A stretch of DNA of 64,000 bases from Bacteroidales bacterium (GTDB lineage Bacteria > Bacteroidota > Bacteroidia > Bacteroidales > P3), in the NCBI GenBank assembly GCA_017480225.1, contig JAFVBB010000018.1, positions 1 through 64,000 of the forward strand, in the 5' to 3' direction. A program made the position numbers and the translations under genes. Every line of letters begins with the position of its first letter. The stretch's first letter is position 1. Positions 1-64,000 of the stretch are shown here, piece after piece. A model generated the notes under the pieces. It was not told the DNA's origin, made no database searches, and was given only the letters and a program-made list of their open reading frames with translations.

Positions 1-18
1 ACGTAACCCTCAACTGAC

Positions 19-1887
19 ATGGCAAAGATAGACTACAAGAAACTGCGCAATGAGCTTTACAAGCGCACAGAGCGATATGCCGAGAGTGTCCGCATCCTGT
101 ATGACCAAGCACTCGCAGACTTAGCCAAGGAGTTTTCAAATGTCGAGTATGACCCCAATGGAGTATTTTCGTTCGATGAGGTTGGAAAGTTCGGCAGGGC
201 AGATGCCATAATGAGGCGTTTAGAGAGCCAAATCCAGCAAGTGATTGAGAAAGGGGTGGTGTCGGAGTTTGGAGAGGCATACAGGGGCTGTGGCGAGCTT
301 GTGAGGCAGGTTATTGGTGAGAGGTTGGGCGGAAATGTGGAAGATGCGTTTATGCCAAGGGTGGCGAGTGGCAATGCGGCCAAGGCGTTCATCAGAGCCA
401 ACAGAGCAGGGAGCATCACTGCCTCGCAGAGGGTGTGGAATGGTGCCGTGCTGGGCCAGATGGAAACGGCGGTCGAAGAGGGACTAATGGACGGTGTTGG
501 AGCCAAGCGCATGGCCTCGCTGCTGGAGGATTATCTGGTCAATCCAGACGAGTGCTTTAGGCGCTTCCGTGTCAAGAAAGGCGTTGATGCCAATGGAAAA
601 TCCATGTATGGGCGTAAGTGGAAGAAACGTGTCAGCCACAATGACGGCTCTACGACGTGGAAAGATGCAGACCCACGCAACTACCCAAGTGGGCAAGGTG
701 TCTATCACTCGTCCTATAAGAACGCTCTCCGTTATGCCAGAACCACGACCAATATCGCGTACCGCAATGCCGAGCATGACCGATACCAAGAGTTTCCGTT
801 TGTGATTGCCATCGACATTCACATATCGAACAATCCAGGCCATGTACGCGACATCTGCGACGATCTGCAGGGGAGATACCCCAAAGACTTCCCTTGGAAC
901 GGCTGGCACCCCAACTGTATGTGCTACCAAGTGCCGGTGCTGGCCAGCAAGCCAGAAGTGGACGAAATGGTCGATGCTATTCTGGACGGCGAAGACCCGA
1001 ATAATGTAGAGGTAGAGGGAGTGGTCGAGGAACTGCCAGACAACTTTGTTCGCTGGGCGAAAGCCAACAGGGAGCGCATGGCTGCTGCCGAGGAGCGTGG
1101 GACACTGCCGTACTTTATCCGAGACTACAAAGACGAGGTGGATAGGGTGATAAGGAAGCACCTACCAAAGCTGCTGACCCCAGACGAACAATGGGAGGCT
1201 GTCAATGAACGGTTCGCGGTTGGTGGTCGAGTTCTTTACACCAAAAGTCCAGACATCAAGCAGATGTTCCTCGACAACCCCTTGTCCAAGTTCGGTGTTC
1301 TGGAGTTTGATGAGGCATTTGAGAGTATACTTACCGAATATGGGGATAAGGTTAAGGAGCGTGCCATTACCGTCTATGACAGGTGTGTAACACTCGATTA
1401 CAGAAGCGTAAAAGGTATTCGGATGGGGCGCACGTTTGGCAGGCTCAAAAATGGCGAGGTGAGGGTGGAACATGACGAGTTTATAATCCCAGACGAGATG
1501 CAAAATCACGGTATATCAAAGGCTGTTTTTTGCCACCTTTACGATGGCTACAAAAAAGCTGGTGTGGACATAATTCAAGTATGTGCCAACATAACCAATG
1601 GAGCATACACTTGGGCTCGGTATGGCTTCACGTTCCGGCATGGACAAAAATACCTCACTACCTTTATCGTGTCTGCTGGCGAGGTAAATAAGGTTAATGT
1701 AACGGAGGCTCTATCAATAGTCGAGAAATGGTACAAGTCTAACAGTCCCAAAGACCCATTTCCAATGAACTTGCTAACTGGCTATGATTGGTCGAGGGAT
1801 TTGTTCCATAAAACGACTTGGGAGGGCGTACTGAGGACTGACGATGTAATACAGATGCAGGCGTTTGAGGACTATTTAGGCATCTAA
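19..1887 (+). CDS. Phage minor head / head morphogenesis protein with an extra C-terminal domain
   Basis: 622 residues. The first roughly 320 residues look like the SPP1 gp7 / Mu gpF class of minor capsid proteins that sit next to the portal and help build the head. Visible support is the helical N-terminus and the diagnostic GWHPNCMCYQ segment near residue 295. Such proteins are often 250-450 residues, so the C-terminal 230 residues are extra. That part contains NHGISKAVF and, further on, NGAYTWARYGF, a pattern I associate with GNAT-like or polymorphic-toxin-like cargo domains; this is inference. The start at 19 is the first ATG in frame in the window. The gene is on the + strand and converges with the next gene, overlapping its 3' end by about 12 bases, while terminase and portal lie on the - strand. 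This is unusual for a head module and suggests an inversion or mosaic joint. Confidence 0.8.
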   Translation: MAKIDYKKLRNELYKRTERYAESVRILYDQALADLAKEFSNVEYDPNGVFSFDEVGKFGRADAIMRRLESQIQQVIEKGVVSEFGEAYRGCGELVRQVIGERLGGNVEDAFMPRVASGNAAKAFIRANRAGSITASQRVWNGAVLGQMETAVEEGLMDGVGAKRMASLLEDYLVNPDECFRRFRVKKGVDANGKSMYGRKWKKRVSHNDGSTTWKDADPRNYPSGQGVYHSSYKNALRYARTTTNIAYRNAEHDRYQEFPFVIAIDIHISNNPGHVRDICDDLQGRYPKDFPWNGWHPNCMCYQVPVLASKPEVDEMVDAILDGEDPNNVEVEGVVEELPDNFVRWAKANRERMAAAEERGTLPYFIRDYKDEVDRVIRKHLPKLLTPDEQWEAVNERFAVGGRVLYTKSPDIKQMFLDNPLSKFGVLEFDEAFESILTEYGDKVKERAITVYDRCVTLDYRSVKGIRMGRTFGRLKNGEVRVEHDEFIIPDEMQNHGISKAVFCHLYDGYKKAGVDIIQVCANITNGAYTWARYGFTFRHGQKYLTTFIVSAGEVNKVNVTEALSIVEKWYKSNSPKDPFPMNLLTGYDWSRDLFHKTTWEGVLRTDDVIQMQAFEDYLGI

Positions 1888-2205
1888 ATACGAGCCACAT
1901 TTCCTTACAAATGTATTCCAAGAAGGAAACTTCATAACCCACACAACATTTTTTTTGAATTCATCTGCTGTCATTTGGTGTGGGTAATCTTCAATGGCCC
2001 GCTTGAGGGACTTGTACTCACACATCGCCTTGTATATGTGCTTTACGTCATATTCTACAAGCAACTCCTCCATACACTCCTCGGGCTGGTTCTTTTCGGG
2101 CTTCCCGGCACGTCTGCGAATATCCGCAAGATAGCGGTCGTACTCATCCATCATTTCCGCCCGCTGCTCGGCAAGGCTCTTCTTTTGTGTGCTATCTGTG
2201 GACAT
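1876..2205 (-). CDS. Hypothetical phage protein
   Basis: 109 residues, charged and mostly helical, with no signal peptide and no membrane segment. I do not recognise a family. It is the last gene of a three-gene leftward unit behind the promoter at 2983-2990 (small membrane protein, DUF2335 protein, this gene). Its 3' end overlaps the 3' end of the convergent minor head gene by about 12 bases. Whether it is a phage accessory gene or an inserted moron is open. Confidence 0.6.
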   Translation of the reverse strand: MSTDSTQKKSLAEQRAEMMDEYDRYLADIRRRAGKPEKNQPEECMEELLVEYDVKHIYKAMCEYKSLKRAIEDYPHQMTADEFKKNVVWVMKFPSWNTFVRKCGSYLDA

Positions 2206-2220
2206 AAGATGAGGTGGATT

Positions 2221-2730
2221 TTACTCTTGCGATGGTTTGGCATCTATCGACGCTTTCTTGTTTTTCAAGTCGGCATCCATATGAACCTTGCCTCGAATAA
2301 AGAGAGTGACGAGAACAACCATCACGGCGGCAATAAGCGCCACGCCAATCCACGGCATTCCGACTATGAACAAGACGATGGCTCCGACTATGATAAGACT
2401 AGACAATATAAGGCCGAACACCTGTCCCCTTTCGTTGGATTTCAGTTGAGAAGATATTGCCATTTTCTCCAACTCCATACGATGAACCTGTTGTTGCTCT
2501 GCCATCTTCATGAAACGATCTGCACTGCCTGGCAGTATTTGCTCGTACCCTGCAATGAGTTTTGGGTGAGGTATTGGACCAGCAAACGTTTCCTGCTGAA
2601 CAATAGTAATGGCTTTGATGACATCTTTCTTCTTGCTATCTGGAACTGCATTCAGTATCGTTTCGATAGCATCGTCGTTGGCCTCTATTATTGCACCGTT
2701 ATTGGCCGTGGTATTGGGTGTTTCTTCCAT
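2221..2730 (-). CDS. DUF2335-type membrane protein
   Basis: 169 residues. The central part has the pattern of the DUF2335 family: FAGPIPHPKLIAGYEQILPG, then an ADRFMKMAEQQ helix, followed by two hydrophobic membrane segments around residues 105-150 and a short charged tail. DUF2335 proteins are small predicted inner-membrane proteins of unknown function that are frequent in prophages and accessory islands. It lies 15 bases upstream of the hypothetical gene at 1876-2205 and follows a smaller membrane protein in the same promoter unit. A role in superinfection exclusion or at the membrane during lysogeny is possible, but that is inference. Confidence 0.75.
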   Translation of the reverse strand: MEETPNTTANNGAIIEANDDAIETILNAVPDSKKKDVIKAITIVQQETFAGPIPHPKLIAGYEQILPGSADRFMKMAEQQQVHRMELEKMAISSQLKSNERGQVFGLILSSLIIVGAIVLFIVGMPWIGVALIAAVMVVLVTLFIRGKVHMDADLKNKKASIDAKPSQE

Positions 2731-2743
2731 AAATAGGTGTCAA

Positions 2744-2965
2744 TTAAAGAGATTTGACTGCCGTGTATAGGTCTTGCCCAATCGTTCCGAAATCAGATTT
2801 CAGCGCCGCCATGTCTGCGGCATACTCCGTCTCAGATGTGTTAAAAGTGTAGTAGCCCGAAAATATGCTCACCAAGCTACCTACACCAAGCAGGAATGAT
2901 GACTTCGCGAACAGAAAATCTGTTCTGCAACCCGATTTCTTCATTATGTCAGTATTGTTGTTCAT
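2744..2965 (-). CDS. Small membrane-associated phage protein
   Basis: 73 residues starting MNNNTDIMKK, with one hydrophobic stretch in the middle (SSFLLGVGSLVSIFSGYY). An ATG ten codons further upstream exists, but it lies inside the promoter motif at 2983-2990, so the internal ATG at 2965 is chosen. It is the first gene of the DUF2335 unit and ends 13 bases before the next start. I do not recognise the family. Confidence 0.55.
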   Translation of the reverse strand: MNNNTDIMKKSGCRTDFLFAKSSFLLGVGSLVSIFSGYYTFNTSETEYAADMAALKSDFGTIGQDLYTAVKSL

Positions 2966-2982
2966 TGTGATATATCTGTTTG

Positions 2983-2990
2983 CAAAAGTA
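2983..2990 (-). promoter_or_regulatory. Bacteroidota -7 promoter element
   Basis: On the minus strand the sequence reads TACTTTTG, matching TAnnTTTG, 18 bases before the ATG at 2965. It would drive the small membrane protein / DUF2335 unit independently of the upstream portal transcript, which ends at the terminator at 3196-3217. Confidence 0.6.
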
Positions 2991-3184
2991 CGCATTTTTT
3001 TTTATTCGTCAATTATTTTATTAAAATTTTATGCAACAATTCTGTATCTACATAATAATCAGTATTATCCGATTGGTGATATCAACAAGTTCGTCTCCGT
3101 AAACCTTACGCTATTCACCAAGATGCACTTCCGAAACATAATAAATTTATTATCAAACGCCCGAGCGAAGATAATGTTTCGATG

Positions 3185-3217
3185 ATGCAAAAGAGGGCTG
3201 CCGGCGTACCGACAGCC
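3185..3217 (-). terminator. Rho-independent terminator after the portal operon
   Basis: On the minus strand a 9-bp stem (GGCTGTCGG / CCGGCAGCC, one G-U pair) closed by a TACG loop is followed by CTCTTTTG. It lies about 30 bases after the stop of the 63-residue protein and would end the long leftward phage transcript. Confidence 0.65.
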
Positions 3218-3245
3218 CCGGGATAAATGAAAGAAAACTGAATTG

Positions 3246-3437
3246 TCATTTACGTTGAAACTGGCCATTCACACATTGCTTATCGAGGAACTGGCTCCAC
3301 TTCTCATACGGACACCTGCACAGGAATGGCTTGCGTGGCTCATAATTGGTCAGTTCATGGTAGTCGTAGGAGTGCTTGCACTCACAACACTTGCCGTGAG
3401 GGGCAGAAATTGGCTGTTTGAGAGGCTTGCGTGCCAT
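3246..3437 (-). CDS. Small cysteine-rich phage protein
   Basis: 63 residues with five cysteines, including HGKCCECKHSYDYHE and FLCRCPYEKW, which could coordinate zinc. It follows the portal gene by 11 bases and precedes the operon terminator, so it is probably co-transcribed with terminase and portal. The family is not recognised. Short Cys-rich proteins at this position may be head-assembly accessories or simple DNA/RNA-binding knuckles; neither can be shown here. Confidence 0.55.
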   Translation of the reverse strand: MARKPLKQPISAPHGKCCECKHSYDYHELTNYEPRKPFLCRCPYEKWSQFLDKQCVNGQFQRK

Positions 3438-3448
3438 GGGTGGTGAGT

Positions 3449-4900
3449 TTATAGGGTTGGTTCAAAAACATCCCTTACAGAGGCTGATTTACGCCGTTCA
3501 TCCTCTTTGTTTTTCTCTTCATTGATGCGCTCCATTTCCTTTTCTGCATTGTCGATGAGTGGCGACTGCTCCAGCAGGGTCTGCAGCGACATACCACCTT
3601 GGCCGAACTGTTTCATCAGACGCTCAACAACTGCGGCCACATCCTCTCCGAATGGCGGTTGGAACTTATGGGTGATATGAAGCTCCTCATAGCTGCCACT
3701 CTTCATGTCGAGTACGTTGCCCATGATAGACTTCATCAGATTGCTGGTACGCGAGAGGTAGTTGTCATGAGACTCCTTGCGCATGTCGGCCTTGATGGTG
3801 CCGAGCATCATCACATGCTCCAGCGTTGTACCAGAGGCGTTGGCAAGGCCACGCAGGTCCTCGATTGTGATGTTTGGCGTGAACGATTTGCTCATTGCTT
3901 GCTCGTCGAGAGCATCAATCTCATCCTGACGCGCCTGGTTTGCGTTTTGGCGTTCAAGATATTTGACATCACCACCATTCTTCAAGACGTAGAGTTTGCT
4001 TTCCTCTTCCTGCTTGGGCAGAGTGTTGGCAATCTCTGACGTTGCCACCAGTGCAGGGTCTGCAAAGTTGTCGTTGCTGTCAGCATTGCGAGAATAGGCA
4101 TCTTCAATACGGTCGATGATGGTCTGTGTACCATCCCATTCCACGTCTTGAATGAACACGATGACTGGTATCTTTTTGACGAAGTTGGTTTGCCTATCCA
4201 CTTCCCACGCGCCACCATTGACGCTTTTGCAATAGTAGATAAACTCTTTCGTGTAGACGTCGTAGTGGTAAACAGAACGTCTCTCGGCATCGAGAGTGGT
4301 GTAACCTCTGGCGAAGACCGTAAGGCGGTCGAACTGGTCAAATAATGTGTAGATGTCGTCGTTCTTACTCTTGGCCAGCACGCGAATGAGCATCTTCGCC
4401 TCGCCGTCCTCTTGGTAGGTATGGAACAGCATGGCGGAACAACCCTCGCATCCAGCAAAGCGCTTGGCCTCTCGCAGGTGGGCGTCAAAGTGGCTTTTTC
4501 CCAACTGGTCTGTGAGGCGCTTGAACTTCTCTTCCAGTTCGGCACTGTCCTGTGAAGCGTTGTTCCAAATCACCGGCTTTCCGTACATGAATACCAACGC
4601 TATCTCGTTGATGAACTTGTGGTAGGGAATGGCGATTCGGTTCACGTCTTTGTTGCGAATGAAGTTTCCCCTTTTGTCGTAGATGGCCTTTGCTGGGCGT
4701 TTCATTACCTTGTGGGTGTCGGTGTTGTACAACAGCAGGTTTTCTATGGCCTTGGTTGAGCGGTTTTCAAGCATACCGATGGCTCTGGGTATGTCTTTGT
4801 TGTCGAGCAGCTCCGAAAAGGTCTGCTGGTAGCCGATGGCGGCATTGATTTCGTTGGTAACTACACCAAAAATCCTTTTGATTGCATCTTTGAGTGGCAT
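3449..4900 (-). CDS. Phage portal protein (SPP1 gp6-like)
   Basis: 483 residues, the usual size of SPP1-type portals, which form the dodecameric ring at the head vertex through which DNA is packaged. Position directly downstream of terminase large subunit (4-base gap) and the overall portal pattern support this: N-terminal IPYHKFINEIA-type core, stem region, and a low-complexity charged C-terminus with an NEEKNKEDERRKS stretch. No single catalytic motif exists in this family, so the call leans on length, synteny and sequence character. Confidence 0.85.
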   Translation of the reverse strand: MPLKDAIKRIFGVVTNEINAAIGYQQTFSELLDNKDIPRAIGMLENRSTKAIENLLLYNTDTHKVMKRPAKAIYDKRGNFIRNKDVNRIAIPYHKFINEIALVFMYGKPVIWNNASQDSAELEEKFKRLTDQLGKSHFDAHLREAKRFAGCEGCSAMLFHTYQEDGEAKMLIRVLAKSKNDDIYTLFDQFDRLTVFARGYTTLDAERRSVYHYDVYTKEFIYYCKSVNGGAWEVDRQTNFVKKIPVIVFIQDVEWDGTQTIIDRIEDAYSRNADSNDNFADPALVATSEIANTLPKQEEESKLYVLKNGGDVKYLERQNANQARQDEIDALDEQAMSKSFTPNITIEDLRGLANASGTTLEHVMMLGTIKADMRKESHDNYLSRTSNLMKSIMGNVLDMKSGSYEELHITHKFQPPFGEDVAAVVERLMKQFGQGGMSLQTLLEQSPLIDNAEKEMERINEEKNKEDERRKSASVRDVFEPTL

Positions 4901-4904
4901 TGTG

Positions 4905-6359
4905 TTAAAGTATTAAATTTGACAAACGTTTTTCTAAATCATCTGGCAGGGCCACGTCCACATAGTCAAAGTAGCAGCGCATGAGCATTGCATCACGCCA
5001 GTCCGGGCTGTGGCCGATATCCTCTTTTATCTCTGCCTTTGGTTTGAGTTGCAGGCGGCCATCGCTGTCGCCGTTCCATGTCTGGAGCTGCTCAATCTCC
5101 AGCACGATATTCTCTTTCTCTTCCTCTGACACCAATTCAAGCTCAAATCCCACGTCGCTGTTGTTGATGTGCTCGGCAAGGCGGTAGCCGCATTGGGTCT
5201 GTAGGTTCATATAGTTCTCTGCCGTATATTCTGTCGGCTCCAGCAGGGGTGAGCCATTGTTTCGGAAGCCTATACAGCCAGTATGGTCTACAACACCTCC
5301 TCCAACGCCATCTTCGTCAGCAATGCAGCGAGAAGAGGGTATATGATAGAGCCTTTGGAAATGGAGAATACACTGCTCTATCTCTGTTGTCGAGGAGGTG
5401 TCGAAAGACCGTAAATCCACAACCGTGTAGCCATTCCATACGAGTATGATAGCCCGGTCTGATCCAAAGCGGGCAATGTCGGCAGTCAGATAGTAGTTGC
5501 CGTTGCGTATGGAGATTTTATTGCCGAATATGGCACAGATGTCGTCATACTGGCAGAGCGCATTTGGATTGTCTTCATAATCCCAATTACCCTTTAGCAG
5601 ACGTTCTTTCTTCACCTTATCTCCAATCTCGCGCAGCTTCTCGATGTAACCGCTATCAATGAATGGATTTTCTTGTACCAGGCACGGCATATAGCATTTC
5701 TTGGCATCCAGGATGCCTTTCTTCCACGGCTCATAGAAGATGCGGAACATCCAGTTCTTTTTGGGGTTGCAAGTAACGAACAGTTTGCCATGAATACCAT
5801 AGACATCATTCATCTGTCGGTTGATACGAGTGCGTAGGGTATCATAGGCATCAAAGCATACCTCGCCGGCCTCTTCTATCCAGCCGCTGGTGTATTCGAT
5901 GGAGCCGAGTGTTTCAAAGAATGGGTCGCTGGGCTTGCGCTCCAGAGCCACAAAGTCAATACGAGAGCCATTGTAGAATTGAAAGTAATTGTATCCGCCG
6001 TTGAAGTGATAGAGGGTGTCTGGTATCTCATACGCTTTCATGACCTTGTGGAATGTGGGTAGAGTGGACTCCATCAAACGTTTCAATACAGCACGGCCAA
6101 CGAAGTATCGGGTTTCGGGATATGCAAGTGCCATGAACAGCTCCCATGATGCACCAGTCCACGACTTGGCACCGCCGGCAGCTCCGCCATAGAGGAATTC
6201 CGAATGCTCGTTGTCAATGAGTATTTGAAGAGCGGACTCTTGTTTCTCGTGCTTCTTATCCTCTCGCACGGTAATAAAGTCGAACATACCACGCTTGAAC
6301 GCTTCCACTTTTATGGAAACGTCCAATGGCACTTCCGCTTTCCAAATTCTCGAACCCAT
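4905..6359 (-). CDS. Phage terminase large subunit
   Basis: 484 residues. This is the ATP-driven DNA packaging motor with a C-terminal nuclease. The Walker A-type loop GGAAGGAKS is at residues 58-66, SGWIEEAGEV is a good Walker B / catalytic Glu candidate, and TCNPKKNW fits the coupling motif. In the C-terminal half LTADIARFGSD is the first acidic nuclease motif of the RNase H-like fold, with DEDGVGGGVVDH as the second. It lies 6 bases after the small subunit and 4 bases before the portal, a classic packaging-module order. Confidence 0.92.
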   Translation of the reverse strand: MGSRIWKAEVPLDVSIKVEAFKRGMFDFITVREDKKHEKQESALQILIDNEHSEFLYGGAAGGAKSWTGASWELFMALAYPETRYFVGRAVLKRLMESTLPTFHKVMKAYEIPDTLYHFNGGYNYFQFYNGSRIDFVALERKPSDPFFETLGSIEYTSGWIEEAGEVCFDAYDTLRTRINRQMNDVYGIHGKLFVTCNPKKNWMFRIFYEPWKKGILDAKKCYMPCLVQENPFIDSGYIEKLREIGDKVKKERLLKGNWDYEDNPNALCQYDDICAIFGNKISIRNGNYYLTADIARFGSDRAIILVWNGYTVVDLRSFDTSSTTEIEQCILHFQRLYHIPSSRCIADEDGVGGGVVDHTGCIGFRNNGSPLLEPTEYTAENYMNLQTQCGYRLAEHINNSDVGFELELVSEEEKENIVLEIEQLQTWNGDSDGRLQLKPKAEIKEDIGHSPDWRDAMLMRCYFDYVDVALPDDLEKRLSNLIL

Positions 6360-6365
6360 GGTAGG

Positions 6366-6782
6366 TTACTTCTTTTTGGCTTTCTTTAACAGAGCCATCA
6401 TTGTCGCCAGTTCACTATTGGATAGACTGGAGAGGTCGAGGTCGTTGGTCTGTTTTAGCTCCACTTCCTCGCCCTCGGTATAACCACGTTTCTTGCCCTT
6501 GGTTTTTAGGTGGAATATAATAGCCGTCAAATTGGCATCCTTAATCTGCTCCATCAACTTGCTCTCGGTGAAGTCAATCAATGACTCCTCGACCTCTTTC
6601 ATCATGGCATCCAGCTTTGGGTCGTTCTGTCGCCATTCATAGAGGGTTGTGCGACTACAGCCAAGGGCAATGGCTGTTGCTGACATATTGGCCGCTTTCT
6701 TGGAATACACGTCAACTATGACGGAGACCTTCGGCTTTTTCTTCGTCGCTTTTTTTACATGTCCATTCTGTAAGTCACTCAT
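6366..6782 (-). CDS. Phage terminase small subunit
   Basis: 138 residues from the ATG at 6782; an in-frame ATG three codons earlier would overlap the preceding stop. An N-terminal helix-turn-helix (SATAIALGCSRTTLYEWRQN) is followed by an oligomerisation helix and a KGKKRGYTE segment typical of small terminase subunits that recognise packaging DNA. It directly precedes the large subunit. The upstream neighbour is the dehydrogenase-like gene with only one base between, so the putative modification cassette and the packaging genes are probably on one mRNA. Confidence 0.82.
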   Translation of the reverse strand: MSDLQNGHVKKATKKKPKVSVIVDVYSKKAANMSATAIALGCSRTTLYEWRQNDPKLDAMMKEVEESLIDFTESKLMEQIKDANLTAIIFHLKTKGKKRGYTEGEEVELKQTNDLDLSSLSNSELATMMALLKKAKKK

Positions 6783-6783
6783 C

Positions 6784-7983
6784 TTATGCAAGGTATTGGT
6801 TTAGGTAATCATATTTTGCTGACAATCTGCCATTAACGAACATTGTCGCCGACTGCAATTCCTCTGACAGAGAAAAACCGCCACCGAAAACCACATCCTT
6901 TACCATGTCGGAAAAGCTCTCGCTGGCTTCCTTTGCTAAAGCGTTTGGCAAATTGTCCACGGCCATCACTGAAATATTATCCCTGTTCTGGAACAAAGGA
7001 ACCTCATTCAACGAGTGGTCCACATCATAGAATGGCATGGCGTGGGTGGAGTAGCGTGTGGTCGTGGCAACACTGCCTTTCACGTCGCAGGTGATGTCAC
7101 CCACAACGCGAATACGATTGCTGTTGCCTTTGACCAGCCTCTCGTCAAGATACACCGGAGCGCCGTTCTGATAGCAATGACAGCAGAGCAAAATGTCGGT
7201 TACTTCGGCATATGGGAAGAAACGGCTGGAGAAACGCTCGGGATTGGCGTGGAATGTGGTAGGGTTGAAGTTGTAGCCATAGGTGTCAAAGGTGAGGTCA
7301 GCGGCCCCGACGATGCTATAGCAGGTTTCTTCGTTTACCATGAACTTAAATTTGCACGCCGGGACGTATTCAATGCCGATGGTGTTGAGAACTTCGCGAG
7401 TGCCAGATGCTACTCGTCCATATCCAATGACGAGGATCTTCACCTTTCTCTCCTTGATGGTAGCTGACACCTTGGCGAGGTTATCGAATATCATCTGCTT
7501 GGTGAAAGTCTCATCCAGCTTGGGTAAATTGTAGCACCCATACTTTTCACCGTAGAGACGCAGGGTGTCGTATGTCCCGGCAATGCCAGCCCAATAGCCA
7601 AAGGCGATCTTGCGCCGACCTTTGTTGTCTTTGATGAGTTCGTAGTCGGTGAATGTGATATGTTTCCCTTTGAGGGCCTCGAATAACTCTTTATTGTAGG
7701 GCGGTTTTTCGTCAAGGTGGCCGAAGAAGAAATAGTGTTTGTTAGGGAAGATAGAGGTTGTAGATGGCTCTTTAACGCCAAATATGATGTCGCAATCGGA
7801 GAGGTCGTTTGACACGGTTGCCCCACACGACAAAAACTCGCTATCGGGTATGATGCGAGTACTGCTGGGCTGTACGACAAACGATAGCGATGGGTCGGCA
7901 GCGAGTAGGCTACTGATTGTCCGAGGGGTCAACGGTGTCCGGCTCTCCAGACTTCTTGTTTCTCTTACTATTCCTATTCTCAT
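6784..7983 (-). CDS. Saccharopine dehydrogenase / lysine-ketoglutarate reductase-like enzyme encoded by the phage
   Basis: 399 residues. The N-terminus (MRIGIVRETRS, then SRTPLTP) is the alanine dehydrogenase / PNT N-terminal fold, and FGVKEPS, HYFFFGHL, FTDYELI and AFGYWAGIAGTYD match the lysine-ketoglutarate reductase / saccharopine dehydrogenase (L-lysine-forming) branch. A Rossmann segment KILVIGYGRVASG follows near the middle. Known family members reversibly condense lysine and 2-oxoglutarate with NAD(P)H; the substrate here is unknown. The start at 7983 fits the family N-terminus better than an ATG seven codons upstream. The first 74 bases overlap the end of the ParB-like gene in another frame. 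Its place between ParB/amidoligase genes and terminase is odd for a metabolic enzyme and suggests it makes a small molecule for DNA or protein modification. Confidence 0.75.
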   Translation of the reverse strand: MRIGIVRETRSLESRTPLTPRTISSLLAADPSLSFVVQPSSTRIIPDSEFLSCGATVSNDLSDCDIIFGVKEPSTTSIFPNKHYFFFGHLDEKPPYNKELFEALKGKHITFTDYELIKDNKGRRKIAFGYWAGIAGTYDTLRLYGEKYGCYNLPKLDETFTKQMIFDNLAKVSATIKERKVKILVIGYGRVASGTREVLNTIGIEYVPACKFKFMVNEETCYSIVGAADLTFDTYGYNFNPTTFHANPERFSSRFFPYAEVTDILLCCHCYQNGAPVYLDERLVKGNSNRIRVVGDITCDVKGSVATTTRYSTHAMPFYDVDHSLNEVPLFQNRDNISVMAVDNLPNALAKEASESFSDMVKDVVFGGGFSLSEELQSATMFVNGRLSAKYDYLNQYLA

Positions 7984-8656
7984 CGTCAAGTGCTTTTTTG
8001 GCAAGTTCGAGCAGTTTCTGAAATCTTGTGCTGGTGGACTTGATTTGATACTTGCGCTCTATGGCCTTCATCATCTTCAAATACTCCTCCTCGTTCTCGT
8101 TGGCGTCGGCGAGGATAACCATGTCATGCGAAGCGGTCTGTGCGTCGATGATGCCCAATAGCTCTTCCAGCAGGGCTTTCTCCTTTTTGTAGAACACCAG
8201 CGAGACGGAGTATTGTTCCTGCTCCACACCGAAGCCAACGTTGTCAATGGCGATTGGGGTGATTTCGTTGATGTCGATGTTGGCAAACTCCTTGAACTCG
8301 ATCGACTGGATTTGCTCAAAGAGGCGTTTGAGGATGCCTTTGTCATCCTCACCGTGGAGAGAGTTGTGCGATGTCTGCAAGGCGATCAGCTCGTCATGTG
8401 TCATTTCTTCTTCGTTGGCATAGATGACAGGAACCGTCTTGTAGCGGAGTTGCACGGCAGCACGGTAGCGGTGGTGTCCGCTGAATATCTGGTACACGTC
8501 GCCTTTCTTGACACAACCGATGGCAGAACTCAACCCGCCACTGATTTTGATATTCTCAACGAGGCGGTTGAAGTAGGCATCCGTCATCACATTGGCATTA
8601 AGATCCGACTCCTGGAGCTTCTCTATTGGTACTTCTGCTAATTTCCATTTAGCCAT
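7910..8656 (-). CDS. ParB-like (ParB/Srx fold) phage protein
   Basis: 248 residues. The N-terminal domain has the ParB/sulfiredoxin fold signature: VPIEKLQESDLNANVM, then YQIFSGHHRYRAAVQL near residue 55-70, where GHHRYRAA corresponds to the nucleotide-binding box of ParB-type proteins. The C-terminal 90 residues are charged and helical and end in a disordered tail. Stand-alone ParB-like domains in phages act as CTPase switches or nucleases and often accompany DNA-modification genes. It overlaps the start of the dehydrogenase gene by 74 bases and the stop of the amidoligase gene by 8 bases, so translation of the three is coupled. There is no ParA partner, arguing against a partition role. Confidence 0.8.
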   Translation of the reverse strand: MAKWKLAEVPIEKLQESDLNANVMTDAYFNRLVENIKISGGLSSAIGCVKKGDVYQIFSGHHRYRAAVQLRYKTVPVIYANEEEMTHDELIALQTSHNSLHGEDDKGILKRLFEQIQSIEFKEFANIDINEITPIAIDNVGFGVEQEQYSVSLVFYKKEKALLEELLGIIDAQTASHDMVILADANENEEEYLKMMKAIERKYQIKSTSTRFQKLLELAKKALDDENRNSKRNKKSGEPDTVDPSDNQ

Positions 8657-10706
8657 TTTTCTGACTGCGTTTTAATGATTGTTGATACTGGTTGATTATT
8701 TCTTCGTTATCAGTTATTTGACCGAGGTTTGTAACATACATAAGATAATCCTCATATATGTCCTTTTCTTTCCACTTGCTTTTGTCAAATTTGGTGAACT
8801 GCCCCCGGTACTTCATCGAAACCGGGGCATGAGTGTAGACCTTGGTGTAAATGTAGGAGATATAGCGTCCTGTGGCTCTCGAAATAGTCCGCTGGACTTG
8901 CTTGGACTTAATGCACATGAGAATGAGTTTGCTGAGGCGCGGGACTGCATTGTTGGTGCAAAAGTCCGAGAGAAGCCATAGGTCGAAGTCTACAATCTTG
9001 GAGTAGTCAAAGCCAAATCCACCGAGGACGTCGTTCTCATAGAACACCAGGAAGCCGAACTTGCAGAGCGACACCTTGCGTACTTTCTTGATGTAGCGTT
9101 GCTGGAAATAGCGGAGCTGGGATGGCGATACTTGAACGATTTTCAGTTTGCCGGGGTCAATGATTTGCAGATTGTCTTTTGGCTCTGTATAGCTGATGAG
9201 GTCTGCACTCTCTTGATGGTATTCAATGCGGTTTTTCTTCACCCCCTTGGTGGTATAGAGTACCTTGACACCACTCTTGGCGAGTTTGTTCATGTGGAGG
9301 TACTGGTTCGTACTCATCATGAATAAATCCGTGCCGTCTGGCAGGTCTTCTTCTACATGATTGTAGTAGGTGGTGAGGTCGGTGAACGTCAGCGAATAGT
9401 CGCTGTTTTTGCGGAGCTTGGTGATGGTGGAGTGGTTTTTCTTGTAGCTGTCGAACTGAAAGAAAACATCGCCACCGTCTTTCAAGGCATCGTTGAGAGT
9501 GCCAAGCTTGTACTGGCACCCATGGAGGAACTTCACCAGCTTCCCGGCATACTCCTTGGCTTCTTTCAGAGTTTCTGCGAACGAGTCTTTGATGCTCTCC
9601 AGTTGCTGTCGGTAGTATTCTTGCTCTCGGAAGTTATTTTTGATGCTATGGAATATCAGTAACAGGGCCAGCTGGTCTACCACACTGTCGCCATTGTAGT
9701 CTTCCAGAAAGGCTGCATACTCCCGATAGTGGAGTTTCAGCTGGCCAGTGGCCATGAGGTACACAGCATGGTTAAATTCATCGTTGTTATAGACAGTGAT
9801 TTTCTTATACTTACTCAACTTAATTTCCGTGTTGTAGAGCTTCGGATTGACACAGGAAATGGTGTCGCCAGTATTCTCCACAAGCACAGAGAAAAAGTTG
9901 CTCGTTAGGTCAATGTGTGGATGAATGTAGATGTCTTTATTTTGGTCTTCAACATTCGCATAGTAGATTAAAGGGGGTGGGCAAATTGGGAGGCTTAGAG
10001 GGGCTTTTATGAGGCTTGCAAAGTCCTCAATGGTCTGGATTTGCTTGAAGTCCTCTTCGGTGTGGGTGATGGCATACTGCACAAAGCGGTAAGAGAACAT
10101 CACGCAGTTCACCATTTCCTCAAAGTTGGTTGTGGAGTTGAAGCACCTAAATTCCACCGTCTTGCGCTTGAAATACGAGGCGATATTAACGATGCAGCGG
10201 TCATATCCCTTGCAGCTGTTGTTCTCAAACACTCTCTCGATGCCTCGGAAGTCGGTGGCCGCTTTGACACCCACATACTTTTCCAACGTTGGGCTGGGGC
10301 GATAGATTTGCAGGTCGGAGTATTCCGGCGTTTGGCATATCACTTTCAGCAGTCCACTGGTGTAATAGCTCAGATAAAAGATGTTTTTGACTTCCTCAAC
10401 AGTGAGGTCGCCAATATAGATGTGGACCTGCAGGGCAAGGTCGCGGATAGCCTGGGCGCTATGTAGACGTGCGCTTTCAATGAACGCCTTTAGCTTGGCA
10501 AAATCCGCATGGCACAGGTGCATCGGAACCGTGTTCAGTTCGCCACCGATAGGAACTGTCTTGCGCCCTTCGCTCATGTCTGTGTTCTGAACAATCTCAT
10601 CTTTATCCCACACAAAACCATCGGGCATATCCACAGCCTCGCGGACAACATCAGCAAGCTCCCATTCGATACCGAACGTTCTTTTGGTTATTGCTATCTC
10701 ACTCAT
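8649..10706 (-). CDS. Amidoligase fused to a putative Mom-like GNAT domain
   Basis: 685 residues. The N-terminal third carries the hallmarks of the COOH-NH2 amidoligase family related to glutamine synthetase: FGIEWEL near residue 11, GGELNTVP near 54, LQVHIYIGD near 93 and KTVEFRCFNST near 190. Such enzymes join a carboxylate to an amine using ATP. The middle is a long helical linker. The last roughly 150 residues (KFGFLVFYENDVLGGFGF, WLLSDFC, PRLSKLILMC, MKYRGQF) resemble the acetyltransferase-fold family that includes the Mom DNA-modification protein of phage Mu; this part is a pattern judgement. The gene sits 2 bases after DUF488 and overlaps the ParB-like gene. An amidoligase joined to a Mom-like transferase would suit adding an amino-acid-like group to a DNA base. 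Confidence 0.7.
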   Translation of the reverse strand: MSEIAITKRTFGIEWELADVVREAVDMPDGFVWDKDEIVQNTDMSEGRKTVPIGGELNTVPMHLCHADFAKLKAFIESARLHSAQAIRDLALQVHIYIGDLTVEEVKNIFYLSYYTSGLLKVICQTPEYSDLQIYRPSPTLEKYVGVKAATDFRGIERVFENNSCKGYDRCIVNIASYFKRKTVEFRCFNSTTNFEEMVNCVMFSYRFVQYAITHTEEDFKQIQTIEDFASLIKAPLSLPICPPPLIYYANVEDQNKDIYIHPHIDLTSNFFSVLVENTGDTISCVNPKLYNTEIKLSKYKKITVYNNDEFNHAVYLMATGQLKLHYREYAAFLEDYNGDSVVDQLALLLIFHSIKNNFREQEYYRQQLESIKDSFAETLKEAKEYAGKLVKFLHGCQYKLGTLNDALKDGGDVFFQFDSYKKNHSTITKLRKNSDYSLTFTDLTTYYNHVEEDLPDGTDLFMMSTNQYLHMNKLAKSGVKVLYTTKGVKKNRIEYHQESADLISYTEPKDNLQIIDPGKLKIVQVSPSQLRYFQQRYIKKVRKVSLCKFGFLVFYENDVLGGFGFDYSKIVDFDLWLLSDFCTNNAVPRLSKLILMCIKSKQVQRTISRATGRYISYIYTKVYTHAPVSMKYRGQFTKFDKSKWKEKDIYEDYLMYVTNLGQITDNEEIINQYQQSLKRSQKNG

Positions 10707-10708
10707 GG

Positions 10709-11110
10709 CTAATCGAATAAGGATGTTTGAGTGGGTTTAGGTGCAGGGGCTGGAGCCTCATACTCTCTGATGTTCAGCCCAAGTTCCTTGTTAAGAAAAT
10801 CGGCCAGCAGATGGCGGTGGCAAAAGTCGCCAGGCTTTTCATAGCACAGCAGGGCTACATTGCGGCCATGGGCGATTGAATTTATCTCGTTGATGATGCT
10901 GGCGGCTCCACGCTTGCGCAGTATCTCATCGTAGAGTTCAAGGTATTCTTCATGCTCACAATCGTCCGACAGCATATATCGTGTAGGAGCGACGGAGTAC
11001 ATACAAACTCCCTCATAGAAGCGAGGCTTCCACCGTGCAATTCCGATAGGCATTATGCCAGCAGTTCCGAGGCGTTTGATGTTTCCGAAATAAGACGTGT
11101 ATATCTCCAT
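10709..11110 (-). CDS. DUF488 family protein
   Basis: 133 residues. The family signature is clear: N-terminal IYTSYFGNIKRL, and near the C-terminus LLCYEKPGDFCHRHLLADFL with the conserved Cys, Glu and two His residues. The function of DUF488 is not established. It is the first gene of the block DUF488, amidoligase-GNAT, ParB-like, saccharopine-dehydrogenase-like, with 2 bases before the next start. An 83-base AT-rich gap upstream could hold its promoter. The C-terminal tail is proline-rich and ends in TSLFD. Confidence 0.8.
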   Translation of the reverse strand: MEIYTSYFGNIKRLGTAGIMPIGIARWKPRFYEGVCMYSVAPTRYMLSDDCEHEEYLELYDEILRKRGAASIINEINSIAHGRNVALLCYEKPGDFCHRHLLADFLNKELGLNIREYEAPAPAPKPTQTSLFD

Positions 11111-11141
11111 TTTTTAAGTGTGTATATAGTACAATAACGAT

Positions 11142-11168
11142 AAAATGTATAATATATTGTTCAGCAAA
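11142..11168 (-). promoter_or_regulatory. Weak candidate promoter for the DUF488-to-portal transcript
   Basis: On the minus strand TTTG (11165-11168) and TACATTTT (11142-11149) resemble the -33 and -7 elements, but the spacing is about 15 bases rather than about 20 and the last base of the -7 element differs. The surrounding 83 bases are very AT-rich and are the only sizeable gap between 11.2 and 3.2 kb. Confidence 0.25.
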
Positions 11169-11193
11169 TGTTTGTTTGAAACATGCGTGTATA

Positions 11194-11607
11194 TTATACG
11201 GTTTTATTCAGTAATTCTGAGAGTTGGTTTCTTGCAGATTGAACGTCCAGGCCGTCGTCCTCTCCAAGATAATCGACTACTACTTCTCGGAACTGGTCGA
11301 AAGAGCGGACTACCACATATCGGTTGCCAGCTCTCTCGCATTCGACTTGCCAGATCTTCTGTGTTTCGCACTGAATACCCTTGGCGGTTTTCATTTCCAG
11401 GCACATGGCGCCATACCCTTTCCTTGGCACGAGGAGAATGAGGTCGGCAACGCCGGCCATCATTCCCTCTGCTTTGAGGATACGCCCCTGGGTGGCCGTT
11501 GTGGCGACACCGTTCGGGACGGCGAAAAGCAGGTGCGCGTACTTGGGGAACGCAAGCCGGAAGTAGCGGACACAGGACTGCTGGAGTTTGCTCTCATTGT
11601 GTCTCAT
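11194..11607 (-). CDS. VRR-NUC domain nuclease
   Basis: 137 residues, a stand-alone VRR-NUC domain (PD-(D/E)xK fold) common in phage replication modules, thought to act on branched or modified DNA. The active-site pattern is visible: GMMAGVADLILLVPR supplies the Asp, and GAMCLEMKTAKG gives the ExK pair; QKIWQVECERAG is the following family helix. The start ATG overlaps the stop of the preceding variable-domain gene by 4 bases (ATGA). Confidence 0.85.
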   Translation of the reverse strand: MRHNESKLQQSCVRYFRLAFPKYAHLLFAVPNGVATTATQGRILKAEGMMAGVADLILLVPRKGYGAMCLEMKTAKGIQCETQKIWQVECERAGNRYVVVRSFDQFREVVVDYLGEDDGLDVQSARNQLSELLNKTV

Positions 11608-12311
11608 TCTTTCTCGGCCTCCTCTCTGCTGTAGCCAAAATCAATCTCTCTTTCAGATAGACCAAATGGGCCTTTCTTGTAGAGCGTCCAACACGCCACC
11701 TGTGGAGCATTCATCGACCCTCTCAAAAGGCGGCGTTTTGTGCTATAGGTGTTGTACGGCTTGACCTCGCCTTGGCTGTAGACGGTCAATCGGTACTCCA
11801 CATATAGTATACGTTTGATGAATTTCCTGATTTTCATATCTGTGTTATTATTATTTATGACCGGAGACTGATGTTCTGTGTGATTTAGGACTGGGCGCGA
11901 GCGGAATTTGCTGTAGTAGCGGCTGTAGGTGTTGAAACAGCCGTAAGTGCCGCTGAAGTACCACGTGCCGATGCCGTCGGAATCAGCGGAACTGCCCACA
12001 GGTCGCCACAACTCACTGCTTACATATAAACCCTCTGCAAACTCATCACCGCCAGCCTCAACCAGTTTGGCGTTTATCTCCTCAATCAGCGTGGCTATGA
12101 TGAAGCCTTGCTTGCGGTTGAAAGTATCCAACCCTAACTCTTTCAGCCGTGCGTTGGCTGTGAGGTAGTTGAAGTTGTTCTTGCCGTCGTTGAGGTCGTG
12201 AGGAGCGATGATGAAATCTTCGTCCATGGCCTGTACGCGTACCCATTTCTCATTGTTGTGGTCTACAATGCTGATGTTGTAGCCGAATTGTTTGTTGTTT
12301 TCTTGTGTCAT
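11604..12311 (-). CDS. C-type-lectin-like variable protein (DGR-target-like), copy 1, with C-terminal extension
   Basis: 235 residues. Residues about 20-135 are paralogous to the protein at 18880-19530: both share VRVQAxxEDFxI, HDLxxGKxNF, TFNRKQ, GSSAD, WYF and a terminal FRSRP. This is the formylglycine-enzyme / C-lectin-type fold used as the scaffold of diversity-generating retroelement targets. The last part (GTWYFSGTYGCFNTY onwards) contains a run of NNC codons at the positions where the two paralogs differ. After the FRSRP end the frame stays open through an asparagine run into MKIRKFIKRIL (ATG at 11837-11835), about 77 residues that look like a separate small gene fused by read-through. 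The start at 12311 follows the small Cys-rich gene by 3 bases. Confidence 0.65.
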   Translation of the reverse strand: MTQENNKQFGYNISIVDHNNEKWVRVQAMDEDFIIAPHDLNDGKNNFNYLTANARLKELGLDTFNRKQGFIIATLIEEINAKLVEAGGDEFAEGLYVSSELWRPVGSSADSDGIGTWYFSGTYGCFNTYSRYYSKFRSRPVLNHTEHQSPVINNNNTDMKIRKFIKRILYVEYRLTVYSQGEVKPYNTYSTKRRLLRGSMNAPQVACWTLYKKGPFGLSEREIDFGYSREEAEKE

Positions 12312-12314
12312 AGG

Positions 12315-12485
12315 TTATTTCCTTTCTGTTGGTTGGGTCAGTAATGCTTTCATCAGTTCTAACTTTTTCTGGTCAAGGCACTGGCGACAATACGGATGGC
12401 TCGGAATATCGATGTCGAAGACTGGCCAAAACGCTACGGCCTGCTTTCCGCAGACAATACACTTACAGTCGGCGGCGTGTGTCAT
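12315..12485 (-). CDS. Small zinc-knuckle-like phage protein
   Basis: 56 residues beginning MTHAADCKCIVCGK and containing PYCRQCLDQKK, so two Cys pairs (CxC-xxC and CxxC) that could bind zinc. The ATG overlaps the YopX gene stop by 4 bases and the stop lies 3 bases before the next start, so it is tightly built into the operon. Family not recognised. Confidence 0.6.
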   Translation of the reverse strand: MTHAADCKCIVCGKQAVAFWPVFDIDIPSHPYCRQCLDQKKLELMKALLTQPTERK

Positions 12486-12910
12486 CGTTCACCTCCTTTC
12501 ATCAGTTCGGGGTTGTCGTGAATGTTGCCGACGACCTCTTTCTTAAATTCATCAATCCAACGTTGATAAATGTTTCCAGCATTGTAATCTATCACATTAT
12601 ACCCCAGAAGCGCAACGCAGAATGCACATTCGCTGTCAATATAATGCACATAGTGCTTGATTTCATCACCAAAAGTGTCATACGAACAAATCACATCACC
12701 CTCAAAAATCTTTGTACCGTTTTTATCTTTCAGACCTGTATATTGGCCGACAGTGGATGGGGCGACACATATTGATGAGTATGCGACTTTTCCTTCTTCA
12801 TTTGGGTGGTGGATTATGATTTCGGGATAATGGCCTAACCGCTGAAACAAGTCCCCTTGTATCCATTCGCCGTTGTCGAGGCGTTTGCCTCTGAAAAGTA
12901 TCTCTCTCAT
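12482..12910 (-). CDS. YopX family phage protein
   Basis: 142 residues with the YopX pattern: N-terminal MREILFRGKRLDNGEWIQGD and the central STVGQYTGLKDKNGTKIFEG block. YopX proteins are widespread in Gram-positive and Bacteroidota phages; their role is unknown. It lies in the middle-gene segment, coupled by a 4-base overlap to the small Cys-rich gene. Confidence 0.85.
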   Translation of the reverse strand: MREILFRGKRLDNGEWIQGDLFQRLGHYPEIIIHHPNEEGKVAYSSICVAPSTVGQYTGLKDKNGTKIFEGDVICSYDTFGDEIKHYVHYIDSECAFCVALLGYNVIDYNAGNIYQRWIDEFKKEVVGNIHDNPELMKGGER

Positions 12911-12925
12911 TGTTTGTTTTTTTGT

Positions 12926-13108
12926 TTAATAAATTACCACGCCGTCATCATCAATCCACTCCAAGTCATCTCCGACTGGGTTGTCTGTGGCCTTCTGCCC
13001 GTTCAATCCGACACTGAACCTCACGGCCTCGTATATTTGCTCGTCGGTTGCCTCTTCCGGTACAAGCAGCGAGCCTCTAATCATTACGTAAACAACTTTC
13101 ATCTTCAT
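12926..13108 (-). CDS. Small hypothetical phage protein
   Basis: 60 residues starting MKMKVVYVMIRGSLLV. The chosen ATG at 13108 overlaps the stop of the ASCH gene by 4 bases, better than an upstream in-frame ATG deep inside that gene. Acidic C-terminus (GDDLEWIDDDGVVIY). No recognised family. Confidence 0.5.
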   Translation of the reverse strand: MKMKVVYVMIRGSLLVPEEATDEQIYEAVRFSVGLNGQKATDNPVGDDLEWIDDDGVVIY

Positions 13109-13443
13109 TTTGTTCTTCCTCCCAGCATTATGATGAATACCTTTTTGCCGTGCGGTGCACCCCATTCCTGGTCGCCCATGCCGATGTAGATTTTCGTCAC
13201 CTTGAACGTCATGCGGCGTTTGGTGTAGCCATAGGAGAAGCAGACTTCGGTGATGTCTGTAGGTACTGCATTGACATATTTACAGCCTGGGCAGAATGCG
13301 GAATTATAGCACAGCCCTTTTTTGACGTGCTTGCAAATCCGTTTCATCCAGTACGGCTTCAATTCTCTATACTCTTCCGTTTTGATGCCAGCCTCAATCA
13401 TGTCGTACCATTGGGCTTTGAGCGGCAGATATAGTGTTTTCAT
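13105..13443 (-). CDS. ASCH domain protein
   Basis: 112 residues. The N-terminal LYLPLKAQWYDMIEAGIKTEEYRE block followed by KPYWMKR is typical of the ASCH (PUA-like) fold, which binds nucleic acid; small ASCH proteins in phages may recognise modified or RNA substrates. Two Cys pairs in the middle (CYNSAFCPGC) are extra. It starts inside the end of the methyltransferase gene (4-base overlap), which suggests coupling to that gene. Confidence 0.75.
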   Translation of the reverse strand: MKTLYLPLKAQWYDMIEAGIKTEEYRELKPYWMKRICKHVKKGLCYNSAFCPGCKYVNAVPTDITEVCFSYGYTKRRMTFKVTKIYIGMGDQEWGAPHGKKVFIIMLGGRTK

Positions 13444-15026
13444 GCTACCTCCTCCAGTTTTTTAGCCAACGCCTCGCAGAGGACGCGGCTCTGATTGACT
13501 TCCACGGCGTTGCCGATGAACTTTTTCTGCTCGCCCTGCGTACCGATGAGGGTGTAGTCGGCAGGGAAGCCCATTATCGCCTTCAACTCGGAAACCTTGA
13601 GCATTCGCATCTTGATGTCTATGATGCCGTACATAGCCATAAACTCCTTAATCTTGCGAGTGGTTGGGCTGTCGGTGTCGTAGACCTCGATACCAGGCCC
13701 CCGCACCGTCTGGATGAGGTAGGGCGGAACTTTGTCCATACGAGCCACTATTGTGAAGCAGGGCTTGTCAATAGAGCTGCCCTCTGACTTGTAGGACGGA
13801 TTGTAGAGGAACGCGGTGACGAGCTTCTGCTTGGGTGTGGGTAGCACGGCAGGGGTCACGCTATCGATGCTGTTGCCGTCGCCGCTGTTGCCGTACTCGT
13901 TGGCGATGAACGTCACCTTTGCGAAGCGGTCGTGTGTCGGCACCGTCGGGGCTGGTCTGTCGATGGGTACAGCCTGTCCGTTGCTGTAGTAGGTGATGAG
14001 GGCGTGGTGGTCGATACAGGTTACAGCTCCAGCGGGCTTTTCGATGCTTGTGTTCTTGCTGGCATCGTCGCCGCTGAACTGCTTGGAGAGGAAGTGAGCC
14101 TTTGCAAGTCCGAGACGGTTCTGTGCCGGAACTACAGGGCAGGGGTTGTCGAGCGATGGCGGTACATACTTGCCCGATTGGTTCATACTGTTCCACTTGA
14201 CGAGGAAAGAGTCCTTACCGCCAGCCACGAACTTGACCAACCCTGCGTAGATACGCTTCATCGTGGCCTCTACAAGCGGTTTCTTGCGTCCGAAGATGCT
14301 CTCCCCGTCGTCGTTCAAGTCCAGCACGTCACGCACGGCTTTCCACTTACGCAGGCCGATACCGAAGAGATTGTCTGTAGGTTCGCCGTTCTTGGAGTAT
14401 GTCGCCTCGGGGAAGGCGTGTGGAAGCCCATTTTTGGCGAACTGACCGAAGAAACGCTTGCGCGAGGTGTATGCCCCGAAATCGGCAGCGTTCAGCAACC
14501 GGTAGTTGTATGTGTAGCCATACTTGCGTACCGCCTCAATCCAGCGCAGGTAGTCTGTTCCGTTGCTTTTGCTAACCGGCTTCCCGTTCTCATCAAGGGC
14601 TCCCCAAGACATGAATTCCTCGACATTCTCTATCTGAATGTAGTCTGGGTTTAGTGCTTCAATGTAACGGAAGAGGTGGTCTGCGAGGGTGCGACTGTCT
14701 GCGTCTCTAGGTTGGCCACCTTTTGCTTTGCTAAAATTAGTGCATTCCAGTGAGGCCCACAGAACAACTTTAGCGTAAGGGTATTTTGCTCGACTTTTAT
14801 TGAGGACATCTGCCAGCGGTTTCATTTCCAACGTACGGATGTCCTCGGTGAAATGTTTGGTGTTTGGATGGTTTGCAGCGTGGCTGCGGATAGCATTAAG
14901 GTCGTGATTGACACAGGCTACCACATGGGCACATTTGTCGCCGTGAAGTGTGGCTTGCTCCACTCCTGTAGTGGTACCGCCGGCACCACAAAACAAATCC
15001 ACATACAATAATTTAACGTTCTGCAT
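13440..15026 (-). CDS. DNA (cytosine-5) methyltransferase
   Basis: 528 residues, longer than the usual 330-420. Motif I is YVDLFCGAGGTTTG at residues 8-21; motif IV is present as SLECTNFSKAKGG, with the catalytic Cys but the usual PCQ replaced by EC; motif VI is IQIENVEEF; the C-terminal RMLKVSELKAIMGFP and KKFIGNAVEV are motifs IX-X. It transfers a methyl group to cytosine C5. No cognate restriction gene adjoins, so it may protect phage DNA from host restriction or mark it for its own nucleases. It is co-transcribed with ASCH, YopX and VRR-NUC genes. Confidence 0.88.
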   Translation of the reverse strand: MQNVKLLYVDLFCGAGGTTTGVEQATLHGDKCAHVVACVNHDLNAIRSHAANHPNTKHFTEDIRTLEMKPLADVLNKSRAKYPYAKVVLWASLECTNFSKAKGGQPRDADSRTLADHLFRYIEALNPDYIQIENVEEFMSWGALDENGKPVSKSNGTDYLRWIEAVRKYGYTYNYRLLNAADFGAYTSRKRFFGQFAKNGLPHAFPEATYSKNGEPTDNLFGIGLRKWKAVRDVLDLNDDGESIFGRKKPLVEATMKRIYAGLVKFVAGGKDSFLVKWNSMNQSGKYVPPSLDNPCPVVPAQNRLGLAKAHFLSKQFSGDDASKNTSIEKPAGAVTCIDHHALITYYSNGQAVPIDRPAPTVPTHDRFAKVTFIANEYGNSGDGNSIDSVTPAVLPTPKQKLVTAFLYNPSYKSEGSSIDKPCFTIVARMDKVPPYLIQTVRGPGIEVYDTDSPTTRKIKEFMAMYGIIDIKMRMLKVSELKAIMGFPADYTLIGTQGEQKKFIGNAVEVNQSRVLCEALAKKLEEVA

Positions 15027-15038
15027 ATTATTTTGAGT

Positions 15039-15743
15039 TTAGAGTGTTCCATTCTTTATGTAGTTGGCTTTCCAGCGCCTATAGTCATTGTCTTTATCAA
15101 TCTTTGCCTTGGCCTCATCACGCTTGCGCTTTTCCTCTCTCTCCTTGGCCTCTTTTTGTACATTGACGAAATCTTCATCCACTATAATGCGGCCATCTTT
15201 GTTGATTGTGTAACCAAGCTGGTCCAGCGAGAGGGGCTCTGGATGGTCGCAATATCTTTTTCGATCTGCCTCTCTACTCATTTCCTCGGCGGTATTCATT
15301 CGCTCATCGACATAACTGTCAAACCATCCCATGACCTTGGCGCAAGTAAGTTGGTTGTACAGTTCACCATACCTGCCCAGTTTGGCATTTCTGAATATGA
15401 CATGTATATCTGCAAAGGTGATGAAGTGTCCATACTGCCGCATGACCTCTTCTGCCACCAGGTCTATCTCGTCGCGGGTCAACCCATTCTTCTGTTTCAG
15501 AAACACATCGAGTGCAACAAGGTGTATCTTTATGAGAGTTTCGATGTCCTCTTGACAACACCCCTCTGTTCTGGCTATCGATTTGAGGCTTTTGGCCCCG
15601 ACACTCAACGCATCTTTTACTGTGCGGACACCAGCATAGGTCTTACTTATTTGGGCCGGGCTGTATTGCTGCAACGAGGGAGGCAAGGTAACTCGCATCG
15701 TCCCTTGCGTTTCCACTACCTGCATTTGCATTTTGGTTTCCAT
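15039..15743 (-). CDS. Hypothetical phage replication-region protein
   Basis: 234 residues, helical, with a conserved-looking FITFADIHVIFRNAKLGRYG block in the middle and a lysine/glutamate-rich coiled coil near the C-terminus (KEAKEREEKRKRDEAKAK). Proteins of this look follow DUF4373 replication proteins in many Bacteroides phages, but I cannot name a family securely. In-frame starts exist at 15743, 15731 and 15695; even the shortest overlaps the upstream gene by more than 50 bases. Confidence 0.6.
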   Translation of the reverse strand: METKMQMQVVETQGTMRVTLPPSLQQYSPAQISKTYAGVRTVKDALSVGAKSLKSIARTEGCCQEDIETLIKIHLVALDVFLKQKNGLTRDEIDLVAEEVMRQYGHFITFADIHVIFRNAKLGRYGELYNQLTCAKVMGWFDSYVDERMNTAEEMSREADRKRYCDHPEPLSLDQLGYTINKDGRIIVDEDFVNVQKEAKEREEKRKRDEAKAKIDKDNDYRRWKANYIKNGTL

Positions 15744-16515
15744 TGTGAGTATTGTTCTTTAGTTGTGTATATATCTCGTTGAACTTGCTATCAATCAATG
15801 TGGGGCTTATATTCTTCCTCGTCCAGTCATCGGCCCTATTGAGTATGGCATGAACGAACGCTTGGAAGTTGGTGTACACCACATCGAGATTATCCTTATC
15901 AGCCTCATCCATCTGGAAACGGATTTGCTTGATGATGCCATAGATGGCTGCCATGTCTTTGGCTTTCCAGTAGAACGCATTGCCCTTGAATTGACTATAT
16001 GCAGCATCAAAGCACTCCTTGCATTTGGTGTGGAGTTGGGTTTCTTCTGGAGAATACTTTTTTGCGCGCGTTTTGGTGGGCTGTGGGGGCTTTGTGGTGG
16101 GATTGGGTGGAGTTGATAGGGGCAACTCTGTTTGGGTGGTTTGTTGGGGCTGATTTCCACTATTGCCCCAACGAGATTGCATACCTTTAATGCCAGCAAT
16201 GCGCCGGGCTTCCTTTTTCTTGCTCTCCTCTTTCATATCCTTACACAGGCGTATCGAGCGAAATTCACCATCCTCAACAATGAATAATTCGTGTTCCTCG
16301 ACGATATGTTTCACCAGCTCTTCTGATACGTGCAACTCCCAAGCGATATAGGAGTAGTCTGTAGGTAGCGAATACTCTGCGGTCTCGCGCAGTTTTTCTA
16401 TGATTGCCCAGTACACCCCATATCCCTCCATGCCGTACCCACGCCGGATGGATAGCAGCTTCTCGTCATTCCGAGCATTGCTGTCGTGCCTAAAGTAGTG
16501 TACCTCTTTTTTCAT
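15643..16515 (-). CDS. DUF4373 (Lin1244/Lin1753-like) phage replication protein
   Basis: 290 residues. The N-terminal 100 residues (YFRHDSNARNDEKLLSIRRG, GYGVYWAIIEKLRE, then a short winged-helix-like part) match the DUF4373 / Lin1244-like N-terminal domain found in replisome-organiser proteins. A Pro/Thr-rich linker follows and a helical C-terminal domain, probably the helicase-loader contact. It likely recruits host helicase to the phage origin; that role is inferred from relatives. The start is 16515, one base overlapping the upstream stop. Confidence 0.75.
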   Translation of the reverse strand: MKKEVHYFRHDSNARNDEKLLSIRRGYGMEGYGVYWAIIEKLRETAEYSLPTDYSYIAWELHVSEELVKHIVEEHELFIVEDGEFRSIRLCKDMKEESKKKEARRIAGIKGMQSRWGNSGNQPQQTTQTELPLSTPPNPTTKPPQPTKTRAKKYSPEETQLHTKCKECFDAAYSQFKGNAFYWKAKDMAAIYGIIKQIRFQMDEADKDNLDVVYTNFQAFVHAILNRADDWTRKNISPTLIDSKFNEIYTQLKNNTHNGNQNANAGSGNARDDASYLASLVAAIQPGPNK

Positions 16516-16670
16516 TATTCCTTAGTGTTTCTTTTCCACTTTTCCAACATGATTTTCAGTTGTCGTGCAGCCTCATACTGACGTATGCCACTCTTGAAGT
16601 CAATCCCCTCAAGTATTTTTGGCAGCAGACGGACAATCTTATCATAGTCGGTATTAGATATTACTTTCAT
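16515..16670 (-). CDS. Small hypothetical phage protein
   Basis: 51 residues from the ATG MKVISNTDYD; an earlier in-frame ATG would overlap the previous gene much further. The sequence is helical and basic (AARQLKIMLEKWKRNTKE). No family recognised; it lies between the NinB-like and DUF4373 genes. Confidence 0.45.
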   Translation of the reverse strand: MKVISNTDYDKIVRLLPKILEGIDFKSGIRQYEAARQLKIMLEKWKRNTKE

Positions 16671-17088
16671 TCCTTTGGTTCCAAAGTTTATCGGGGTCTG
16701 GTATCTCGACATTCAGATACTCACGGCCATAGTCGCGGAGTTGTTCGCAGTAGGTGGAGAAAGCCACCGTGTCCATTTCTGCGGTGGAACATGGTAGCTC
16801 TACGATTTCTCCAGTGTGTCTGTTCACGAACTGCTGCTTGCCAAGAAGTTGCTTGAAAAATTCGTGGACTTGGTGGACGGTTGCGAACTCCCATCCAGCA
16901 TCATTCAGTGCCTTTAGGAGCATCGGATATATGCAGCCAAAGAGCCAGCCGTTTTGGTCGAGTGTGCGCTTGCGCCTTACCTTGGTAATTTCTACTCTGT
17001 AATGGCCATCTGGTGCATTCCAGAACCACTGGTTTAGGCGGCTGATGTCAAACTGGCCATTCAGTTTCAGTATAAACGCGGTTTCCAT
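16654..17088 (-). CDS. NinB-like recombination-associated protein
   Basis: 144 residues. The block RRKRTLDQNGWLFGCIYPML and the later AEMDTVAFSTYCEQLRDYG with IPDPD near the end resemble the NinB (Orf) family and its relatives, ssDNA-binding recombination mediators that work with annealing proteins. Its placement with a RecT-like protein and a Rad50-like ATPase supports a recombination role. The similarity is modest, so this is a tentative assignment. Confidence 0.55.
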   Translation of the reverse strand: METAFILKLNGQFDISRLNQWFWNAPDGHYRVEITKVRRKRTLDQNGWLFGCIYPMLLKALNDAGWEFATVHQVHEFFKQLLGKQQFVNRHTGEIVELPCSTAEMDTVAFSTYCEQLRDYGREYLNVEIPDPDKLWNQRNESNI

Positions 17089-17816
17089 CAGATGGACAGG
17101 TCTATTTGCAGTCCGTATTCAGCCACATAGGTGGGCTTGTTGAGGCTTTCAGATACCACTTTTTGGAATTGTTGAGGGTCTGAATTTTCGTGGCTTAAAT
17201 GGAGCAGAACAACCTCTTTTGAGGCATTGAAACATTCCTCGGAGTGCAGGTAGGCCAGCAACACTTCAAGACCCATGTGGGTATCCCGGCTTCGCTTTGC
17301 CACATACCAGTTTGTGCGACCCTCATCGATGGCAAGTTGGAGGCACACTTCTGACCAGTTGCATTCAATCATTATGTGGTTAATGGTGTTAAAAGAGCAG
17401 TTGAACCCAGCACTGTCGGTAACGAATAGCAAGGTACCCATTTCGGGGTGCTGAATGAGGTAGGCCCAACAGGGAACATCATGGTGCGCAAACATCGGTA
17501 CGACCTTGAACTCCCCAATCTGGGTGGTAGCGGTGGGTTGCTCGATGTCACCACGTTTGAGCGATCTGCCGTCGTAGTTGTCCCAAACATCGTCGTTGGC
17601 ATAGCAGGTGATACCAGCCCTCATAAAGTCGCCCATATACTTCGCATGGTCGCCATGTCGGTGTGAGATAATGCAACCTTGTATGGTACTGAAATCCTTG
17701 ACATATTGACGGACGTTGCACAACGGCAGTCCGGCTTCTATGAGAAGCGTTTGTCTCTCTCCTTGTAGTATGTAGCCGTTGCCCCGGCTACTTGAACCAT
17801 AGCATATCAGTTTCAT
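17088..17816 (-). CDS. MBL-fold metallo-hydrolase (YycJ-like)
   Basis: 242 residues. The metallo-beta-lactamase fold is shown by N-terminal ICYGSSSRGNGYIL, the metal-binding SHRHGDHAKYM near residue 52-62 and the later FVTDSAGF and CNWSE/HLSHEN elements. Relatives include YycJ/WalJ-type 5'-exonucleases acting on DNA ends, and phage copies usually sit next to recombinases, as here. It starts 25 bases downstream of a tRNA-like element and its stop abuts the NinB-like start. Confidence 0.82.
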   Translation of the reverse strand: MKLICYGSSSRGNGYILQGERQTLLIEAGLPLCNVRQYVKDFSTIQGCIISHRHGDHAKYMGDFMRAGITCYANDDVWDNYDGRSLKRGDIEQPTATTQIGEFKVVPMFAHHDVPCWAYLIQHPEMGTLLFVTDSAGFNCSFNTINHIMIECNWSEVCLQLAIDEGRTNWYVAKRSRDTHMGLEVLLAYLHSEECFNASKEVVLLHLSHENSDPQQFQKVVSESLNKPTYVAEYGLQIDLSI

Positions 17817-17841
17817 TTTTCTTCCATTTTGATGTATTAGT

Positions 17842-17897
17842 GAGGGGCCAGGGAGTCGAACCCCGATGGGCTAAACCATGCTGCCAGGCATCCCCTC
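17842..17897 (-). ncRNA. Miniature tRNA-like element
   Basis: On the minus strand 56 bases fold as a shrunken cloverleaf. A 7-base acceptor-like stem (GAGGGGA with GCCCCTC, last pair mismatched) encloses two 3-bp hairpins (TGC..GCA, TGG..CCA) and a full T-arm (CGGGG, TTCGACT loop, CCCTG). The next base is A, like a discriminator, but no CCA is encoded. A normal tRNA is about 73 bases, so the D and anticodon arms are both reduced. It lies in the only gap between the RecT-like and MBL genes and is probably processed from their mRNA. It could be a decoy tRNA, an RNase P processing site or a tRNA relic. Confidence 0.5.
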
Positions 17898-17904
17898 GAT
17901 AGCG

Positions 17905-18810
17905 TCAGTAGCCCGCTTCCGTATCTATAGGATTGGTGGGGGTAGCTGCTGGTTGGGGTGCTGGTTGAACAGGGGTGGCTGGCTTCGTGGTGCTTGCCGG
18001 CTGTTCGGTGGTAGAGGCATCAACGTGTACCTTTGGACGCGCCGGGCCATTGAGTTTGGTCTGAATGACCTCGGCCTCACCGTCGACCGCGCCCATGTCC
18101 TCGTTCTCTTCGACGGTATAAATACCCATTGAAAGTTCTGGAGCATATTCGTTGGCCCAGAACGAGGCTGCTCTGTAGCGAAGCATCTTGATGGGCATTG
18201 TCTGCCATTTGCTTCCATTCTTGGTGTACCAGCCCTCTTTGATGGCCATCACCAAATCGACAGGAGTGCTTTCCATCACCTCATCTCCATTCCTCGCCGT
18301 GGTATAGGCAATGCACTGAATATTGTCGAGGTTGGAGCCATCGAACTTGGCCTGCTTGGCAATATTCTTTTTGTACTTTTTGCCCGTCTGTGGGTTGGTT
18401 TCCCAGGTAGTATCATACTCGGTGTATTCCACGATACCCACCTTGCCGAGATTAACCATTTTGTACTGGAGGGGCTTGAAGCGGCCGCAAGCGTTGATGG
18501 TGGCGATAAGGAACTTGCTGCTCCAACTCGGTCTTCCATAGATGGGTACCATGTTCTGCATGACCATAAGAGGACTGGCACCAATGCGAAGTGCGATATC
18601 CATTGCAATCATGCAGTTGCCAATGGCCTTTGCCTCACCCTCGGGCGAAGTGATTTTGTAACTATCTGGCACGAGGTCGCTGCTGGCGTACATTTTGCAA
18701 TAGCGCTGCATCGTTGCGAATTGCTGCGGGTTGAAAAAGTCAAACGTCGTCTGCACGGCACTTCCACTTGAGGCTTGCAAAGCCTGTTCTTGGTTCTGTT
18801 TGCCTTCCAT
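17905..18810 (-). CDS. RecT-type single-strand annealing protein
   Basis: 301 residues. The core MQNMVPIYGRPSWSSKFLIA, INACGRFKPL and, later, KMLRYRAASFWANEYAPE are typical of RecT-family recombinases in Bacteroidota phages. These proteins anneal complementary single strands during phage recombination and replication. A disordered Pro/Thr/Ala-rich tail of about 60 residues follows. Neighbours are the Rad50-like ATPase, NinB-like and MBL-fold genes, forming a recombination module. Start at 18810 after a 69-base gap that contains a strong hairpin. Confidence 0.88.
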   Translation of the reverse strand: MEGKQNQEQALQASSGSAVQTTFDFFNPQQFATMQRYCKMYASSDLVPDSYKITSPEGEAKAIGNCMIAMDIALRIGASPLMVMQNMVPIYGRPSWSSKFLIATINACGRFKPLQYKMVNLGKVGIVEYTEYDTTWETNPQTGKKYKKNIAKQAKFDGSNLDNIQCIAYTTARNGDEVMESTPVDLVMAIKEGWYTKNGSKWQTMPIKMLRYRAASFWANEYAPELSMGIYTVEENEDMGAVDGEAEVIQTKLNGPARPKVHVDASTTEQPASTTKPATPVQPAPQPAATPTNPIDTEAGY

Positions 18811-18841
18811 TGTATTCTGTTTTTGATGATTTTACAAGTAC

Positions 18842-18865
18842 CCGGCCCGCCCGAAAGCGGGCCGG
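18842..18865 (-). repeat. GC-rich hairpin just downstream of variable gene 2
   Basis: A perfect 9-bp inverted repeat (CCGGCCCGC / GCGGGCCGG) around a 6-base loop lies 14 bases after the stop of the variable-domain gene. No T tract follows on the transcribed strand, so a terminator is unlikely. A hairpin at this distance is reminiscent of the structure downstream of variable repeats in diversity-generating retroelements. Confidence 0.6.
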
Positions 18866-18879
18866 AAAAGGTTAAAAAA

Positions 18880-19530
18880 TTAAAGAGGGAGAGGCAAAGC
18901 GAGAGAGGGGCGAGAGCGGAAGCCGGTGTTGTAGCGGGTGTTGCCGGTGAGAACACCGTACGCACCGTTGAAGTACCACGAGTGGGTCGCATAGTAATCA
19001 GCGGAGGAACCTTTGGGAATGTACAGCTCATTGGTAGTGTACCAATCTTCGGCGAAAGGTTCACCTCCGGCCTCCTCCAGTTTTTCATTGATTTGGTCGA
19101 GGTAGATGCAGATGATGGCCGCCTGTTTGCGGTTGAATGTCTGCTTACCCAACTCTTCAAGGCGTTTCATGGCTTCGTCGTAGGTGAAATTGTCTTTTCC
19201 GTTGTCGAGGTCATGCAGGCCGATAACAAAGTCTTCGCCAAGGGCTTGTACTCGGACACCATCAATGTCTTCCACGCCGTTATAGATGGTAATTATGGCA
19301 TCGCCACTGGTAGGAACCTTTACCTCCCTGCGAACAAGGTGGGCTGGGTTGATGGTTGAGAGGAAGAGAGGCATCGCCGGGTCGAGAGTTCTCCATTCGT
19401 CATTGATGACGGAACCGAGTTGTTCGCAATTAGTGGCAATGTGGCTGCCATACTCGTCGTTCGTGCTTTTGTCGGGTGTGATTACCCAACCGTGATTGAT
19501 GGCTTGTTCTAAAGCAAGAAATTCTTTCAT
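18880..19530 (-). CDS. C-type-lectin-like variable protein (DGR-target-like), copy 2
   Basis: 216 residues. The C-terminal 125 residues are paralogous to 11604-12311 (EDFVIGLHDLDNGKDNF, TFNRKQ, GSSADYY, WYFNGAYG, FRSRP) and stop 7 residues after FRSRP, the normal end of a diversity-generating retroelement target. The variable stretch between GSSAD and FRSRP is dominated by NNC/NNT codons where the paralogs differ, while framework codons are nearly identical. The N-terminal 90 residues are a different domain. It lies between RecT-like and DUF3853 genes, not in a tail module. No reverse transcriptase or template repeat is in the window. Confidence 0.65.
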   Translation of the reverse strand: MKEFLALEQAINHGWVITPDKSTNDEYGSHIATNCEQLGSVINDEWRTLDPAMPLFLSTINPAHLVRREVKVPTSGDAIITIYNGVEDIDGVRVQALGEDFVIGLHDLDNGKDNFTYDEAMKRLEELGKQTFNRKQAAIICIYLDQINEKLEEAGGEPFAEDWYTTNELYIPKGSSADYYATHSWYFNGAYGVLTGNTRYNTGFRSRPSLALPLPL

Positions 19531-19542
19531 TTTGATATACGT

Positions 19543-19812
19543 TTAAGATTTGAATAATTGCATTGCTTTTTCCACGTCCACGACTATCGACCTGCCATTT
19601 TGACAGCAAGCCTGGGCTATCTTTCCGCTCTTTAGACGCTGTGCCTTGCTTTTTGAGCAACCGAATAACTCCATTATTCCAGTCAGACCATACACGAATT
19701 TTCCCTGTGGTTTGTCTGTCTTATTCTCTGAACCCAGACCTTTAGACTGGAGATAGTCTTCGAACTCCCCAACGGTCAAGTCGATAATCCTTGTGTCGCG
19801 ATTGATTTCCAT
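19543..19812 (-). CDS. DUF3853 family DNA-binding-like protein
   Basis: 89 residues from MEINRDTRIID; an ATG four codons upstream would overlap the previous stop. The C-terminal half (KFVYGLTGIMELFGCSKSKAQ, then KIAQACCQNGRSIVVDVEKA) matches the DUF3853 pattern, a MerR/excisionase-like winged helix common in Bacteroidota mobile elements. It probably binds DNA as an accessory regulator; the target is unknown. Confidence 0.75.
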   Translation of the reverse strand: MEINRDTRIIDLTVGEFEDYLQSKGLGSENKTDKPQGKFVYGLTGIMELFGCSKSKAQRLKSGKIAQACCQNGRSIVVDVEKAMQLFKS

Positions 19813-19813
19813 A

Positions 19814-21745
19814 TTACACTTCAAAAGTTAGTTCGTTGGCAGAAGCGTCCACCATCAGCAGTATCTTTTGGCTGTCGGTGGGGATGTATTCGACAACACT
19901 CTCGGCGTTGTCAATGAAGATGGGCAGATGGACGCCCTCGGTTCTGGCAATGGCGTTGATGATGTCAAGGCCTGCGTTCACCTGTCCGGCATGGTTCTTT
20001 TCGGAATACGGCATACCGTCCACATAGCAGTTGCAAGCAATGCGGTCGTTGCCATTGTACTGCTCCGAGACGAAATCCCATGTTACAATAGTAAAGAGGC
20101 GATTGACTTTCCCCAGCAACTGACGGTCTTTGGCTTTCTGAAACTCCTTGGCTTCATCTTGCTGATACTCCAATTCGCCGAGCTCGTTATTGAGGGCGGC
20201 TTGCTTCTTTTCAAGTTCAGCCACTTGTTTTTCGATGCGTTCGATAGTGTCTTTGACACCGAGCTTCTGCAAGAAGACTGCGATTTTGCCGTTGATTTCG
20301 TTTTTGGTAGCAATGAGGGTGGACGGCGTTTGAGGGGCTGCTGGGGCTGCAATTTGGGCTTTCAGACCATCAATTTGCTGGCGTATGGATATGCAATTGA
20401 CATCGTTGGCCAGCATCTGGTCTATGTCGACCGGCTGGAAGTTGATGGCCTCTTTTTGGCTCTGCAGTTCGGCTATTCTTGCATCGGCATTGCCGACATT
20501 CGTTTCGAGAAGAGCGACCTCTTGTGCATAACGGTCATAGTCTGCTCTAATAGCCCTGCCTTGGCTTTGGTTTTCAGCTATTTTCTGCTCACTGATTTTT
20601 GCACGGTCGTATGGATGTCCGCAGGTGGGGCAGTATAACTCATGGTCGGCGTACTGGTATGTGCCAGCCTTAATGGTGCGGAATTGCTCTCTTTTTTGCT
20701 CCAGCTGCTTCGATAGACTATCCACCATAACGCGGTCTGCAGTCAGGCGTTTGCAGTCTTGTTCCCTTGTGGCGTTGATGCTTGCTATTTCGGCATCTAT
20801 CTGGGCAAGCTGCTTACGAGTGGCAAGCTCGCTGTTATAGACCTCGGAGCGGATAGCATTTTCTCGTTGCAGTAATTCATATTCTTTGTTGCTGACCTCT
20901 GAACGGAGTTTGTTGATAGCCTCGTTCGCACTGGCTTTCCTGGCGTTTTCATCAGAGATTTGCTGATCTATCTTGGCCAGTTCGGCGCGGTTTTCGTCAA
21001 TGAGTGCTTGCAGTCCATCCCAATCGTCAACAGGGGGTGTGGCTTCTTTTTTTGCGGCGATTTTCGTGGGGATTTCTGCCAGTTCTGCGTTGATGGCACT
21101 GATTTTCTTCCCCACATTCTTATTGAACTCGGCAATCGAAACACCGTTTATCAATTTTACAAAATCGGCAAATTTTGGATTGGCTGATAATACTTCTTTT
21201 ACTAACAGTTCGTCGGCCGCATTACTGTCGGAGGTTCCGTAGGCCATCTTTAGCAGCATGGCTTTCTTGAAATCATCCTTTTGCGACATGAAGAAATAGA
21301 CATCGGTCATAATGCGGAACACATCTTCGCCGACGATGGCCGCAACTGCAGCGTCGTACTCCTTTTTAGTGGCACAGCGCACTCGGTCTACATAATAGGC
21401 GCACTCGTTACCGGATAGCACCTTTTCCGTGGCCATGCGTGGTTTTACCCACTTCTCGATAACGACACGTTCGAAGCGTTTCTCTTCACCATCAACATCA
21501 AACACAACCTCGCAGCCGTATTCAAGCTCATGGATGATTTCTCCATTGGGGTCTCGACGTTTATAACCAAAGTCGGAGCGACCACTGCTGTCTTTGCCGA
21601 ATAGGGTGAAAGTAAAAGCATCGAACAGCGTTGATTTGCCAGCGCCATTCGTTCCCCGAATGATGGTGTTGTGTCCGAAACTGAAAGTGCGGTCATCGAA
21701 ACACCGAAAGTTTTTCGGGTGGATTTCCTTTAATTCAACATTCAT
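19814..21745 (-). CDS. Rad50/SbcC-like AAA ATPase with zinc hook
   Basis: 643 residues. The N-terminal FRCFDDRTFSFG followed by RGTNGAGKSTLFDAF is the ABC-type Walker A of SMC/Rad50/RecF proteins; long coiled coils (about 200-550) are split near residue 371 by a CPTCGHPY zinc hook; the C-terminal LPIFIDNAESV is the Walker B region. It is much shorter than SbcC (about 1000 residues), as in phage gp46-like proteins. It likely works with a nuclease to process DNA ends for the RecT-like protein; the MBL-fold or VRR-NUC proteins are candidates because no SbcD gene is nearby. Confidence 0.85.
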   Translation of the reverse strand: MNVELKEIHPKNFRCFDDRTFSFGHNTIIRGTNGAGKSTLFDAFTFTLFGKDSSGRSDFGYKRRDPNGEIIHELEYGCEVVFDVDGEEKRFERVVIEKWVKPRMATEKVLSGNECAYYVDRVRCATKKEYDAAVAAIVGEDVFRIMTDVYFFMSQKDDFKKAMLLKMAYGTSDSNAADELLVKEVLSANPKFADFVKLINGVSIAEFNKNVGKKISAINAELAEIPTKIAAKKEATPPVDDWDGLQALIDENRAELAKIDQQISDENARKASANEAINKLRSEVSNKEYELLQRENAIRSEVYNSELATRKQLAQIDAEIASINATREQDCKRLTADRVMVDSLSKQLEQKREQFRTIKAGTYQYADHELYCPTCGHPYDRAKISEQKIAENQSQGRAIRADYDRYAQEVALLETNVGNADARIAELQSQKEAINFQPVDIDQMLANDVNCISIRQQIDGLKAQIAAPAAPQTPSTLIATKNEINGKIAVFLQKLGVKDTIERIEKQVAELEKKQAALNNELGELEYQQDEAKEFQKAKDRQLLGKVNRLFTIVTWDFVSEQYNGNDRIACNCYVDGMPYSEKNHAGQVNAGLDIINAIARTEGVHLPIFIDNAESVVEYIPTDSQKILLMVDASANELTFEV

Positions 21746-21969
21746 TTCTTTACTTTTTTATATTTACGTTTAGTTGGATTTTCCTTATCAAGTGCTTTCT
21801 TGATGATGCTGTAAACCGAAGCCGCCCTTTTCAAGCCATACTTTTCTGCCAAGTGCTCATACACAGCGGTTTTGTCAGAGCCGTTGGCCATATATTCCTC
21901 GAACTCTGCAAGTATCGCCTCGTTTCTTTCGGCTTGTTTTCTTTTAACTTCGCTAATTATTTTTTCCAT
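21742..21969 (-). CDS. Small helical protein, first gene of the early leftward operon
   Basis: 75 residues, strongly helical and basic at the end (NPTKRKYKKVKK); the segment SDKTAVYEHLAEKYGLKRAASVYSII looks like a helix-turn-helix. The 4-base overlap with the ATPase start indicates translational coupling. It is the first product after the divergent control region, so a regulatory role is plausible but unproven. Confidence 0.6.
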   Translation of the reverse strand: MEKIISEVKRKQAERNEAILAEFEEYMANGSDKTAVYEHLAEKYGLKRAASVYSIIKKALDKENPTKRKYKKVKK

Positions 21970-22008
21970 CTTTTATTATTTTTTTCTTTTTTATTCGGTT
22001 TTTCTTCG

Positions 22009-22051
22009 TATCTTTGCATCATGTTTAGTTATTAAATGATTTGCAAAAGTA
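22009..22051. promoter_or_regulatory. Divergent early promoter pair (lysogeny switch region)
   Basis: The 197-base gap between the leftward operon and the repressor-like gene is AT-rich and carries two back-to-back -7 motifs: TATCTTTG on the + strand (22009-22016) toward the repressor, and TACTTTTG on the - strand (22044-22051) toward the Rad50-like operon. No strong -33 TTTG is evident for either, which would fit regulated promoters. The long T/A tracts around may hold operator sites. Confidence 0.55.
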
Positions 22052-22166
22052 GTAAATATTTGGTTAATGGAAAAGAAAAATAATATTTTTATGGTTATGT
22101 ACATTGTATGAATTTAATAATAAGGTAATTGTAAAATGTTAAAAATTCATAAATAGGGTTATTACA

Positions 22167-22595
22167 ATGGCAAAGAAGACTGATTTAAGCCTGCGTATTA
22201 GTAAGGTTCGGGCTATGTTCTGTGGTGATGATAATCGCAAATTTGCCTTGGAACTTGGCATTTCCGAGCAGCTTGCAAGTAGCATCTGCACCGGGAATAA
22301 ACCTGCTGGGGATGGCACTCTTAATAAAGTATTGAATGCCTTTCCGAGGGTTAGCAAGGCATGGCTCTTCCTGGGCGAGGGTGATATGCTCCGTCCAGAG
22401 TCAACATTGAACGCCAACCATGTGGGAAACGCGGCTATTGGCAATAGTGTGAGTGGTGACATTGTGCAAGTCGAGAACAAGCATAAGCAAGAAAAGTCCG
22501 ATGTCGATAGGCTGATCACCTTGCTCGAAAACAAAGACCGCCAAATCGACAGACTTATTGCCCTGCTGGAAGAGAGATATTCCAAAGCCGAATAA
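22167..22595 (+). CDS. Phage repressor-like HTH protein
   Basis: 142 residues. An N-terminal XRE-like helix-turn-helix (RKFALELGISEQLASSICTGNK) is followed by the typical FPRVSKAWLFLGEGDML wing of Bacteroidota phage repressors, then a coiled-coil C-terminus (DRLITLLENKDRQIDRLIALL) for oligomerisation instead of a peptidase domain. Lying opposite the early operon with promoters between, it is the likely lysogeny repressor. Confidence 0.75.
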   Translation: MAKKTDLSLRISKVRAMFCGDDNRKFALELGISEQLASSICTGNKPAGDGTLNKVLNAFPRVSKAWLFLGEGDMLRPESTLNANHVGNAAIGNSVSGDIVQVENKHKQEKSDVDRLITLLENKDRQIDRLIALLEERYSKAE

Positions 22596-22596
22596 C

Positions 22597-23709
22597 ATGG
22601 ACTTTCGAGAAACCATAAGACAGTTTGCTGGGGGAATAGATGGCCTGAAGCTTTGCTGCTCCAATGAGGAGGCAACGAAGCATTCTCTCATCTTGCCCCT
22701 TATCCAGCTACTGGGGTACAATGTCTTTGACCCTACAGAGGTTGTTCCAGAGGTGGATTGCGACATACGGCGTAACGGTGATAGGGTTGATTATGTCATT
22801 CAGCGCCATGGCCATCACCTCATCCTTATCGAGTGTAAGCATTGGGCCAGAGACCTTGATTACTATGTTTCGCAGTTGGGTGGGTATTTCGCTGGGTCGT
22901 TGGCTCGGTTTGGTATTCTGACCAATGGGATAGAATACCGCTTCTACACAGACCTTGATAGAGCCAATTTGATGGACGAAGAGCCTTTCTTGGTTGTGGA
23001 TATGGAGGCACTGACAGATGATGGCTTAGATGGGCTGGACGTATTCCGTAAAGATGTATTTAACGAAAAAGTGATTATGGAAAAAGCAACCGATATGAAG
23101 TGTTTGAACGCGCTACGTGATGAGGTTCGACAAGAACTGGCAGACCCATCTTTTGAGCTGGTCACCCACTTTGCAAGGCGTATATATGGGCAGGTGCCAT
23201 CAAAGAGCGTCAGAGAGCATATGAAACCGCTTCTGTTAAAGGCTATCGATGGTTATTTGCAAACTGCTGAAAACCAGTGTGTTGCCCCCCCCCCCCCAGG
23301 GCGCGAGCCAAAATCGGAAAATCAATACGTTACGGCGCCTACAGACGATGCAGTTCTGGCCATTGTTCGGGAAATCCTCGCAGGGGTCGTTTCGCCAGAG
23401 CGGGTTGGGGTATTTTTTGGGTCGGGGTACAGCTCGATACGGCTTGATGGTAGCCAATGGTGGCCTATAATCAAATTCAAATACACAGAGTATACCAAGT
23501 GGGTCTCTCTCGGAAAATACTGGCCTCAGTCAAATCACTTTTACTGCAACCAGCAAAAAGATAAGACATACATTGACCAAGTAGAAGATGTTAGAGGCTT
23601 TGAAAAAGACATTCGGGATATTGTGAGTGTGATGCTGATTGACGGAGAGGACCAGGACGAGAGGCGCGTGGCGTGGGTGAGGAAAAACAGGCCCGATTGG
23701 TGCGAATAA
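22597..23709 (+). CDS. Type I restriction R-subunit N-terminal-like nuclease with poly-C tract
   Basis: 370 residues from MDFRETIRQF; an in-frame ATG 13 codons earlier lies inside the repressor gene. Residues 20-130 match the HsdR N-terminal PD-(D/E)xK domain: VPEVDCDIRR, then DRVDYVIQ and LILIECKHWARDL give the D-ExK active site. A second domain follows the linker (VGVFFGSGYSSIRLDG, WWPIIKFKYTEY). The linker is encoded by 13 consecutive C residues at 23285-23297. Thirteen keeps the frame open; one base fewer ends translation near 23470 and one base more ends it slightly earlier. Expressed with the repressor, it could be a lysogen-encoded anti-phage function. Confidence 0.7.
   Translation: MDFRETIRQFAGGIDGLKLCCSNEEATKHSLILPLIQLLGYNVFDPTEVVPEVDCDIRRNGDRVDYVIQRHGHHLILIECKHWARDLDYYVSQLGGYFAGSLARFGILTNGIEYRFYTDLDRANLMDEEPFLVVDMEALTDDGLDGLDVFRKDVFNEKVIMEKATDMKCLNALRDEVRQELADPSFELVTHFARRIYGQVPSKSVREHMKPLLLKAIDGYLQTAENQCVAPPPPGREPKSENQYVTAPTDDAVLAIVREILAGVVSPERVGVFFGSGYSSIRLDGSQWWPIIKFKYTEYTKWVSLGKYWPQSNHFYCNQQKDKTYIDQVEDVRGFEKDIRDIVSVMLIDGEDQDERRVAWVRKNRPDWCE
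23285..23297 (+). repeat. Homopolymeric C13 tract inside a coding sequence
   Basis: Thirteen consecutive C between GTTG and AGGGCG in the linker of the HsdR-like gene. Such tracts slip during replication and are a classic contingency switch; here either neighbouring length truncates the protein. Confidence 0.85.
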
Positions 23710-23733
23710 GACACACACTTAAAAAATAAGAAT

Positions 23734-24021
23734 ATGCACACTGAAATTGACCAACAAGTTGTAGCTCGTTTCTTCGAGGCTATGGACGCTCTTAAAGAGC
23801 GCAAAGACATTCGTGGTTATCAGACATTCTGCAACCGCTATGGTATCGACAAACGCAATCTCTACAAGCAACGCAAGCAGCCGCAAATTCAAATCATGCA
23901 CTTCGATTGGCTTGTGCCTCTCGTTACCGAATATGGCATTTCTTCGCTATGGCTGATGACTGGGTTGGGCAAGATGTTCCTGCCGATGTTCGAGAAGCCT
24001 CAAAATGGTTCTTTAGACTGA
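23734..24021 (+). CDS. Small HTH-like phage protein
   Basis: 95 residues. GYQTFCNRYGIDKRNLYKQRKQPQI looks like a helix-turn-helix, followed by WLVPLVTEYGISSLWLMTGLGKMF, the same kind of ending as in Bacteroidota phage repressor-like proteins. It lies 24 bases after the nuclease-like gene and is the last recognisable phage gene on the right. It may be a second regulator. Confidence 0.65.
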   Translation: MHTEIDQQVVARFFEAMDALKERKDIRGYQTFCNRYGIDKRNLYKQRKQPQIQIMHFDWLVPLVTEYGISSLWLMTGLGKMFLPMFEKPQNGSLD

Positions 24022-24060
24022 TATTTTGTGTGTCAAAGTGTGCGTATTGAAGTAGACTAC

Positions 24061-24825
24061 TTATATATCATACAGATACGTAAATTCGCCAAATTTTACA
24101 ATAAAGCCAAAATCTTTTTCCTGAGTAATTATTCCAGACAAAACTTCACCTGGTTGGACTGTTCTCGCATTTGGTAACATTTCTTTACGGCTAAAAGCTA
24201 TTTTTCCATCATCTCTAATATTAGTGATTTTTGCAAGAAATACATCTCCCACAGTCACGTAATCAGCGACATTTTGAACCCATTCCCAAGAAATGTCTTT
24301 TTTAGGAATTAACCCAGATGGTCCATTCAAAATTTGAGCAAATGCTCCATATTCTTGTATACCAGTCACTCGAACACACGCCACGTCTCCCACAGTAAAC
24401 ATGCTCTCTCCTTTATCATCGCCCATTCTGGAGAATTGGCTCAAATCAATCCGTCCAGAAAGTTTTGGACCTTTCAATTTCACATATTGCATATTGTGTT
24501 TGAAAAATTCAGCGTGAGAGCCATCCCCCATAGTCAAATCATTCATATTCTTACGTTGCCCGCGTTCATTCACCGAAGAGAGGTCACCTGCACCTACAAT
24601 TGTGAAGGGATTGCCAATAGATTGGTCTGTATTAGCATTGTCATATTCATCTTTCATTTTACCCACAGATCCGAAAGCATCAAACAGAATTTCATATTCT
24701 TCTTCATTGATTTTGGTATCTGGATTCTCTTCCACTTCACATCCCTTCTTTGAAAGATATTCCACCAATGTTTTTACTCCAACATTGAAGTCTTTGGCCA
24801 CTTTAAATAATCTAAAACTTGCCAT
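24061..24825 (-). CDS. IF-2 N-terminal domain plus S1 domain protein
   Basis: 254 residues. The first 50 residues (LFKVAKDFNVGVKTLVEYLSKKGCEVEEN in pieces) match the small IF-2 N-terminal helical domain as seen in Bacteroidota IF-2. A linker follows, then an S1 RNA-binding domain (residues about 145-215: GDVACVRVTGIQEYGAFAQI, GPSGLIPKKDI, IRDDGKIAFSR) and a second, shortened S1-like segment ending GEFTYLYDI. There is no GTPase domain, so it is not IF-2. It probably binds RNA or ribosomes. It lies at the prophage/scar boundary with its own promoter; whether it is phage, defence or host is unclear. Confidence 0.65.
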   Translation of the reverse strand: MASFRLFKVAKDFNVGVKTLVEYLSKKGCEVEENPDTKINEEEYEILFDAFGSVGKMKDEYDNANTDQSIGNPFTIVGAGDLSSVNERGQRKNMNDLTMGDGSHAEFFKHNMQYVKLKGPKLSGRIDLSQFSRMGDDKGESMFTVGDVACVRVTGIQEYGAFAQILNGPSGLIPKKDISWEWVQNVADYVTVGDVFLAKITNIRDDGKIAFSRKEMLPNARTVQPGEVLSGIITQEKDFGFIVKFGEFTYLYDI

Positions 24826-24924
24826 ATTTGATGTTTTTATTGTGTGTTTATTTATTCATTTTGACGCGTTTGTTCCAAAAACAACTCTTAAATTCTGGGT
24901 ATCCGCGCTGTCTTTTTGACTGTG

Positions 24925-24932
24925 CAAAGATA
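24925..24932 (-). promoter_or_regulatory. -7 promoter element for the IF2N-S1 gene
   Basis: TATCTTTG on the minus strand, exactly TAnnTTTG, 100 bases upstream of the ATG at 24825. The long leader between them is AT-rich. Confidence 0.55.
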
Positions 24933-24960
24933 CAAAATCTTACCGATATTCCAGTGTTTT

Positions 24961-25173
24961 CTATGTCAATTTGCTGAAGTTCTTGGGGAGGTATATAATC
25001 CACTCCGGATGGTATTTCCTGATTTTTATCAACCGGCACATGTTGTATACAAGGTTTGTCAGCGCGATGTTGGCTTTTGCCCTCTCCATTCCGACACCAC
25101 GGAATATTAGTCGGCCCATCGTCTGTTCCAATAGAAGTTTCCTTAAAACCTTTCGGTGTATAGGTGAACCGCA
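24961..25173 (-). pseudogene. C-terminal remnant of a DDE (IS1182-like) transposase
   Basis: A 70-codon open stretch without start, ending in TAG at 24961, encodes QTMGRLIFRGVGMERAK, then ANIALTNLVYNMCRLIKI and an EWIIYLPK end. This is the look of the C-terminus of IS1182/IS5-type transposases (RG..K...E..L....YN..R). The N-terminal part is missing and a stop lies directly upstream. Another frame across the same bases is part of a longer spurious fusion reading. Confidence 0.6.
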
Positions 25174-25278
25174 TTAATAAAATGGAACTGAAAGATTTAG
25201 AAGAACTTTTGGGTAACGACAGCAAACTTAAAATCGCCTGTGAGGAAGAATTCAAATCCTGCGCAAAGGAACTCGAGT

Positions 25279-25744
25279 CCATGGGAAATCGGAAGTCGAC
25301 ATCCTTCATTTTGACTTCGTGGCGGTAACTGTCAGCGGGATACTCCCCATTGGGGAATTCAAAGTTGAGAATACCGATGGTGTAAACTTCATCCAAATGG
25401 TAGTCCCATTTTCCTTTGGGGGCTTGCTGACGGATGGGAGTAGTGGCATAATACACACTGCGGTCTTTGAAGTAAGTTTGCTCAGCCTTTTGCATCTCAA
25501 CAATGAATCGGCTGCCGTCTTTTGCCATACAATAGACATCGAAGATGGAACGTCGATCGCCATATCCGTCACCAAGATTCTCACCATTGAGGTACTGGAT
25601 GTCCTCGATTTCCTTCTCGTTGTTGTTGAACAGAGCATTGAGGAAACTGATGAGCAAATCCTTATTCAACTCGGTGCCAAACAGTTTTTTGAAACCGAAA
25701 TCGGTGTACGGATTAATGAACCGTGTCGCGTTTGCTGTGAGCAT
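25279..25744 (-). pseudogene. Truncated PD-(D/E)xK nuclease family transposase (Rpn-like)
   Basis: About 155 residues from MLTANATRFINPYTDFGFKK match the N-terminal part of the PD-(D/E)xK transposase-like family of Bacteroidota: KDLLISFLNAL, the nuclease core SIFDVYCMAKDGSRFIVEMQ (Asp, then ExQ), FKDRSVYYATTPIRQQA and YTIGILNFEF. Family members are about 280-320 residues. After HEVKMKDV the frame continues to 24848, but the sequence no longer resembles the family and crosses the other transposase remnant. The 3' half was replaced by rearrangement. A short + strand open frame (25182-25328, MELKDLEELLGND start) inside the joint may be another fragment. Confidence 0.65.
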
Positions 25745-25977
25745 ATCTTTGCGTCTGACTATCTTGAAATCGACTGCAAGGTACAACTATTTTCTGGAAT
25801 GGCAAAAAGTTTTTTCACCGAGTCATCGCCGAGGGGACACCGAGAGGTCGAAGAAGGATCGTGCTTGCATCACTGAACCATCGCCGAAGGATTGTACTTA
25901 TATTAAATGTGGAGCACAGGTACACCGCGGTATTTGATTAGAGGTTGGGTAAAATTGGAGTAAAATCTAAAGGCACC

Positions 25978-27077
<1,100 letters not shown>

Positions 27078-27196
27078 AGTGGAATAATGTTCTAAAAGTC
27101 GACTGCAGATGATTGGGTCTTGGCTGTAATATGCTTGAAGTTAGAGTGTTGTGATTATTACACAAAAGATAGAATGTCGGTGTGGAAAGATAATTG

Positions 27197-27204
27197 TAAT
27201 TTTG
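27197..27204 (+). promoter_or_regulatory. -7 promoter element for the HdeD-like gene
   Basis: TAATTTTG, matching TAnnTTTG, 28 bases before the ATG at 27232. Confidence 0.55.
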
Positions 27205-27231
27205 CGTCCGAAATACTGAAAAAAAGAGTAA

Positions 27232-27822
27232 ATGAAAAAAGTTAAGAAAACAAAAATCTATCTGGCAATAACAGCAGTGCTGTTTATTGTTTTGGGAGTG
27301 CTGTTCATTGTCAAGCCAATGGCAGGAATTGTGTCGGTGGCTTGGATGGTTGGCCTATTGATGCTGATTAGTGGCGTGTGCACGCTTTTCTTCAGCCTTA
27401 GGCACGAGGCAATCATGCCCAACGCTGGCAGCACAACGCTCATGTCTGTTTTGCAGGTGGTACTTGGCCTCGTTTTCCTCCTTAACAGGGGTATTACGGT
27501 CGCCACGATTATCATCATGTTCGGAATGTGGATAGCGGTGGAAGGCATTCAACTGGCTGTACTCTCTTTTGAGTATAAGCGCTATGGCATGAAGGGTTGG
27601 TGGCTGATGACCTTGCTTGGTGGCTGCAGTGTGGTGTTAGGCGTGTATGCTTTGCTCCATCCGGTGGCAACAAGTGCCACAATCAGTGTTCTGGTGGGCA
27701 TCGCTGTTATCGCCAACGGCATATCGCGATTGGTGGCGTTCAGCGGCATAAGCAAAGTGCAGAAAAAAGTTGAGGGCGCAAAAGAGAGGATGGACAACTT
27801 CTTAAAGGAGTACAAAGACTGA
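27232..27822 (+). CDS. HdeD/DUF308 family membrane protein
   Basis: 196 residues with six hydrophobic segments in three pairs, the layout of HdeD/DUF308 proteins. The repeated GVLFIVKPMAGIVSVAWMVGLL and GVYALLHPVATSATISVLVGI segments are the family's duplicated motif. HdeD of E. coli is linked to acid resistance; in Bacteroidota the role is not known. A single-gene unit with its own promoter and terminator; ends in a basic tail. Confidence 0.85.
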   Translation: MKKVKKTKIYLAITAVLFIVLGVLFIVKPMAGIVSVAWMVGLLMLISGVCTLFFSLRHEAIMPNAGSTTLMSVLQVVLGLVFLLNRGITVATIIIMFGMWIAVEGIQLAVLSFEYKRYGMKGWWLMTLLGGCSVVLGVYALLHPVATSATISVLVGIAVIANGISRLVAFSGISKVQKKVEGAKERMDNFLKEYKD

Positions 27823-27871
27823 CCTCGTTTTGGAGGGTGGGCTTGACCCTGTCTTTGCGAGCATTAAGTGC

Positions 27872-27907
27872 AGCCCGGCACCTCATGAGAGGAGGCCGGG
27901 CTTTATG
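27872..27907 (+). terminator. Bidirectional-type terminator between HdeD and LuxR genes
   Basis: An 8-bp stem AGCCCGGC / GCCGGGCT with a 15-base loop followed by TTATGTTT, between the convergent HdeD-like and LuxR-type genes. Confidence 0.7.
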
Positions 27908-27935
27908 TTTCGGGATGGTGAGATGTGTCTGGGTG

Positions 27936-28670
27936 TCAAATGAGGCAGTAGTGGGTGGCGTAGGCGATTGCCTCCGTGATGTTTTTCACATTTAATTTCT
28001 GGAAAACCTGTCGACGATAAAACTTAATGGAGTCCGCAGACTTGAACATGAGGGCGGCGATTCGTTCAATGGAGTGGCCTTGTATGGTGAGGCGGAGCAT
28101 GGTCAGTTCATCGGGCGACAGTTGACCCAGGTGAATGAGTTGCCAAGAGTGGTCGACATAAGAGCATTTATAAAGATGTCCTGTTCCGGGTATGCTGGCC
28201 ATTATTGAGGCATCCCCATCGTACGGCGAAGGGGCGACGAGCCCAAGCATAATGTGTGGTGTGCCGCTGTGGTCGAAATTGAGCAACTTAAGTTTGTGGC
28301 ATACCATTATTTGGCGTCTGTCATATTTTATATGGAAGTTCAGATAGAGCATCATCTTGGCCCGTATTTCTGATGGCATGTTGTTGTAAGCGGAGAGGAC
28401 GGTTTCTGCGACATCACTCAATTGTGATATATCTTCATCTGGTATGAGTCTATCGAGGGTGTTAATGCCATGCGAGGTCACATCTCCGTCTGAAATGCTG
28501 TATCGTAGAAGTGGATAATCCGACATGTAAATGTATCGGTTGCGGACGAGGTCAAGCAGATATACACCTTGATAGGACATTGATGCAAATGAACTGGCCA
28601 TCTCAATATAGCATTCAATCGGTGTCTGTGTAGTCTGCACGCTGTCTGTCGTTTTGGCGAGTGGATGCAT
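27936..28670 (-). CDS. LuxR-type transcriptional regulator
   Basis: 244 residues from MHPLAKTTDS. An in-frame ATG 17 codons upstream is excluded because the promoter motif at 28696-28703 overlaps that stretch. The C-terminal 60 residues are a LuxR/GerE helix-turn-helix (LSPDELTMLRLTIQGHSIERIAALM in part, then SADSIKFYRRQVFQKL). The N-terminal 180 residues resemble a PAS-like sensor region seen in Bacteroidota LuxR proteins. Divergent from the RND efflux operon, it is a good candidate regulator of it. Confidence 0.78.
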   Translation of the reverse strand: MHPLAKTTDSVQTTQTPIECYIEMASSFASMSYQGVYLLDLVRNRYIYMSDYPLLRYSISDGDVTSHGINTLDRLIPDEDISQLSDVAETVLSAYNNMPSEIRAKMMLYLNFHIKYDRRQIMVCHKLKLLNFDHSGTPHIMLGLVAPSPYDGDASIMASIPGTGHLYKCSYVDHSWQLIHLGQLSPDELTMLRLTIQGHSIERIAALMFKSADSIKFYRRQVFQKLNVKNITEAIAYATHYCLI

Positions 28671-28695
28671 AATGCTGTATTCAATTTCTGTGTTG

Positions 28696-28703
28696 CAAAG
28701 ATA
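28696..28703 (-). promoter_or_regulatory. -7 promoter element for the LuxR-type gene
   Basis: TATCTTTG on the minus strand, 26 bases before the ATG at 28670. It decides the start of this gene. Confidence 0.6.
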
Positions 28704-28789
28704 CGAGTTTTTACTACACAAAAGGATAATTATTTTGTTGAATCATATAGTTTAGACTTTAGTGTAACGCTTTTTTCTGTCGGAGAGAG

Positions 28790-28797
28790 TAACTTTG
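28790..28797 (+). promoter_or_regulatory. -7 promoter element for the RND efflux operon
   Basis: TAACTTTG, matching TAnnTTTG, 57 bases before the adaptor start. The 183 bases between the divergent LuxR and efflux genes should contain any operator for the regulator. Confidence 0.55.
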
Positions 28798-28853
28798 CAA
28801 GTTTGAAATGAAAGAGTGTGACGAAATAAATAAATGATAAACAACAAACAATC

Positions 28854-29936
28854 ATGACTGGAAAAAGTGTTGGACAACGAATATTTGCAATGATCGGCAT
28901 ATCGATTGCCATTCTGTCTATTTCATGCGCGGGTAGAGAAAAGGGCAAGATGGAGGATGTCCCTGCTGTCACTGTGGCGCAAGTGGAGAAGAGTGGATGT
29001 GAATATTCGATAGAATATCCAGGTTTGGTCTTCGCATCTGAGGAGGTGAGCCTCTCATTCAAGGTGAGCGGCACAATTGAGAAGATATTGGTAAAGGAGG
29101 GTGACCGGGTGCGCAAAGGGCAAATAATGGCAAGGCTCGACACTATAGATTATCGCAACCAACTAAATGCAACAACGGCAGAATACGAAGCCATAATGGC
29201 GGAGGCTGGGAGAGTTGTGGAATTATTCAACGACGATGCGACGACGAGGAGCAACTACGACAAAGCGGTCTCCGGAATGAAGCAGATTGAGTCAAAATTG
29301 AAGTATCACCGCAACCAACTGGAGTATTGTTACTTGAGGGCTCCGATGGATGGCGTTGTAAGCGGATGCAGAAGGAGCGAGCATGAGAACATTTCGGCAG
29401 GAATGCCCGTTGTGCAGGTGTTGGGAACGGGCAGCCCCGAGGTTGAGATACACATTTCTGACAAGATATACATCAACAGGAATAACATAAGAGAATACAA
29501 ATGCCACCTTGGACTTTATCCTGATAAGGAATTCACTCTTACGCCTGTCAGCTATTCTCCGTCAGCGAACTCAAATCAGCTTTACACCGTTAGACTCAAG
29601 TTTGTGGATCCTGGTAAACATCAACTCCTGCAAGGCATGAATGCCACAGTCTCAGCCATAATAGGTTCTGATAAGGAGATGACAAGCGTTCCTACTAGAA
29701 GCATTATACGCGATGAACGTGGAGAACACATTATGGTGGTGGGCGATGACAACAAAGCAAGGGAGGTCTCGGTTGATGTGCTTGAGATTTATAAGAATGG
29801 CAGCAGCAGGATTGATTGTCCATCTTTGCCGGAGGGATGCATGGTGATTACCTCCGGCAGCAGACGGATAAAAGATGGGTGCGAGGTGCGTCCGATTGGG
29901 CCGTCGGCTGAAACAAATGTGGGAGGGCTGCTGTGA
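28854..29936 (+). CDS. RND efflux periplasmic adaptor (MexA/AcrA family), lipoprotein
   Basis: 360 residues. A signal peptide ends in a lipobox (ILSISC, Cys near residue 24). Then come the adaptor elements: SFKVSGTIEKILVKEGDRVRKG (lipoyl half), a helical hairpin, LRAPMDGVVSG (second lipoyl half) and the beta-barrel/MP domains. It bridges the inner-membrane pump and the outer-membrane channel. The stop overlaps the pump start by 4 bases, giving a coupled three-gene operon. Confidence 0.9.
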   Translation: MTGKSVGQRIFAMIGISIAILSISCAGREKGKMEDVPAVTVAQVEKSGCEYSIEYPGLVFASEEVSLSFKVSGTIEKILVKEGDRVRKGQIMARLDTIDYRNQLNATTAEYEAIMAEAGRVVELFNDDATTRSNYDKAVSGMKQIESKLKYHRNQLEYCYLRAPMDGVVSGCRRSEHENISAGMPVVQVLGTGSPEVEIHISDKIYINRNNIREYKCHLGLYPDKEFTLTPVSYSPSANSNQLYTVRLKFVDPGKHQLLQGMNATVSAIIGSDKEMTSVPTRSIIRDERGEHIMVVGDDNKAREVSVDVLEIYKNGSSRIDCPSLPEGCMVITSGSRRIKDGCEVRPIGPSAETNVGGLL

Positions 29937-32900
29937 TGGATTTTTCTGCATGGGCTCTGAAGAACAAACCATTAGTGTGGTTTGTCGTATTCCTCTTGAC
30001 GGCGGGAGGAATGATTAGTGCCTTGAACATGAGTAAACTGGAGGATCCTGCCATAGCAGTGAAGTCAGCAGTGGTGCTGGTGACGCAGCCTGGGGCTTCG
30101 GCGCATCAAGTGGAGCTTGAGTCTGTGGATCCGGTCGAGAAGGCCATTTTGTCATTGCCGGAGGTTAATACAGTGAAGTCCAAGTGCTATAACGACATGG
30201 CAATTATACAGATTAACCTTAACCAAAATGTACAGGCCTCAAAACTGACTGGAGTGTGGCAAAGGTTGAGAAACAAGGTAAACGATGTGGCTCTTCCAGC
30301 TGGTGCAACTATACGCGTGCTGGACGACTTTGGTGATGTGTACGGCATTTTCTATGCCATGACAGGCGACGGGCTGACAGGCGAGGAGATGAGCAAATAT
30401 GCGCAGCTGGTCAAGCGTGAAATCGGTGCAGTGAAGGGGGTTGGGAAGGTGCAGTTGTATGGCACTCGGCAAAACTGCATTGACATTGCATTGCATCAGG
30501 ACAGACTGTCGGAAATGGGGTTGAGTGTGGCAGAGGTGCTTGGCGTGCTGCAAGGGCAGGACGCTACGGCATACAGCGGCTACCTCATCTCCGACGGTTC
30601 GCGCCTGCGCGTCAATGTGGATGGTAAGTATCAGGGCGTCAGGGATATTGAGAACTTGGTCATACAAGGACATTCCGGGGATATTTTCCGACTGGGCGAC
30701 ATTGCTGACGTGACGGAAGTGCTTGAAACGCCATTAAGAAATTGTTTGACATATGATGGCGAGGAGGCAATCGGTATACTCATCTCTGCAAACGAGGGCA
30801 CCGACATCCTCAAGGTCGGCAAGTCTATTGAGAAAGAGTTGAGCCGACTGAAGAGTGATCAGCTCCCTGTTGGGGTGGAGCTGCATAGTGTGTTCTATCA
30901 ACCTGAAAGGGTAGGGGCTGCGCTTGGCGACTTTTTCATCAATCTGATTGAGAGCATCCTTGTGGTGATTTTAATTTTGGTGGTGTTTATGGGGCTGAGG
31001 AGCAGCCTGATCATCGGCTTGTGCCTGCTGGTGACAGTGATTGGGTCATTTGTCATTCTCAACGTGACTGGCGGGACGATGCAAAGGGTGTCGCTGGCTT
31101 CGTTCATCCTCGCCATGGGAATGTTGGTGGACAACAGCATTGTGATAATAGACGGAATACTGGTTGACCTCAAGCAGGGCAAGTCTCGCCACGATGCCTT
31201 GACCGACATAGGCCGCAAGACGGCAATGCCCTTGCTGGGCGCCACGATGATTGCAATACTGGCATTCCTGCCTTTGGCCATATCCAAGGATACTACGGGC
31301 GACTACATACGCGATTTGTTCATAGTTTTGGCAGTGTCGCTTCTGCTCAGTTGGGTGCTGGCCCTGCTGCTTGTTCCAATATTGGCCGACCGTTCTCTCC
31401 GTGTACAGAACGGTGCTGTCGAGAAACCCAACCGTTTGGAGATGGTCATTCGCCGACTGCTTGACTTCTCAATGAGGCACCGTTGGGGAACTGTTGTTGT
31501 CATGGTGCTGCTGCTGGGACTGACTTTCGTGGGCTATGGATACATGAAGCAAGGCTTTTTCCCCGATATGAAGTACGATCAATTGTATATCACTTACAAG
31601 AGCCGGGAGAATAGCGACTGGAAGCATACTGCCGAAGCGCTGGAGAGCATGAGGGAATACCTGGCTGGGTGCGACGATATTCTCCATGTCACCGCCTCGA
31701 CTGGGGGAACTCCAGGCCGATATAATCTGGTACGCGGCATTGGCCCTAACTCTATGTCTTACGGCGAACTGATAGTGGACTTCAAAGACGCGAAGAGAGC
31801 CGCTGGCGCTGTCGACGAATTGCAGGCATATATGGACGCGCATTATCCAGATGCTTATGTCCGCGTGAAGAGGTACAATCTGATGTACATGGACTTCCCT
31901 GTCGAAGTGCAGTTCTCTGGCCCCGACCCGGCTGTACTGCACCGGCTCACAGAGCAGGCTCTGGCTGTGATGGACAGTTGTCCTCAGACAGTGGCCGCCA
32001 CGTCCGATTGGGATTCGCCTGTGCCGAATATCACGGTGCACTACGATCAGCCGCAGGCCCGGCAGAGCGGCCTTTCGCGCAAAGATGTCAGCATTTCACT
32101 CCTCTCGGCCACCGACGGCATCCCGATTGGGTACTACTATGATGGCTTGCGCAGGAAGAAACTGAACGTGAGGGTTGTGTCTGCCAACGGTGAGGCTGTG
32201 GACAATCTCGCCACGGTGCATCTCTTCTCGCAGTTGCCATCTCTCAAGGGTTTGCTTTCGGAAGATGTGATTATTGGGCTGGCCACGGGCACGATGGACA
32301 TCAACGACATCGACCAGCGCATAGGCTCGTCTGTGCCGCTGGGTCAGGTCGGCAGCGGCATCGAGATTGGCTGGGAGGATCCATGCGTGAACCGCATGAA
32401 TGGTCAACGGGCGCAACGGGCACAATGTTTCCCGGCCTATGGCTGCTCGGCTGCCGATGCCTACAAGGCCGTGAAAGCAAAGGTTGCCCAAATGGACATT
32501 CCGGCCAGCTATTCCGTCAAGTGGTACGGCGAGCAGGCTGCCAGCTCCGATTCCGTAAGCTCGCTCTTCGGCAGCTACCCGGCTGCAATACTAATCATCA
32601 TCCTTATTCTCATTCTCCTGTTCGGCGATTATAAGAAACCGGCCATCATCATTATCACCGTGCCGCTTGTGCTCATCGGTGTTGTGGCTGCAATGCTTGT
32701 GTCGGGCAAGCCGTTTGGGTTCGTTGCCATTGCCGGTGTGCTTGGCTTGGTCGGCATGATGATAAAGAACGATATTGTTTTGATGGACGAGATTGACCGG
32801 CGCATCGCAAACGGCGAGGAGCCCTATTCGGCACTGATCGAGGGCAGCGTCAGCCGTGTGCGGGCTGTGTCCATGGCGGCACTCACCACCATATTCGGTA

Positions 32901-33037
32901 TGCTGCCGTTGCTGGGCGACGTCATGTTCGGTTCTCTGGCCGCCTGCATCATGGGCGGGTTGGCGTTTGGCACTATACTCACCTTGGTGTTTGTGCCGGT
33001 GTTGTATTCTCTCTTTTTCAAAATTAGAAAGGCATGA
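29933..33037 (+). CDS. RND family multidrug efflux pump (AcrB/MexB-like permease)
   Basis: 1034 residues, the usual RND size. It has an N-terminal membrane helix, two large periplasmic loops and two groups of membrane helices. In TM4 GMLVDNSIVIIDGIL carries an acidic residue where AcrB has its proton-relay Asp pair, and the C-terminal GMMIKNDIVLMDEID is the equivalent conserved block. FFPDMKYDQLYI begins the second periplasmic half. Substrates cannot be read from sequence. It overlaps the TolC-type gene by 4 bases. Confidence 0.93.
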   Translation: MMDFSAWALKNKPLVWFVVFLLTAGGMISALNMSKLEDPAIAVKSAVVLVTQPGASAHQVELESVDPVEKAILSLPEVNTVKSKCYNDMAIIQINLNQNVQASKLTGVWQRLRNKVNDVALPAGATIRVLDDFGDVYGIFYAMTGDGLTGEEMSKYAQLVKREIGAVKGVGKVQLYGTRQNCIDIALHQDRLSEMGLSVAEVLGVLQGQDATAYSGYLISDGSRLRVNVDGKYQGVRDIENLVIQGHSGDIFRLGDIADVTEVLETPLRNCLTYDGEEAIGILISANEGTDILKVGKSIEKELSRLKSDQLPVGVELHSVFYQPERVGAALGDFFINLIESILVVILILVVFMGLRSSLIIGLCLLVTVIGSFVILNVTGGTMQRVSLASFILAMGMLVDNSIVIIDGILVDLKQGKSRHDALTDIGRKTAMPLLGATMIAILAFLPLAISKDTTGDYIRDLFIVLAVSLLLSWVLALLLVPILADRSLRVQNGAVEKPNRLEMVIRRLLDFSMRHRWGTVVVMVLLLGLTFVGYGYMKQGFFPDMKYDQLYITYKSRENSDWKHTAEALESMREYLAGCDDILHVTASTGGTPGRYNLVRGIGPNSMSYGELIVDFKDAKRAAGAVDELQAYMDAHYPDAYVRVKRYNLMYMDFPVEVQFSGPDPAVLHRLTEQALAVMDSCPQTVAATSDWDSPVPNITVHYDQPQARQSGLSRKDVSISLLSATDGIPIGYYYDGLRRKKLNVRVVSANGEAVDNLATVHLFSQLPSLKGLLSEDVIIGLATGTMDINDIDQRIGSSVPLGQVGSGIEIGWEDPCVNRMNGQRAQRAQCFPAYGCSAADAYKAVKAKVAQMDIPASYSVKWYGEQAASSDSVSSLFGSYPAAILIIILILILLFGDYKKPAIIIITVPLVLIGVVAAMLVSGKPFGFVAIAGVLGLVGMMIKNDIVLMDEIDRRIANGEEPYSALIEGSVSRVRAVSMAALTTIFGMLPLLGDVMFGSLAACIMGGLAFGTILTLVFVPVLYSLFFKIRKA

Positions 33038-34395
33038 AGAGGTGTTGTCTTGTAGGCTTGTTTGTGAGCCTGATCGCTGTCGCGGAGTCCCAGCAGGTAA
33101 TGACGCTCGACGAGTGTATCGGGGTGGCGCGCCGCGACAGCAGGGAGGTGGCCATGCAGGAACTGAAGGTGGTTGAGGCCGAACAGGTGCGGAAGAGTGT
33201 TCGTGGGCACTTCTTCCCACAGGTCAGTGCTTCGGGAATTGCTGCGTGGAACTCGTCCAAGGGCGACTTGATCAACCTTGCGCCTCAGAGCTTTGATATT
33301 CCCATTTTCTTGACCACAATCCCTGTTAGCCTGCCGGGCTACCAGCTGGAATATTCTATAGGCGACGTGTACCATGCCGGTGTGACCGTGCAGCAGCCGA
33401 TATATATGGGCGGAAAGATTGCCTCGGGCTACCGCATGGCACGTATCGGCGAAAGCGTGGCTCGTGAGCAGCAGCAGTTGGCTGAGGCCGATGCGGTGTA
33501 TCATACTTGCCAGGCTTATTTCCTCCTGCTCAAGGCTCAACAGCTCGACCTCGTGGCTTCCACCGCCCTCGCGGCGGCCGACGAGATGCTTCGCTCTGTG
33601 GGCGTTGCCGGTGAGCAGGGAATGGCTCAAAGCACAGATCTCCAGAAAGTCGAGGTGACTCGTGGCGAGCTGCTTCTCGCTGCCCGCAAGGCAAAGAACG
33701 GTGTTCGCCTGGCTCAGAGGAACCTGTGTGTGCAGATGGGCATACAGCCTGCGGAGATTGTTGCCGCACCTGTGGACGAGTGGCTGTTCGCTCAGAAGGT
33801 GCGGCCATTCGATTCTTTGGACATTAGTTCGCGCCCGGAGTACAGGATGCTCGACGCGCAGGTGAGCCTGAACCGGGAGAAAGTCACCACAGCCCGCAGC
33901 GACATGCTGCCGCAGGTGGGCGTGCAGGGCAACTATGGTTATCTGTATGGGTTGAAAATCAACGACAACACAGTGCTCGACGGCAGTAGCTTCACGGTTT
34001 TGGCCTCGGTCAAGATACCGCTGTGGCAGTCGGGACTGGTGCGCCACAACGTGGCAGCTGCAAAGGCTGGGCTTGACCACAGTATTTTGCAGCGCGACCT
34101 CCTTTGCGACCGTATGATGCTTGAGCGGATGCAGGCGCAGAATGAATACGATGAGGCGCAACTCAGGCACGAGCTGTCGCTCTCGGCATTGCGGCTGGCC
34201 GAGCAAAACATGAACCTTGAGCAAAAGCGCTACAACGTGGGGCAATCCGCCCTTGCCGACCTGCTGAAGGAGAAAGCGCAGCTGCAAAAGGCGCAGGAGG
34301 AGGAAGTGGAGGCCATGTGCGACGTGCACCTGGCTGCCTTGCGCCTGATGCAGACGGCAGGCCTTTTGCTCGACGCGTTGGATTCTGTGGAATGA
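33034..34395 (+). CDS. TolC-family outer membrane efflux channel
   Basis: 453 residues with a signal peptide (LVGLFVSLIAVAES) and two repeated outer-membrane-factor domains. MTLDECIGVARRDSREV starts the first; QPIYMGGKIASGYR is the conserved beta-strand/glycine motif; QKRYNVGQSALADLLKEK is the same element in the second half. Third gene of the efflux operon. It ends 13 bases from the convergent nitroreductase gene. Confidence 0.92.
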   Translation: MKRCCLVGLFVSLIAVAESQQVMTLDECIGVARRDSREVAMQELKVVEAEQVRKSVRGHFFPQVSASGIAAWNSSKGDLINLAPQSFDIPIFLTTIPVSLPGYQLEYSIGDVYHAGVTVQQPIYMGGKIASGYRMARIGESVAREQQQLAEADAVYHTCQAYFLLLKAQQLDLVASTALAAADEMLRSVGVAGEQGMAQSTDLQKVEVTRGELLLAARKAKNGVRLAQRNLCVQMGIQPAEIVAAPVDEWLFAQKVRPFDSLDISSRPEYRMLDAQVSLNREKVTTARSDMLPQVGVQGNYGYLYGLKINDNTVLDGSSFTVLASVKIPLWQSGLVRHNVAAAKAGLDHSILQRDLLCDRMMLERMQAQNEYDEAQLRHELSLSALRLAEQNMNLEQKRYNVGQSALADLLKEKAQLQKAQEEEVEAMCDVHLAALRLMQTAGLLLDALDSVE

Positions 34396-34408
34396 CGCAG
34401 GCCGCCCG

Positions 34409-35002
34409 TCAGCTGTGGCTGTTTGCCTCAACCACGGTGTAGCGGCCGGGTCGGCGCGGTTTCGGCGCAGGGTAGTCGCCTTTGCAGTAGCCCAGCAGCA
34501 CGAAGCAGCGTGCCACATAGCCAGCGGGCACACCCCACTCTTGCATCAGCTGGCGGCCGTAGTCGCTGTTGAAGGTCTCCTCGCCGCGCGCCACTATGCA
34601 CGAGCCGATGCCGAGCTCGGTGGCGGCCAGCACCATGTTCTCCGCGCAGCAGAAAGCGTCGGGAATGCTGTAAAGGAAGTTGGCCTGCGCGAAAATGGCG
34701 CAAACGGTCGGCGCCCCGTAGAAGCCGCTCTTGAGGGTGGGGTCGTCGATGATGCTGGGCTGCTCGGCAGAGACGTAGTTGCTCGACAGGCGTGAGCGGT
34801 CGAGCTTGCCCACATTCATCCTGCCCACGGCCTCGACAAGCCGTGGGTCGCGCAGGGCCACTATCATGCTGCGTTGCCCCCCGCCCGCGTTTGGGGCGTA
34901 GAGGCCGGCCTCTATGATGTGCTCCAGGTCCTCCCGGGCTACCTGCCGCCCCTCGTACTTGCGTATGGACCGGCGGTAACGGATAAGTTCAAATAAATCC
35001 AT
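34409..35002 (-). CDS. Nitroreductase family FMN oxidoreductase
   Basis: 197 residues. YRRSIRKYEGRQV at the N-terminus, GLYAPNAGGGQ, and ATELGIGSCIVARG are standard FMN-binding motifs of the nitroreductase fold. Last gene of the operon with the radical SAM maturase and Cys-rich peptide. In such peptide clusters, flavin oxidoreductases can act as tailoring dehydrogenases or electron donors; here this is inferred from context. Four bases separate it from the ferredoxin-like gene. Confidence 0.85.
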   Translation of the reverse strand: MDLFELIRYRRSIRKYEGRQVAREDLEHIIEAGLYAPNAGGGQRSMIVALRDPRLVEAVGRMNVGKLDRSRLSSNYVSAEQPSIIDDPTLKSGFYGAPTVCAIFAQANFLYSIPDAFCCAENMVLAATELGIGSCIVARGEETFNSDYGRQLMQEWGVPAGYVARCFVLLGYCKGDYPAPKPRRPGRYTVVEANSHS

Positions 35003-35005
35003 GGC

Positions 35006-35620
35006 TCAATCTAATCTTACTATCGCCTCTGCGGGGCAGTTCTCGAAGCAGTTGCCGCAATGCAGGCAGTGCTCGGGCTGGATGCGGTAGGGTTCACCCT
35101 CAACGATGCAGCCCTGCGGACAGTTGGCTGCGCAGGTACCACACTGGATGCAGTCGTCGGTGATGCGGAAGCCCTTTTGTTCCGGCTCTGCATGGCCCAT
35201 CGTGAAGTAGGCACGGTCGATGGGACGCACGCCAAGGTTGAAATACTCAATCTGTGCATCGCGAATGACGAAGATGATGCCTATACTGCGGGTGTCGCCG
35301 GGGTAGACGTTCACCAAGTAGGGCTGTTCCTCGAAGATGACGTTCTTCCAGCGTTCCTGTTCGTCCTCTGGCACAGGCTTTGCCACAGCCGACAGGCGAA
35401 TCATCTCCTTGAACTTTGTCAGCGCATGAATCTGTACATGTCCGTCGTCCATCAGTTGCTGACAGAAGTTCTTACCACGGGCAGTGTAGAAATAGATAGC
35501 ATCCGGCTCGTAGTGAATAGCCGAGATGCTCCGGGCCTGTGGATGGCCGTGTTTGTCAACGGTGGCGAATGTCAGAATGCCGACATGACCAAGTTTCTTG
35601 ATACAGGCTTCTGCGTCCAT
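35006..35620 (-). CDS. FMN split-barrel protein fused to a 2[4Fe-4S] ferredoxin
   Basis: 204 residues. Residues 1-130 have the pyridoxamine-phosphate-oxidase-like split barrel (HVGILTFATVDKHGHPQARS, IYFYTARGKNF), a flavin-binding fold. Residues about 150-200 are a bacterial ferredoxin with CIQCGTCAANCPQGC and CLHCGNCFENCP, two CxxCxxCxxxCP motifs. It is probably an electron-transfer flavoprotein and a natural reductant for the adjacent radical SAM enzyme. The start lies 2 bases after the maturase stop. Confidence 0.85.
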   Translation of the reverse strand: MDAEACIKKLGHVGILTFATVDKHGHPQARSISAIHYEPDAIYFYTARGKNFCQQLMDDGHVQIHALTKFKEMIRLSAVAKPVPEDEQERWKNVIFEEQPYLVNVYPGDTRSIGIIFVIRDAQIEYFNLGVRPIDRAYFTMGHAEPEQKGFRITDDCIQCGTCAANCPQGCIVEGEPYRIQPEHCLHCGNCFENCPAEAIVRLD

Positions 35621-35622
35621 AA

Positions 35623-36657
35623 CTATTCATTTTTCACTTCTTTCCAACACTGCGGGTCGGCGGCATAGAAGTCGTGGGTATAGCCGTAGGTCACAGCGGG
35701 GCAACCGCGGCAGAAGCGCAGCAGCTCGCACCGGTGGCACTTCTCAAAACGCTCGTACTGGCGGAAGGCATCCATTTGGGGCGATGTCCACAGGTCGTAG
35801 AGCGGTGTCTCGAAGATGTTGCCCACCACGCTGTCGAAGCGGCGGCAGGCCATCACGTCGCCGTTGGGGAGTATGGTGAAATGGCCGTGGCCGCAGTTGC
35901 AGCCGTCGTACACCGTGTCCTCGTCCAGCCCCTCGGGTATCTTGAAGCGTCCAATCTCGTGCAGGTACAGCCCCCACAGGTGGTCTTTCAGGTTGAAGGT
36001 GGTCTTGCAACCGCTGCCGTACTCCATGTATTTCTTCCAGCACGTGTCGAGCACTTCGCGGTACTGCCGCGGGCTGAGGTGCGCGCTCTTCTCGGTGCTT
36101 GTGGGGCAATAGCGCGCGAAGGCGAAGACGTCGACCCCGTGCCTCACCACGGTGTCGATAATCTCAGTCATCTGCCCGGCGTTCACGCCCGACACGGTGG
36201 TCATCACCGCCACGCGTATCCCGGCCTTGTGCAGCACCGCTATCTTCTCCAGCGTGGTGTCGAAGGAGCCGGGCTTGCGCATCATGTCGTGGGTGGCGCG
36301 GTTGCCGTCGATGCTCAGCTGGTACTTCTCGCAGCCGAGGCTCTTCAGCCTACGGCAGCTCTCGTCGTTCAGGTGGAAGGGGTTGCCCAGTATGGTGAAC
36401 GGAATGCCGTGCGCCTTGACGTAGGCCAGTATGTCCCACACATGGGGGTGTAGAAGGGGGTCGCCGCCCGTGATGTAGAGGTAGGGGCGGCGGCCGCCCA
36501 TCCTGTCGCACATGTCCAGGCAGCCGTCAACCACCCTCCGTGCACGCTCCACGCTGACCGACAGCAACTCTGGGTGCCCTTCGGAGAAGATGTAGCAATG
36601 CTTGCAACGCTGGTCGCACAGGTCGGTGATGTGCCACTGGAAGGAGAAAAACTGCAT
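35623..36657 (-). CDS. Radical SAM/SPASM peptide maturase
   Basis: 344 residues. The radical SAM cluster is C14-x3-C18-x2-C21 (CDQRCKHC); GGDPLLHP is the SAM-binding GGE-type motif. The C-terminal SPASM-type region has CNCGHGHF, VMACRRF, then CHRCELLRFCRGCP for auxiliary clusters. Such enzymes install thioether, C-C or related crosslinks in ribosomal peptides. Its immediate upstream neighbour (18 bases) is a short Cys-repeat peptide that is the obvious substrate. HxlR regulator, ferredoxin-like protein and nitroreductase share the operon. Confidence 0.88.
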   Translation of the reverse strand: MQFFSFQWHITDLCDQRCKHCYIFSEGHPELLSVSVERARRVVDGCLDMCDRMGGRRPYLYITGGDPLLHPHVWDILAYVKAHGIPFTILGNPFHLNDESCRRLKSLGCEKYQLSIDGNRATHDMMRKPGSFDTTLEKIAVLHKAGIRVAVMTTVSGVNAGQMTEIIDTVVRHGVDVFAFARYCPTSTEKSAHLSPRQYREVLDTCWKKYMEYGSGCKTTFNLKDHLWGLYLHEIGRFKIPEGLDEDTVYDGCNCGHGHFTILPNGDVMACRRFDSVVGNIFETPLYDLWTSPQMDAFRQYERFEKCHRCELLRFCRGCPAVTYGYTHDFYAADPQCWKEVKNE

Positions 36658-36675
36658 GGCTGTGGCTCTTTTGGA

Positions 36676-36885
36676 TTACTTTGCGCCGCACGAGCTGCCG
36701 CAGGCGCTTGGCTTCTCGGGTTCGGCCGCGCCGCAGGCGCTGCCGCAGGCACTGGGTTTCTCGGGCTCAGCCGCGCCGCAGGCGGTGGGCTTGGCGGGTT
36801 CGGCCGCGCCGCAGGCGCTGCCACAGGCACTCGGGGTCTGCTCTGCAAACGAGGCCACGTAGCCTCCAAAGTCTGCTCTCTTCAT
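36676..36885 (-). CDS. Cys-rich ACG-repeat RiPP precursor peptide
   Basis: 69 residues from MKRADFGGYVASFAEQ; a longer reading starting at 36933 would run into the preceding HxlR gene. A short leader of about 19 residues is followed by repeats built from ACGSACGAAEPEKPS: ACG-x appears six times and the peptide ends CGSSCGAK. Each repeat ends in a proline/lysine linker that could be a cleavage site. At DNA level the repeats are about 45 bases long and nearly identical. With a radical SAM/SPASM enzyme directly downstream it is almost certainly a ribosomally made, modified peptide. The product and its activity are unknown. Confidence 0.8.
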   Translation of the reverse strand: MKRADFGGYVASFAEQTPSACGSACGAAEPAKPTACGAAEPEKPSACGSACGAAEPEKPSACGSSCGAK

Positions 36886-36913
36886 CGTGTGTGTTGTTTT
36901 TGGTGAATAATGG

Positions 36914-37285
36914 TTATTTGTCTTTGTGGGCATTCTTGCGGTCCACGATTATTTCCTCAAAGTGCTCCATGCCCCACGACAGGAGGCCGTCAAGGTGAGG
37001 CATCAGGCTGGCGCCGCGCTCGGTGAGGCGGTACTCCACCCTCGGCGGCACCTCCGTGAACACCTCGCGGCTCACGATGCCGTCCGCCTCCATGTTGCGC
37101 AGCACGCTGGTGAGCATCTTCTGCGATATGTCGGGTATCATCCGCCACAGGTCTTTGAACCTCAGCACCCCGTGCTGCTCAAGCGTGTAGAGCACCAGCA
37201 GCGACCATTTGTCGGTGAGGCGCGAGACCACGTTGCGCACCGGGCAATCGGGGAAGGCGGCGTTGATTATCTCTTTTCTGTTCAT
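36914..37285 (-). CDS. HxlR-type winged-helix regulator
   Basis: 123 residues from MNRKEIINAAFPDCPVRNVV; the ATG 20 codons upstream precedes the promoter motif at 37305-37312 and is not used. DCPVRN, then LTDKWSLLVLYTL, GVLRFKDLWRMIPDISQKML and PPRVEYRLTERGASL are the family marks. HxlR proteins sense redox or electrophile stress through an N-terminal Cys, present here in DCPV. It is the first gene of the RiPP operon and probably controls it. Confidence 0.88.
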   Translation of the reverse strand: MNRKEIINAAFPDCPVRNVVSRLTDKWSLLVLYTLEQHGVLRFKDLWRMIPDISQKMLTSVLRNMEADGIVSREVFTEVPPRVEYRLTERGASLMPHLDGLLSWGMEHFEEIIVDRKNAHKDK

Positions 37286-37304
37286 TGCGTTGTGTTTTCG
37301 GCTG

Positions 37305-37312
37305 CAAAGATA
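37305..37312 (-). promoter_or_regulatory. -7 promoter element of the HxlR/RiPP operon
   Basis: TATCTTTG on the minus strand, 20 bases before the HxlR start at 37285. No other promoter-like motif is seen inside the operon, whose gaps are all below 30 bases. Confidence 0.6.
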
Positions 37313-37587
37313 CGCCAAATTTTCCTTTTTGCCGTTGCTTACCAAACGTCAATACACGCACCTGGAGGTTAGTATTGCTGATTGCCAGTGGTCCCAGTTC
37401 CTGCCTGTCCTGCATCCACCCGGTGCCGCCGGGGCGCAATATGCCGCGCTGCTGCGTGTGCCGTCGCAATATTAATGGAGTGAATTGTACCTCGCAAAGT
37501 GTGTGGTAATGTATTGATATTTAGTTCTGTATGTATTTGAGTGTGGATAATTGCGCTTGCAAGCGTCTCATTTTCAGCGCTAACAAA

Positions 37588-37723
37588 GCGCTGGGGCAAT
37601 GTCAACACCGTCTGTTCTTCGATTGTTCTTCGATTGTTCTCCGATTGTTCTTCGATTTGCAATCGAAGAACAATCGGACATCAATCGGACATCAATCGAA
37701 GAACAGGCCTCCCTGACGCGGCG
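37588..37723. repeat. Palindromic 11-bp-unit repeat element, copy A
   Basis: An 89-bp core (37615-37703) consists of four left units of type TTCTTCGATTG or TTCTCCGATTG, one central base, and four right units of type CAATCGAAGAA or CAATCGGACAT. Outer and inner unit pairs are perfectly complementary, the middle ones partly. The left flank (GCGCTGGGGCAATGTCAAC then ACCGTCTG) and the right flank (CAGGCCTCC...GCGGCG) are shared with other copies. The rest of the 570-base gap between the HxlR and ROK genes holds only the two promoters. Confidence 0.85.
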
Positions 37724-37763
37724 TGATTTTATGCCGGAAGGCCGCGAAATACGTTTTTTTTTG

Positions 37764-37771
37764 TATATTTG
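37764..37771 (+). promoter_or_regulatory. -7 promoter element for the ROK kinase/GH92 operon
   Basis: TATATTTG after a T8 run, 85 bases before the ROK start at 37856. Confidence 0.55.
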
Positions 37772-37855
37772 CACCGTGAAACTGTCGTCCGGGCTCGCCG
37801 TGCGGCAGTCGGATAGGTCTATTATTGTGATAAATAGAAAAAAACAAGAATAAAG

Positions 37856-38794
37856 ATGAAGTATTCGATTGGAGTTGACATGGGCGGCACCAACACCGAC
37901 ATGGGCTTGGTGACCGAGAACGGCAATATTGTGCAGCGCCGGAACATTCCGACCAATGCCTACACAGAGCTGGAGCCTTACGTGCGCGACATGATGCGCG
38001 AGATAGAGAGCATGGTCGACGGGCAGTCGGCCATCGACGGCATGGCTGTGCAGTTGGAGGGCATCGGCATCGGCGCGCCTAACGGCAATTTCTACACCGG
38101 CTGCGTTGACAATGCCCCCAACCTCACCATCAAGGGCAACCTCAACTTCGCCAAGGAGATACATCGCTACCGCGACGTGCCGGTGGTGCTGAGCAACGAT
38201 GCCAACGCGGCGGCCTACGGCGAGTATGTCTACGGCGGCGCGCGCGGCATGAGGCACTTCATCATGTTCACGCTGGGCACCGGCGTGGGCAGCGGCATTG
38301 TGGTCGATGGCAAGCTGGTGCACGGCTCGACCGGCGCGGCAGGCGAACTGGGCCACAACATCCTTGTGCCCCATGGACGCCGTTGCTCGTGCGGACGCGA
38401 GGGCTGCCTTGAGACCTACACCTCGGCACGCGGCATCGTGCAGACCTATTGCGAGCTGGCTCACGTCGAGCCCTCGCCCGAGATTACCAGCAAGCACATC
38501 GGCGAGCTGGCGCACCAGGGCGACCCGGTGGCCTTGAAGACATGGGAGACGGTGGCCGACCAGCTGGGACTGGCCATGGCCAACAGCGTGACCTTCTCCG
38601 CCCCCGAGGCCATCTTCCTCATGGGCGGCCCGGCGCAGGTGGGCGAGCCCCTGCTCAAGCCCCTGCGCGCGGCTTTCGACAAGTACCTGCTCAACATCTA
38701 CCAGGGCACCTGCCAGATCCGCATGAGCGAGCTTCGTGCCAACGAGGTGGCCATACTCGGTGCCGCGGCGTTGCTGAAAATGAAGGAGCAGTGA
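37856..38794 (+). CDS. ROK family sugar kinase (glucokinase-like)
   Basis: 312 residues. ATP site GVDMGGTNTDMGLV at the N-terminus, catalytic LSNDANAAAYGEYVYGG, GTGVGSGIVVDGKLVHG, GELGHN and the ROK zinc motif GRRCSCGREGCLETY are all intact. It phosphorylates a hexose, probably glucose or mannose. Its stop overlaps the start of the GH92 mannosidase by one base (TGATG), so released mannose is a likely source of substrate. Confidence 0.9.
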   Translation: MKYSIGVDMGGTNTDMGLVTENGNIVQRRNIPTNAYTELEPYVRDMMREIESMVDGQSAIDGMAVQLEGIGIGAPNGNFYTGCVDNAPNLTIKGNLNFAKEIHRYRDVPVVLSNDANAAAYGEYVYGGARGMRHFIMFTLGTGVGSGIVVDGKLVHGSTGAAGELGHNILVPHGRRCSCGREGCLETYTSARGIVQTYCELAHVEPSPEITSKHIGELAHQGDPVALKTWETVADQLGLAMANSVTFSAPEAIFLMGGPAQVGEPLLKPLRAAFDKYLLNIYQGTCQIRMSELRANEVAILGAAALLKMKEQ

Positions 38795-41403
38795 TGAGGA
38801 GACTGTGCATCATCGCGGCGGCCCTGCTGATGACCGCCTGCGGCGGCGGAAAGCTGACGTCGTACGTCAACCCGCTGGTTGGCACCGACGGCCACGGCCA
38901 CACCTTCCCCGGCGCCATTGTGCCTTTCGGCCAGATTCAGCCCTCGCCCGACACCCGCCTGGAGGGGTGGGACGGCTGCAGCGGCTACCATTACAGTGAC
39001 GACACCATCTTCGGCTTCAGCCACACCCACCTCAGCGGCACCGGTGTGGAGGACTACTGCGACGTGCTGCTCATGCCGGTCACCGGGTCGTGGAATGCAG
39101 AGGACGGCGAGTGGCGCGAGGCCTACAAGAGCCATTTCTCCCACCGCAACGAGACGGCCAGGGCCGGATACTACAAGGTGCTGCTCGACCGCTCGAACAC
39201 CATTGTCGAGCTTTCGGCCGACCGCCGTGTGGCCTACCACGCCTACACCTACGCGGGCGACACCGATAACGCCTTTGTGATCGACCTCCGCCACCGCGAC
39301 GTGCTGCTGAGCGGCAAGGTGATGCAGCGCGATGGTATGCTGGTGGGCTGGCGCGAGAGCAGCCAGTGGAACCCCGACCAGCACTTGCATTTCGCCCTGG
39401 TGAGCGACACACCGTGGAGCGATGTAATCTACAGCGCCGACTCCACGCAGGCAGTGGTGCGCTTCCCGCGGGGGGTCAAGCGCGTGGAGCTGAAGGTGGC
39501 CATAAGCGGGGTGGACATAGATGGTGCCGTGTGCAACCTCAACGCGGCGCAGCACAGCAACTTCGAGGGTGCGCGCCGCGCCGCCGACCGCACCTGGGAG
39601 GAGGCTCTCGGCAAGCTGAAGGCAGACGGCGGTACCCGCGAGCAGCGCCGCTGCTTCTACACCGCGCTCTACCACTGCATGACGGCTCCTTACCTGTGGA
39701 GCGACGCCGACGGGCGCTACCGAGGCACCGACAACAAGATACACGCCGTGGACCCGGGGCGCGAGGTTTACACCGTGTTCTCACTTTGGGACACCTACAG
39801 GGCTCTGCACCCCCTGCTCACGCAGATTGAGCCGGAGCGCACGCTCGACTTCGTCTACACCGCCATGAAGCAGTTCGAGCAGGGCGGCGAGCTGCCCATG
39901 TGGGAGCTGGCCAGCCACGAGACCCACTGCATGATTGGCTACCACGCGGCACCGATGCTGCTGGAGGCATACCAGTACCTGTCCAGCCCGGACGGCACGC
40001 TGGCTGGTTTCACCCCGGGGCAGATACTCGCCGCCATGGTGGCCACGAGCAACCGTACGCCCGAGCACCGCGCCTACGCCGAGCAGGGCTACCTCTCTTC
40101 GGAGGTTGACAATGAGAGCGTGAGCAAGACCCTTGAGTATGCCTACGACGACTGGTGCATCGCTCAGATGGCTGAGATTGCCGGCGACACCGCCGCTGCC
40201 CGCACCTACTGGCTGCGCAGCCAGAGCTGGCAGAACGTCATGGATGCCGACTGCTTCGTGCACCCGCGCCGCAACGGCGCTTGGGTCACCCCGTTCGACC
40301 CCACCGAGGTGAACAACCACTTCACCGAGGCCAACTCGTGGCAATACAGCACCTACGTGCCCCACGACGTGGCCGAGTGGGCCGCAAGGCTCGGCGGCAC
40401 AGACAGCGCGTTGGCTTTCCTCGACAGCCTCTTCGAGGGCGGAAGCACCATGAGCGGCCGCGACCAGAGCGACATCACCGGACTCATTGGCATGTATGCC
40501 CACGGCAACGAGCCCAGCCACCACGCGGCCTGGCTCTACTCTCTGCTGGGCAAGCCGCAAAAGACAGAGATGTATGTGCACCGCATACTCGACGAGATGT
40601 ACACCAGTCGCCCCGACGGCCTTTGCGGCAACGAGGACTGCGGCCAGATGAGCGCCTGGTATGTGCTTGCCGCGCTGGGGCGCTACGAGGTGTGCCCTGG
40701 CAGTGGCCAGTGGGTGGTCACCAAGCCCCTGTTCGACAACCACTTCTCGGTGCCTGAGGCTATGCCAGGGCGCCGCCTGGTCTGCCCCGACTCGCTCCGC
40801 ATCACGCCTGTGCCAGCCTTCGCCGACTGGCGGATGCAAAGCACGCGCGACCACGTGAGCGACAGCTCGGCTCAGTGGCCAGGGCGCCTGCGCTCGCAGC
40901 CGGTGCGCCACATAGAGGTGAAGACGCAAACCGACAAGCACGTGACCTACCTCACGCAGCCTGCCCCGCAATACACCGAGAACGGCCCCGAGGGCATGGT
41001 GGACAACATCTTTGGCACGGCCAACTATCGCATCGGCGGCTGGCAGGGCTGGCAGGAGGACATGGTGGCTGTGGTCGAGCTCGACGAGGAGCGCACCGTG
41101 CGCTCGGTCGGCGTGGATTGCTGCGAGCACATGCGGGCATGGGTGTTCTTCCCGACCGTCATTGACGTGGAGTACAGCAGCGACGGCAGCGTTTGGAAAC
41201 CCTTCGGAACGGTGGCCAACAGCCAGTTCGCCCCGGTGCACGACAGGCAGGAACAAATGCTGACCCACACCTTCACGGTCAGTGGCTCTGCCCGCGCCAA
41301 GTATTTGAGAATAAAGGCACACAACTACGGCGAGTTGCCGGCGTGGCACATCAGCGCCGGGCAGCAGGCGTGGGTGTTTGTCGATGAAATAATAGTGAGA
41401 TGA
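38794..41403 (+). CDS. GH92 family alpha-mannosidase, secreted lipoprotein
   Basis: 869 residues from MRRLCIIAAALLMTAC, a lipoprotein signal peptide; the frame is open 115 codons further upstream, but that part only shadows the ROK gene. GH92 marks: YVNPLVGTDGHGHTFPGA, GFSHTHLSGTG, SHETHCMIGYH, GLIGMYAHGNEPSHH and GNEDCGQMSAWYVL, which supply the calcium- and catalytic-base residues of this calcium-dependent exo-mannosidase family. A C-terminal discoidin-like part (ARAKYLRIKAHNYG) may bind sugar. It probably trims host or yeast N-glycan mannose at the cell surface. No SusCD pair adjoins. Confidence 0.9.
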   Translation: MRRLCIIAAALLMTACGGGKLTSYVNPLVGTDGHGHTFPGAIVPFGQIQPSPDTRLEGWDGCSGYHYSDDTIFGFSHTHLSGTGVEDYCDVLLMPVTGSWNAEDGEWREAYKSHFSHRNETARAGYYKVLLDRSNTIVELSADRRVAYHAYTYAGDTDNAFVIDLRHRDVLLSGKVMQRDGMLVGWRESSQWNPDQHLHFALVSDTPWSDVIYSADSTQAVVRFPRGVKRVELKVAISGVDIDGAVCNLNAAQHSNFEGARRAADRTWEEALGKLKADGGTREQRRCFYTALYHCMTAPYLWSDADGRYRGTDNKIHAVDPGREVYTVFSLWDTYRALHPLLTQIEPERTLDFVYTAMKQFEQGGELPMWELASHETHCMIGYHAAPMLLEAYQYLSSPDGTLAGFTPGQILAAMVATSNRTPEHRAYAEQGYLSSEVDNESVSKTLEYAYDDWCIAQMAEIAGDTAAARTYWLRSQSWQNVMDADCFVHPRRNGAWVTPFDPTEVNNHFTEANSWQYSTYVPHDVAEWAARLGGTDSALAFLDSLFEGGSTMSGRDQSDITGLIGMYAHGNEPSHHAAWLYSLLGKPQKTEMYVHRILDEMYTSRPDGLCGNEDCGQMSAWYVLAALGRYEVCPGSGQWVVTKPLFDNHFSVPEAMPGRRLVCPDSLRITPVPAFADWRMQSTRDHVSDSSAQWPGRLRSQPVRHIEVKTQTDKHVTYLTQPAPQYTENGPEGMVDNIFGTANYRIGGWQGWQEDMVAVVELDEERTVRSVGVDCCEHMRAWVFFPTVIDVEYSSDGSVWKPFGTVANSQFAPVHDRQEQMLTHTFTVSGSARAKYLRIKAHNYGELPAWHISAGQQAWVFVDEIIVR

Positions 41404-41633
41404 AAAAGAGACTGTTGACGGCCGCCGTCGCCATAGCGGCGCTGGCCACATTCTGTTCGTGCGGCTCCAAGCTGTGCTATTGCTATACCCCCGAGGCAAG
41501 CGGCGTCTATGAAAGTGAGCTCTATATTAGTGACGACCTGCCTTGCAACTCGCAGAGCATGGGCAACCGCACATGCGTGGAGCAGCACGAGCGCATGAAC
41601 CCCGGCGACATAGCCTACACCCCTGGCCGGTAG
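41400..41633 (+). CDS. Small Cys-containing lipoprotein
   Basis: 77 residues with signal peptide and lipobox (ALATFCSC, mature N-terminal Cys near residue 21), then five more cysteines. The ATG overlaps the GH92 stop by 4 bases. Function not recognised. A terminator follows. Confidence 0.65.
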   Translation: MKKRLLTAAVAIAALATFCSCGSKLCYCYTPEASGVYESELYISDDLPCNSQSMGNRTCVEQHERMNPGDIAYTPGR

Positions 41634-41663
41634 CAGGCAGCCGCTGTGGCGGCGCTTGGGTGA

Positions 41664-41728
41664 AGCCTGCTTCCTCATTCTTGGCTCCTGAAAACGAGCA
41701 CAATGAGGAAAGCGGGCTTTTTCTTTTT
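41664..41728 (+). terminator. Terminator of the ROK-GH92-lipoprotein operon
   Basis: A long stem (AGCCTGCTTCCTCATT pairing with AATGAGGAAAGCGGGCT, one bulge, one wobble) followed by TTTTTCTTTTTG, 30 bases after the lipoprotein stop. Confidence 0.8.
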
Positions 41729-41866
41729 GTCCCACTTGTATGGAAAACAGCATCTGCGGCAAGGCTTGCCGAGTGCAGGCGTGCGCCTTTATGTGTGGTT
41801 GATTACCAGTGGGTTATGGAGTTATTGCTTTGTAATGTGCTGATAGTCAGTCCGAAGCGGCATTAA

Positions 41867-41996
41867 GGCAATGTCAACGCCATCTGTTCTTCGATTGTTC
41901 TCCGATTGTTCTTCGATTGTTCTTCGATTTTATATCGGAGAACAATCGAAGAACAATCGGACATCAATCGAAGAAAAGACCTCCGTGGAGCGGCGG
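41867..41996. repeat. Palindromic 11-bp-unit repeat element, copy B
   Basis: The 89-bp core (41887-41975) is TTCTTCGATTG, TTCTCCGATTG, two further TTCTTCGATT units, a central base, then the complementary set on the right with one CAATCGGACAT unit. Left flank GGCAATGTCAACGCCATCTG and right flank AAGACCTCCGTGGAGCGGCG align with copy A. It sits in the 486-base gap between the lipoprotein and the PepSY-like gene, which otherwise holds the operon terminator and a promoter. Confidence 0.85.
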
Positions 41997-42044
41997 CAGG
42001 GCGGCGCGGCAGGGGTGCTTTCTTGTGCCAGGGCTGAACTTTTT

Positions 42045-42076
42045 TTTGCATCATACGGAAAAATGGTGTATATTTG
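42045..42076 (+). promoter_or_regulatory. Complete -33/-7 promoter for the PepSY-like gene
   Basis: TTTG at 42045-42048 and TATATTTG at 42069-42076 with a 20-base spacer, a textbook Bacteroidota promoter, 44 bases before the ATG at 42120. Confidence 0.7.
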
Positions 42077-42119
42077 CAGTCTGAACAAGTGAAGTTTTGA
42101 CAGTAACAAACCTTTAGAT

Positions 42120-42593
42120 ATGAAGAAGATAGCCGTTGTCGCCGCTATGGCAGCCATGCTTTGCGGCGCAGCATTCGCGCAGAATGCAAAGCCTGTGGCC
42201 GAAAAGGACGTGGCTATAAAGCACGTCAAGGACTTTGAAAAACAGGTGTCAGAGCCCACCAACGTGAAGTGGTGGATGATTGACTCGTTGACCTACAAGG
42301 TGACCTTCACGAGCAAGGAGGGCAACCCGACGGCGCATGTGTACTCGAACAGGGGTGTGGAGAAGTTCTTCTTCGTGGAGAACCGCTACTGCCCGCACGC
42401 CATCAGCGACACCATAGCCCACATGTTCCCCGGCTACACGCTGCGCGAGCTGTGGGTGCGCAAGGTGCGTGGCAACAAGCAGACCTACCAGGCCCGCGTG
42501 GCCAAGATGGGCGGTTTCCTGTGGTGGAAGCGCGAAAAGGAGTCGAAGAAGCTCAACTTCGAGATTGACGGCAAGTTCATCTCCGCCGAGTAG
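42120..42593 (+). CDS. Secreted PepSY-like (BLIP-fold) protein
   Basis: 157 residues with a cleavable signal peptide (MAAMLCGAAFAQ). The mature part, with VKWWMIDSLTYKVTF, a second related strand set and a WWKREKE loop, resembles the small PepSY-like / beta-lactamase-inhibitor-like periplasmic proteins common in Bacteroidales. Function unknown. Single-gene unit with its own promoter and terminator. Confidence 0.65.
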   Translation: MKKIAVVAAMAAMLCGAAFAQNAKPVAEKDVAIKHVKDFEKQVSEPTNVKWWMIDSLTYKVTFTSKEGNPTAHVYSNRGVEKFFFVENRYCPHAISDTIAHMFPGYTLRELWVRKVRGNKQTYQARVAKMGGFLWWKREKESKKLNFEIDGKFISAE

Positions 42594-42619
42594 TGCAGGC
42601 AGGCCGCAGGCCTGGCAAT

Positions 42620-42661
42620 AAAGCACGCGCCCGGGGCACCAATGCTCCGGGCTCGTGCTTT
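42620..42661. terminator. Bidirectional terminator between PepSY-like and CDF genes
   Basis: A long GC-rich stem (AAAGCACG..CCCGG with CCGGG..CGTGCTTT) between convergent genes; A/T ends on both sides allow action in both directions. Confidence 0.75.
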
Positions 42662-42676
42662 GGTGTGTGGCGGCGT

Positions 42677-43600
42677 CTATCGGCAGTCGTGGTCGTGGCA
42701 GTGGCTGGCGGCTGTCTCCAGCTCGAGGGTGCTGTGGCCTATGCCAATCTCGCCGAGGGCGTGCTTGGCCCTGGCGGTGATGTCGTCGAGCATGGCTGGG
42801 TCGTCGATGACGAGGTGGGCTGTGAGCGCCGTCTCGGTGGTTGAGATGGGCCAGATGTGCAGGTGGTGCACCTCTCTCACGCCGCCGACCGAGGCCAGGC
42901 GCGAGGCCACCTCGTCGACGTCGAAGCCCTCGGGCACGGCGTCGGCGCTCATGCGCAGGCTCTCGGCCAGCAGGCTCCAGGTGCCGACGAGTATCACGGC
43001 GGCGATGACGAGGCCAATAATGGGGTCGATCACCGTCCAGCCGGTGTGCTTTATCACCACGCCGCTCACCACAACGCCAACGCTCACCAGTGTGTCGGCC
43101 AGCATGTGGAGGAAGGCTCCCCGGGTGTTGATGTCGTGCTGCTGTTGGCGTGCCAGCACCCATGCCGTGGCGCCGTTGATGATTATGCCCACAAGCGCCG
43201 TCCAGATGATGGCGTCTGCGGCCACGTCGGCCGAGTGCATCAGCTTGCGCACACTCTCCACCACTATGGCCCCTACGGCCACGAGGAGGATGATGGCGTT
43301 GAGCAGCGAAATGAGCACCGAGGCTTTGCGGTGGCCGTAGGTGAAACGCTTGGTGGTGTGGCTGGCGGCCAGTTTCAGCGCAACCATTGCCAGCAGCAGT
43401 GAGAAGACGTCGCTAAGGTTGTGCCCGGCGTCGCTGACCAGCCCGAGCGAGTGGCTTGCCACGCCGACCGTGGCCTCGACTATGACAAAGGCCAGGTTGA
43501 GCGCCACGGCGACGATGTAGATGGTGGAGAGGCTCTCGATGCGGTGAGAGTGGTGGTGATGGTGGTGGCCGCTGTGGCCGTGCTCATGATGGTGTTCCAT
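42677..43600 (-). CDS. czcD: Cation diffusion facilitator (zinc/cadmium efflux)
   Basis: 307 residues with a His-rich N-terminus (HHEHGHSGHHHHHHSH), six membrane helices and a cytoplasmic C-terminal ferredoxin-like domain. The transport site HNLSD in TM2 (SDAGHNLSDVFSLLLA) and the matching HMLAD in TM5 (AFLHMLADTLVSVG) are intact. It exports Zn, Co or Cd in exchange for protons. Single-gene unit behind a promoter at 43633-43640. The symbol is by family; the exact metal is not known. Confidence 0.88.
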   Translation of the reverse strand: MEHHHEHGHSGHHHHHHSHRIESLSTIYIVAVALNLAFVIVEATVGVASHSLGLVSDAGHNLSDVFSLLLAMVALKLAASHTTKRFTYGHRKASVLISLLNAIILLVAVGAIVVESVRKLMHSADVAADAIIWTALVGIIINGATAWVLARQQQHDINTRGAFLHMLADTLVSVGVVVSGVVIKHTGWTVIDPIIGLVIAAVILVGTWSLLAESLRMSADAVPEGFDVDEVASRLASVGGVREVHHLHIWPISTTETALTAHLVIDDPAMLDDITARAKHALGEIGIGHSTLELETAASHCHDHDCR

Positions 43601-43632
43601 TGTGGTTGTTGTTGGTGGTTATTAATCTTTTG

Positions 43633-43640
43633 CAAAATTA
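43633..43640 (-). promoter_or_regulatory. -7 promoter element for the cation efflux gene
   Basis: TAATTTTG on the minus strand, 33 bases before the ATG at 43600. Confidence 0.5.
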
Positions 43641-43779
43641 CTCATTTTCCCCCAACAACGAGCGTCGCCATAATTGGTGAGCGTGGGTGCAGGCCTGTGT
43701 CGTGCGTGTTGTTGCAATATGTTGGTTGTGTGGTTTCTGGCTTCGCCTTCCGGCGCGTCCTCGCTTTCGGCCAGTCAAC

Positions 43780-43823
43780 AAAAGCGCGCGGGCTGCCGCT
43801 TTTCTTCAAGCGTGCAGCCCGCG
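43780..43823 (-). terminator. Terminator after folC
   Basis: A 10-bp stem CGCGGGCTGC / GCAGCCCGCG with an inner GCTT/AAGC pairing, followed on the minus strand by GCTTTTGTTG. It closes the operon that starts with the thioredoxin-fold gene at 51482. Confidence 0.6.
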
Positions 43824-43845
43824 GCGAAGGCCCTGGATCAAGGTG

Positions 43846-45108
43846 TCAGGGCATTTCTTTCGGTGTAAGCGCGTCGGCCACCAGGAAGATGCTGCCCGTC
43901 ACCAGCACGAGGTCGCCCGGCGCGGCCTGGCGGCGTGCGGCCTCGATGGCAGCGTGCACGTCGCTGTGCGGCTCGGCGTCTATGCCCATGTCGGCGGCAG
44001 CCTCCATCAGTTGCTCAACCGGCAGGCGTCGCGGTACGCTGGGCTGCGTGAAGTGCCAGCGGGTGCTCTCGGCGAAGTGCGAGCGCAGCATGTGCAGTAT
44101 GTGCCTGTAGTCCTTGTCGGCCACGCAGCCGTAGACCACGTGCAGCCTGCCGTGGGGCGTGTTGTCCACGCCGCGCAGCATGGCTTCGACACCCGGTGCG
44201 TTGTGGGCAGTCTCGCAGATGGTGAGGGGATCGAGCCCGATTGTCTGCCACCGTCCCTGCAGGTGGGTGTTGTCAACCACACGCGCCAATCCGCGCACCA
44301 CGGCTTCGGCAGGCAGGTGAAGCTGCCCGCTCTGGCGCAGCACATCGACGCATTGCAGCACGGTGGCCAGGTTTTTCTTCTGGTACTCGCCCGTGAGCTG
44401 TGTGGTGTAGTCCTCGATACGCTCCACGTGGTGATGCCGGTCGGCAAAGGTGATGGGCGAGTGGGCTGCGGCAGCTTTCTGGAGGAACACCGGCTCGGTC
44501 TCCGGCTGTGTCTCGCCGACCACCACTGGCACGCCCTCCTTGATGATGCCAGCTTTCTCGGCGGCAATCTTGGCCAGTGTGTCGCCCAGGAATTGTGTAT
44601 GGTCGAGGCCGATGTTTGTTATTACTGACAGCAGTGGAGTGACCACGTTGGTTGAGTCGAGGCGCCCCCCCATGCCCACCTCCACCACGGCGATGTCCAC
44701 TCCATGGCTGGCAAAGTGGTCGAATGCCAGGCCCACGGTCATCTCGAAGAACGAGAGGTGCAACTGTTCCATTAACTCGCGGTTGCGCTCGACAAAGGCG
44801 GTCACCTCCTGCCGTCCTATCATTTCGCCATTGATGCGTATGCGCTCGCGGAAGTCGACCAGATGGGGTGATGTGTAGAGGCCTGTGCGGTAGCCAGCCT
44901 CCTGCAATATGGACGCCAGCATGTGGCTCACCGATCCCTTGCCGTTGGTGCCTGCCACGTGGATGCAGCGAAACTTGCGCTCGGGGTTGTCGAGGGCTGC
45001 CATGAGGTCGAGGGTGGGCTGAATGTCGGCCTTGTAGGCCGCGGCGCCGATGCGGTGGTACATCGGCAACTGGGCGAACATGTAGTCCAGTGTCTGTTGA
45101 TAGGTCAT
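43846..45108 (-). CDS. folC: Folylpolyglutamate synthase / dihydrofolate synthase
   Basis: 420 residues from MTYQQTLDYMFAQLPMY; longer readings upstream only shadow the preceding gene. HVAGTNGKGSVSHMLASIL is the ATP P-loop, SPHLVDFRERIRING and VEVGMGGRLDSTNV are Mur-ligase-family motifs, and NIGLDHTQFLGDT is the third. It adds glutamates to folates (and may make dihydrofolate). The start overlaps the beta-barrel gene stop by 4 bases. Internal translation coupling with envelope genes is common in Bacteroidales. Confidence 0.92.
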   Translation of the reverse strand: MTYQQTLDYMFAQLPMYHRIGAAAYKADIQPTLDLMAALDNPERKFRCIHVAGTNGKGSVSHMLASILQEAGYRTGLYTSPHLVDFRERIRINGEMIGRQEVTAFVERNRELMEQLHLSFFEMTVGLAFDHFASHGVDIAVVEVGMGGRLDSTNVVTPLLSVITNIGLDHTQFLGDTLAKIAAEKAGIIKEGVPVVVGETQPETEPVFLQKAAAAHSPITFADRHHHVERIEDYTTQLTGEYQKKNLATVLQCVDVLRQSGQLHLPAEAVVRGLARVVDNTHLQGRWQTIGLDPLTICETAHNAPGVEAMLRGVDNTPHGRLHVVYGCVADKDYRHILHMLRSHFAESTRWHFTQPSVPRRLPVEQLMEAAADMGIDAEPHSDVHAAIEAARRQAAPGDLVLVTGSIFLVADALTPKEMP

Positions 45109-46934
45109 TTGTTGGGTATGGTGTAGGTGAGGCCCAGAATGAACAGCCCGCGCTGCGAGGGGTAGTTTTGCCAGAGCATGTAGCGTTGGAACGCCAGGTT
45201 GTCCATGCGCAGGAAGAAGGACAGTGCGCGGTTGTGTCGGTATTCCACCTCGGCAGAGATGCCGTAGCGCAGGGGAGTCTCGACGGTTTCTCCGGTGTGA
45301 GGGTCTGTGCCGGCCTGCATCTTGCCGAGCAGCTGCCCTTCCAGATGAATGAACCATTTGTCAAGGTAGTTCACCGAGGCGGCAAGCGTGGCGTCCCAGT
45401 CGGGGCGGTAGCTGACGGCCTCCGGGGTGGTGTTTGATGAGGGGGCATCAGCCAGGCCGATGTTGTCGTAGTGGTAGTAGTGGCCTCCGGCCCGGAGGGT
45501 TATCATCTCGTCGTTGACAAACGTTATGTCGCCTCCTGCAGTCAGCTGGTTGGCGGTGTAGTAGAGTGTGTTGAACACGTTGTTGAGTGCGCCGTATAAT
45601 GGGTCGAGGCGGAATGACAGCAGGTTGTCTACAATCGAATAGCGTACCTCGGCGTTGGCTTCCAGTTTCTTGCTCAGTGTCCAGCGTCCATGCAGGCTGA
45701 AGTCGTAGTGGCTTGTGGCGCGGAGGTCGGCATTGGGAGTAATGTAGGGGTTTTCCAGTCGGATGCTGTTAATGCTGTTGGCCTCGAGTCCGCCGGTGGC
45801 TCCAAGGCTCAATACCAGTCTGTCGCGCAGCAGCTTCTTGCTCACCACCACGTCGGGGTATATGCGCAGGGTGGCGCTGTCGGTGTAGCCGTCGCAGGCT
45901 GTGGTAAGCCCCGCGTGGAACTGCAGTCCACCAAGCATGAAGTCGGCGTATGGATTGACGCGCACAATGTTGCGATAGGCGTTTGCCGTGTCGGTGGGGT
46001 AGGGCATGGCAGGGCCGATTGGCGTGGGTATTGGCATGGGTGCAGGGCCGATCAGGTAGCCGTAGCCCAGCGGCATGGTTCCGTTTGGCGCGAAGCGGTT
46101 GGCATAGGCATCCCAGTCGGCGTGCAGGAATACAACCCCCTTGTAGCGGTTGGCCAAGCTGAATCCGTAGTGCACATCGCCCTCAAGACGCAGATTCAAC
46201 TCGTTCTGACCATACACGCCCCATATGTCGGTCAATTGCACATTGGCGGTGTAGCCCAGTTTGTTGGGGTCGAGTTCCATGTTTTTGAGGCCGAAGTTGA
46301 AAGAGGCGACGTTGTACGATGCACGGTAGTCGCCAGTGCTTATGTCGTGGCGCGTCCAGCCCAGCTCAGACAGCAGGGTGCTGTCGGTAAAGCCATAGTA
46401 TAGGTTGTGGTCGTGTTCATAGCCGAGGTCGGCTGACAACTGCAGGACGTCACCGACAATATATTTGCCGAACGCGGTGGCGGTGGTGCGGCCGAAGTGG
46501 TTGGGGCCGTAGTCAGTCAGGGAACCCCATGACGAGAGGTGGTTCACACGGATGCCGTAGGTTTTCAGTCTGTCGCGGGTGGAGCACCAGTACAGGTCGG
46601 CCAGTGGCGACCAGTAGTTGCCGAACCCAAGGCGGAAGTAGTTGTTGTAAAGTTTAGTGGCCGGTTCACCTATTACGCGTGCAGCGCGTATCCTCGACGG
46701 CTCGTATTTTGCGCTGAGGCGCGTGGGATTGATGCTGTACTGGAACGAGTGTCCGATGCGGCCGAGTGTGTCGGTGATGGCAGGAGGGAAGTTGAGTTTT
46801 TCTGCCTGCTCGATGACCGGTTTGTATGTGCCCTTCACGACAACGCTTTCGTTGTAGCGGTCGTCGTCTTGTTGCGCGTGGGCTGCTGCTGTGAGTGTGG
46901 CGAGCGCCAGCGTGGCTATGATGGTGCGCTTCAT
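45105..46934 (-). CDS. TonB-dependent-receptor-like outer membrane beta-barrel protein
   Basis: 609 residues with signal peptide (LATLTAAAHAQ) followed by VVVKGTYKPVIEQAEKLN, a motif seen at the start of a Bacteroidales family annotated as TonB-dependent receptor, then aromatic-rich amphipathic strands to a C-terminal LGLTYTIPNK. No plug domain is evident, so it may be a plain barrel rather than a transporter. It follows the TPR gene by 9 bases. A role in envelope assembly with its TPR and thioredoxin-fold neighbours is inference. Confidence 0.75.
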   Translation of the reverse strand: MKRTIIATLALATLTAAAHAQQDDDRYNESVVVKGTYKPVIEQAEKLNFPPAITDTLGRIGHSFQYSINPTRLSAKYEPSRIRAARVIGEPATKLYNNYFRLGFGNYWSPLADLYWCSTRDRLKTYGIRVNHLSSWGSLTDYGPNHFGRTTATAFGKYIVGDVLQLSADLGYEHDHNLYYGFTDSTLLSELGWTRHDISTGDYRASYNVASFNFGLKNMELDPNKLGYTANVQLTDIWGVYGQNELNLRLEGDVHYGFSLANRYKGVVFLHADWDAYANRFAPNGTMPLGYGYLIGPAPMPIPTPIGPAMPYPTDTANAYRNIVRVNPYADFMLGGLQFHAGLTTACDGYTDSATLRIYPDVVVSKKLLRDRLVLSLGATGGLEANSINSIRLENPYITPNADLRATSHYDFSLHGRWTLSKKLEANAEVRYSIVDNLLSFRLDPLYGALNNVFNTLYYTANQLTAGGDITFVNDEMITLRAGGHYYHYDNIGLADAPSSNTTPEAVSYRPDWDATLAASVNYLDKWFIHLEGQLLGKMQAGTDPHTGETVETPLRYGISAEVEYRHNRALSFFLRMDNLAFQRYMLWQNYPSQRGLFILGLTYTIPNK

Positions 46935-46943
46935 GGGTGTTGC

Positions 46944-49900
46944 TTAAAGTTCAATTACCATTTCCTCATCTGCGGTGGAGCCTTCTGTCTGTTCTGCAGC
47001 CACGATGGCCGCGTACTTCCCCCGGGCTACAGCCAGAAGGTCATCGCCGTCGTAGTTCTCAATGATGCTGAGCAGTGTCTGCTTTGCCTGCAGGCTGTTG
47101 CCTCGGGCATAGTAGATGTCGGCCCATAGGATGAATGAGTAGGCGAGCCAGTAGTCGCTTGACGCGTCGCTGACGATGCCCTCAATCATTTTCTCGGCCT
47201 CGGCATAGCTCTGCTTCTGCATCATAATCTCAGCTTGGCGGCAGCGGGCCTCGCCGTCGTACTCGCCGTTGGCGGAGTGGACGAGATGCGAGTAGTGGCT
47301 GTAGGCGCTGTCGGCCTGTTTGTTGTCGAAGCAGCTGCGGGCCATCGTGAGGTAGGCCTCCTCTTTGAGTTCGGCAGTGGCTTTTCCAGCCTTGAGCAGG
47401 CGGTGCCCGGCCTCAAGCACGTCGGTATGTCTTCCCAGTGCGGCAGCGCAGCGAAGGCCGCCCAGCAGACCCTGCAGCAGGCTGTTGTCGCTCTCTGCAT
47501 CGGAGGAAAGGCGCTGGTATAGGGTGGCGGCCTTGTTGTAGTCGCCCATATTGTAGGCAATGTTGGCGGCGTTGCAGAGTGAGCGCTCGCTGTACTGGTT
47601 GGTGCCTGCCGAGGCCACCGCCATGTAGTGCGGCAGCGCTTTCTCATTCTGCCCCTGACGGAAGTAGGCGTCGGCCAGCAGGTAGTGTGCCTTTACGGCA
47701 AACAGGCCTCCGGGGAACTTGGACAGGTAGCTTTCAAGCCCTGCGGCGGCGTTGGCGTAGTCGCCCTCTTGGTAGCGTTCCTCTACGGCAAGGAATGTGG
47801 TGCTGTCCTGCTCTACGGTCGACACGGTTGTCTTCGTTGTGCGCTGCACATAGTTGAAGTAGTCGTCCACTCTGTTCTGTGCAATATAGATGTTCTTCAC
47901 CGTAGAGAGGGCATCACGTGCCTCGTCGGTGCCTGGGTATTGTGTGAGCAGTTTGTCGAAGGTGCGCAGAGCCTGTTCATTGCGGTCGGTGTTGTAGTAT
48001 ATCAGTCCCTGATTGAGCAGAGCGTTCTTGACGTATGCGCTGTTCGGGTATTGCTTCACGAAGTTGTTGTAGTAGGTGAGTGCCATCTCAAAGTTGTCGC
48101 ACATCAGGTAGGTGTTGGCTATCTCGAGCATGGCTTTCGAGCGGAGAGGCGAGTTGTCGAACCGCTCGAAGATATAGTTGAGGTATGTCAGTTTGCGGCT
48201 GTTGTCGCCCTGAGCACCGTAGGCCAGCGACTTCTGGTAGGTAGCATAGTCGGCGTCGCGTGCGGCGGCGTTGATTACTTTGTCGTATTGCACTATGCTC
48301 TCGGCGAACCGGCTCTGCACGTACAGGCAGTCGCCCATGCGGTTGTGCGCGTCGGCGGCCATCGCGGAATGCTTCTTGTCGGTGCTGTTGCCGAGCCTTT
48401 GGTCCAGTTCGCTGAACATGTCGTAGGCATCGGCATACTTCTTTTTCTTCATCAGCACGTAGGCGTAGGTATAGCGGGCGTCGTCGGCATATGGCGAGCT
48501 GTTCTTGTATGACGAGAGCATGAAGCGCTCCAAATGTCGCTCAGCCTCTTTTGTGCGGCCTGCACGGTACAGAGCTTCGCCCAGCAGGTAGGAGGCGTCG
48601 GCAGTCATGCGCGGCGCGGCGTTCAGCTTCACGGCCTGCTCATAGAGCTTCATTCCCTGCTCCGTGCTTCCGCTGTTGGTCAGCTCTATGCCGCGGTTTA
48701 TCAGCGCGCGCTGGTAGGCCTGTTCCATGGTGGCGTTGCGCTGCGGCACCTGCTCGAGCAGCCGTATTGCCTCTTTGTAGTTGTTTGTGGAGCAGTATAG
48801 TTCGGTAAGTATCTCCTCGGCCTCGGCGCGATGGCTGCTCCGAGGGTATTTCTTAAGGTAACTTTCGAATGCCTTTATGCTTTCGCCCATGGCGTTCTGG
48901 TTCAGCTCGCAACTCAGCTTGGCGTAGTTGAACAGCGCGTCCTCCTTCACTCGGGCGTTGTAGTTGAGCTTCGAGGCTTGCAGGAACATGCTGCGGGCAT
49001 CCATCTTGCGCCCCAGCCGCAGGTAGCAGTCGGCCAGTACATAGAGGGCGTGCTGACCCACGCTGTCGTTGCACTGCGTCTTGTGCTCGAGGCGTGTGGC
49101 TGCCGAGTCATACCGCCCCAGCATGTAGTAGCTGTACCCCACCTGATAGTCGTTGTCTTGCGGTGTGCAGCTGGCACCAGCCTCGGCGGAGGTGCCGGCC
49201 GCGCGGTACTGCTCAAGCGCTGCTGCATACTCGCCCCTGTTGAAGTATATCTCGCCAACCATGCGGTGCAACTCGTCCTTGCGGAACACGTCACGCCCGG
49301 CCAGCAGTTGCGGAGCCATGGCCAGCAGCTCGTCGTCTTTGCCGAGGTAGTAGTATATGCGCGCTATGTACGAGGGGGCTATGCGGGCAAACTTGCGGTC
49401 CTGCTCCAACTCGCGGAAGTTCTTCAGCGCCAAGTCGTACTCTCCGTTGGTGTATTGTATGTGGGCGTAGTAGTAGAGGCTGCTTGAACGGTACTTCGAC
49501 TGCCCCTCCACCTGCTGGGCGAAGTATTTCTGCGCTCGCTGGTTGTCGCCGCGCTGGAAGTAGCAGTATCCCATCTTGAAGTTGTATTCGGCGCGGTGGT
49601 TGAACTCCACCTCCGACGGCTCCACCTCGCGATAGTATGCCAGTGCCCTGTCGTAGTCGCCGCGCGAGTAGTTGAAGTTGCCCAGATAGAAGCGTGCCAT
49701 GTTGCAGCGCGAGCTTTGCGGATAGAGGCGCATGAACTCCTCCAGGCGGTAGCTCGCGTCGTTGTTGTCGAGCTTCTCCGAGCACACTGCCGCGTAGTAG
49801 GCCGCCTCGGCGGTGCTCATGTCGCCGCGCGCGCTCATGCCGGCGGCTATCTGGTCGTACAGCTGCTGCGCGGCGGCATATTTCTGCTTCTGGTATAGGT

Positions 49901-50009
49901 CGGCGGCCTGCTGGTAGAGGTCGTTGAGCCGCTCGTCGGCCGTGGTCTTCTGCGCCGAGGCTCCCAGCGCGGCGGCCAGCATCAGTGCGGCTATTGCTGT
50001 TCGTTTCAT
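46944..50009 (-). CDS. Large periplasmic tetratricopeptide-repeat protein
   Basis: 1021 residues with a signal peptide (ALMLAAALGASAQ) and more than 15 TPR-type repeats over its whole length, for example YYREVEPSEVEFNHRAEYNF, FLGNFNYSRGDYDRALAYY-like units and PGTDEARDAL. TPRs are protein-binding scaffolds. The gene is between a thioredoxin-fold lipoprotein-like gene (10 bases) and the beta-barrel gene (9 bases), suggesting one envelope complex. No enzymatic domain seen. Confidence 0.85.
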   Translation of the reverse strand: MKRTAIAALMLAAALGASAQKTTADERLNDLYQQAADLYQKQKYAAAQQLYDQIAAGMSARGDMSTAEAAYYAAVCSEKLDNNDASYRLEEFMRLYPQSSRCNMARFYLGNFNYSRGDYDRALAYYREVEPSEVEFNHRAEYNFKMGYCYFQRGDNQRAQKYFAQQVEGQSKYRSSSLYYYAHIQYTNGEYDLALKNFRELEQDRKFARIAPSYIARIYYYLGKDDELLAMAPQLLAGRDVFRKDELHRMVGEIYFNRGEYAAALEQYRAAGTSAEAGASCTPQDNDYQVGYSYYMLGRYDSAATRLEHKTQCNDSVGQHALYVLADCYLRLGRKMDARSMFLQASKLNYNARVKEDALFNYAKLSCELNQNAMGESIKAFESYLKKYPRSSHRAEAEEILTELYCSTNNYKEAIRLLEQVPQRNATMEQAYQRALINRGIELTNSGSTEQGMKLYEQAVKLNAAPRMTADASYLLGEALYRAGRTKEAERHLERFMLSSYKNSSPYADDARYTYAYVLMKKKKYADAYDMFSELDQRLGNSTDKKHSAMAADAHNRMGDCLYVQSRFAESIVQYDKVINAAARDADYATYQKSLAYGAQGDNSRKLTYLNYIFERFDNSPLRSKAMLEIANTYLMCDNFEMALTYYNNFVKQYPNSAYVKNALLNQGLIYYNTDRNEQALRTFDKLLTQYPGTDEARDALSTVKNIYIAQNRVDDYFNYVQRTTKTTVSTVEQDSTTFLAVEERYQEGDYANAAAGLESYLSKFPGGLFAVKAHYLLADAYFRQGQNEKALPHYMAVASAGTNQYSERSLCNAANIAYNMGDYNKAATLYQRLSSDAESDNSLLQGLLGGLRCAAALGRHTDVLEAGHRLLKAGKATAELKEEAYLTMARSCFDNKQADSAYSHYSHLVHSANGEYDGEARCRQAEIMMQKQSYAEAEKMIEGIVSDASSDYWLAYSFILWADIYYARGNSLQAKQTLLSIIENYDGDDLLAVARGKYAAIVAAEQTEGSTADEEMVIEL

Positions 50010-50018
50010 AGGTCGGTT

Positions 50019-51482
50019 CTAATCTTGTTTGAGGAAGGGCAGTATCGAGCGCTCCTCTTCGACGGGCTTTTGCCACGGCGCGTTGAGGAAGATGCCGCTT
50101 TCTGGCGGCGGGGTGACGCTGTAGTGAAGCCTCCCCTCGGGGTTGATGAGTACAAATGTGGGGTACGACACCACGCCGAAGCGCTCCAACATGTGGTAGT
50201 CGCCGTCGAAGTGCAGCCATGTCCAGCGGTAGCGCGAGCCGTGGCGGCTGTTGCGCAGGAAGTGAAACATCTTCTGGAACTCGCGGTCGCAGCTGATGCT
50301 GACGAACTCCACGTTGCCCTGCGCATACACGCTGTCGCGGAAGTGTGCCATTGTCTCCAACTCGCGCTGGCAGTTGGGGTCGCCCACCCTCACAAAACTG
50401 ATGTACACCCATTTGCCGAGCAGTGAATCCAGGCACACCTCGTTGTGGTCGGCGTCGGGCAGCGTCAACCCGCCCTGCACGGCGCTGCCTTCCTCGGCGC
50501 GGTTGAAGCTCTGCCCCAGCAGCGCGGCCAGGCGGCGGTGCTCCGCGAACTTGCTCCCGGCTGCAATCCTCTCTACCATGGCTCGCACTCCCTCGCGCGA
50601 GTATGATGCGTCGTAGTAGCTCTCCTTGAGGGCCACCAGCGCTGCCACCTCGCGCAGCTGCTCGTCGGCCAGCAGCGGGTCGGTGCCCAGGGAGTCGATG
50701 TAGCTGTCAAGGTCGGCCGAGGCCACCCATTCCTCCAGCTTCCACTTGGGCAGCTTGCGAGTGCCGAGGCTCACCATGCCGTCGGTCAGCGCGAGCAGCA
50801 GGCGCATGTAGTTCTCGTCGTGGTAGAGTACTGGCTGCCCTGCAATGTAGCGCTCGAACATCTGCCTGCGGCTGGCGAAACGCATTGCGAAGCGCATTTC
50901 GGCCAGCGTGAACTCCGCGTAGCGGTCGAAGAACGAGGCTCCGCCTTTCTCTGCGTGGGCAGCCGTGTCCATGTGCCTCTCCAATGAGTCCATCCACGCG
51001 CGCTCCGGCTTGAAGCGGGGGTCGAAGAACACGCGGTGCTCGCGCAGGAACGAGTCCACCTCCTCGTCGAAGCGTGCTATGCGCAGGTTCAGCTCGTCGG
51101 CGGGCAGGTCAAGGAAACGCAGTGGCAGCGCCACCGGGTCGAGGAAGATGTTCCTCTCCTCGTCCTGCTCCCAGCGGAATTCGGGCAGGTAGACCGTGTA
51201 GTCGCGACCCGGCTCGATGTAGAAAGACTGGCTGTAGTTCTCCACCTGCACAAACACCAGCCTCGGGTAGGTGATGTAGCATCCAAGCTCGAAGCTGCCT
51301 GTGCTGTCGGCCTCGTGGCTGTCCATCAGCCGCTCGGTCATCGTCAGCATATCCTCGTAGCAGTATAGCTCCACCACGCGGCCTGACAGGTTGTCGCCCA
51401 TGCCGCGCAGGTGCACGTTGACCTGCGCCGCGCCAGCACGGCACAGCACAAGCAGGAGAACAAGTGTAGCCCAGTGTCTCAT
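50019..51482 (-). CDS. Thioredoxin-fold (TlpA-like) periplasmic protein with a single active-site cysteine
   Basis: 487 residues with a signal peptide (LVLLLVLCRAGAAQ). The N-terminal part is a DUF4369-like/helical region; the C-terminal 150 residues are a TlpA/ResA-like thioredoxin fold (GKWVYISFVRVGDPNCQREL, VEFVSISCDREF, VSYPTFVLINPEG). The usual WCxxC is reduced to DPNC, so only one Cys remains and classical disulfide exchange is unlikely. First gene of the operon leading to folC. Confidence 0.75.
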   Translation of the reverse strand: MRHWATLVLLLVLCRAGAAQVNVHLRGMGDNLSGRVVELYCYEDMLTMTERLMDSHEADSTGSFELGCYITYPRLVFVQVENYSQSFYIEPGRDYTVYLPEFRWEQDEERNIFLDPVALPLRFLDLPADELNLRIARFDEEVDSFLREHRVFFDPRFKPERAWMDSLERHMDTAAHAEKGGASFFDRYAEFTLAEMRFAMRFASRRQMFERYIAGQPVLYHDENYMRLLLALTDGMVSLGTRKLPKWKLEEWVASADLDSYIDSLGTDPLLADEQLREVAALVALKESYYDASYSREGVRAMVERIAAGSKFAEHRRLAALLGQSFNRAEEGSAVQGGLTLPDADHNEVCLDSLLGKWVYISFVRVGDPNCQRELETMAHFRDSVYAQGNVEFVSISCDREFQKMFHFLRNSRHGSRYRWTWLHFDGDYHMLERFGVVSYPTFVLINPEGRLHYSVTPPPESGIFLNAPWQKPVEEERSILPFLKQD

Positions 51483-51646
51483 AATCTTCCTGCCTAACGT
51501 CGCCGTGCCGCTTTTATTGCATGGACAGTTGATATTTTATGCGGCAAATATCGGCCTCGCTGCAAACGCCCCTTGCAGTTTGTTTGGCGAGGCGGGCCGC
51601 ATGTGGCCATGCTCCCTGGTGCGCGTCATTGTATGTGGCGCAGTCT

Positions 51647-52771
51647 CTATTTGCCTGCCTTGTGCCGGTTGCATTCGCGGCAGAGCATCTGGCAGTTCTC
51701 CTCCACTGTGCGTCCGCCCTTGCTCCAGGGTATGATGTGGTCGCCTTCCATGAACGCAATGTCCAGTTCCCGGTGGCAGATTGGGCAGACGTGCCCCTGC
51801 TTCTCCCATACCGACAACTTGATGTCCTCCGGGAAAGTGCGGAGGTCGAGGTGCCGCTCGTCGCCCGTGAGGACGTATGGAATGATGCCTGCCGGACGTT
51901 GTATCTCGCTGTCGCGCATCAAGCTTGCCATCCGTTTGCCGAGTTCGGCGGTGTCCAGCGTTTCCGCGCCGTATGTGTCGTAGAGCCATGCCCAGTCCAG
52001 GCCTTTCATTATCTTCCTGAACCGCTTCATGTCGAAGTTTGTGACGGCCCAGTTAAGCACCGTCTGGAAATAGCTCCACAGGTTGTTTGCGTTAGGGTCG
52101 TGCTGGTGGGCTGCCATGTAGCCGACCGGTGTCTGCGGATGGCTGTTGCGGCTCTCGTGGCCGGCCATCCATTCGAGGGCTTTCTTTAGGAAGTCCTGCC
52201 GTATGGGCGTGCCGTTCACCAGGTCCTTGCCAAGCCGGGCCGCGCCGCTGTTGCTCTTTGAGAAATGTCGCTTGGCGTCGCTCACGAAAGGGCCTGCAAA
52301 GATGGCGTTGTTGATCTCCTGCTCGTTGAGGGGCTTGCCTGCCATGTTGATGGTCTTGAACCACTCCAGCTTCTCGCTGGCATCGCCCTCGCAGACGTAG
52401 ATGGTCAGCTTGTAGTCGAGAATACGTTGCCTGACGTCGTCGGGCTGGTTGAAGAAGTTCCGGAACATGTACGCAAACTTGCCGTCCACATACTCGCACA
52501 GCGAGAGGGTGCGCTGCTGGCCGTCCATCACCTCGTATGGGCACTCGGCGTCGTCTGACCGCTTCACCCAGTACATCACGTTGAGAGGGTAGCCGTTGAG
52601 CACGGTGCTGATTACGGCCTGCTGCTCTTTGTCGGAGTAGATGAACTCACGCTGGTATGGTGGGCGTATGTCGAGCAATCCGCCGTAGCCGCGCACGCCC
52701 TGCTCGTCGTTGTTCACATAGCCCTTGGTGATCTCGCCGACGGTAACCTCCGTCTGTCTTATTGTCATCAT
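51647..52771 (-). CDS. DUF262 (GmrSD-like) plus HNH endonuclease
   Basis: 374 residues. The ATG at 52771 overlaps the methyltransferase stop by 4 bases; a longer reading upstream is a shadow. The N-terminal DUF262 (ParB/Srx-like NTPase) has RPPYQREFIYSDKEQQAVI and VMDGQQRTLSL. The C-terminal HNH domain has CPICHRE, EGDHIIPWSKGG, NCQMLCRECNRHK, with the zinc Cys pairs and catalytic His-His-Asn all present. DUF262-HNH proteins (GmrSD type) cut modified or unmodified foreign DNA. Coupled to the EcoRI-type methyltransferase, it is probably the nuclease of a restriction-modification module. Confidence 0.85.
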   Translation of the reverse strand: MMTIRQTEVTVGEITKGYVNNDEQGVRGYGGLLDIRPPYQREFIYSDKEQQAVISTVLNGYPLNVMYWVKRSDDAECPYEVMDGQQRTLSLCEYVDGKFAYMFRNFFNQPDDVRQRILDYKLTIYVCEGDASEKLEWFKTINMAGKPLNEQEINNAIFAGPFVSDAKRHFSKSNSGAARLGKDLVNGTPIRQDFLKKALEWMAGHESRNSHPQTPVGYMAAHQHDPNANNLWSYFQTVLNWAVTNFDMKRFRKIMKGLDWAWLYDTYGAETLDTAELGKRMASLMRDSEIQRPAGIIPYVLTGDERHLDLRTFPEDIKLSVWEKQGHVCPICHRELDIAFMEGDHIIPWSKGGRTVEENCQMLCRECNRHKAGK

Positions 52772-53844
52772 GTTGTCTTGGGGTGTTTGTTGCGTATGAG
52801 TATTCTGCTGTATTGCCTTTTGCCGTTCACGACCCCGCAACCGCCCCTGTCCTGTGGGTGGGCGTGGTAGCCCACCTCGTGCAGTACTGACGGCGGCGCG
52901 GATGCCCTGGTGTTGCCGCTTGCCTGCCAGACAATCTCGAACTGCTCCGGATTGTATTTGTCCAGGAATGTGATGGGCACACCCATTATTCCAGGGTAAT
53001 CGTACGGAATGTCAGATGTCTTGTTCACGTTGATGGCATTGTAATTGTCAAACATCGGATATTCTTCGGGGGTGTATTTGCACACCAGGTCGATAAACTC
53101 ATTCCTTTTCGCCGTCTCAAGATTTGTGAACCAGTGCACACCCGACACCCTTATCATTCCTTCGCGATGGTCGTTTGCGGTGGCGATGTCCTGATACGGG
53201 GAGTCGAAATGCGCCGCGCCTCCCTTGAAGCCATAGCCCAGCCACAGTTGATTGTTGATGACGTAGGGGAATATCTCCTTGTAGATGATTGCTCCCTGGT
53301 TGCCCACTATCAGAAACTTCTTCCCGTGCCTCATCAGTTGCGCCACATACTCGCGGAACAGCGAGAACGGCGGGTTTGTGACCACCACGTCGGCCTGCCG
53401 CAGCAGCTCGATGCATTCCGGGTCGCGGAAGTCGCCCGTCGTGAGGGTGGACAGCACGTTCTTGTCGTTCTGCAGCAGGTAGCGCACATCGGAAAGGTCG
53501 ACGGCACCGTCGCCGTTCAGGTCGCGCACCTCGCTGATCTCCACCTTGTAGGCTGTCTTGGCGGGTTCGCTGCCGCAATCGTCGAAGTGCAGTAGCAGCT
53601 CGTTACCCTGCACCGGCGAGCCGTTGTAGCACGTGCATATCAACTTCCGCAGCCCCAGTTGGTTGAAGCGCAGGACGAAGTACTTGAAGAAATTGCTCTC
53701 GTAGGGGTCGTCGCAGTTGCAGAGCACCACCCTGTCCCTGAAGTGTGGCCAGTAGTGCCGCACTTCACGCTCTATATCCGACAGCTGGGTATAGAACTCA
53801 TCCTTCTTGGCCGACTTGGCGGCGTTGAGGTTCTTGTTTGCCAT
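52768..53844 (-). CDS. EcoRI-family adenine-specific DNA methyltransferase
   Basis: 358 residues from MANKNLNAAKSAKKDEFYTQ; a longer frame upstream lies in the terminator region. DEFYTQLSDIEREV, CNCDDPYESNFFKYF and the catalytic VVTNPPFSLFREY (NPPF) identify the family of M.EcoRI. The internal DLNGDGAVDLSDVRYLL resembles a calcium-binding loop but is, as I recall it, a usual insertion of this family. It methylates adenine N6; the site is unknown. The coupled downstream DUF262-HNH gene is the likely partner nuclease. It lies 60 bases after a terminator-like hairpin. Confidence 0.88.
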   Translation of the reverse strand: MANKNLNAAKSAKKDEFYTQLSDIEREVRHYWPHFRDRVVLCNCDDPYESNFFKYFVLRFNQLGLRKLICTCYNGSPVQGNELLLHFDDCGSEPAKTAYKVEISEVRDLNGDGAVDLSDVRYLLQNDKNVLSTLTTGDFRDPECIELLRQADVVVTNPPFSLFREYVAQLMRHGKKFLIVGNQGAIIYKEIFPYVINNQLWLGYGFKGGAAHFDSPYQDIATANDHREGMIRVSGVHWFTNLETAKRNEFIDLVCKYTPEEYPMFDNYNAINVNKTSDIPYDYPGIMGVPITFLDKYNPEQFEIVWQASGNTRASAPPSVLHEVGYHAHPQDRGGCGVVNGKRQYSRILIRNKHPKTT

Positions 53845-53902
53845 TGGCGTCGTTGGTCTGTGAGCGTGGCTGCCTGTCGGACCAGCGGACAATGCGGAGG
53901 GC

Positions 53903-53938
53903 AAAAAAGAAGCGCGGACTTTGTCTTATCCACGCTTC
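53903..53938 (-). terminator. Terminator hairpin upstream of the methyltransferase
   Basis: On the minus strand GAAGCGTGG / CCGCGCTTC (9 bp, one G-U) followed by TTTTTT. It ends the structured RNA upstream, or attenuates the restriction-modification operon, whose start codon is 60 bases further on. Confidence 0.75.
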
Positions 53939-54060
53939 AGAGGCCCTGAGATTGCCCGCAACAATTCGATAAGTCGCCGCCCACGCATCGCGCAGACGCC
54001 CGCAGACCTATTCGAGTATCGTCGCTTGTTGAAATTTCTCAGGTTTCTGAAGCCGTGCCG
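53903..54060 (-). ncRNA. Structured ncRNA candidate (6S-like architecture)
   Basis: The minus strand folds into a long rod: CTTCAGA (54052-54046) pairs TCTGAAG (53941-53935), CCTGAG pairs CTCAGG, CAACAA pairs TTGTTG, TCGA pairs TCGA, and TAGGTC pairs GACTTA (one wobble), separated by internal loops, one of them 10 bases against 1. A terminator follows at once and shares GAAG with the closing stem. A long interrupted hairpin with an asymmetric bubble is the shape of 6S RNA, and a 6S class is known in Bacteroidota. The TAnnTTTG-like TATTTATT at 54061-54068 and a better TAGTTTTG at 54161-54168 are possible promoters. Not identified by a covariance model, so only a candidate. Confidence 0.42.
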
Positions 54061-54160
54061 AATAAATAGCAGAACGCTGTGATTATATGTTGTCTGTTTT
54101 TTTCTCTATGCTTGTTGTATCATTCAGTTGTGTTGGTTCTTGTCCATGTCTTCCTGGATG

Positions 54161-54168
54161 CAAAACTA
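54161..54168 (-). promoter_or_regulatory. -7 promoter-like element upstream of the structured RNA
   Basis: TAGTTTTG on the minus strand, matching TAnnTTTG. Transcription from here would run through the 6S-like RNA to the terminator at 53903-53938, about 250 bases. Confidence 0.45.
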
Positions 54169-54302
54169 CGAAATATTTTTCATACAACGCGAAAAAAACT
54201 TGCGTGTCCATTCCTCCGCGCGGCCGTGCGGTGGCGGTAGCTGTGGTCTGGCCGGGACGGATGCGGGGTCGGGCAGGGGGGTGGAATGTGCGCTGTCGCG
54301 GC

Positions 54303-54426
54303 GCGCTGGGGCCATGCCAGGACCGTCTGTTCTTCGATTGTTCTCCGATTGTTCTTCGATTGTTCTCCGATAATAAATCGAAGAACAATCGAAGAACAAT
54401 CGGAGAACAATCGAAGAACAGACGGT
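54303..54426. repeat. Palindromic 11-bp-unit repeat element, copy C
   Basis: The 89-bp core (54330-54418) alternates TTCTTCGATTG and TTCTCCGATTG on the left and has the exact complements in mirrored order on the right, only the innermost pair differing by one G-U. The flanks ACCGTCTG and CAGACGGT extend the stem, giving more than 50 paired bases. The left boundary (GCGCTGGGGCCATGCC) matches copy A. The 370 or so bases beyond it up to 54758 hold only a terminator. Confidence 0.88.
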
Positions 54427-54703
54427 GTTGATACGGCGTTGCTGCTGTTTTTGTTTGAGTGTCAGTATGTTATAAAGGTGGCGTTCTGCTAACTTGTTGT
54501 TAGTCAGGCACAATACTGTCATTTCGGAGACCGGATTTTGGCATCTTCTGCGCTTCTTTCTTATGCAAAATCTCACTCAGGTTTATGAAAAAAGTGTCGG
54601 TGAGCTATGCTGCCGCCATAATGACCGGTTATTGACAGAATCTCTTCCCTTGCTAATCACCTTGGGCTGTGGTGTCTGCCCATGCTGGCGGCAATAATAA
54701 TAA

Positions 54704-54737
54704 CAAAGGGCGCCCACCGGAGGGTGGACGCCCTTTG
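54704..54737 (-). terminator. Terminator of the pyrB-pyrI operon
   Basis: CAAAGGGCG..CCACC pairing with GGTGG..CGCCCTTTG, one mismatch, loop of 3-4 bases, followed on the minus strand by TTATTATTATTG. It lies 22 bases after the stop of the membrane protein gene. Confidence 0.75.
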
Positions 54738-54758
54738 TTGTAGTCTGTAAGCCTCCTT

Positions 54759-55157
54759 TCAGCTGTTGTTGCCCAGGCGGCGGTTGCGCTCGGCCTTGAC
54801 GTACTGCACAAGGGCCACCGTCTCGAACACGAGGCTTGCGAAGTAGCCTATGCAGAATGCCACCAGGAAAGGGCGGGCCTGCGCCGTGCGGGTGAAAAGA
54901 AAAACCGCCAGCACCGCCAGGTGGATGAACAGCACGGCCACGACGGAGCCGAGGAATACCTGCACGAAGGCGCGCGGTGAGCGGCTCATGGCCCGCGTCA
55001 CTACCCAATGCTGCACGCCGCACACCACGCCGAAGTAAAGCGCAAGCAGCGGCATGGCGGCTATGTAGTGCGCCGGCGACACCCACATCACCACGAAGCT
55101 CGCAATCACCATCGCCAGTGTCAGCGCCAGCAGCGCCACTATGTAACGTTTGCTCAT
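54759..55157 (-). CDS. Four-helix inner membrane protein
   Basis: 132 residues, four hydrophobic segments (VALLALTLAMVIASFVVMW, MPLLALYFGVVCG, VFLGSVVAVLFIHLAVLAVF, VAFCIGYFASLVF), basic C-terminus. The start overlaps the pyrI stop by 4 bases. Similar small proteins often follow pyrI in Bacteroidales, but no function is known to me. Confidence 0.75.
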   Translation of the reverse strand: MSKRYIVALLALTLAMVIASFVVMWVSPAHYIAAMPLLALYFGVVCGVQHWVVTRAMSRSPRAFVQVFLGSVVAVLFIHLAVLAVFLFTRTAQARPFLVAFCIGYFASLVFETVALVQYVKAERNRRLGNNS

Positions 55158-55615
55158 TCGGCGAATTTCAGCGTTTCCTTGGTGGTGTACTTCTCGCAGT
55201 AGTGGCAGCGGAGCTTGAGGTTCTCCTTGTCGACGACGTAGAAGCGGGTCGGCACAACCTCAGAGTTGGTGATGCACTTCGGGTTGGCGCAGCGCACGAA
55301 GTCCTCGATGTGGTCGGGTATCTCTGCCTTGAACTTGCGCACCACCTTGTAGTCCTCGATGTCGATGATGCTGGCAAACGGCGCCACCAGCGCAATTTTG
55401 CTCACCTCGCCCTCGGAGAAATGTTTGTTCTTGATCTTCACGATGCCTTTCTTGCCGAGCTTCAGGCTGTCGAGGTAGTTGCCAATCAGTACCTCGTCCT
55501 TGTAGTGCTCCAGCCCGAGTATGCGTATTACCTGGTAGACCGCTTCGGTCGGTATGTGGTCGATGACAGTGCCGTTCTCGATTGCCGACACGACCATTTC
55601 CTTGTTGTTTTCCAT
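55154..55615 (-). CDS. pyrI: Aspartate carbamoyltransferase regulatory subunit
   Basis: 153 residues from MENNKEMVVSAIENGTVIDH; a longer frame upstream shadows pyrB. GTVIDHIPTEAVYQVIRIL and SLKLGKKGIVKIKNK form the nucleotide-binding domain; the C-terminal zinc domain has CANPKC and CHYC (four Cys). It gives the ATCase feedback control by CTP/ATP. It follows pyrB by 22 bases. Confidence 0.95.
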   Translation of the reverse strand: MENNKEMVVSAIENGTVIDHIPTEAVYQVIRILGLEHYKDEVLIGNYLDSLKLGKKGIVKIKNKHFSEGEVSKIALVAPFASIIDIEDYKVVRKFKAEIPDHIEDFVRCANPKCITNSEVVPTRFYVVDKENLKLRCHYCEKYTTKETLKFAE

Positions 55616-55637
55616 TGTTGACGTTTTGTTATGGGTT

Positions 55638-56555
55638 TTATTTTGCTCCGAGAATTGCCGCCATAAGGGCCTGGCGCACATAGACGCCGTTCTGCGCCTG
55701 CTGGAAGTAGTAGGCGTAGGGCGTGCGGTCCACGTCGGTGGTTATTTCGTTCACACGCGGCAGCGGGTGCAGAATGCGCATGTTGTCCTTGCAGCCCTTG
55801 AGCATCGACGCGGTGAGAATGCAGCTGTCTTTCACGCGCTCGTACTCCATGAGGTCGGGGAAGCGCTCGCGCTGCACGCGGGTCATGTAGATGATGTCGG
55901 CCGTGGCGATGACGTCCTTGAGGTCGGTGTATTGGTAGTACTTCAGGCCGGCGTCCTTGATGCTCATCTTCACCGGCGAGGGCAGTTTCAGCTCCTGCGG
56001 GCTCACCAGGTGGAACGTGGCGTTGAAGTTGCACATGGCCTGAACCAGCGAATGCACGGTGCGCCCATATTTGAGGTCGCCCACCATGGCAATCTGGAGG
56101 TTCTCCAGCGTGCCCTGCGTCTTGCGGATGCTGTATAGGTCGAGCATACACTGGGTGGGGTGCTGGTTGGCGCCGTCGCCTGCATTGATTACGGGCACCG
56201 AGGCCACCTCTGAGGCGTAGCGGGCAGAGCCTTCCCTTGGATTGCGCATGACGATGAGGTCCGAGTACGACGACACCATCGTTATCGTGTCATGCAGCGT
56301 CTCGCCTTTCTGGACGCTCGTAGCTCCCGGGTCGCTGAAGCCGATAACGCGTGCGCCAAGCTGGTTGGCCGCGCTCTCGAAGCTCAGACGTGTGCGTGTC
56401 GACGGCTCGAAGAAAAGCGTCGCCACCACTTTGTCGCCGAGTATGTTTTGCTTGGGATTTTTCTCAAAACCTTCGGCAATGTCGAGCACTTCCAGATACT
56501 CTTCCTTGCTGAAGTCGGTGATGGAAATGAGGTTGCGTCCTTTTAGGGTACTCAT
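55638..56555 (-). CDS. pyrB: Aspartate carbamoyltransferase catalytic subunit
   Basis: 305 residues. FFEPSTRTRLSFE is the carbamoyl-phosphate site (STRTR), INAGDGANQHPTQCMLDLY and the later HPLPRVNEI complete the active site. It catalyses the first committed step of pyrimidine synthesis, carbamoyl phosphate plus aspartate to carbamoyl aspartate. Start at 56555, 18 bases after the TPR lipoprotein gene. Confidence 0.96.
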   Translation of the reverse strand: MSTLKGRNLISITDFSKEEYLEVLDIAEGFEKNPKQNILGDKVVATLFFEPSTRTRLSFESAANQLGARVIGFSDPGATSVQKGETLHDTITMVSSYSDLIVMRNPREGSARYASEVASVPVINAGDGANQHPTQCMLDLYSIRKTQGTLENLQIAMVGDLKYGRTVHSLVQAMCNFNATFHLVSPQELKLPSPVKMSIKDAGLKYYQYTDLKDVIATADIIYMTRVQRERFPDLMEYERVKDSCILTASMLKGCKDNMRILHPLPRVNEITTDVDRTPYAYYFQQAQNGVYVRQALMAAILGAK

Positions 56556-56573
56556 GATGAAGATTATTTGGGG

Positions 56574-57572
56574 TTATTGTAAACGTTTCATTCCCTCTTG
56601 CGCCGGCCCGAAGCCCGGATCGATGGCCAGGGCTGCCTCGTAGTCGGCTTTTGCCAGGTGGCGTTGGTTGTTGAGCTCGTAGGCGCAGCCACGGTTGGTC
56701 AGCGCCTCTATCGACGTGCCGTCGGCCTCAATTGCACGGGTGAAGTGCTCTATTGCCCGCTCGTAGTCATTGCGGTACATCAACTCTATGTAGCCAAGGT
56801 TATGCCACGCGTCGGTGCTGTTGGCGTTCACGTCGAGCAGCCTGCGGTAGAGGCTTTCTGCCTCGTCGTACATCTTGTTCTGCTGGTAGTACATCGCCAG
56901 CGCGTATATTGCGTTGGTGTTAGAAGGCTCAAGCCTCAATGCTGTGTTGAGGTATTCCACCGCCATCGGGCTGTTGCGGGTGGAGTAGAGTATGCCGAGC
57001 TCTTCAAAAGCAGGCTCGTAGTCGGGATACAGGTCGCATACTTTGTTCAGCAGCGTGACGGCACTTGCAGTATCGCCCATTTCCTTGTAGATGAAGCCTT
57101 TCATGAACAGGGCGGCACGGTTGTCGGGCTCCTGTTCTGTGACCTTGCTTAAGCACACCAGTGCGCGGTCGTAGTCGCGGCTGTAAAACATCACCTCTCC
57201 CATTTTCAGCTGAACCTCCTTGTCGTCGGGGGCGAGCTTCTCGGCTTCCGACAGCGCGCGGTAGCTTTTGTCGACGTTGCCTGTGGCAAAGTACACATCG
57301 GCCTGTCTCATACGGTAGTCGAGCCTTTGGGGCTCAAGGTACACGGCTTTGTCTATGTCAACAATGGCCTCGCTGACGCGGCCCAGATTGAGCAGCACCG
57401 CCGCCCTCTCGTTCAGTGCCTCGTGGTCGTCGGGGTGCTTCTCCAGCCTGAAGTCGAGTGCCTCGAGCCGCTCTCCGTCGGTGAGCGCGCCCTCAGTGCC
57501 GGTGCGGTGGCCGCACGACATGCATCCCAGGGCAATGGCGGCTGCCAGCAGGTGTATCGCTATTCTGTTCAT
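56574..57572 (-). CDS. TPR repeat lipoprotein
   Basis: 332 residues. The signal peptide ends in a lipobox (ALGCMSC, Cys at about 20). At least seven TPR units follow (HEALNERAAVLLNLGRVSEA, KLGEVMFYSRDYDRALVC-like, AWHNLGYIELMYRNDYERA). Probably an envelope scaffold; similar lipoproteins with TPRs are common in Bacteroidales. Between dus (28 bases) and pyrB. Confidence 0.85.
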   Translation of the reverse strand: MNRIAIHLLAAAIALGCMSCGHRTGTEGALTDGERLEALDFRLEKHPDDHEALNERAAVLLNLGRVSEAIVDIDKAVYLEPQRLDYRMRQADVYFATGNVDKSYRALSEAEKLAPDDKEVQLKMGEVMFYSRDYDRALVCLSKVTEQEPDNRAALFMKGFIYKEMGDTASAVTLLNKVCDLYPDYEPAFEELGILYSTRNSPMAVEYLNTALRLEPSNTNAIYALAMYYQQNKMYDEAESLYRRLLDVNANSTDAWHNLGYIELMYRNDYERAIEHFTRAIEADGTSIEALTNRGCAYELNNQRHLAKADYEAALAIDPGFGPAQEGMKRLQ

Positions 57573-57600
57573 CTTTCAATGTTACGTCCAGCCGCGAGTT

Positions 57601-58530
57601 TTATTGTATAAACGCGGCTATTATTTTTTCAACATCTTGCAATCTTTCGGCGCGCAGGGCTTTGCGAGCTTCCAATTCACTGATTGGCAGCGAGCGCCAC
57701 AGCAGGTTCCAGTATTCTTTTGTTTTCCTCGTGCGGCTCTCCTCGCCAGGCAGGCTGCGTGTTATGGCCTCCATCAGGTGAGCCACGAAGCGCTTCGACT
57801 GGCGTATACGCTCGTCGGGGTCGACAACCAATCCTTTCATCTCGAGGGGCAGGGTGGGGCGGTAGAGCACACCACGGCCAACCATCAGCCCGCTCACTGC
57901 CGGGAACCTGCTCAATATCATCTCGGCGTCGGCCGGGGTGACGATGTCGCCGTTGTACACCACCGGGTGCCTCACTATCGGCAGCAGCCTCCCGAAGGTG
58001 TCAAGGTCGGGCACTCCGGTGTACTGCTGGTGCCCCAGCCTCGGGTGCACCGTGACCGAGGCCAGCGGGTAGTCATTGAGCACCTCAACCATGCTGAAAA
58101 CCTCATCGGCTGATTTCAGACCCAGCCTCACCTTTACGCTTAAGCGCATTCGCAGCCTCGGCACGACGCTGTCGAGTATTGCCCTCACCTCGTCGGGGTA
58201 GGGCATCAGTCCGCATCCGCGGTGCTTTGCCGTGACCATGCGCATCGGGCAGCCCATGTTCCAGTTCACCTCGTTGTAGCCCATCTCTGCCAGCCGCCCC
58301 GCCACCTGCACGAACTCGTCGGGCTCTTTGCCCAGTATCTGCGGCACCACGGGTATCGATCCGACGTTGTTTTCCGGCATCACGTCGGCCAGTTTGGCAG
58401 GGTTGTTCAGCGGGCCGTGTGTGAGTGAGATGAACGGTGCCACGGCGCTCTCTATGGCTCCGGGGAAGCATTCCTCGTAGGCTTTCCTGAAGAGCACCTC
58501 GGTCAGCCCCTGCATCGGCGCAAGTGTCAT
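57601..58530 (-). CDS. dus: tRNA-dihydrouridine synthase
   Basis: 309 residues from MTLAPMQGLTEVLF; the ATG overlaps the cvpA stop by 4 bases, and an earlier ATG 6 codons upstream lies inside cvpA. APMQGLTEV binds FMN, NWNMGCPM..VTAKHRGCGLM is the catalytic Cys loop, and VTVHPRLGHQQYTG and YNGDIVTPADAE are the barrel end motifs. It reduces uridines in tRNA loops; which Dus position is served is not clear. Confidence 0.88.
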   Translation of the reverse strand: MTLAPMQGLTEVLFRKAYEECFPGAIESAVAPFISLTHGPLNNPAKLADVMPENNVGSIPVVPQILGKEPDEFVQVAGRLAEMGYNEVNWNMGCPMRMVTAKHRGCGLMPYPDEVRAILDSVVPRLRMRLSVKVRLGLKSADEVFSMVEVLNDYPLASVTVHPRLGHQQYTGVPDLDTFGRLLPIVRHPVVYNGDIVTPADAEMILSRFPAVSGLMVGRGVLYRPTLPLEMKGLVVDPDERIRQSKRFVAHLMEAITRSLPGEESRTRKTKEYWNLLWRSLPISELEARKALRAERLQDVEKIIAAFIQ

Positions 58531-59036
58531 TGCAGTGCCTCCTTCCATTCGTCTTTGTGCTGTGCTATGTAGTTCTTGATTTGTGCCGTCAGGCGGTTGC
58601 CTGCGTCCGACACCGGGCGGAACAGCACGCTGCGCTGCCTCACGTCCTGGCTGATGAGCATCGAGTTGGTGTCAATCATCAGCACGAAGCTGAGCAGTAT
58701 CGACAGCACCACCAGCGCCTTGCACGCTCCCAGCACCGCGCCGAGCAGCCTGTTGACCACGCTCAGTTTCACGGCTTTCATTATGCTTTCCACCAGTTTG
58801 CCCATCAGATAGGCCACCACCAGCGCTGCAAGGAAGATCACGATGAAGGCTATCAGCACCGCGCTCTCGCCGCCCAGCCCCAGCATCGGGGCCACCTGCT
58901 GCGACAGGTGCACCGACGCCCACAGCCCCAGCAGCACACCGGCCAGCGTGGCCAGCTCGCGCACAACGCCTTTCTTCCACCCGATGAAGATCATCCAGCA
59001 CAGCGGCACGGCCAGCAGTATGTCCAGCAGCGTCAT
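58527..59036 (-). CDS. cvpA: CvpA family membrane protein
   Basis: 169 residues from MTLLDILLAVPLCWMIF, four membrane helices with the CvpA loop FIGWKKGVVRELATL and a GESAVLIAFIVIF segment. E. coli CvpA is needed for colicin V production and bile-stress resistance. Start and stop both overlap neighbours by 4 bases (phzF-like and dus). Confidence 0.85.
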   Translation of the reverse strand: MTLLDILLAVPLCWMIFIGWKKGVVRELATLAGVLLGLWASVHLSQQVAPMLGLGGESAVLIAFIVIFLAALVVAYLMGKLVESIMKAVKLSVVNRLLGAVLGACKALVVLSILLSFVLMIDTNSMLISQDVRQRSVLFRPVSDAGNRLTAQIKNYIAQHKDEWKEALQ

Positions 59037-59917
59037 GGCCTGTGGGTGCTGTGTTGGCTGGTCAGTGCGGTACCGTCGGGCAGCATTGTGCCCATGGCCA
59101 CCACCGCTGCCGTGCCGCCTACCGTTATTGTGCCGTCGGCTGCCAGCCGTGTCTTCACCACCGACGGCCTGCCCATGGCCTCGCCCTGCACAAAGCTGCA
59201 GCGGGCTGGCGCGGCCACCACTCCGATGCGCCACAGGTAGTGGGTCAACGCGGCGTTGGCCGTACCGGTGGCCGATTCCTCCGGCACGCCGTACTGTGGC
59301 GCGAAGTCGCGCACATGGGCCGTGTGGCCGTCGCCGGTGAGGGCGAACACATGCAGGCTCACGGCCTTGTGGCGCGAGGTGGCGCGGGCTATGGCCTCCA
59401 TGTCGGGGCTCAGGCTCTGCAGCGCGTCCACGTCAGGCACCTGGGCCATGATGTCGGCCAGCCCGGCGTAGGCTGTCTGCACAGGCAGCTCAGGCCTGTA
59501 GCCTGCCAGCCCCACGGCCTCGTATATGGCGTCGCTGTCGGCTATGGTGGCGCGGATGGATGGCGTGGCCATCTGCATTGCCACCTCGCCTCCGGCCACC
59601 TCCACCTCCAGGTCGCCCGCCGCCGTCAGGCAGCGGCAGCTGCCGTCGCCGAGCCCCGTCTGCCACAGCAGGGCGAAGGTGGCCACCGTGGCGTGGCCGC
59701 AAAGCTCTACCTCGGCCAGTGGCGTGAAGTAGCGCAGGTGAAAGCCACGCCCGCCCAGACGGCGCACAAAGGCGGTCTCCGAGTAGCGCAGTTCGGCGGC
59801 CACCTGCCTCATCGTGGCGTCGGAGGGGAAGGGGTCTTCGTCAAGCAGCACCACCCCGGCGGGGTTGCCGCCGAAGGGGCGGTCGGTGAAAGCGTCGACT
59901 ATGTAGTATCTCATCAT
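59033..59917 (-). CDS. PhzF family isomerase-like protein
   Basis: 294 residues from MMRYYIVDAFTDRPFGGNP; a longer upstream reading is not needed. FGGNPAGVVLL, RYSETAFVRR, HLRYFTPLAEVELCGHAT and the later ESATGTANAALTHYL are the PhzF/diaminopimelate-epimerase-fold marks; the Glu in YSETAF is the catalytic residue in PhzF. The physiological substrate is unknown; no phenazine genes nearby. About 120 bases downstream of the PAP2 gene. Confidence 0.87.
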   Translation of the reverse strand: MMRYYIVDAFTDRPFGGNPAGVVLLDEDPFPSDATMRQVAAELRYSETAFVRRLGGRGFHLRYFTPLAEVELCGHATVATFALLWQTGLGDGSCRCLTAAGDLEVEVAGGEVAMQMATPSIRATIADSDAIYEAVGLAGYRPELPVQTAYAGLADIMAQVPDVDALQSLSPDMEAIARATSRHKAVSLHVFALTGDGHTAHVRDFAPQYGVPEESATGTANAALTHYLWRIGVVAAPARCSFVQGEAMGRPSVVKTRLAADGTITVGGTAAVVAMGTMLPDGTALTSQHSTHRP

Positions 59918-60035
59918 TGGTGTCGGCATAAAAAGAGCGTCCGGCCATTGTGGCCCGACGCCCGAATAACACATTCGTTTCTTCTATCACGCATGATAGA
60001 AATAAGCAAGCACGCCCTATATAACGCAACCGCGT

Positions 60036-60611
60036 TCATTTTGTTCCAGTTTTGAACGCTTTTTTTTCTGCCGTTGCTGTCAACCAGCACACAATCAGCC
60101 CTATGGCAGCCCCGAACAACGCGCCGCAGAGAAGGTCGCCCGGATAGTGCTTGCCCAGGTAGGCCCGGCTGTAGCTTGTCGTGGCGGCCCAGAGCAGCGC
60201 CAGCCACCCGGCGGCGGGCAGCCGCCTGTAGCGCGCGGCCATGAAGACGGCAATGGCAAAGGCGTTGGCCGCATGTGAGCTGACGAAGCCGTAGAGGCCG
60301 CCGCATCGCGTGTGGAACATTCGCACATCCTCGAGGGCATGGCATGGGCGCAGCCGGTGGAACTGTTCTTTGAACAGGTGCACGCTGCCCTGGTCGGCCA
60401 GCAGGAAGCACAGTACGAAGCCAATCGCCACCAGCCACCAGCGGCGGCTGTCGTGGCGGAGCACCACCAGCGCGAACATGGCAGCCAGCACCACTGCCCA
60501 TGCCCAGTGCTGGCTCACAGCCCACATCACCCAGTCGAGCGCGGCCGAGTGGTGGCCGTTTATCCAGCGGAAGGCCGCGATGTCAAGCTGTGCCAGGCGC
60601 TCCATCGTCAA
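60036..60611 (-). CDS. PAP2 superfamily membrane phosphatase
   Basis: 191 residues, six hydrophobic segments. The three phosphatase motifs are intact: KEQFHRLRP (Kx6RP), SSHAANAF (PSGH-type) and [12 protein letters not shown] (SRx5Hx3D). It dephosphorylates undecaprenyl diphosphate or lipid A-type substrates at the membrane. Start 60611 overlaps obgE stop by 4 bases. Confidence 0.88.
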
Positions 60612-61603
60612 CCCTCGTCAGTGATCATGGCAAACAGGCGGTCTTTCAGCTCGTCTATGCCCTGCCCGGTCACCGCGCTGATGAACACCGCCTCCACGTC
60701 GCCCGGCAGCCGCTGGCGCAGCTGTTGCTGCATCTCAGCGTCTATAATGTCGCACTTCGTGACCGCCAGCAGCCGCCGCTTGTCGAGCAGCTCGGGGTTG
60801 TACTTCTCCAGCTCGGCCACCAGCACGCGGTATTCGCGCTCTATCTCCAGCTGCTCGCAGCTCACCATGAACAGCAGCACCGAGTTGCGCTCAATGTGGC
60901 GCAGGAAGCGCAGCCCCAGCCCTTTGCCCTCGGCGGCGCCCTCTATGATGCCGGGTATGTCGGCTATGCAGAACGAGCGGTCGTCGCGGTAGCGAACAAT
61001 GCCCAGTTGCGGCACCAGCGTCGTGAAGGGGTAGTCGGCTATCTCCGGGCGCGCCGCGCTCACCGCGCTCAGCAGCGTGCTCTTGCCTGCGTTGGGGAAA
61101 CCCACCAGGCCCACGTCGGCCAGCACCTTCAGCTCTATCACCACCCAGCGCTCCACGGCTGGCTCGCCGGGCTGCGCGTAGCGAGGCGTCTGGTTGGTGG
61201 CACTCTTGAAGTGGTCGTTGCCCAGCCCGCCGCGTCCGCCGCGGGCAATGATGAGCTCCTGCCCCTCCTCGGTCACCTCGCCCAGCTGCTCGCCCGTCTC
61301 GGCGTCGCGGCACACGCACCCCAGCGGCACCTCGAGCACCTGGTCCCTGCCGGTGCGCCCCGTGCAGAGGTTCTCGCCGCCGTTCTGCCCGTTCTCGGCA
61401 AAGACGTGCTTGGTGTATTTCAGGTGCAGAAGCGTCCACCGCTGGCTCGTGCCGCGGAGCACGACGTGGCCGCCGCGACCGCCGTCGCCGCCGTCGGGCC
61501 CCGCCTTGGCGTTGTACTTCACGCGCAGCAGGTGAGCCGACCCGGCGCCGCCCTTGCCGCTGCGCACCAGTATCTTCACATAGTCTACAAAGTTCGAGGT
61601 CAT
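60608..61603 (-). CDS. obgE: Obg family GTPase (ribosome assembly/stress control)
   Basis: 331 residues. The N-terminal Obg fold is glycine-rich ([29 protein letters not shown]). The G-domain has [14 protein letters not shown] (G1), [16 protein letters not shown] (G3), TKCDIID (G4) and [11 protein letters not shown] (G5). It binds the 50S subunit and ppGpp. No C-terminal OCT domain. Promoter TAATTTTG at 61671-61678. Confidence 0.95.
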
Positions 61604-61670
61604 CTGAATATGCTTTATCTTGCACTTGTCCAGAGCGTTGTGTGCCGCCTATGGCCTTCAGTGCTGTCTG

Positions 61671-61678
61671 CAAAATTA
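61671..61678 (-). promoter_or_regulatory. -7 promoter element for obgE
   Basis: TAATTTTG on the minus strand, 68 bases before the ATG at 61603. The remaining sequence to 62087 is a gene-free stretch with short CTACTCA-type direct repeats (about 61805-61880) that also occur inverted as TGAGTAGTAG, and an adk hairpin. Confidence 0.55.
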
Positions 61679-62028
61679 CTAAAAAAAACTCATTCTCCGC
61701 CACCCCTTCCGCAATTAGGGAAAACAGCCCCGGCCGCCCCTCCACCAAGCCCTAAAATTCACCCCTGCATAAATCACTGCAAATCAACCCAAAGGCCATA
61801 CCAACTCCTACTCAACTCCTACTCATCTACTACCCAACGCCTACTCATGTCTTTCAATAGTAGATATTGAGTAGTAGTTGACAAGCATAAGAGCAATGAT
61901 TGACACGCCTTTATCCCCGCCACCGCGCCTGCCCGTCAGCAAAAAAATGCCCCGGGCGAGCCTGTGTGCCGCGCGGGGACATGGTGTTTTGCATGGCGGC
62001 GTGGTTTTGCGCGCCGTGTGGAAAGCGT

Positions 62029-62062
62029 GACGGGCCGCCAGCTGGGTTGCTGGCGGCCCGTC
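62029..62062 (-). terminator. Hairpin after adk
   Basis: A perfect 14-bp stem GACGGGCCGCCAGC / GCTGGCGGCCCGTC with a 6-base loop, 26 bases after the adk stop. No T run follows, so it may be a transcript-end stabiliser rather than a simple intrinsic terminator. Confidence 0.6.
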
Positions 62063-62087
62063 GGGGCAAAGGGGGTGTCGGCAGGCG

Positions 62088-62645
62088 TCAGCCGATGGCC
62101 TGGCGTATGCGGGCGGCAATCTCCTCCACGGTGCCGAGGCCGTCAATCAGCCTCTGCTTGCCCTGGGCTGCGTAGTACTCGGCCACGGGCAGTGTTTTGG
62201 CGCGGTATTCGGCCAGCCTGTTGGCGATGGTGGCCTCGTTGTCGTCGGCGCGGCCCTGTATGGTGGCGCGCTCAAGCAGGCGGCGCATGAGTTCCTCTTC
62301 GGGCACTTCGAGCTGCACCATGCATGAGAGGGCGCGCCCATGGGCGGCCAGCAGGCGGTCGAGGGTCTCGGCCTGCGCCACGGTGCGCGGGAAGCCGTCG
62401 AAGAGCATTCCCTGGGTGTCGGCGGCGATGGCTTTGTCCATCATCTCCACCACAATGTCGTCGCTCACCAGCTGGCCGGCGTCCATGATGCCCTTGATGC
62501 GGCGACCCAGCTCGGTGCCGTCGGCTATCTCCTTGCGCAGCAGGTCGCCGGTGGAGACGTGGTTGAGGCCGTAGTGCTCTACGATGAAGTCGCTTTGGGT
62601 GCCTTTGCCTGCACCGGGGGCTCCGAAGATTACGATGTCTTTCAT
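62088..62645 (-). CDS. adk: Adenylate kinase (short form)
   Basis: 185 residues from MKDIVIFGAPGAGKGTQ, the P-loop. STGDLLRKEI and LFDGFPRTVAQ follow. The lid is reduced to GRADDNEATIANRL, so this is the short adenylate kinase type, as expected in many Bacteroidota. It interconverts ATP + AMP and 2 ADP. Its start overlaps the FKBP gene stop by 4 bases; longer upstream frames are shadows. Confidence 0.95.
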   Translation of the reverse strand: MKDIVIFGAPGAGKGTQSDFIVEHYGLNHVSTGDLLRKEIADGTELGRRIKGIMDAGQLVSDDIVVEMMDKAIAADTQGMLFDGFPRTVAQAETLDRLLAAHGRALSCMVQLEVPEEELMRRLLERATIQGRADDNEATIANRLAEYRAKTLPVAEYYAAQGKQRLIDGLGTVEEIAARIRQAIG

Positions 62646-63547
62646 TTCACGCTTTGTATGTTGATGTTGAACACGAGGGGCGAGTAGGGGGGTATGGGGC
62701 CGCCGGGGGTGCCTTGCGGGCCGTAGCCAAGGGCCGAGGGGATGATGAGCATGACCTCGCTGCCTTCGTTCTGTCCCATCACGCCACGCTCCCAGCCGGG
62801 AATGAGGCTCATATTGCCCACGATGTAGGTGAGGGGGTCGTGCCACTGCAGGCCAGCGGCGGCGCAGTCGGCTTCGTTGCTTGAGTCGAACACGGTGCCG
62901 TCGAGCAGGCGGCCGGTGTAGCTGAGGGTGACGGTGCGTCCGACAGCCACCTGCGGGCCGTTGCCTTTCTTGCGCACCACAATGTAGAGGCCGTCGGCGT
63001 CGGGCTTGGCGGTGATGCCGTTTTCGGCCACATACTTGGCAATGAGGTCGGGCTCTTGCTCGCGTGCCTGCTGCATCTGCTGGTCGAAGTTGGCCTGCTC
63101 CTGGGCAAACTCGTCGCGCGAGAGGATGTCCTCAAGGTTGATTTCATAGTAGAACTTCATGCCCTGGCCTTTGCGGTACTGGTCGGGCATCTGGTTGGGC
63201 TGCAGGAACTTGGCCATGCTGTCGGCCTCGATGGCGAAGACAGCGCGGTCGCCTTTGTGCATCATGAGCAGGCCCTCGTGGAGCACGCCGGAGTAGGTGG
63301 GGATGGCGGGCATGAGGCGCTCGGTGTGTCCCACGTTGGTGCGCAGCACGGTGCTGTCGATGCGGATGGTCATCTGCCCTATCAGCACGTCGCCTTCCCG
63401 CACCGGCAATGAGTCGGTGCATTGTTGGTCAAAACGGTAGTAGAGTCCGTTTTCGGTTTGCTTGTAACCTTTCATGCCGCTGCCGCAGGCGGCCAGCATT
63501 GCCGTGGCGGCTATGGCCATGGCGGCGGTAATCAGTTTGTTGTTCAT
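62642..63547 (-). CDS. FKBP-type peptidyl-prolyl isomerase lipoprotein
   Basis: 301 residues. Lipobox LAAC at about residue 21. A first, degenerate FKBP-like domain (EGDVLIGQMTIRID..., HKGDRAVFAIEADSM) and a second canonical FKBP (TVTLSYTGRLLDGTVFDSSN, LIPGWERGVMGQNEGSEVMLIIP, YSPLVFNINIQSV) follow. It folds proline-containing proteins in the periplasm or on the membrane. Co-transcribed with adk and the upstream partial isomerase. Confidence 0.88.
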   Translation of the reverse strand: MNNKLITAAMAIAATAMLAACGSGMKGYKQTENGLYYRFDQQCTDSLPVREGDVLIGQMTIRIDSTVLRTNVGHTERLMPAIPTYSGVLHEGLLMMHKGDRAVFAIEADSMAKFLQPNQMPDQYRKGQGMKFYYEINLEDILSRDEFAQEQANFDQQMQQAREQEPDLIAKYVAENGITAKPDADGLYIVVRKKGNGPQVAVGRTVTLSYTGRLLDGTVFDSSNEADCAAAGLQWHDPLTYIVGNMSLIPGWERGVMGQNEGSEVMLIIPSALGYGPQGTPGGPIPPYSPLVFNINIQSVK

Positions 63548-63571
63548 TTGTTGTTATTGTTGTGTTTGATT

Positions 63572-64000
63572 TTACTGTCGGTTGAGTATCGGGCCTACCT
63601 CCACCTTGCACACCAGCACCACGCGCTGCCCGATGGACTGGCCGTCGCCCACGACGCCGTAGGCCTGTTCTGACGGCATCAGCACTGTGGCTTTAGCTCC
63701 TTGCCGCAGGGTGAGCAGCGCGGCGTCGAGTCCGCGCGTGGGTTTCAGCCGTCCGGCCACCACGGTGTCGTCAATGTGGCTGTAGATGACGCGTCCGGCG
63801 AGATCTTCGACGCTGTAGGCAATGGCCACGGTGTCGTCGGGCTGCACTTGGTGCCCACTGCCACTGGTGGTGACCATCACGCGTGCGCCTCCGCCAAGCC
63901 GTGTGGCGTTCCAGTGGCGTCGTTCGAGATAGGAATCGATCTGCAGTTCTTCGGTCTGTGCCATGATGCGGTTTGCGCTGATCATACGCTCGGCCAGCGA
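63572..64000 (-). CDS. FKBP-type peptidyl-prolyl isomerase, N-terminus beyond the window
   Basis: The frame is open to the right edge of the window (LAERM before the first in-window ATG at 63985), so the true start is probably outside. The visible 140 residues include DDTVAIAYSVEDLAGRVIYS, GLDAALLTLRQGAKATVLMP, SEQAYGVVGD and VLVCKVEVG, an FKBP domain like that of gliding-motility-type isomerases. It lies 24 bases upstream of the two-domain FKBP lipoprotein. Confidence 0.75.
   Translation of the reverse strand, partial: SLAERMISANRIMAQTEELQIDSYLERRHWNATRLGGGARVMVTTSGSGHQVQPDDTVAIAYSVEDLAGRVIYSHIDDTVVAGRLKPTRGLDAALLTLRQGAKATVLMPSEQAYGVVGDGQSIGQRVVLVCKVEVGPILNRQ

Follow-up and report, generated by a model that had tools for sequence, protein, structure and literature searches.

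A conserved phage gene cassette with an amidoligase–GNAT fusion and exchangeable amino-acid enzymes, a candidate system for decoration of phage DNA

We analyzed a stretch of 64,000 nucleotides (the window) from a Bacteroidales bacterium (GenBank assembly GCA_017480225.1, contig JAFVBB010000018.1, positions 1 to 64,000 of the forward strand). Four genes on the reverse strand, encoding a DUF488 protein, a large fusion protein, a ParB-like protein and a lysine-ketoglutarate-reductase-like (LKR-like) enzyme, run directly into the genes of the phage packaging machinery (Table 1). The first-pass annotation had described four leftward genes that are separated by 2 bases or overlap and lead into terminase, and the coordinates in the list of open reading frames agree with this description. 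There are 2 bases between the DUF488 gene and the fusion gene, while the ParB-like gene overlaps the fusion gene by 8 bases and the LKR-like gene by 74 bases. The LKR-like gene starts with ATG, with an alternative TTG upstream at 8004. The ATG of the small terminase is located at 6782, one base after the LKR-like stop, with an alternative TTG at 6791. Comparison of the window with a relative, L206, gave dN/dS of 0.04-0.14 for the small terminase and the genes of the cassette; these values, rough since dS was 0.8-1.8, indicate more than a chance occurrence.

Table 1. Cassette genes, domains of the fusion protein and neighbouring genes in the window.
Feature	Position	Strand	Evidence
DUF488 (DUF488-N3a) protein, 133 aa	10709..11110	-	PF22751 1.1e-10; motif C-x7-C-H-R-H
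Amidoligase - degenerate methylase-like - GNAT fusion, 685 aa	8649..10706	-	Pfam; family n=47 distinct loci, 45 aligned
Amidoligase_2 match, fusion residues 66-208	10083..10511	-	PF12224 1.5e-6, 28.7 bits (cut-off 22)
DAM-like-phage2 match, fusion residues 266-409	9480..9911	-	PF22556 2e-18; without SAM-site and FPP motif residues
GNAT-phage-like domain, fusion residues 520-676, motif PVSMKYRG	8679..9149	-	PF22559 8.3e-30
ParB-like protein, 248 aa	7910..8656	-	ParB_N PF02195 3.4e-6, 27.5 (cut-off 26.3); phrog_7405 1.1e-57
Lysine-ketoglutarate-reductase / saccharopine-dehydrogenase-like (LKR-like) enzyme, 399 aa	6784..7983	-	PF05222 (AlaDh_PNT_N) 7.9e-20
Terminase small subunit (neighbour, outside enzyme set)	6366..6782	-	phrog_309 1.5e-8
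Terminase large subunit (neighbour)	4905..6359	-	PF04466 1.5e-11
Portal protein (neighbour)	3449..4900	-	PF05133 3.4e-40

Related loci were gathered by the motif [PE]VSMKYR[GN], to which one scan added one further pattern; conservation of this motif is therefore partly built into the sample. We took the best 80 of 380, the best 80 of 303 and the best 80 of 125 matches from the respective scans, and all counts of loci given below describe this sample. Scans of viral contigs with single proteins gave no match, and matches were obtained once alignments served as the query. The loci fall into two branches. A-type loci, to which the window belongs, encode the amidoligase–GNAT fusion, and D-type loci encode a transferase without amidoligase. 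There were 63 A-type loci with a fused open reading frame (64 including L206), which gave 47 distinct loci at 95% identity, and 161 D-type loci, which gave 116 distinct ones. L206, the closest relative of the window, is not counted among the 47, as two open reading frames encode its fusion. Nine loci that repeated the window or L042-L044 were excluded.

Conservation of the cassette genes in related phages had been set beforehand as a test of the first-pass reading, and we observed that the gene order was kept. Among the 47 distinct A-type loci listed, the fusion gene was followed by a ParB-like gene and then by the small terminase in every case, and the ParB-like gene lay within 200 bases of it in 45. 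DUF488 was located upstream of the fusion in 45/47, the remaining two loci end at contig ends, and the full order DUF488, fusion, ParB, small terminase was thus present in 45/47. The order conserved in dozens of other loci rules out chance adjacency of the four genes, which almost certainly form a functional cassette. A ParB-like gene was also found near all 116 distinct D-type loci listed (one near-duplicate, L075, had no ParB match). DUF488 was present near 73 of these 116, or 66/88 among those with ample flanking sequence, and was not seen in 43, some of them incomplete. A terminase was recognised with the few models used near just 27/116 of the D-type loci listed, and therefore the link to packaging is weaker for this branch.

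The Cys/His motifs reported earlier for the DUF488 protein were recovered both as a profile match and as a CHR motif, which was present in 45/45 A-type and 81/82 D-type DUF488 matches. Residues C89, C97, H98, R99 and H100 were invariant in 22 aligned sequences (of 45). A profile search of PDB with DUF488 gave no match up to E 0.1, and in the 12.4-kb stretch of one record around a Lak megaphage DUF488 no further part of the cassette was found. The ParB box was borne out by a ParB_N match above the Pfam cut-off. It was the sole domain detected; a profile search found no helix-turn-helix, and the remainder of the protein had no Pfam match. We rejected its assignment as a ParB of the chromosome-partition type, as TIGR00180 scored 33.4, below the cut-off of 58.45, and the helix-turn-helix was not found; we call it ParB-like only.

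The cassette might instead process or cap genome ends or nicks while the DNA is packaged, with DUF488 handling phosphate and no genome-wide modification of bases. The A-type cassette lies directly before terminase, and a 2023 paper of Burroughs and Aravind, whose title links the DUF488 superfamily with nucleic-acid modifications, reportedly has DNA-end processing among its topics. However, the amidoligase and the amino-acid enzymes have no obvious role in such chemistry, and the genes gp70-71 of phage Megabear have no annotated terminase within 7 kb on either side. We consider this explanation improbable.

The fusion protein contains the amidoligase motifs noted in the first-pass annotation: Amidoligase_2 scored above the Pfam cut-off, and G12, E14, E16, H95, R170, E185, F186 and R187 (GxExE / H / EFR) were invariant in 45/45 aligned A-type fusions. 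The C-terminal domain belongs to the GNAT superfamily by its match to GNAT-phage-like. The label of a Mom-type transferase was weakened, and we dropped it as a claim: hhalign of the GNAT domain against a Mom profile gave no match (probability 0.7%), a weak test since the Mom alignment was shallow (26 close sequences, effective number 1.3). When PDB was searched with a profile of the fusion, only chance matches came up (best E 0.36). Between amidoligase and GNAT lies a degenerate domain similar to adenine methylases, overlooked in the first pass. Its SAM-site and FPP markers (G164, D190 and P354) were all present in 111/115 D-type proteins and in 0/46 A-type proteins, the window included; with the SAM-motif and (D/F)PP residues never kept together, we rejected the A-type fusion as a DNA adenine methylase. 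We infer that the SAM site was lost and the amidoligase gained in the A-type branch. This contrast between the branches may reflect one single evolutionary event, and DNA binding by the degenerate domain of the window may also be lost.

Amidoligases and GNAT enzymes often act on proteins or small molecules. Here they could tag proteins of the phage or the host, for example the terminase, portal or capsid encoded nearby, with an amino acid or peptide. The terminase directly after the A-type cassette is consistent with this, as are free-standing amidoligases in four genomes of the same genus; one of these, whose surroundings were opened, adjoins a class-II glutamine amidotransferase match near an open reading frame of 1422 aa, the size of a tape-measure gene. 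Against modification of proteins stand the adenine-methylase-like partner domain, with markers intact in nearly all D-type proteins, and the ParB-like gene near every distinct locus listed of both types. We regard it as rather unlikely.

Further, genes for amino-acid enzymes were, in this sample, confined to the amidoligase branch, where two fixed positions (slots) hold most of them. At least one was present in 46/47 A-type and 0/116 D-type loci listed; among loci with flanks of 2 kb or more upstream and 2.5 kb or more downstream the counts were 41/41 and 0/88, respectively. An ATP-grasp protein similar to D-Ala–D-Ala ligases was encoded in 25 of the 47 A-type loci listed, an opine dehydrogenase in 18, a racemase-like protein in 16 and the LKR-like enzyme in 9. 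The closest solved relatives were D-Ala-D-Ala ligase for the ATP-grasp protein (7e-24), a putative ligase, and N-(1-D-carboxylethyl)-L-norvaline dehydrogenase for the opine dehydrogenase (6e-21). The motifs that we had guessed for these proteins occurred once each, EIN-x-FPG in 1/26 ATP-grasp matches (the consensus reads DVNL-x-PG) and GSGNVG in 1/18 opine dehydrogenases (the consensus reads GTGNVG). The 286-aa protein is tentatively called racemase-like from weak matches to 3llx (E 0.04) and 4qhr (0.085) and a reading of its motifs, namely RIGE, GGS and a lysine invariant in 16/16; Pfam detected no racemase-type domain in it. The background was low: tblastn of 50,697 phage records with one query each gave 3 matches for the opine dehydrogenase, 2 for ATP-grasp and 0 for the LKR-like enzyme.

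The LKR/saccharopine dehydrogenase fold proposed in the first pass held. With a profile of 9 LKR-like proteins, the closest solved relative was the lysine-ketoglutarate-reductase part of human AASS (E 1e-60), matched over nearly the full length (profile positions 7-399). Yeast saccharopine dehydrogenase was matched with E 6e-30 over the N-terminal half plus part of the remaining sequence. In both alignments a Lys and a His, which we take to be catalytic residues, were aligned; the His is kept in 9/9 LKR-like proteins and the Lys in 8/9 (Arg in L153). The LKR-like enzyme and the non-homologous opine dehydrogenase were never encoded in one locus; 27/47 A-type loci listed have one of them and 20/47 have neither. 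Both enzymes are of families that couple amino acids with keto acids, and the opine dehydrogenases of the sister cassettes thus lend independent support to the earlier idea that the dehydrogenase makes a lysine- or opine-like compound.

The LKR-like gene could also be a metabolic moron inserted between ParB and terminase, with the remaining genes as an independent modification module. LKR-like matches were found in 38/148 relative genomes, its own included (E 1e-3), while the fusion matched among them its own genome and gave one weak amidoligase match only. The LKR-like protein is therefore a host-type enzyme, which could serve host metabolism, and in the surroundings of two of these matches (L005, L006) no phage gene was recognised. 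All nine loci with the LKR-like gene group in a single clade, and hence the gene was gained once among the cassettes. On the other hand, it occupies the same slot in 9/9 loci, never alongside any other accessory enzyme, and elsewhere this slot is often filled by another amino-acid enzyme. Moreover, it was retained with fusion proteins only 44-73% identical to that of the window. Mere cargo is thus quite improbable in our opinion.

We propose that the cassette of the window is the LKR version of a type widespread in phages, which would decorate the phage's own DNA with an amino-acid-derived group before packaging. The attached group is probably amino-acid-derived and DNA is its rather likely acceptor; the proposal with all its elements together is plausible and is put forward tentatively. 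The simpler core, as defined by conservation, comprises DUF488, a transferase (SAM-binding adenine-methylase-like domain and GNAT) and a ParB-like protein, with predicted functions. In the window, the LKR-like enzyme would reductively couple an amino acid and a keto acid to a compound of the saccharopine or opine type. With ATP, the amidoligase would activate a carboxylate and form an amide, the methylase-derived domain would grip the nucleic acid to be modified, and transfer of the group to an exocyclic amine would fall to the GNAT domain. Through NTP binding, ParB could load or regulate the complex on DNA, and DUF488 might perform a cysteine-based step on phosphate or sulfur. The differing amino-acid enzymes of related viruses suggest different decorations. 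In a bolder version, which we consider possible but doubtful, an ATP-dependent amidoligase-GNAT protein, having replaced a SAM-dependent ancestor, would equip the DNA bases of Bacteroidota phages with amino-acid conjugates of the opine or peptide type. The decorations would vary by swapping, in fixed slots, the LKR-type enzyme, the opine dehydrogenase with the D-Ala-D-Ala-ligase-like protein, or the racemase-like protein, often with a second GNAT.

Several known systems resemble the cassette in part. We know of no GNAT-methylase fusion or amidoligase in the Dnd and Dpd systems, whose chemistry, phosphorothioate and 7-deazaguanine, also differs. The likeness is in the ParB-superfamily partner: two papers describe the ParB-fold proteins DndB and DpdB as partners of DNA-modification enzymes (PMC10853773, PMC12839542). 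ParB-fold proteins are also described as fused to predicted DNA methyltransferases, with an enrichment of these fusions in prophage regions, and archaea have fusions to DUF488 (PMC12704722). Mom of phage Mu is a GNAT-superfamily enzyme that modifies adenine (PMC7824862). The group added by Mom is an amino-acid-like acyl group. The cassette shares with it a phage-encoded enzyme of the GNAT class, and the amino-acid-like acylation of DNA is proposed here by analogy. It differs in that sequence relation to Mom was not detectable in our weak test, and in the fusion of GNAT to methylase-like and amidoligase domains, accompanied by ParB, DUF488 and amino-acid enzymes. The LKR-like enzyme resembles AASS and yeast saccharopine dehydrogenase in sequence, and differs from them in being phage-borne, within a candidate modification cassette. 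The first-pass annotation knew of no described system with this gene set, but the domains of the core belong to families already named in Pfam (DUF488-N3a, DAM-like-phage1/2, GNAT-phage-like), and the published 2023 prediction for the DUF488 superfamily (Burroughs and Aravind) may already cover this core.

Hypermodification of phage DNA is rich in new nucleic-acid chemistry and in ways past restriction. Comparative genomics suggests that the chemistry of this cassette is modular, with a single conserved transferase core and interchangeable amino-acid enzymes. The candidate genes are present in cultured phages of Mycobacterium smegmatis and Gordonia (SAM branch) and in cultured Bacteroidota genomes (amidoligase branch).

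We analyzed the window's four leftward genes that encode a DUF488 protein, a 685-aa amidoligase/degenerate methylase-like/GNAT fusion, a ParB-like protein and a dehydrogenase resembling lysine-ketoglutarate reductase (LKR). They lie where the first-pass annotation had placed them, and the junctions read from the sequence were a 2-base gap, an 8-base overlap, a 74-base overlap and 1 base before the ATG of the small terminase gene (TerS). The large terminase (TerL) and portal genes follow. Ahead of the cassette in this 2.05-Mb genome we found leftward phage genes for an SMC-like ATPase, a RecT-family protein and a weak metallo-beta-lactamase-fold match, with a weak VRR-NUC-like match directly upstream.

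Positions of the cassette genes and of other features in the window and in related loci (L numbers)
Locus	Feature	Position (strand)	Match
Window	DUF488	10709-11110 (-)	DUF488-N3a (Pfam)
Window	Fusion	8649-10706 (-)	Pfam: Amidoligase_2 66-208, DAM-like-phage2 266-409, GNAT-phage-like 520-676
Window	ParB-like	7910-8656 (-)	ParB_N (Pfam)
Window	LKR-like dehydrogenase	6784-7983 (-)	AlaDh_PNT_N (Pfam)
Window	C5-cytosine methyltransferase, 528 aa	13440-15026 (-)	PF00145, 8e-30
Window	Head-morphogenesis-like, 622 aa	19-1887 (+)	PHROG, 1.8e-111 (residues 4-384)
Window	Type I restriction R subunit, N-terminal domain	22597-23706 (+)	HSDR_N, 7e-12
L206	Amidoligase part, GNAT part	7524-8279, 8344-9579	
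L045	Free-standing amidoligase region	7532-8473, 6774-7322	
L041	DUF488 relative, Prevotella phage Lak-C1	5998-6396	
L148	DUF4417	10422-11195	~1e-32
L158	DUF4417	5735-6457	~1e-32
L161	Prok-E2_D/ThiF/PcfJ group, example	2857-3564	
L146	Prok-E2_D/ThiF/PcfJ group, example	3621-4460	
L154	Prok-E2_D/ThiF/PcfJ group, example	3313-4476	

Transferases lacking the amidoligase were present in 16 GenBank phage records (8 Mycobacterium, 5 Gordonia, 2 Faecalibacterium, 1 Microbacterium), and searches of GenBank phage records found none of the amidoligase type. The ParB-like gene directly followed the GNAT gene in all three phage regions opened; Megabear and Sting had a DUF488 match approximately 1.5 kb upstream, and in the Microbacterium phage ParB was followed by terminase two genes on. 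Scans of viral and genome contigs confirmed 380, 303 and 125 matches, and the best 80 of each were kept. A first survey placed ParB at most 200 bases away on the same strand for 78 of the 88 GNAT ORFs that had 600 or more bases of downstream sequence; in the other 10 the overlap or gap was longer, the ORF was split, the order was reversed (L043) or ParB gave no match (L075). DUF488 was in the locus for 62/73 GNAT ORFs that had 600 or more bases of upstream sequence, directly upstream in 29 (best 80 per scan). The linked gene set proposed at first pass is thus a real and conserved phage cassette, its order recurring in sister loci. A DUF488 relative with 41% identity was also present in the Lak megaphages; beside the Lak-C1 gene, no other cassette part was found in the 12.4-kb stretch opened (translation table 15).

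The best 80 matches per scan gave two types of locus. D-type transferases (methylase-like plus GNAT, approximately 440 aa) occupied 116 distinct loci. ParB lay near 116/116 and DUF488 near 73 (among the 88 loci with ample flank, near 66); the few terminase models used picked up terminase near only 27. A-type transferases, the window's branch (approximately 690 aa, with amidoligase and degenerate methylase-like domain), occupied 47, with ParB and TerS in 47/47, DUF488 in 45/47 and TerL in 42/47. By name, the 16 A-type genome contigs (L206-L220 and L222) were 14 Bacteroidota, one Candidatus Gallipaludibacter and one Clostridia bin (L209). In the same sample the marker residues of the SAM site and FPP motif occurred all three together in 111/115 D-type vs 0/46 A-type proteins, while amidoligase residues were invariant in the 45 A-type fusions aligned. 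On one reading, an ATP-dependent step may have replaced a SAM-dependent one in the A-type. Between the window and its closest relative, L206, dN/dS was 0.04-0.06 for DUF488, both fusion parts and ParB; the LKR-like gene reached 0.14 and TerS 0.10. All these ratios are rough at a dS of 0.8-1.8. L206 itself encodes the amidoligase part and the GNAT part separately, in ORFs of different frames, either naturally or through sequence error. Free-standing amidoligases of approximately 310 aa were seen in four same-genus genomes (L045, L127, L128, L129, L130); that of L045 adjoins a class-II glutamine amidotransferase match, with a 1422-aa ORF nearby.

Accessory amino-acid enzymes were confined to the A-type branch in this sample. 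The same models detected them in 46/47 A-type vs 0/116 D-type loci (best 80 per scan), and more divergent enzymes may have escaped these models. With flanks matched (2 kb or more upstream, 2.5 kb or more downstream) the counts were 41/41 vs 0/88. The sole A-type locus without such an enzyme, L173, starts at a contig end. As both types are branches of one family, the contrast may reflect a single evolutionary event.

Among the A-type loci (best 80 per scan), the ParB-TerS slot held an LKR-like enzyme in 9 and an ATP-grasp protein in 24, with nearest solved relatives among D-Ala-D-Ala ligases (7e-24); one further ATP-grasp gene sits between fusion and ParB. The DUF488-fusion slot held an opine dehydrogenase in 17 (nearest solved relative N-(1-D-carboxylethyl)-L-norvaline dehydrogenase, 6e-21) and a 286-aa protein weakly resembling fold-type III PLP racemases in 16. 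L164 carries a divergent opine dehydrogenase after TerS (Pfam Octopine_DH, 8e-32). LKR-like and opine dehydrogenases never co-occurred (0/47); 27/47 loci had one of them and 20/47 neither. On a fusion tree of 47 rows, built by a quick method and with flags on some long branches, and with L173 left out and the divergent L164 enzyme scored absent, the LKR-like gene needed 1 change, opine dehydrogenase 2, the 286-aa protein 3 and ATP-grasp 5. We therefore trace the window's LKR-like gene to one recruitment event within this set of cassettes.

The racemase-like protein is often accompanied, upstream of the fusion, by a second small GNAT-like protein and/or a CGW(K/H)CC-motif protein (L152, L165, L167, L171, L174, L176, L178, L179, L182, L184). 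The motif protein was found in 7 of the 16 loci with the racemase-like protein and in none of the other 31 A-type loci. The GNAT-like protein passed the Pfam cut-off in L176 (2e-7) and L182 (7e-6), fell below it in L171 and L174, and had no match in L165. Some 3-4 kb ahead of the fusion are gene families with representatives that match Prok-E2_D, ThiF and PcfJ; each family occurs in 8/47 A-type loci. DUF4417 proteins occur in or near two cassettes; excerpts of PMC12704722 report DUF4417 as a ParB-fold fusion.

The window's dehydrogenase profile matched the LKR part of human AASS over nearly its full length (1e-60) and yeast saccharopine dehydrogenase (6e-30); a Lys and a His, which we take to be the catalytic pair, are aligned. 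We found no match to it in 50,697 phage records, while 38 of 148 relative genomes, its own included, had one; a search of its own genome found no other copy. In these 148 genomes the fusion protein matched only its own genome, apart from one weak amidoligase match. Phage LKR-like proteins fall into a single group that also takes in two genome copies from the same genus (L005, L006), suggesting that the gene came from a host.

We observed a conserved order, the domain identities, SAM-site residues missing wherever an amidoligase is fused, and amino-acid enzymes confined to that branch within this sample. In the proposed mechanism, the accessory enzymes would make a compound of saccharopine or opine type, or in other clades a dipeptide; the amidoligase would form an amide on this compound, which the GNAT domain would then pass to a target kept in place by the methylase-derived domain. 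Phage DNA is the likeliest target: the transferase looks like an adenine methylase and is accompanied by a ParB-like protein, and such proteins occur with DNA-modification enzymes elsewhere, according to excerpts of PMC12704722, PMC10853773 and PMC12839542. The main rivals are that the cassette modifies protein or performs DNA-end chemistry. The biochemistry suggested at first pass, with phage DNA as its putative target, gained strength from the alternative enzymes of sister phages. Kinship of the GNAT domain with Mom was not detected by profile comparison with a shallow Mom alignment. Full-text literature searches, judged by titles and abstract openings among the matches listed (at most 20 per search, of up to 258 papers), gave no description of this gene set or of interchangeable amino-acid enzymes. 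Pfam already names families after these phage domains, so the core has probably been noticed before.

Near the cassette lies a C5-cytosine DNA methyltransferase, so 5-methylcytosine might be expected in mass spectrometry. On the strand opposite to the cassette, the 622-aa head-morphogenesis-like protein had a top PHROG labelled Bxa ADP-ribosyl transferase and nothing but weak matches in its C-terminal part, and the restriction-subunit domain lies just past the phage genes.
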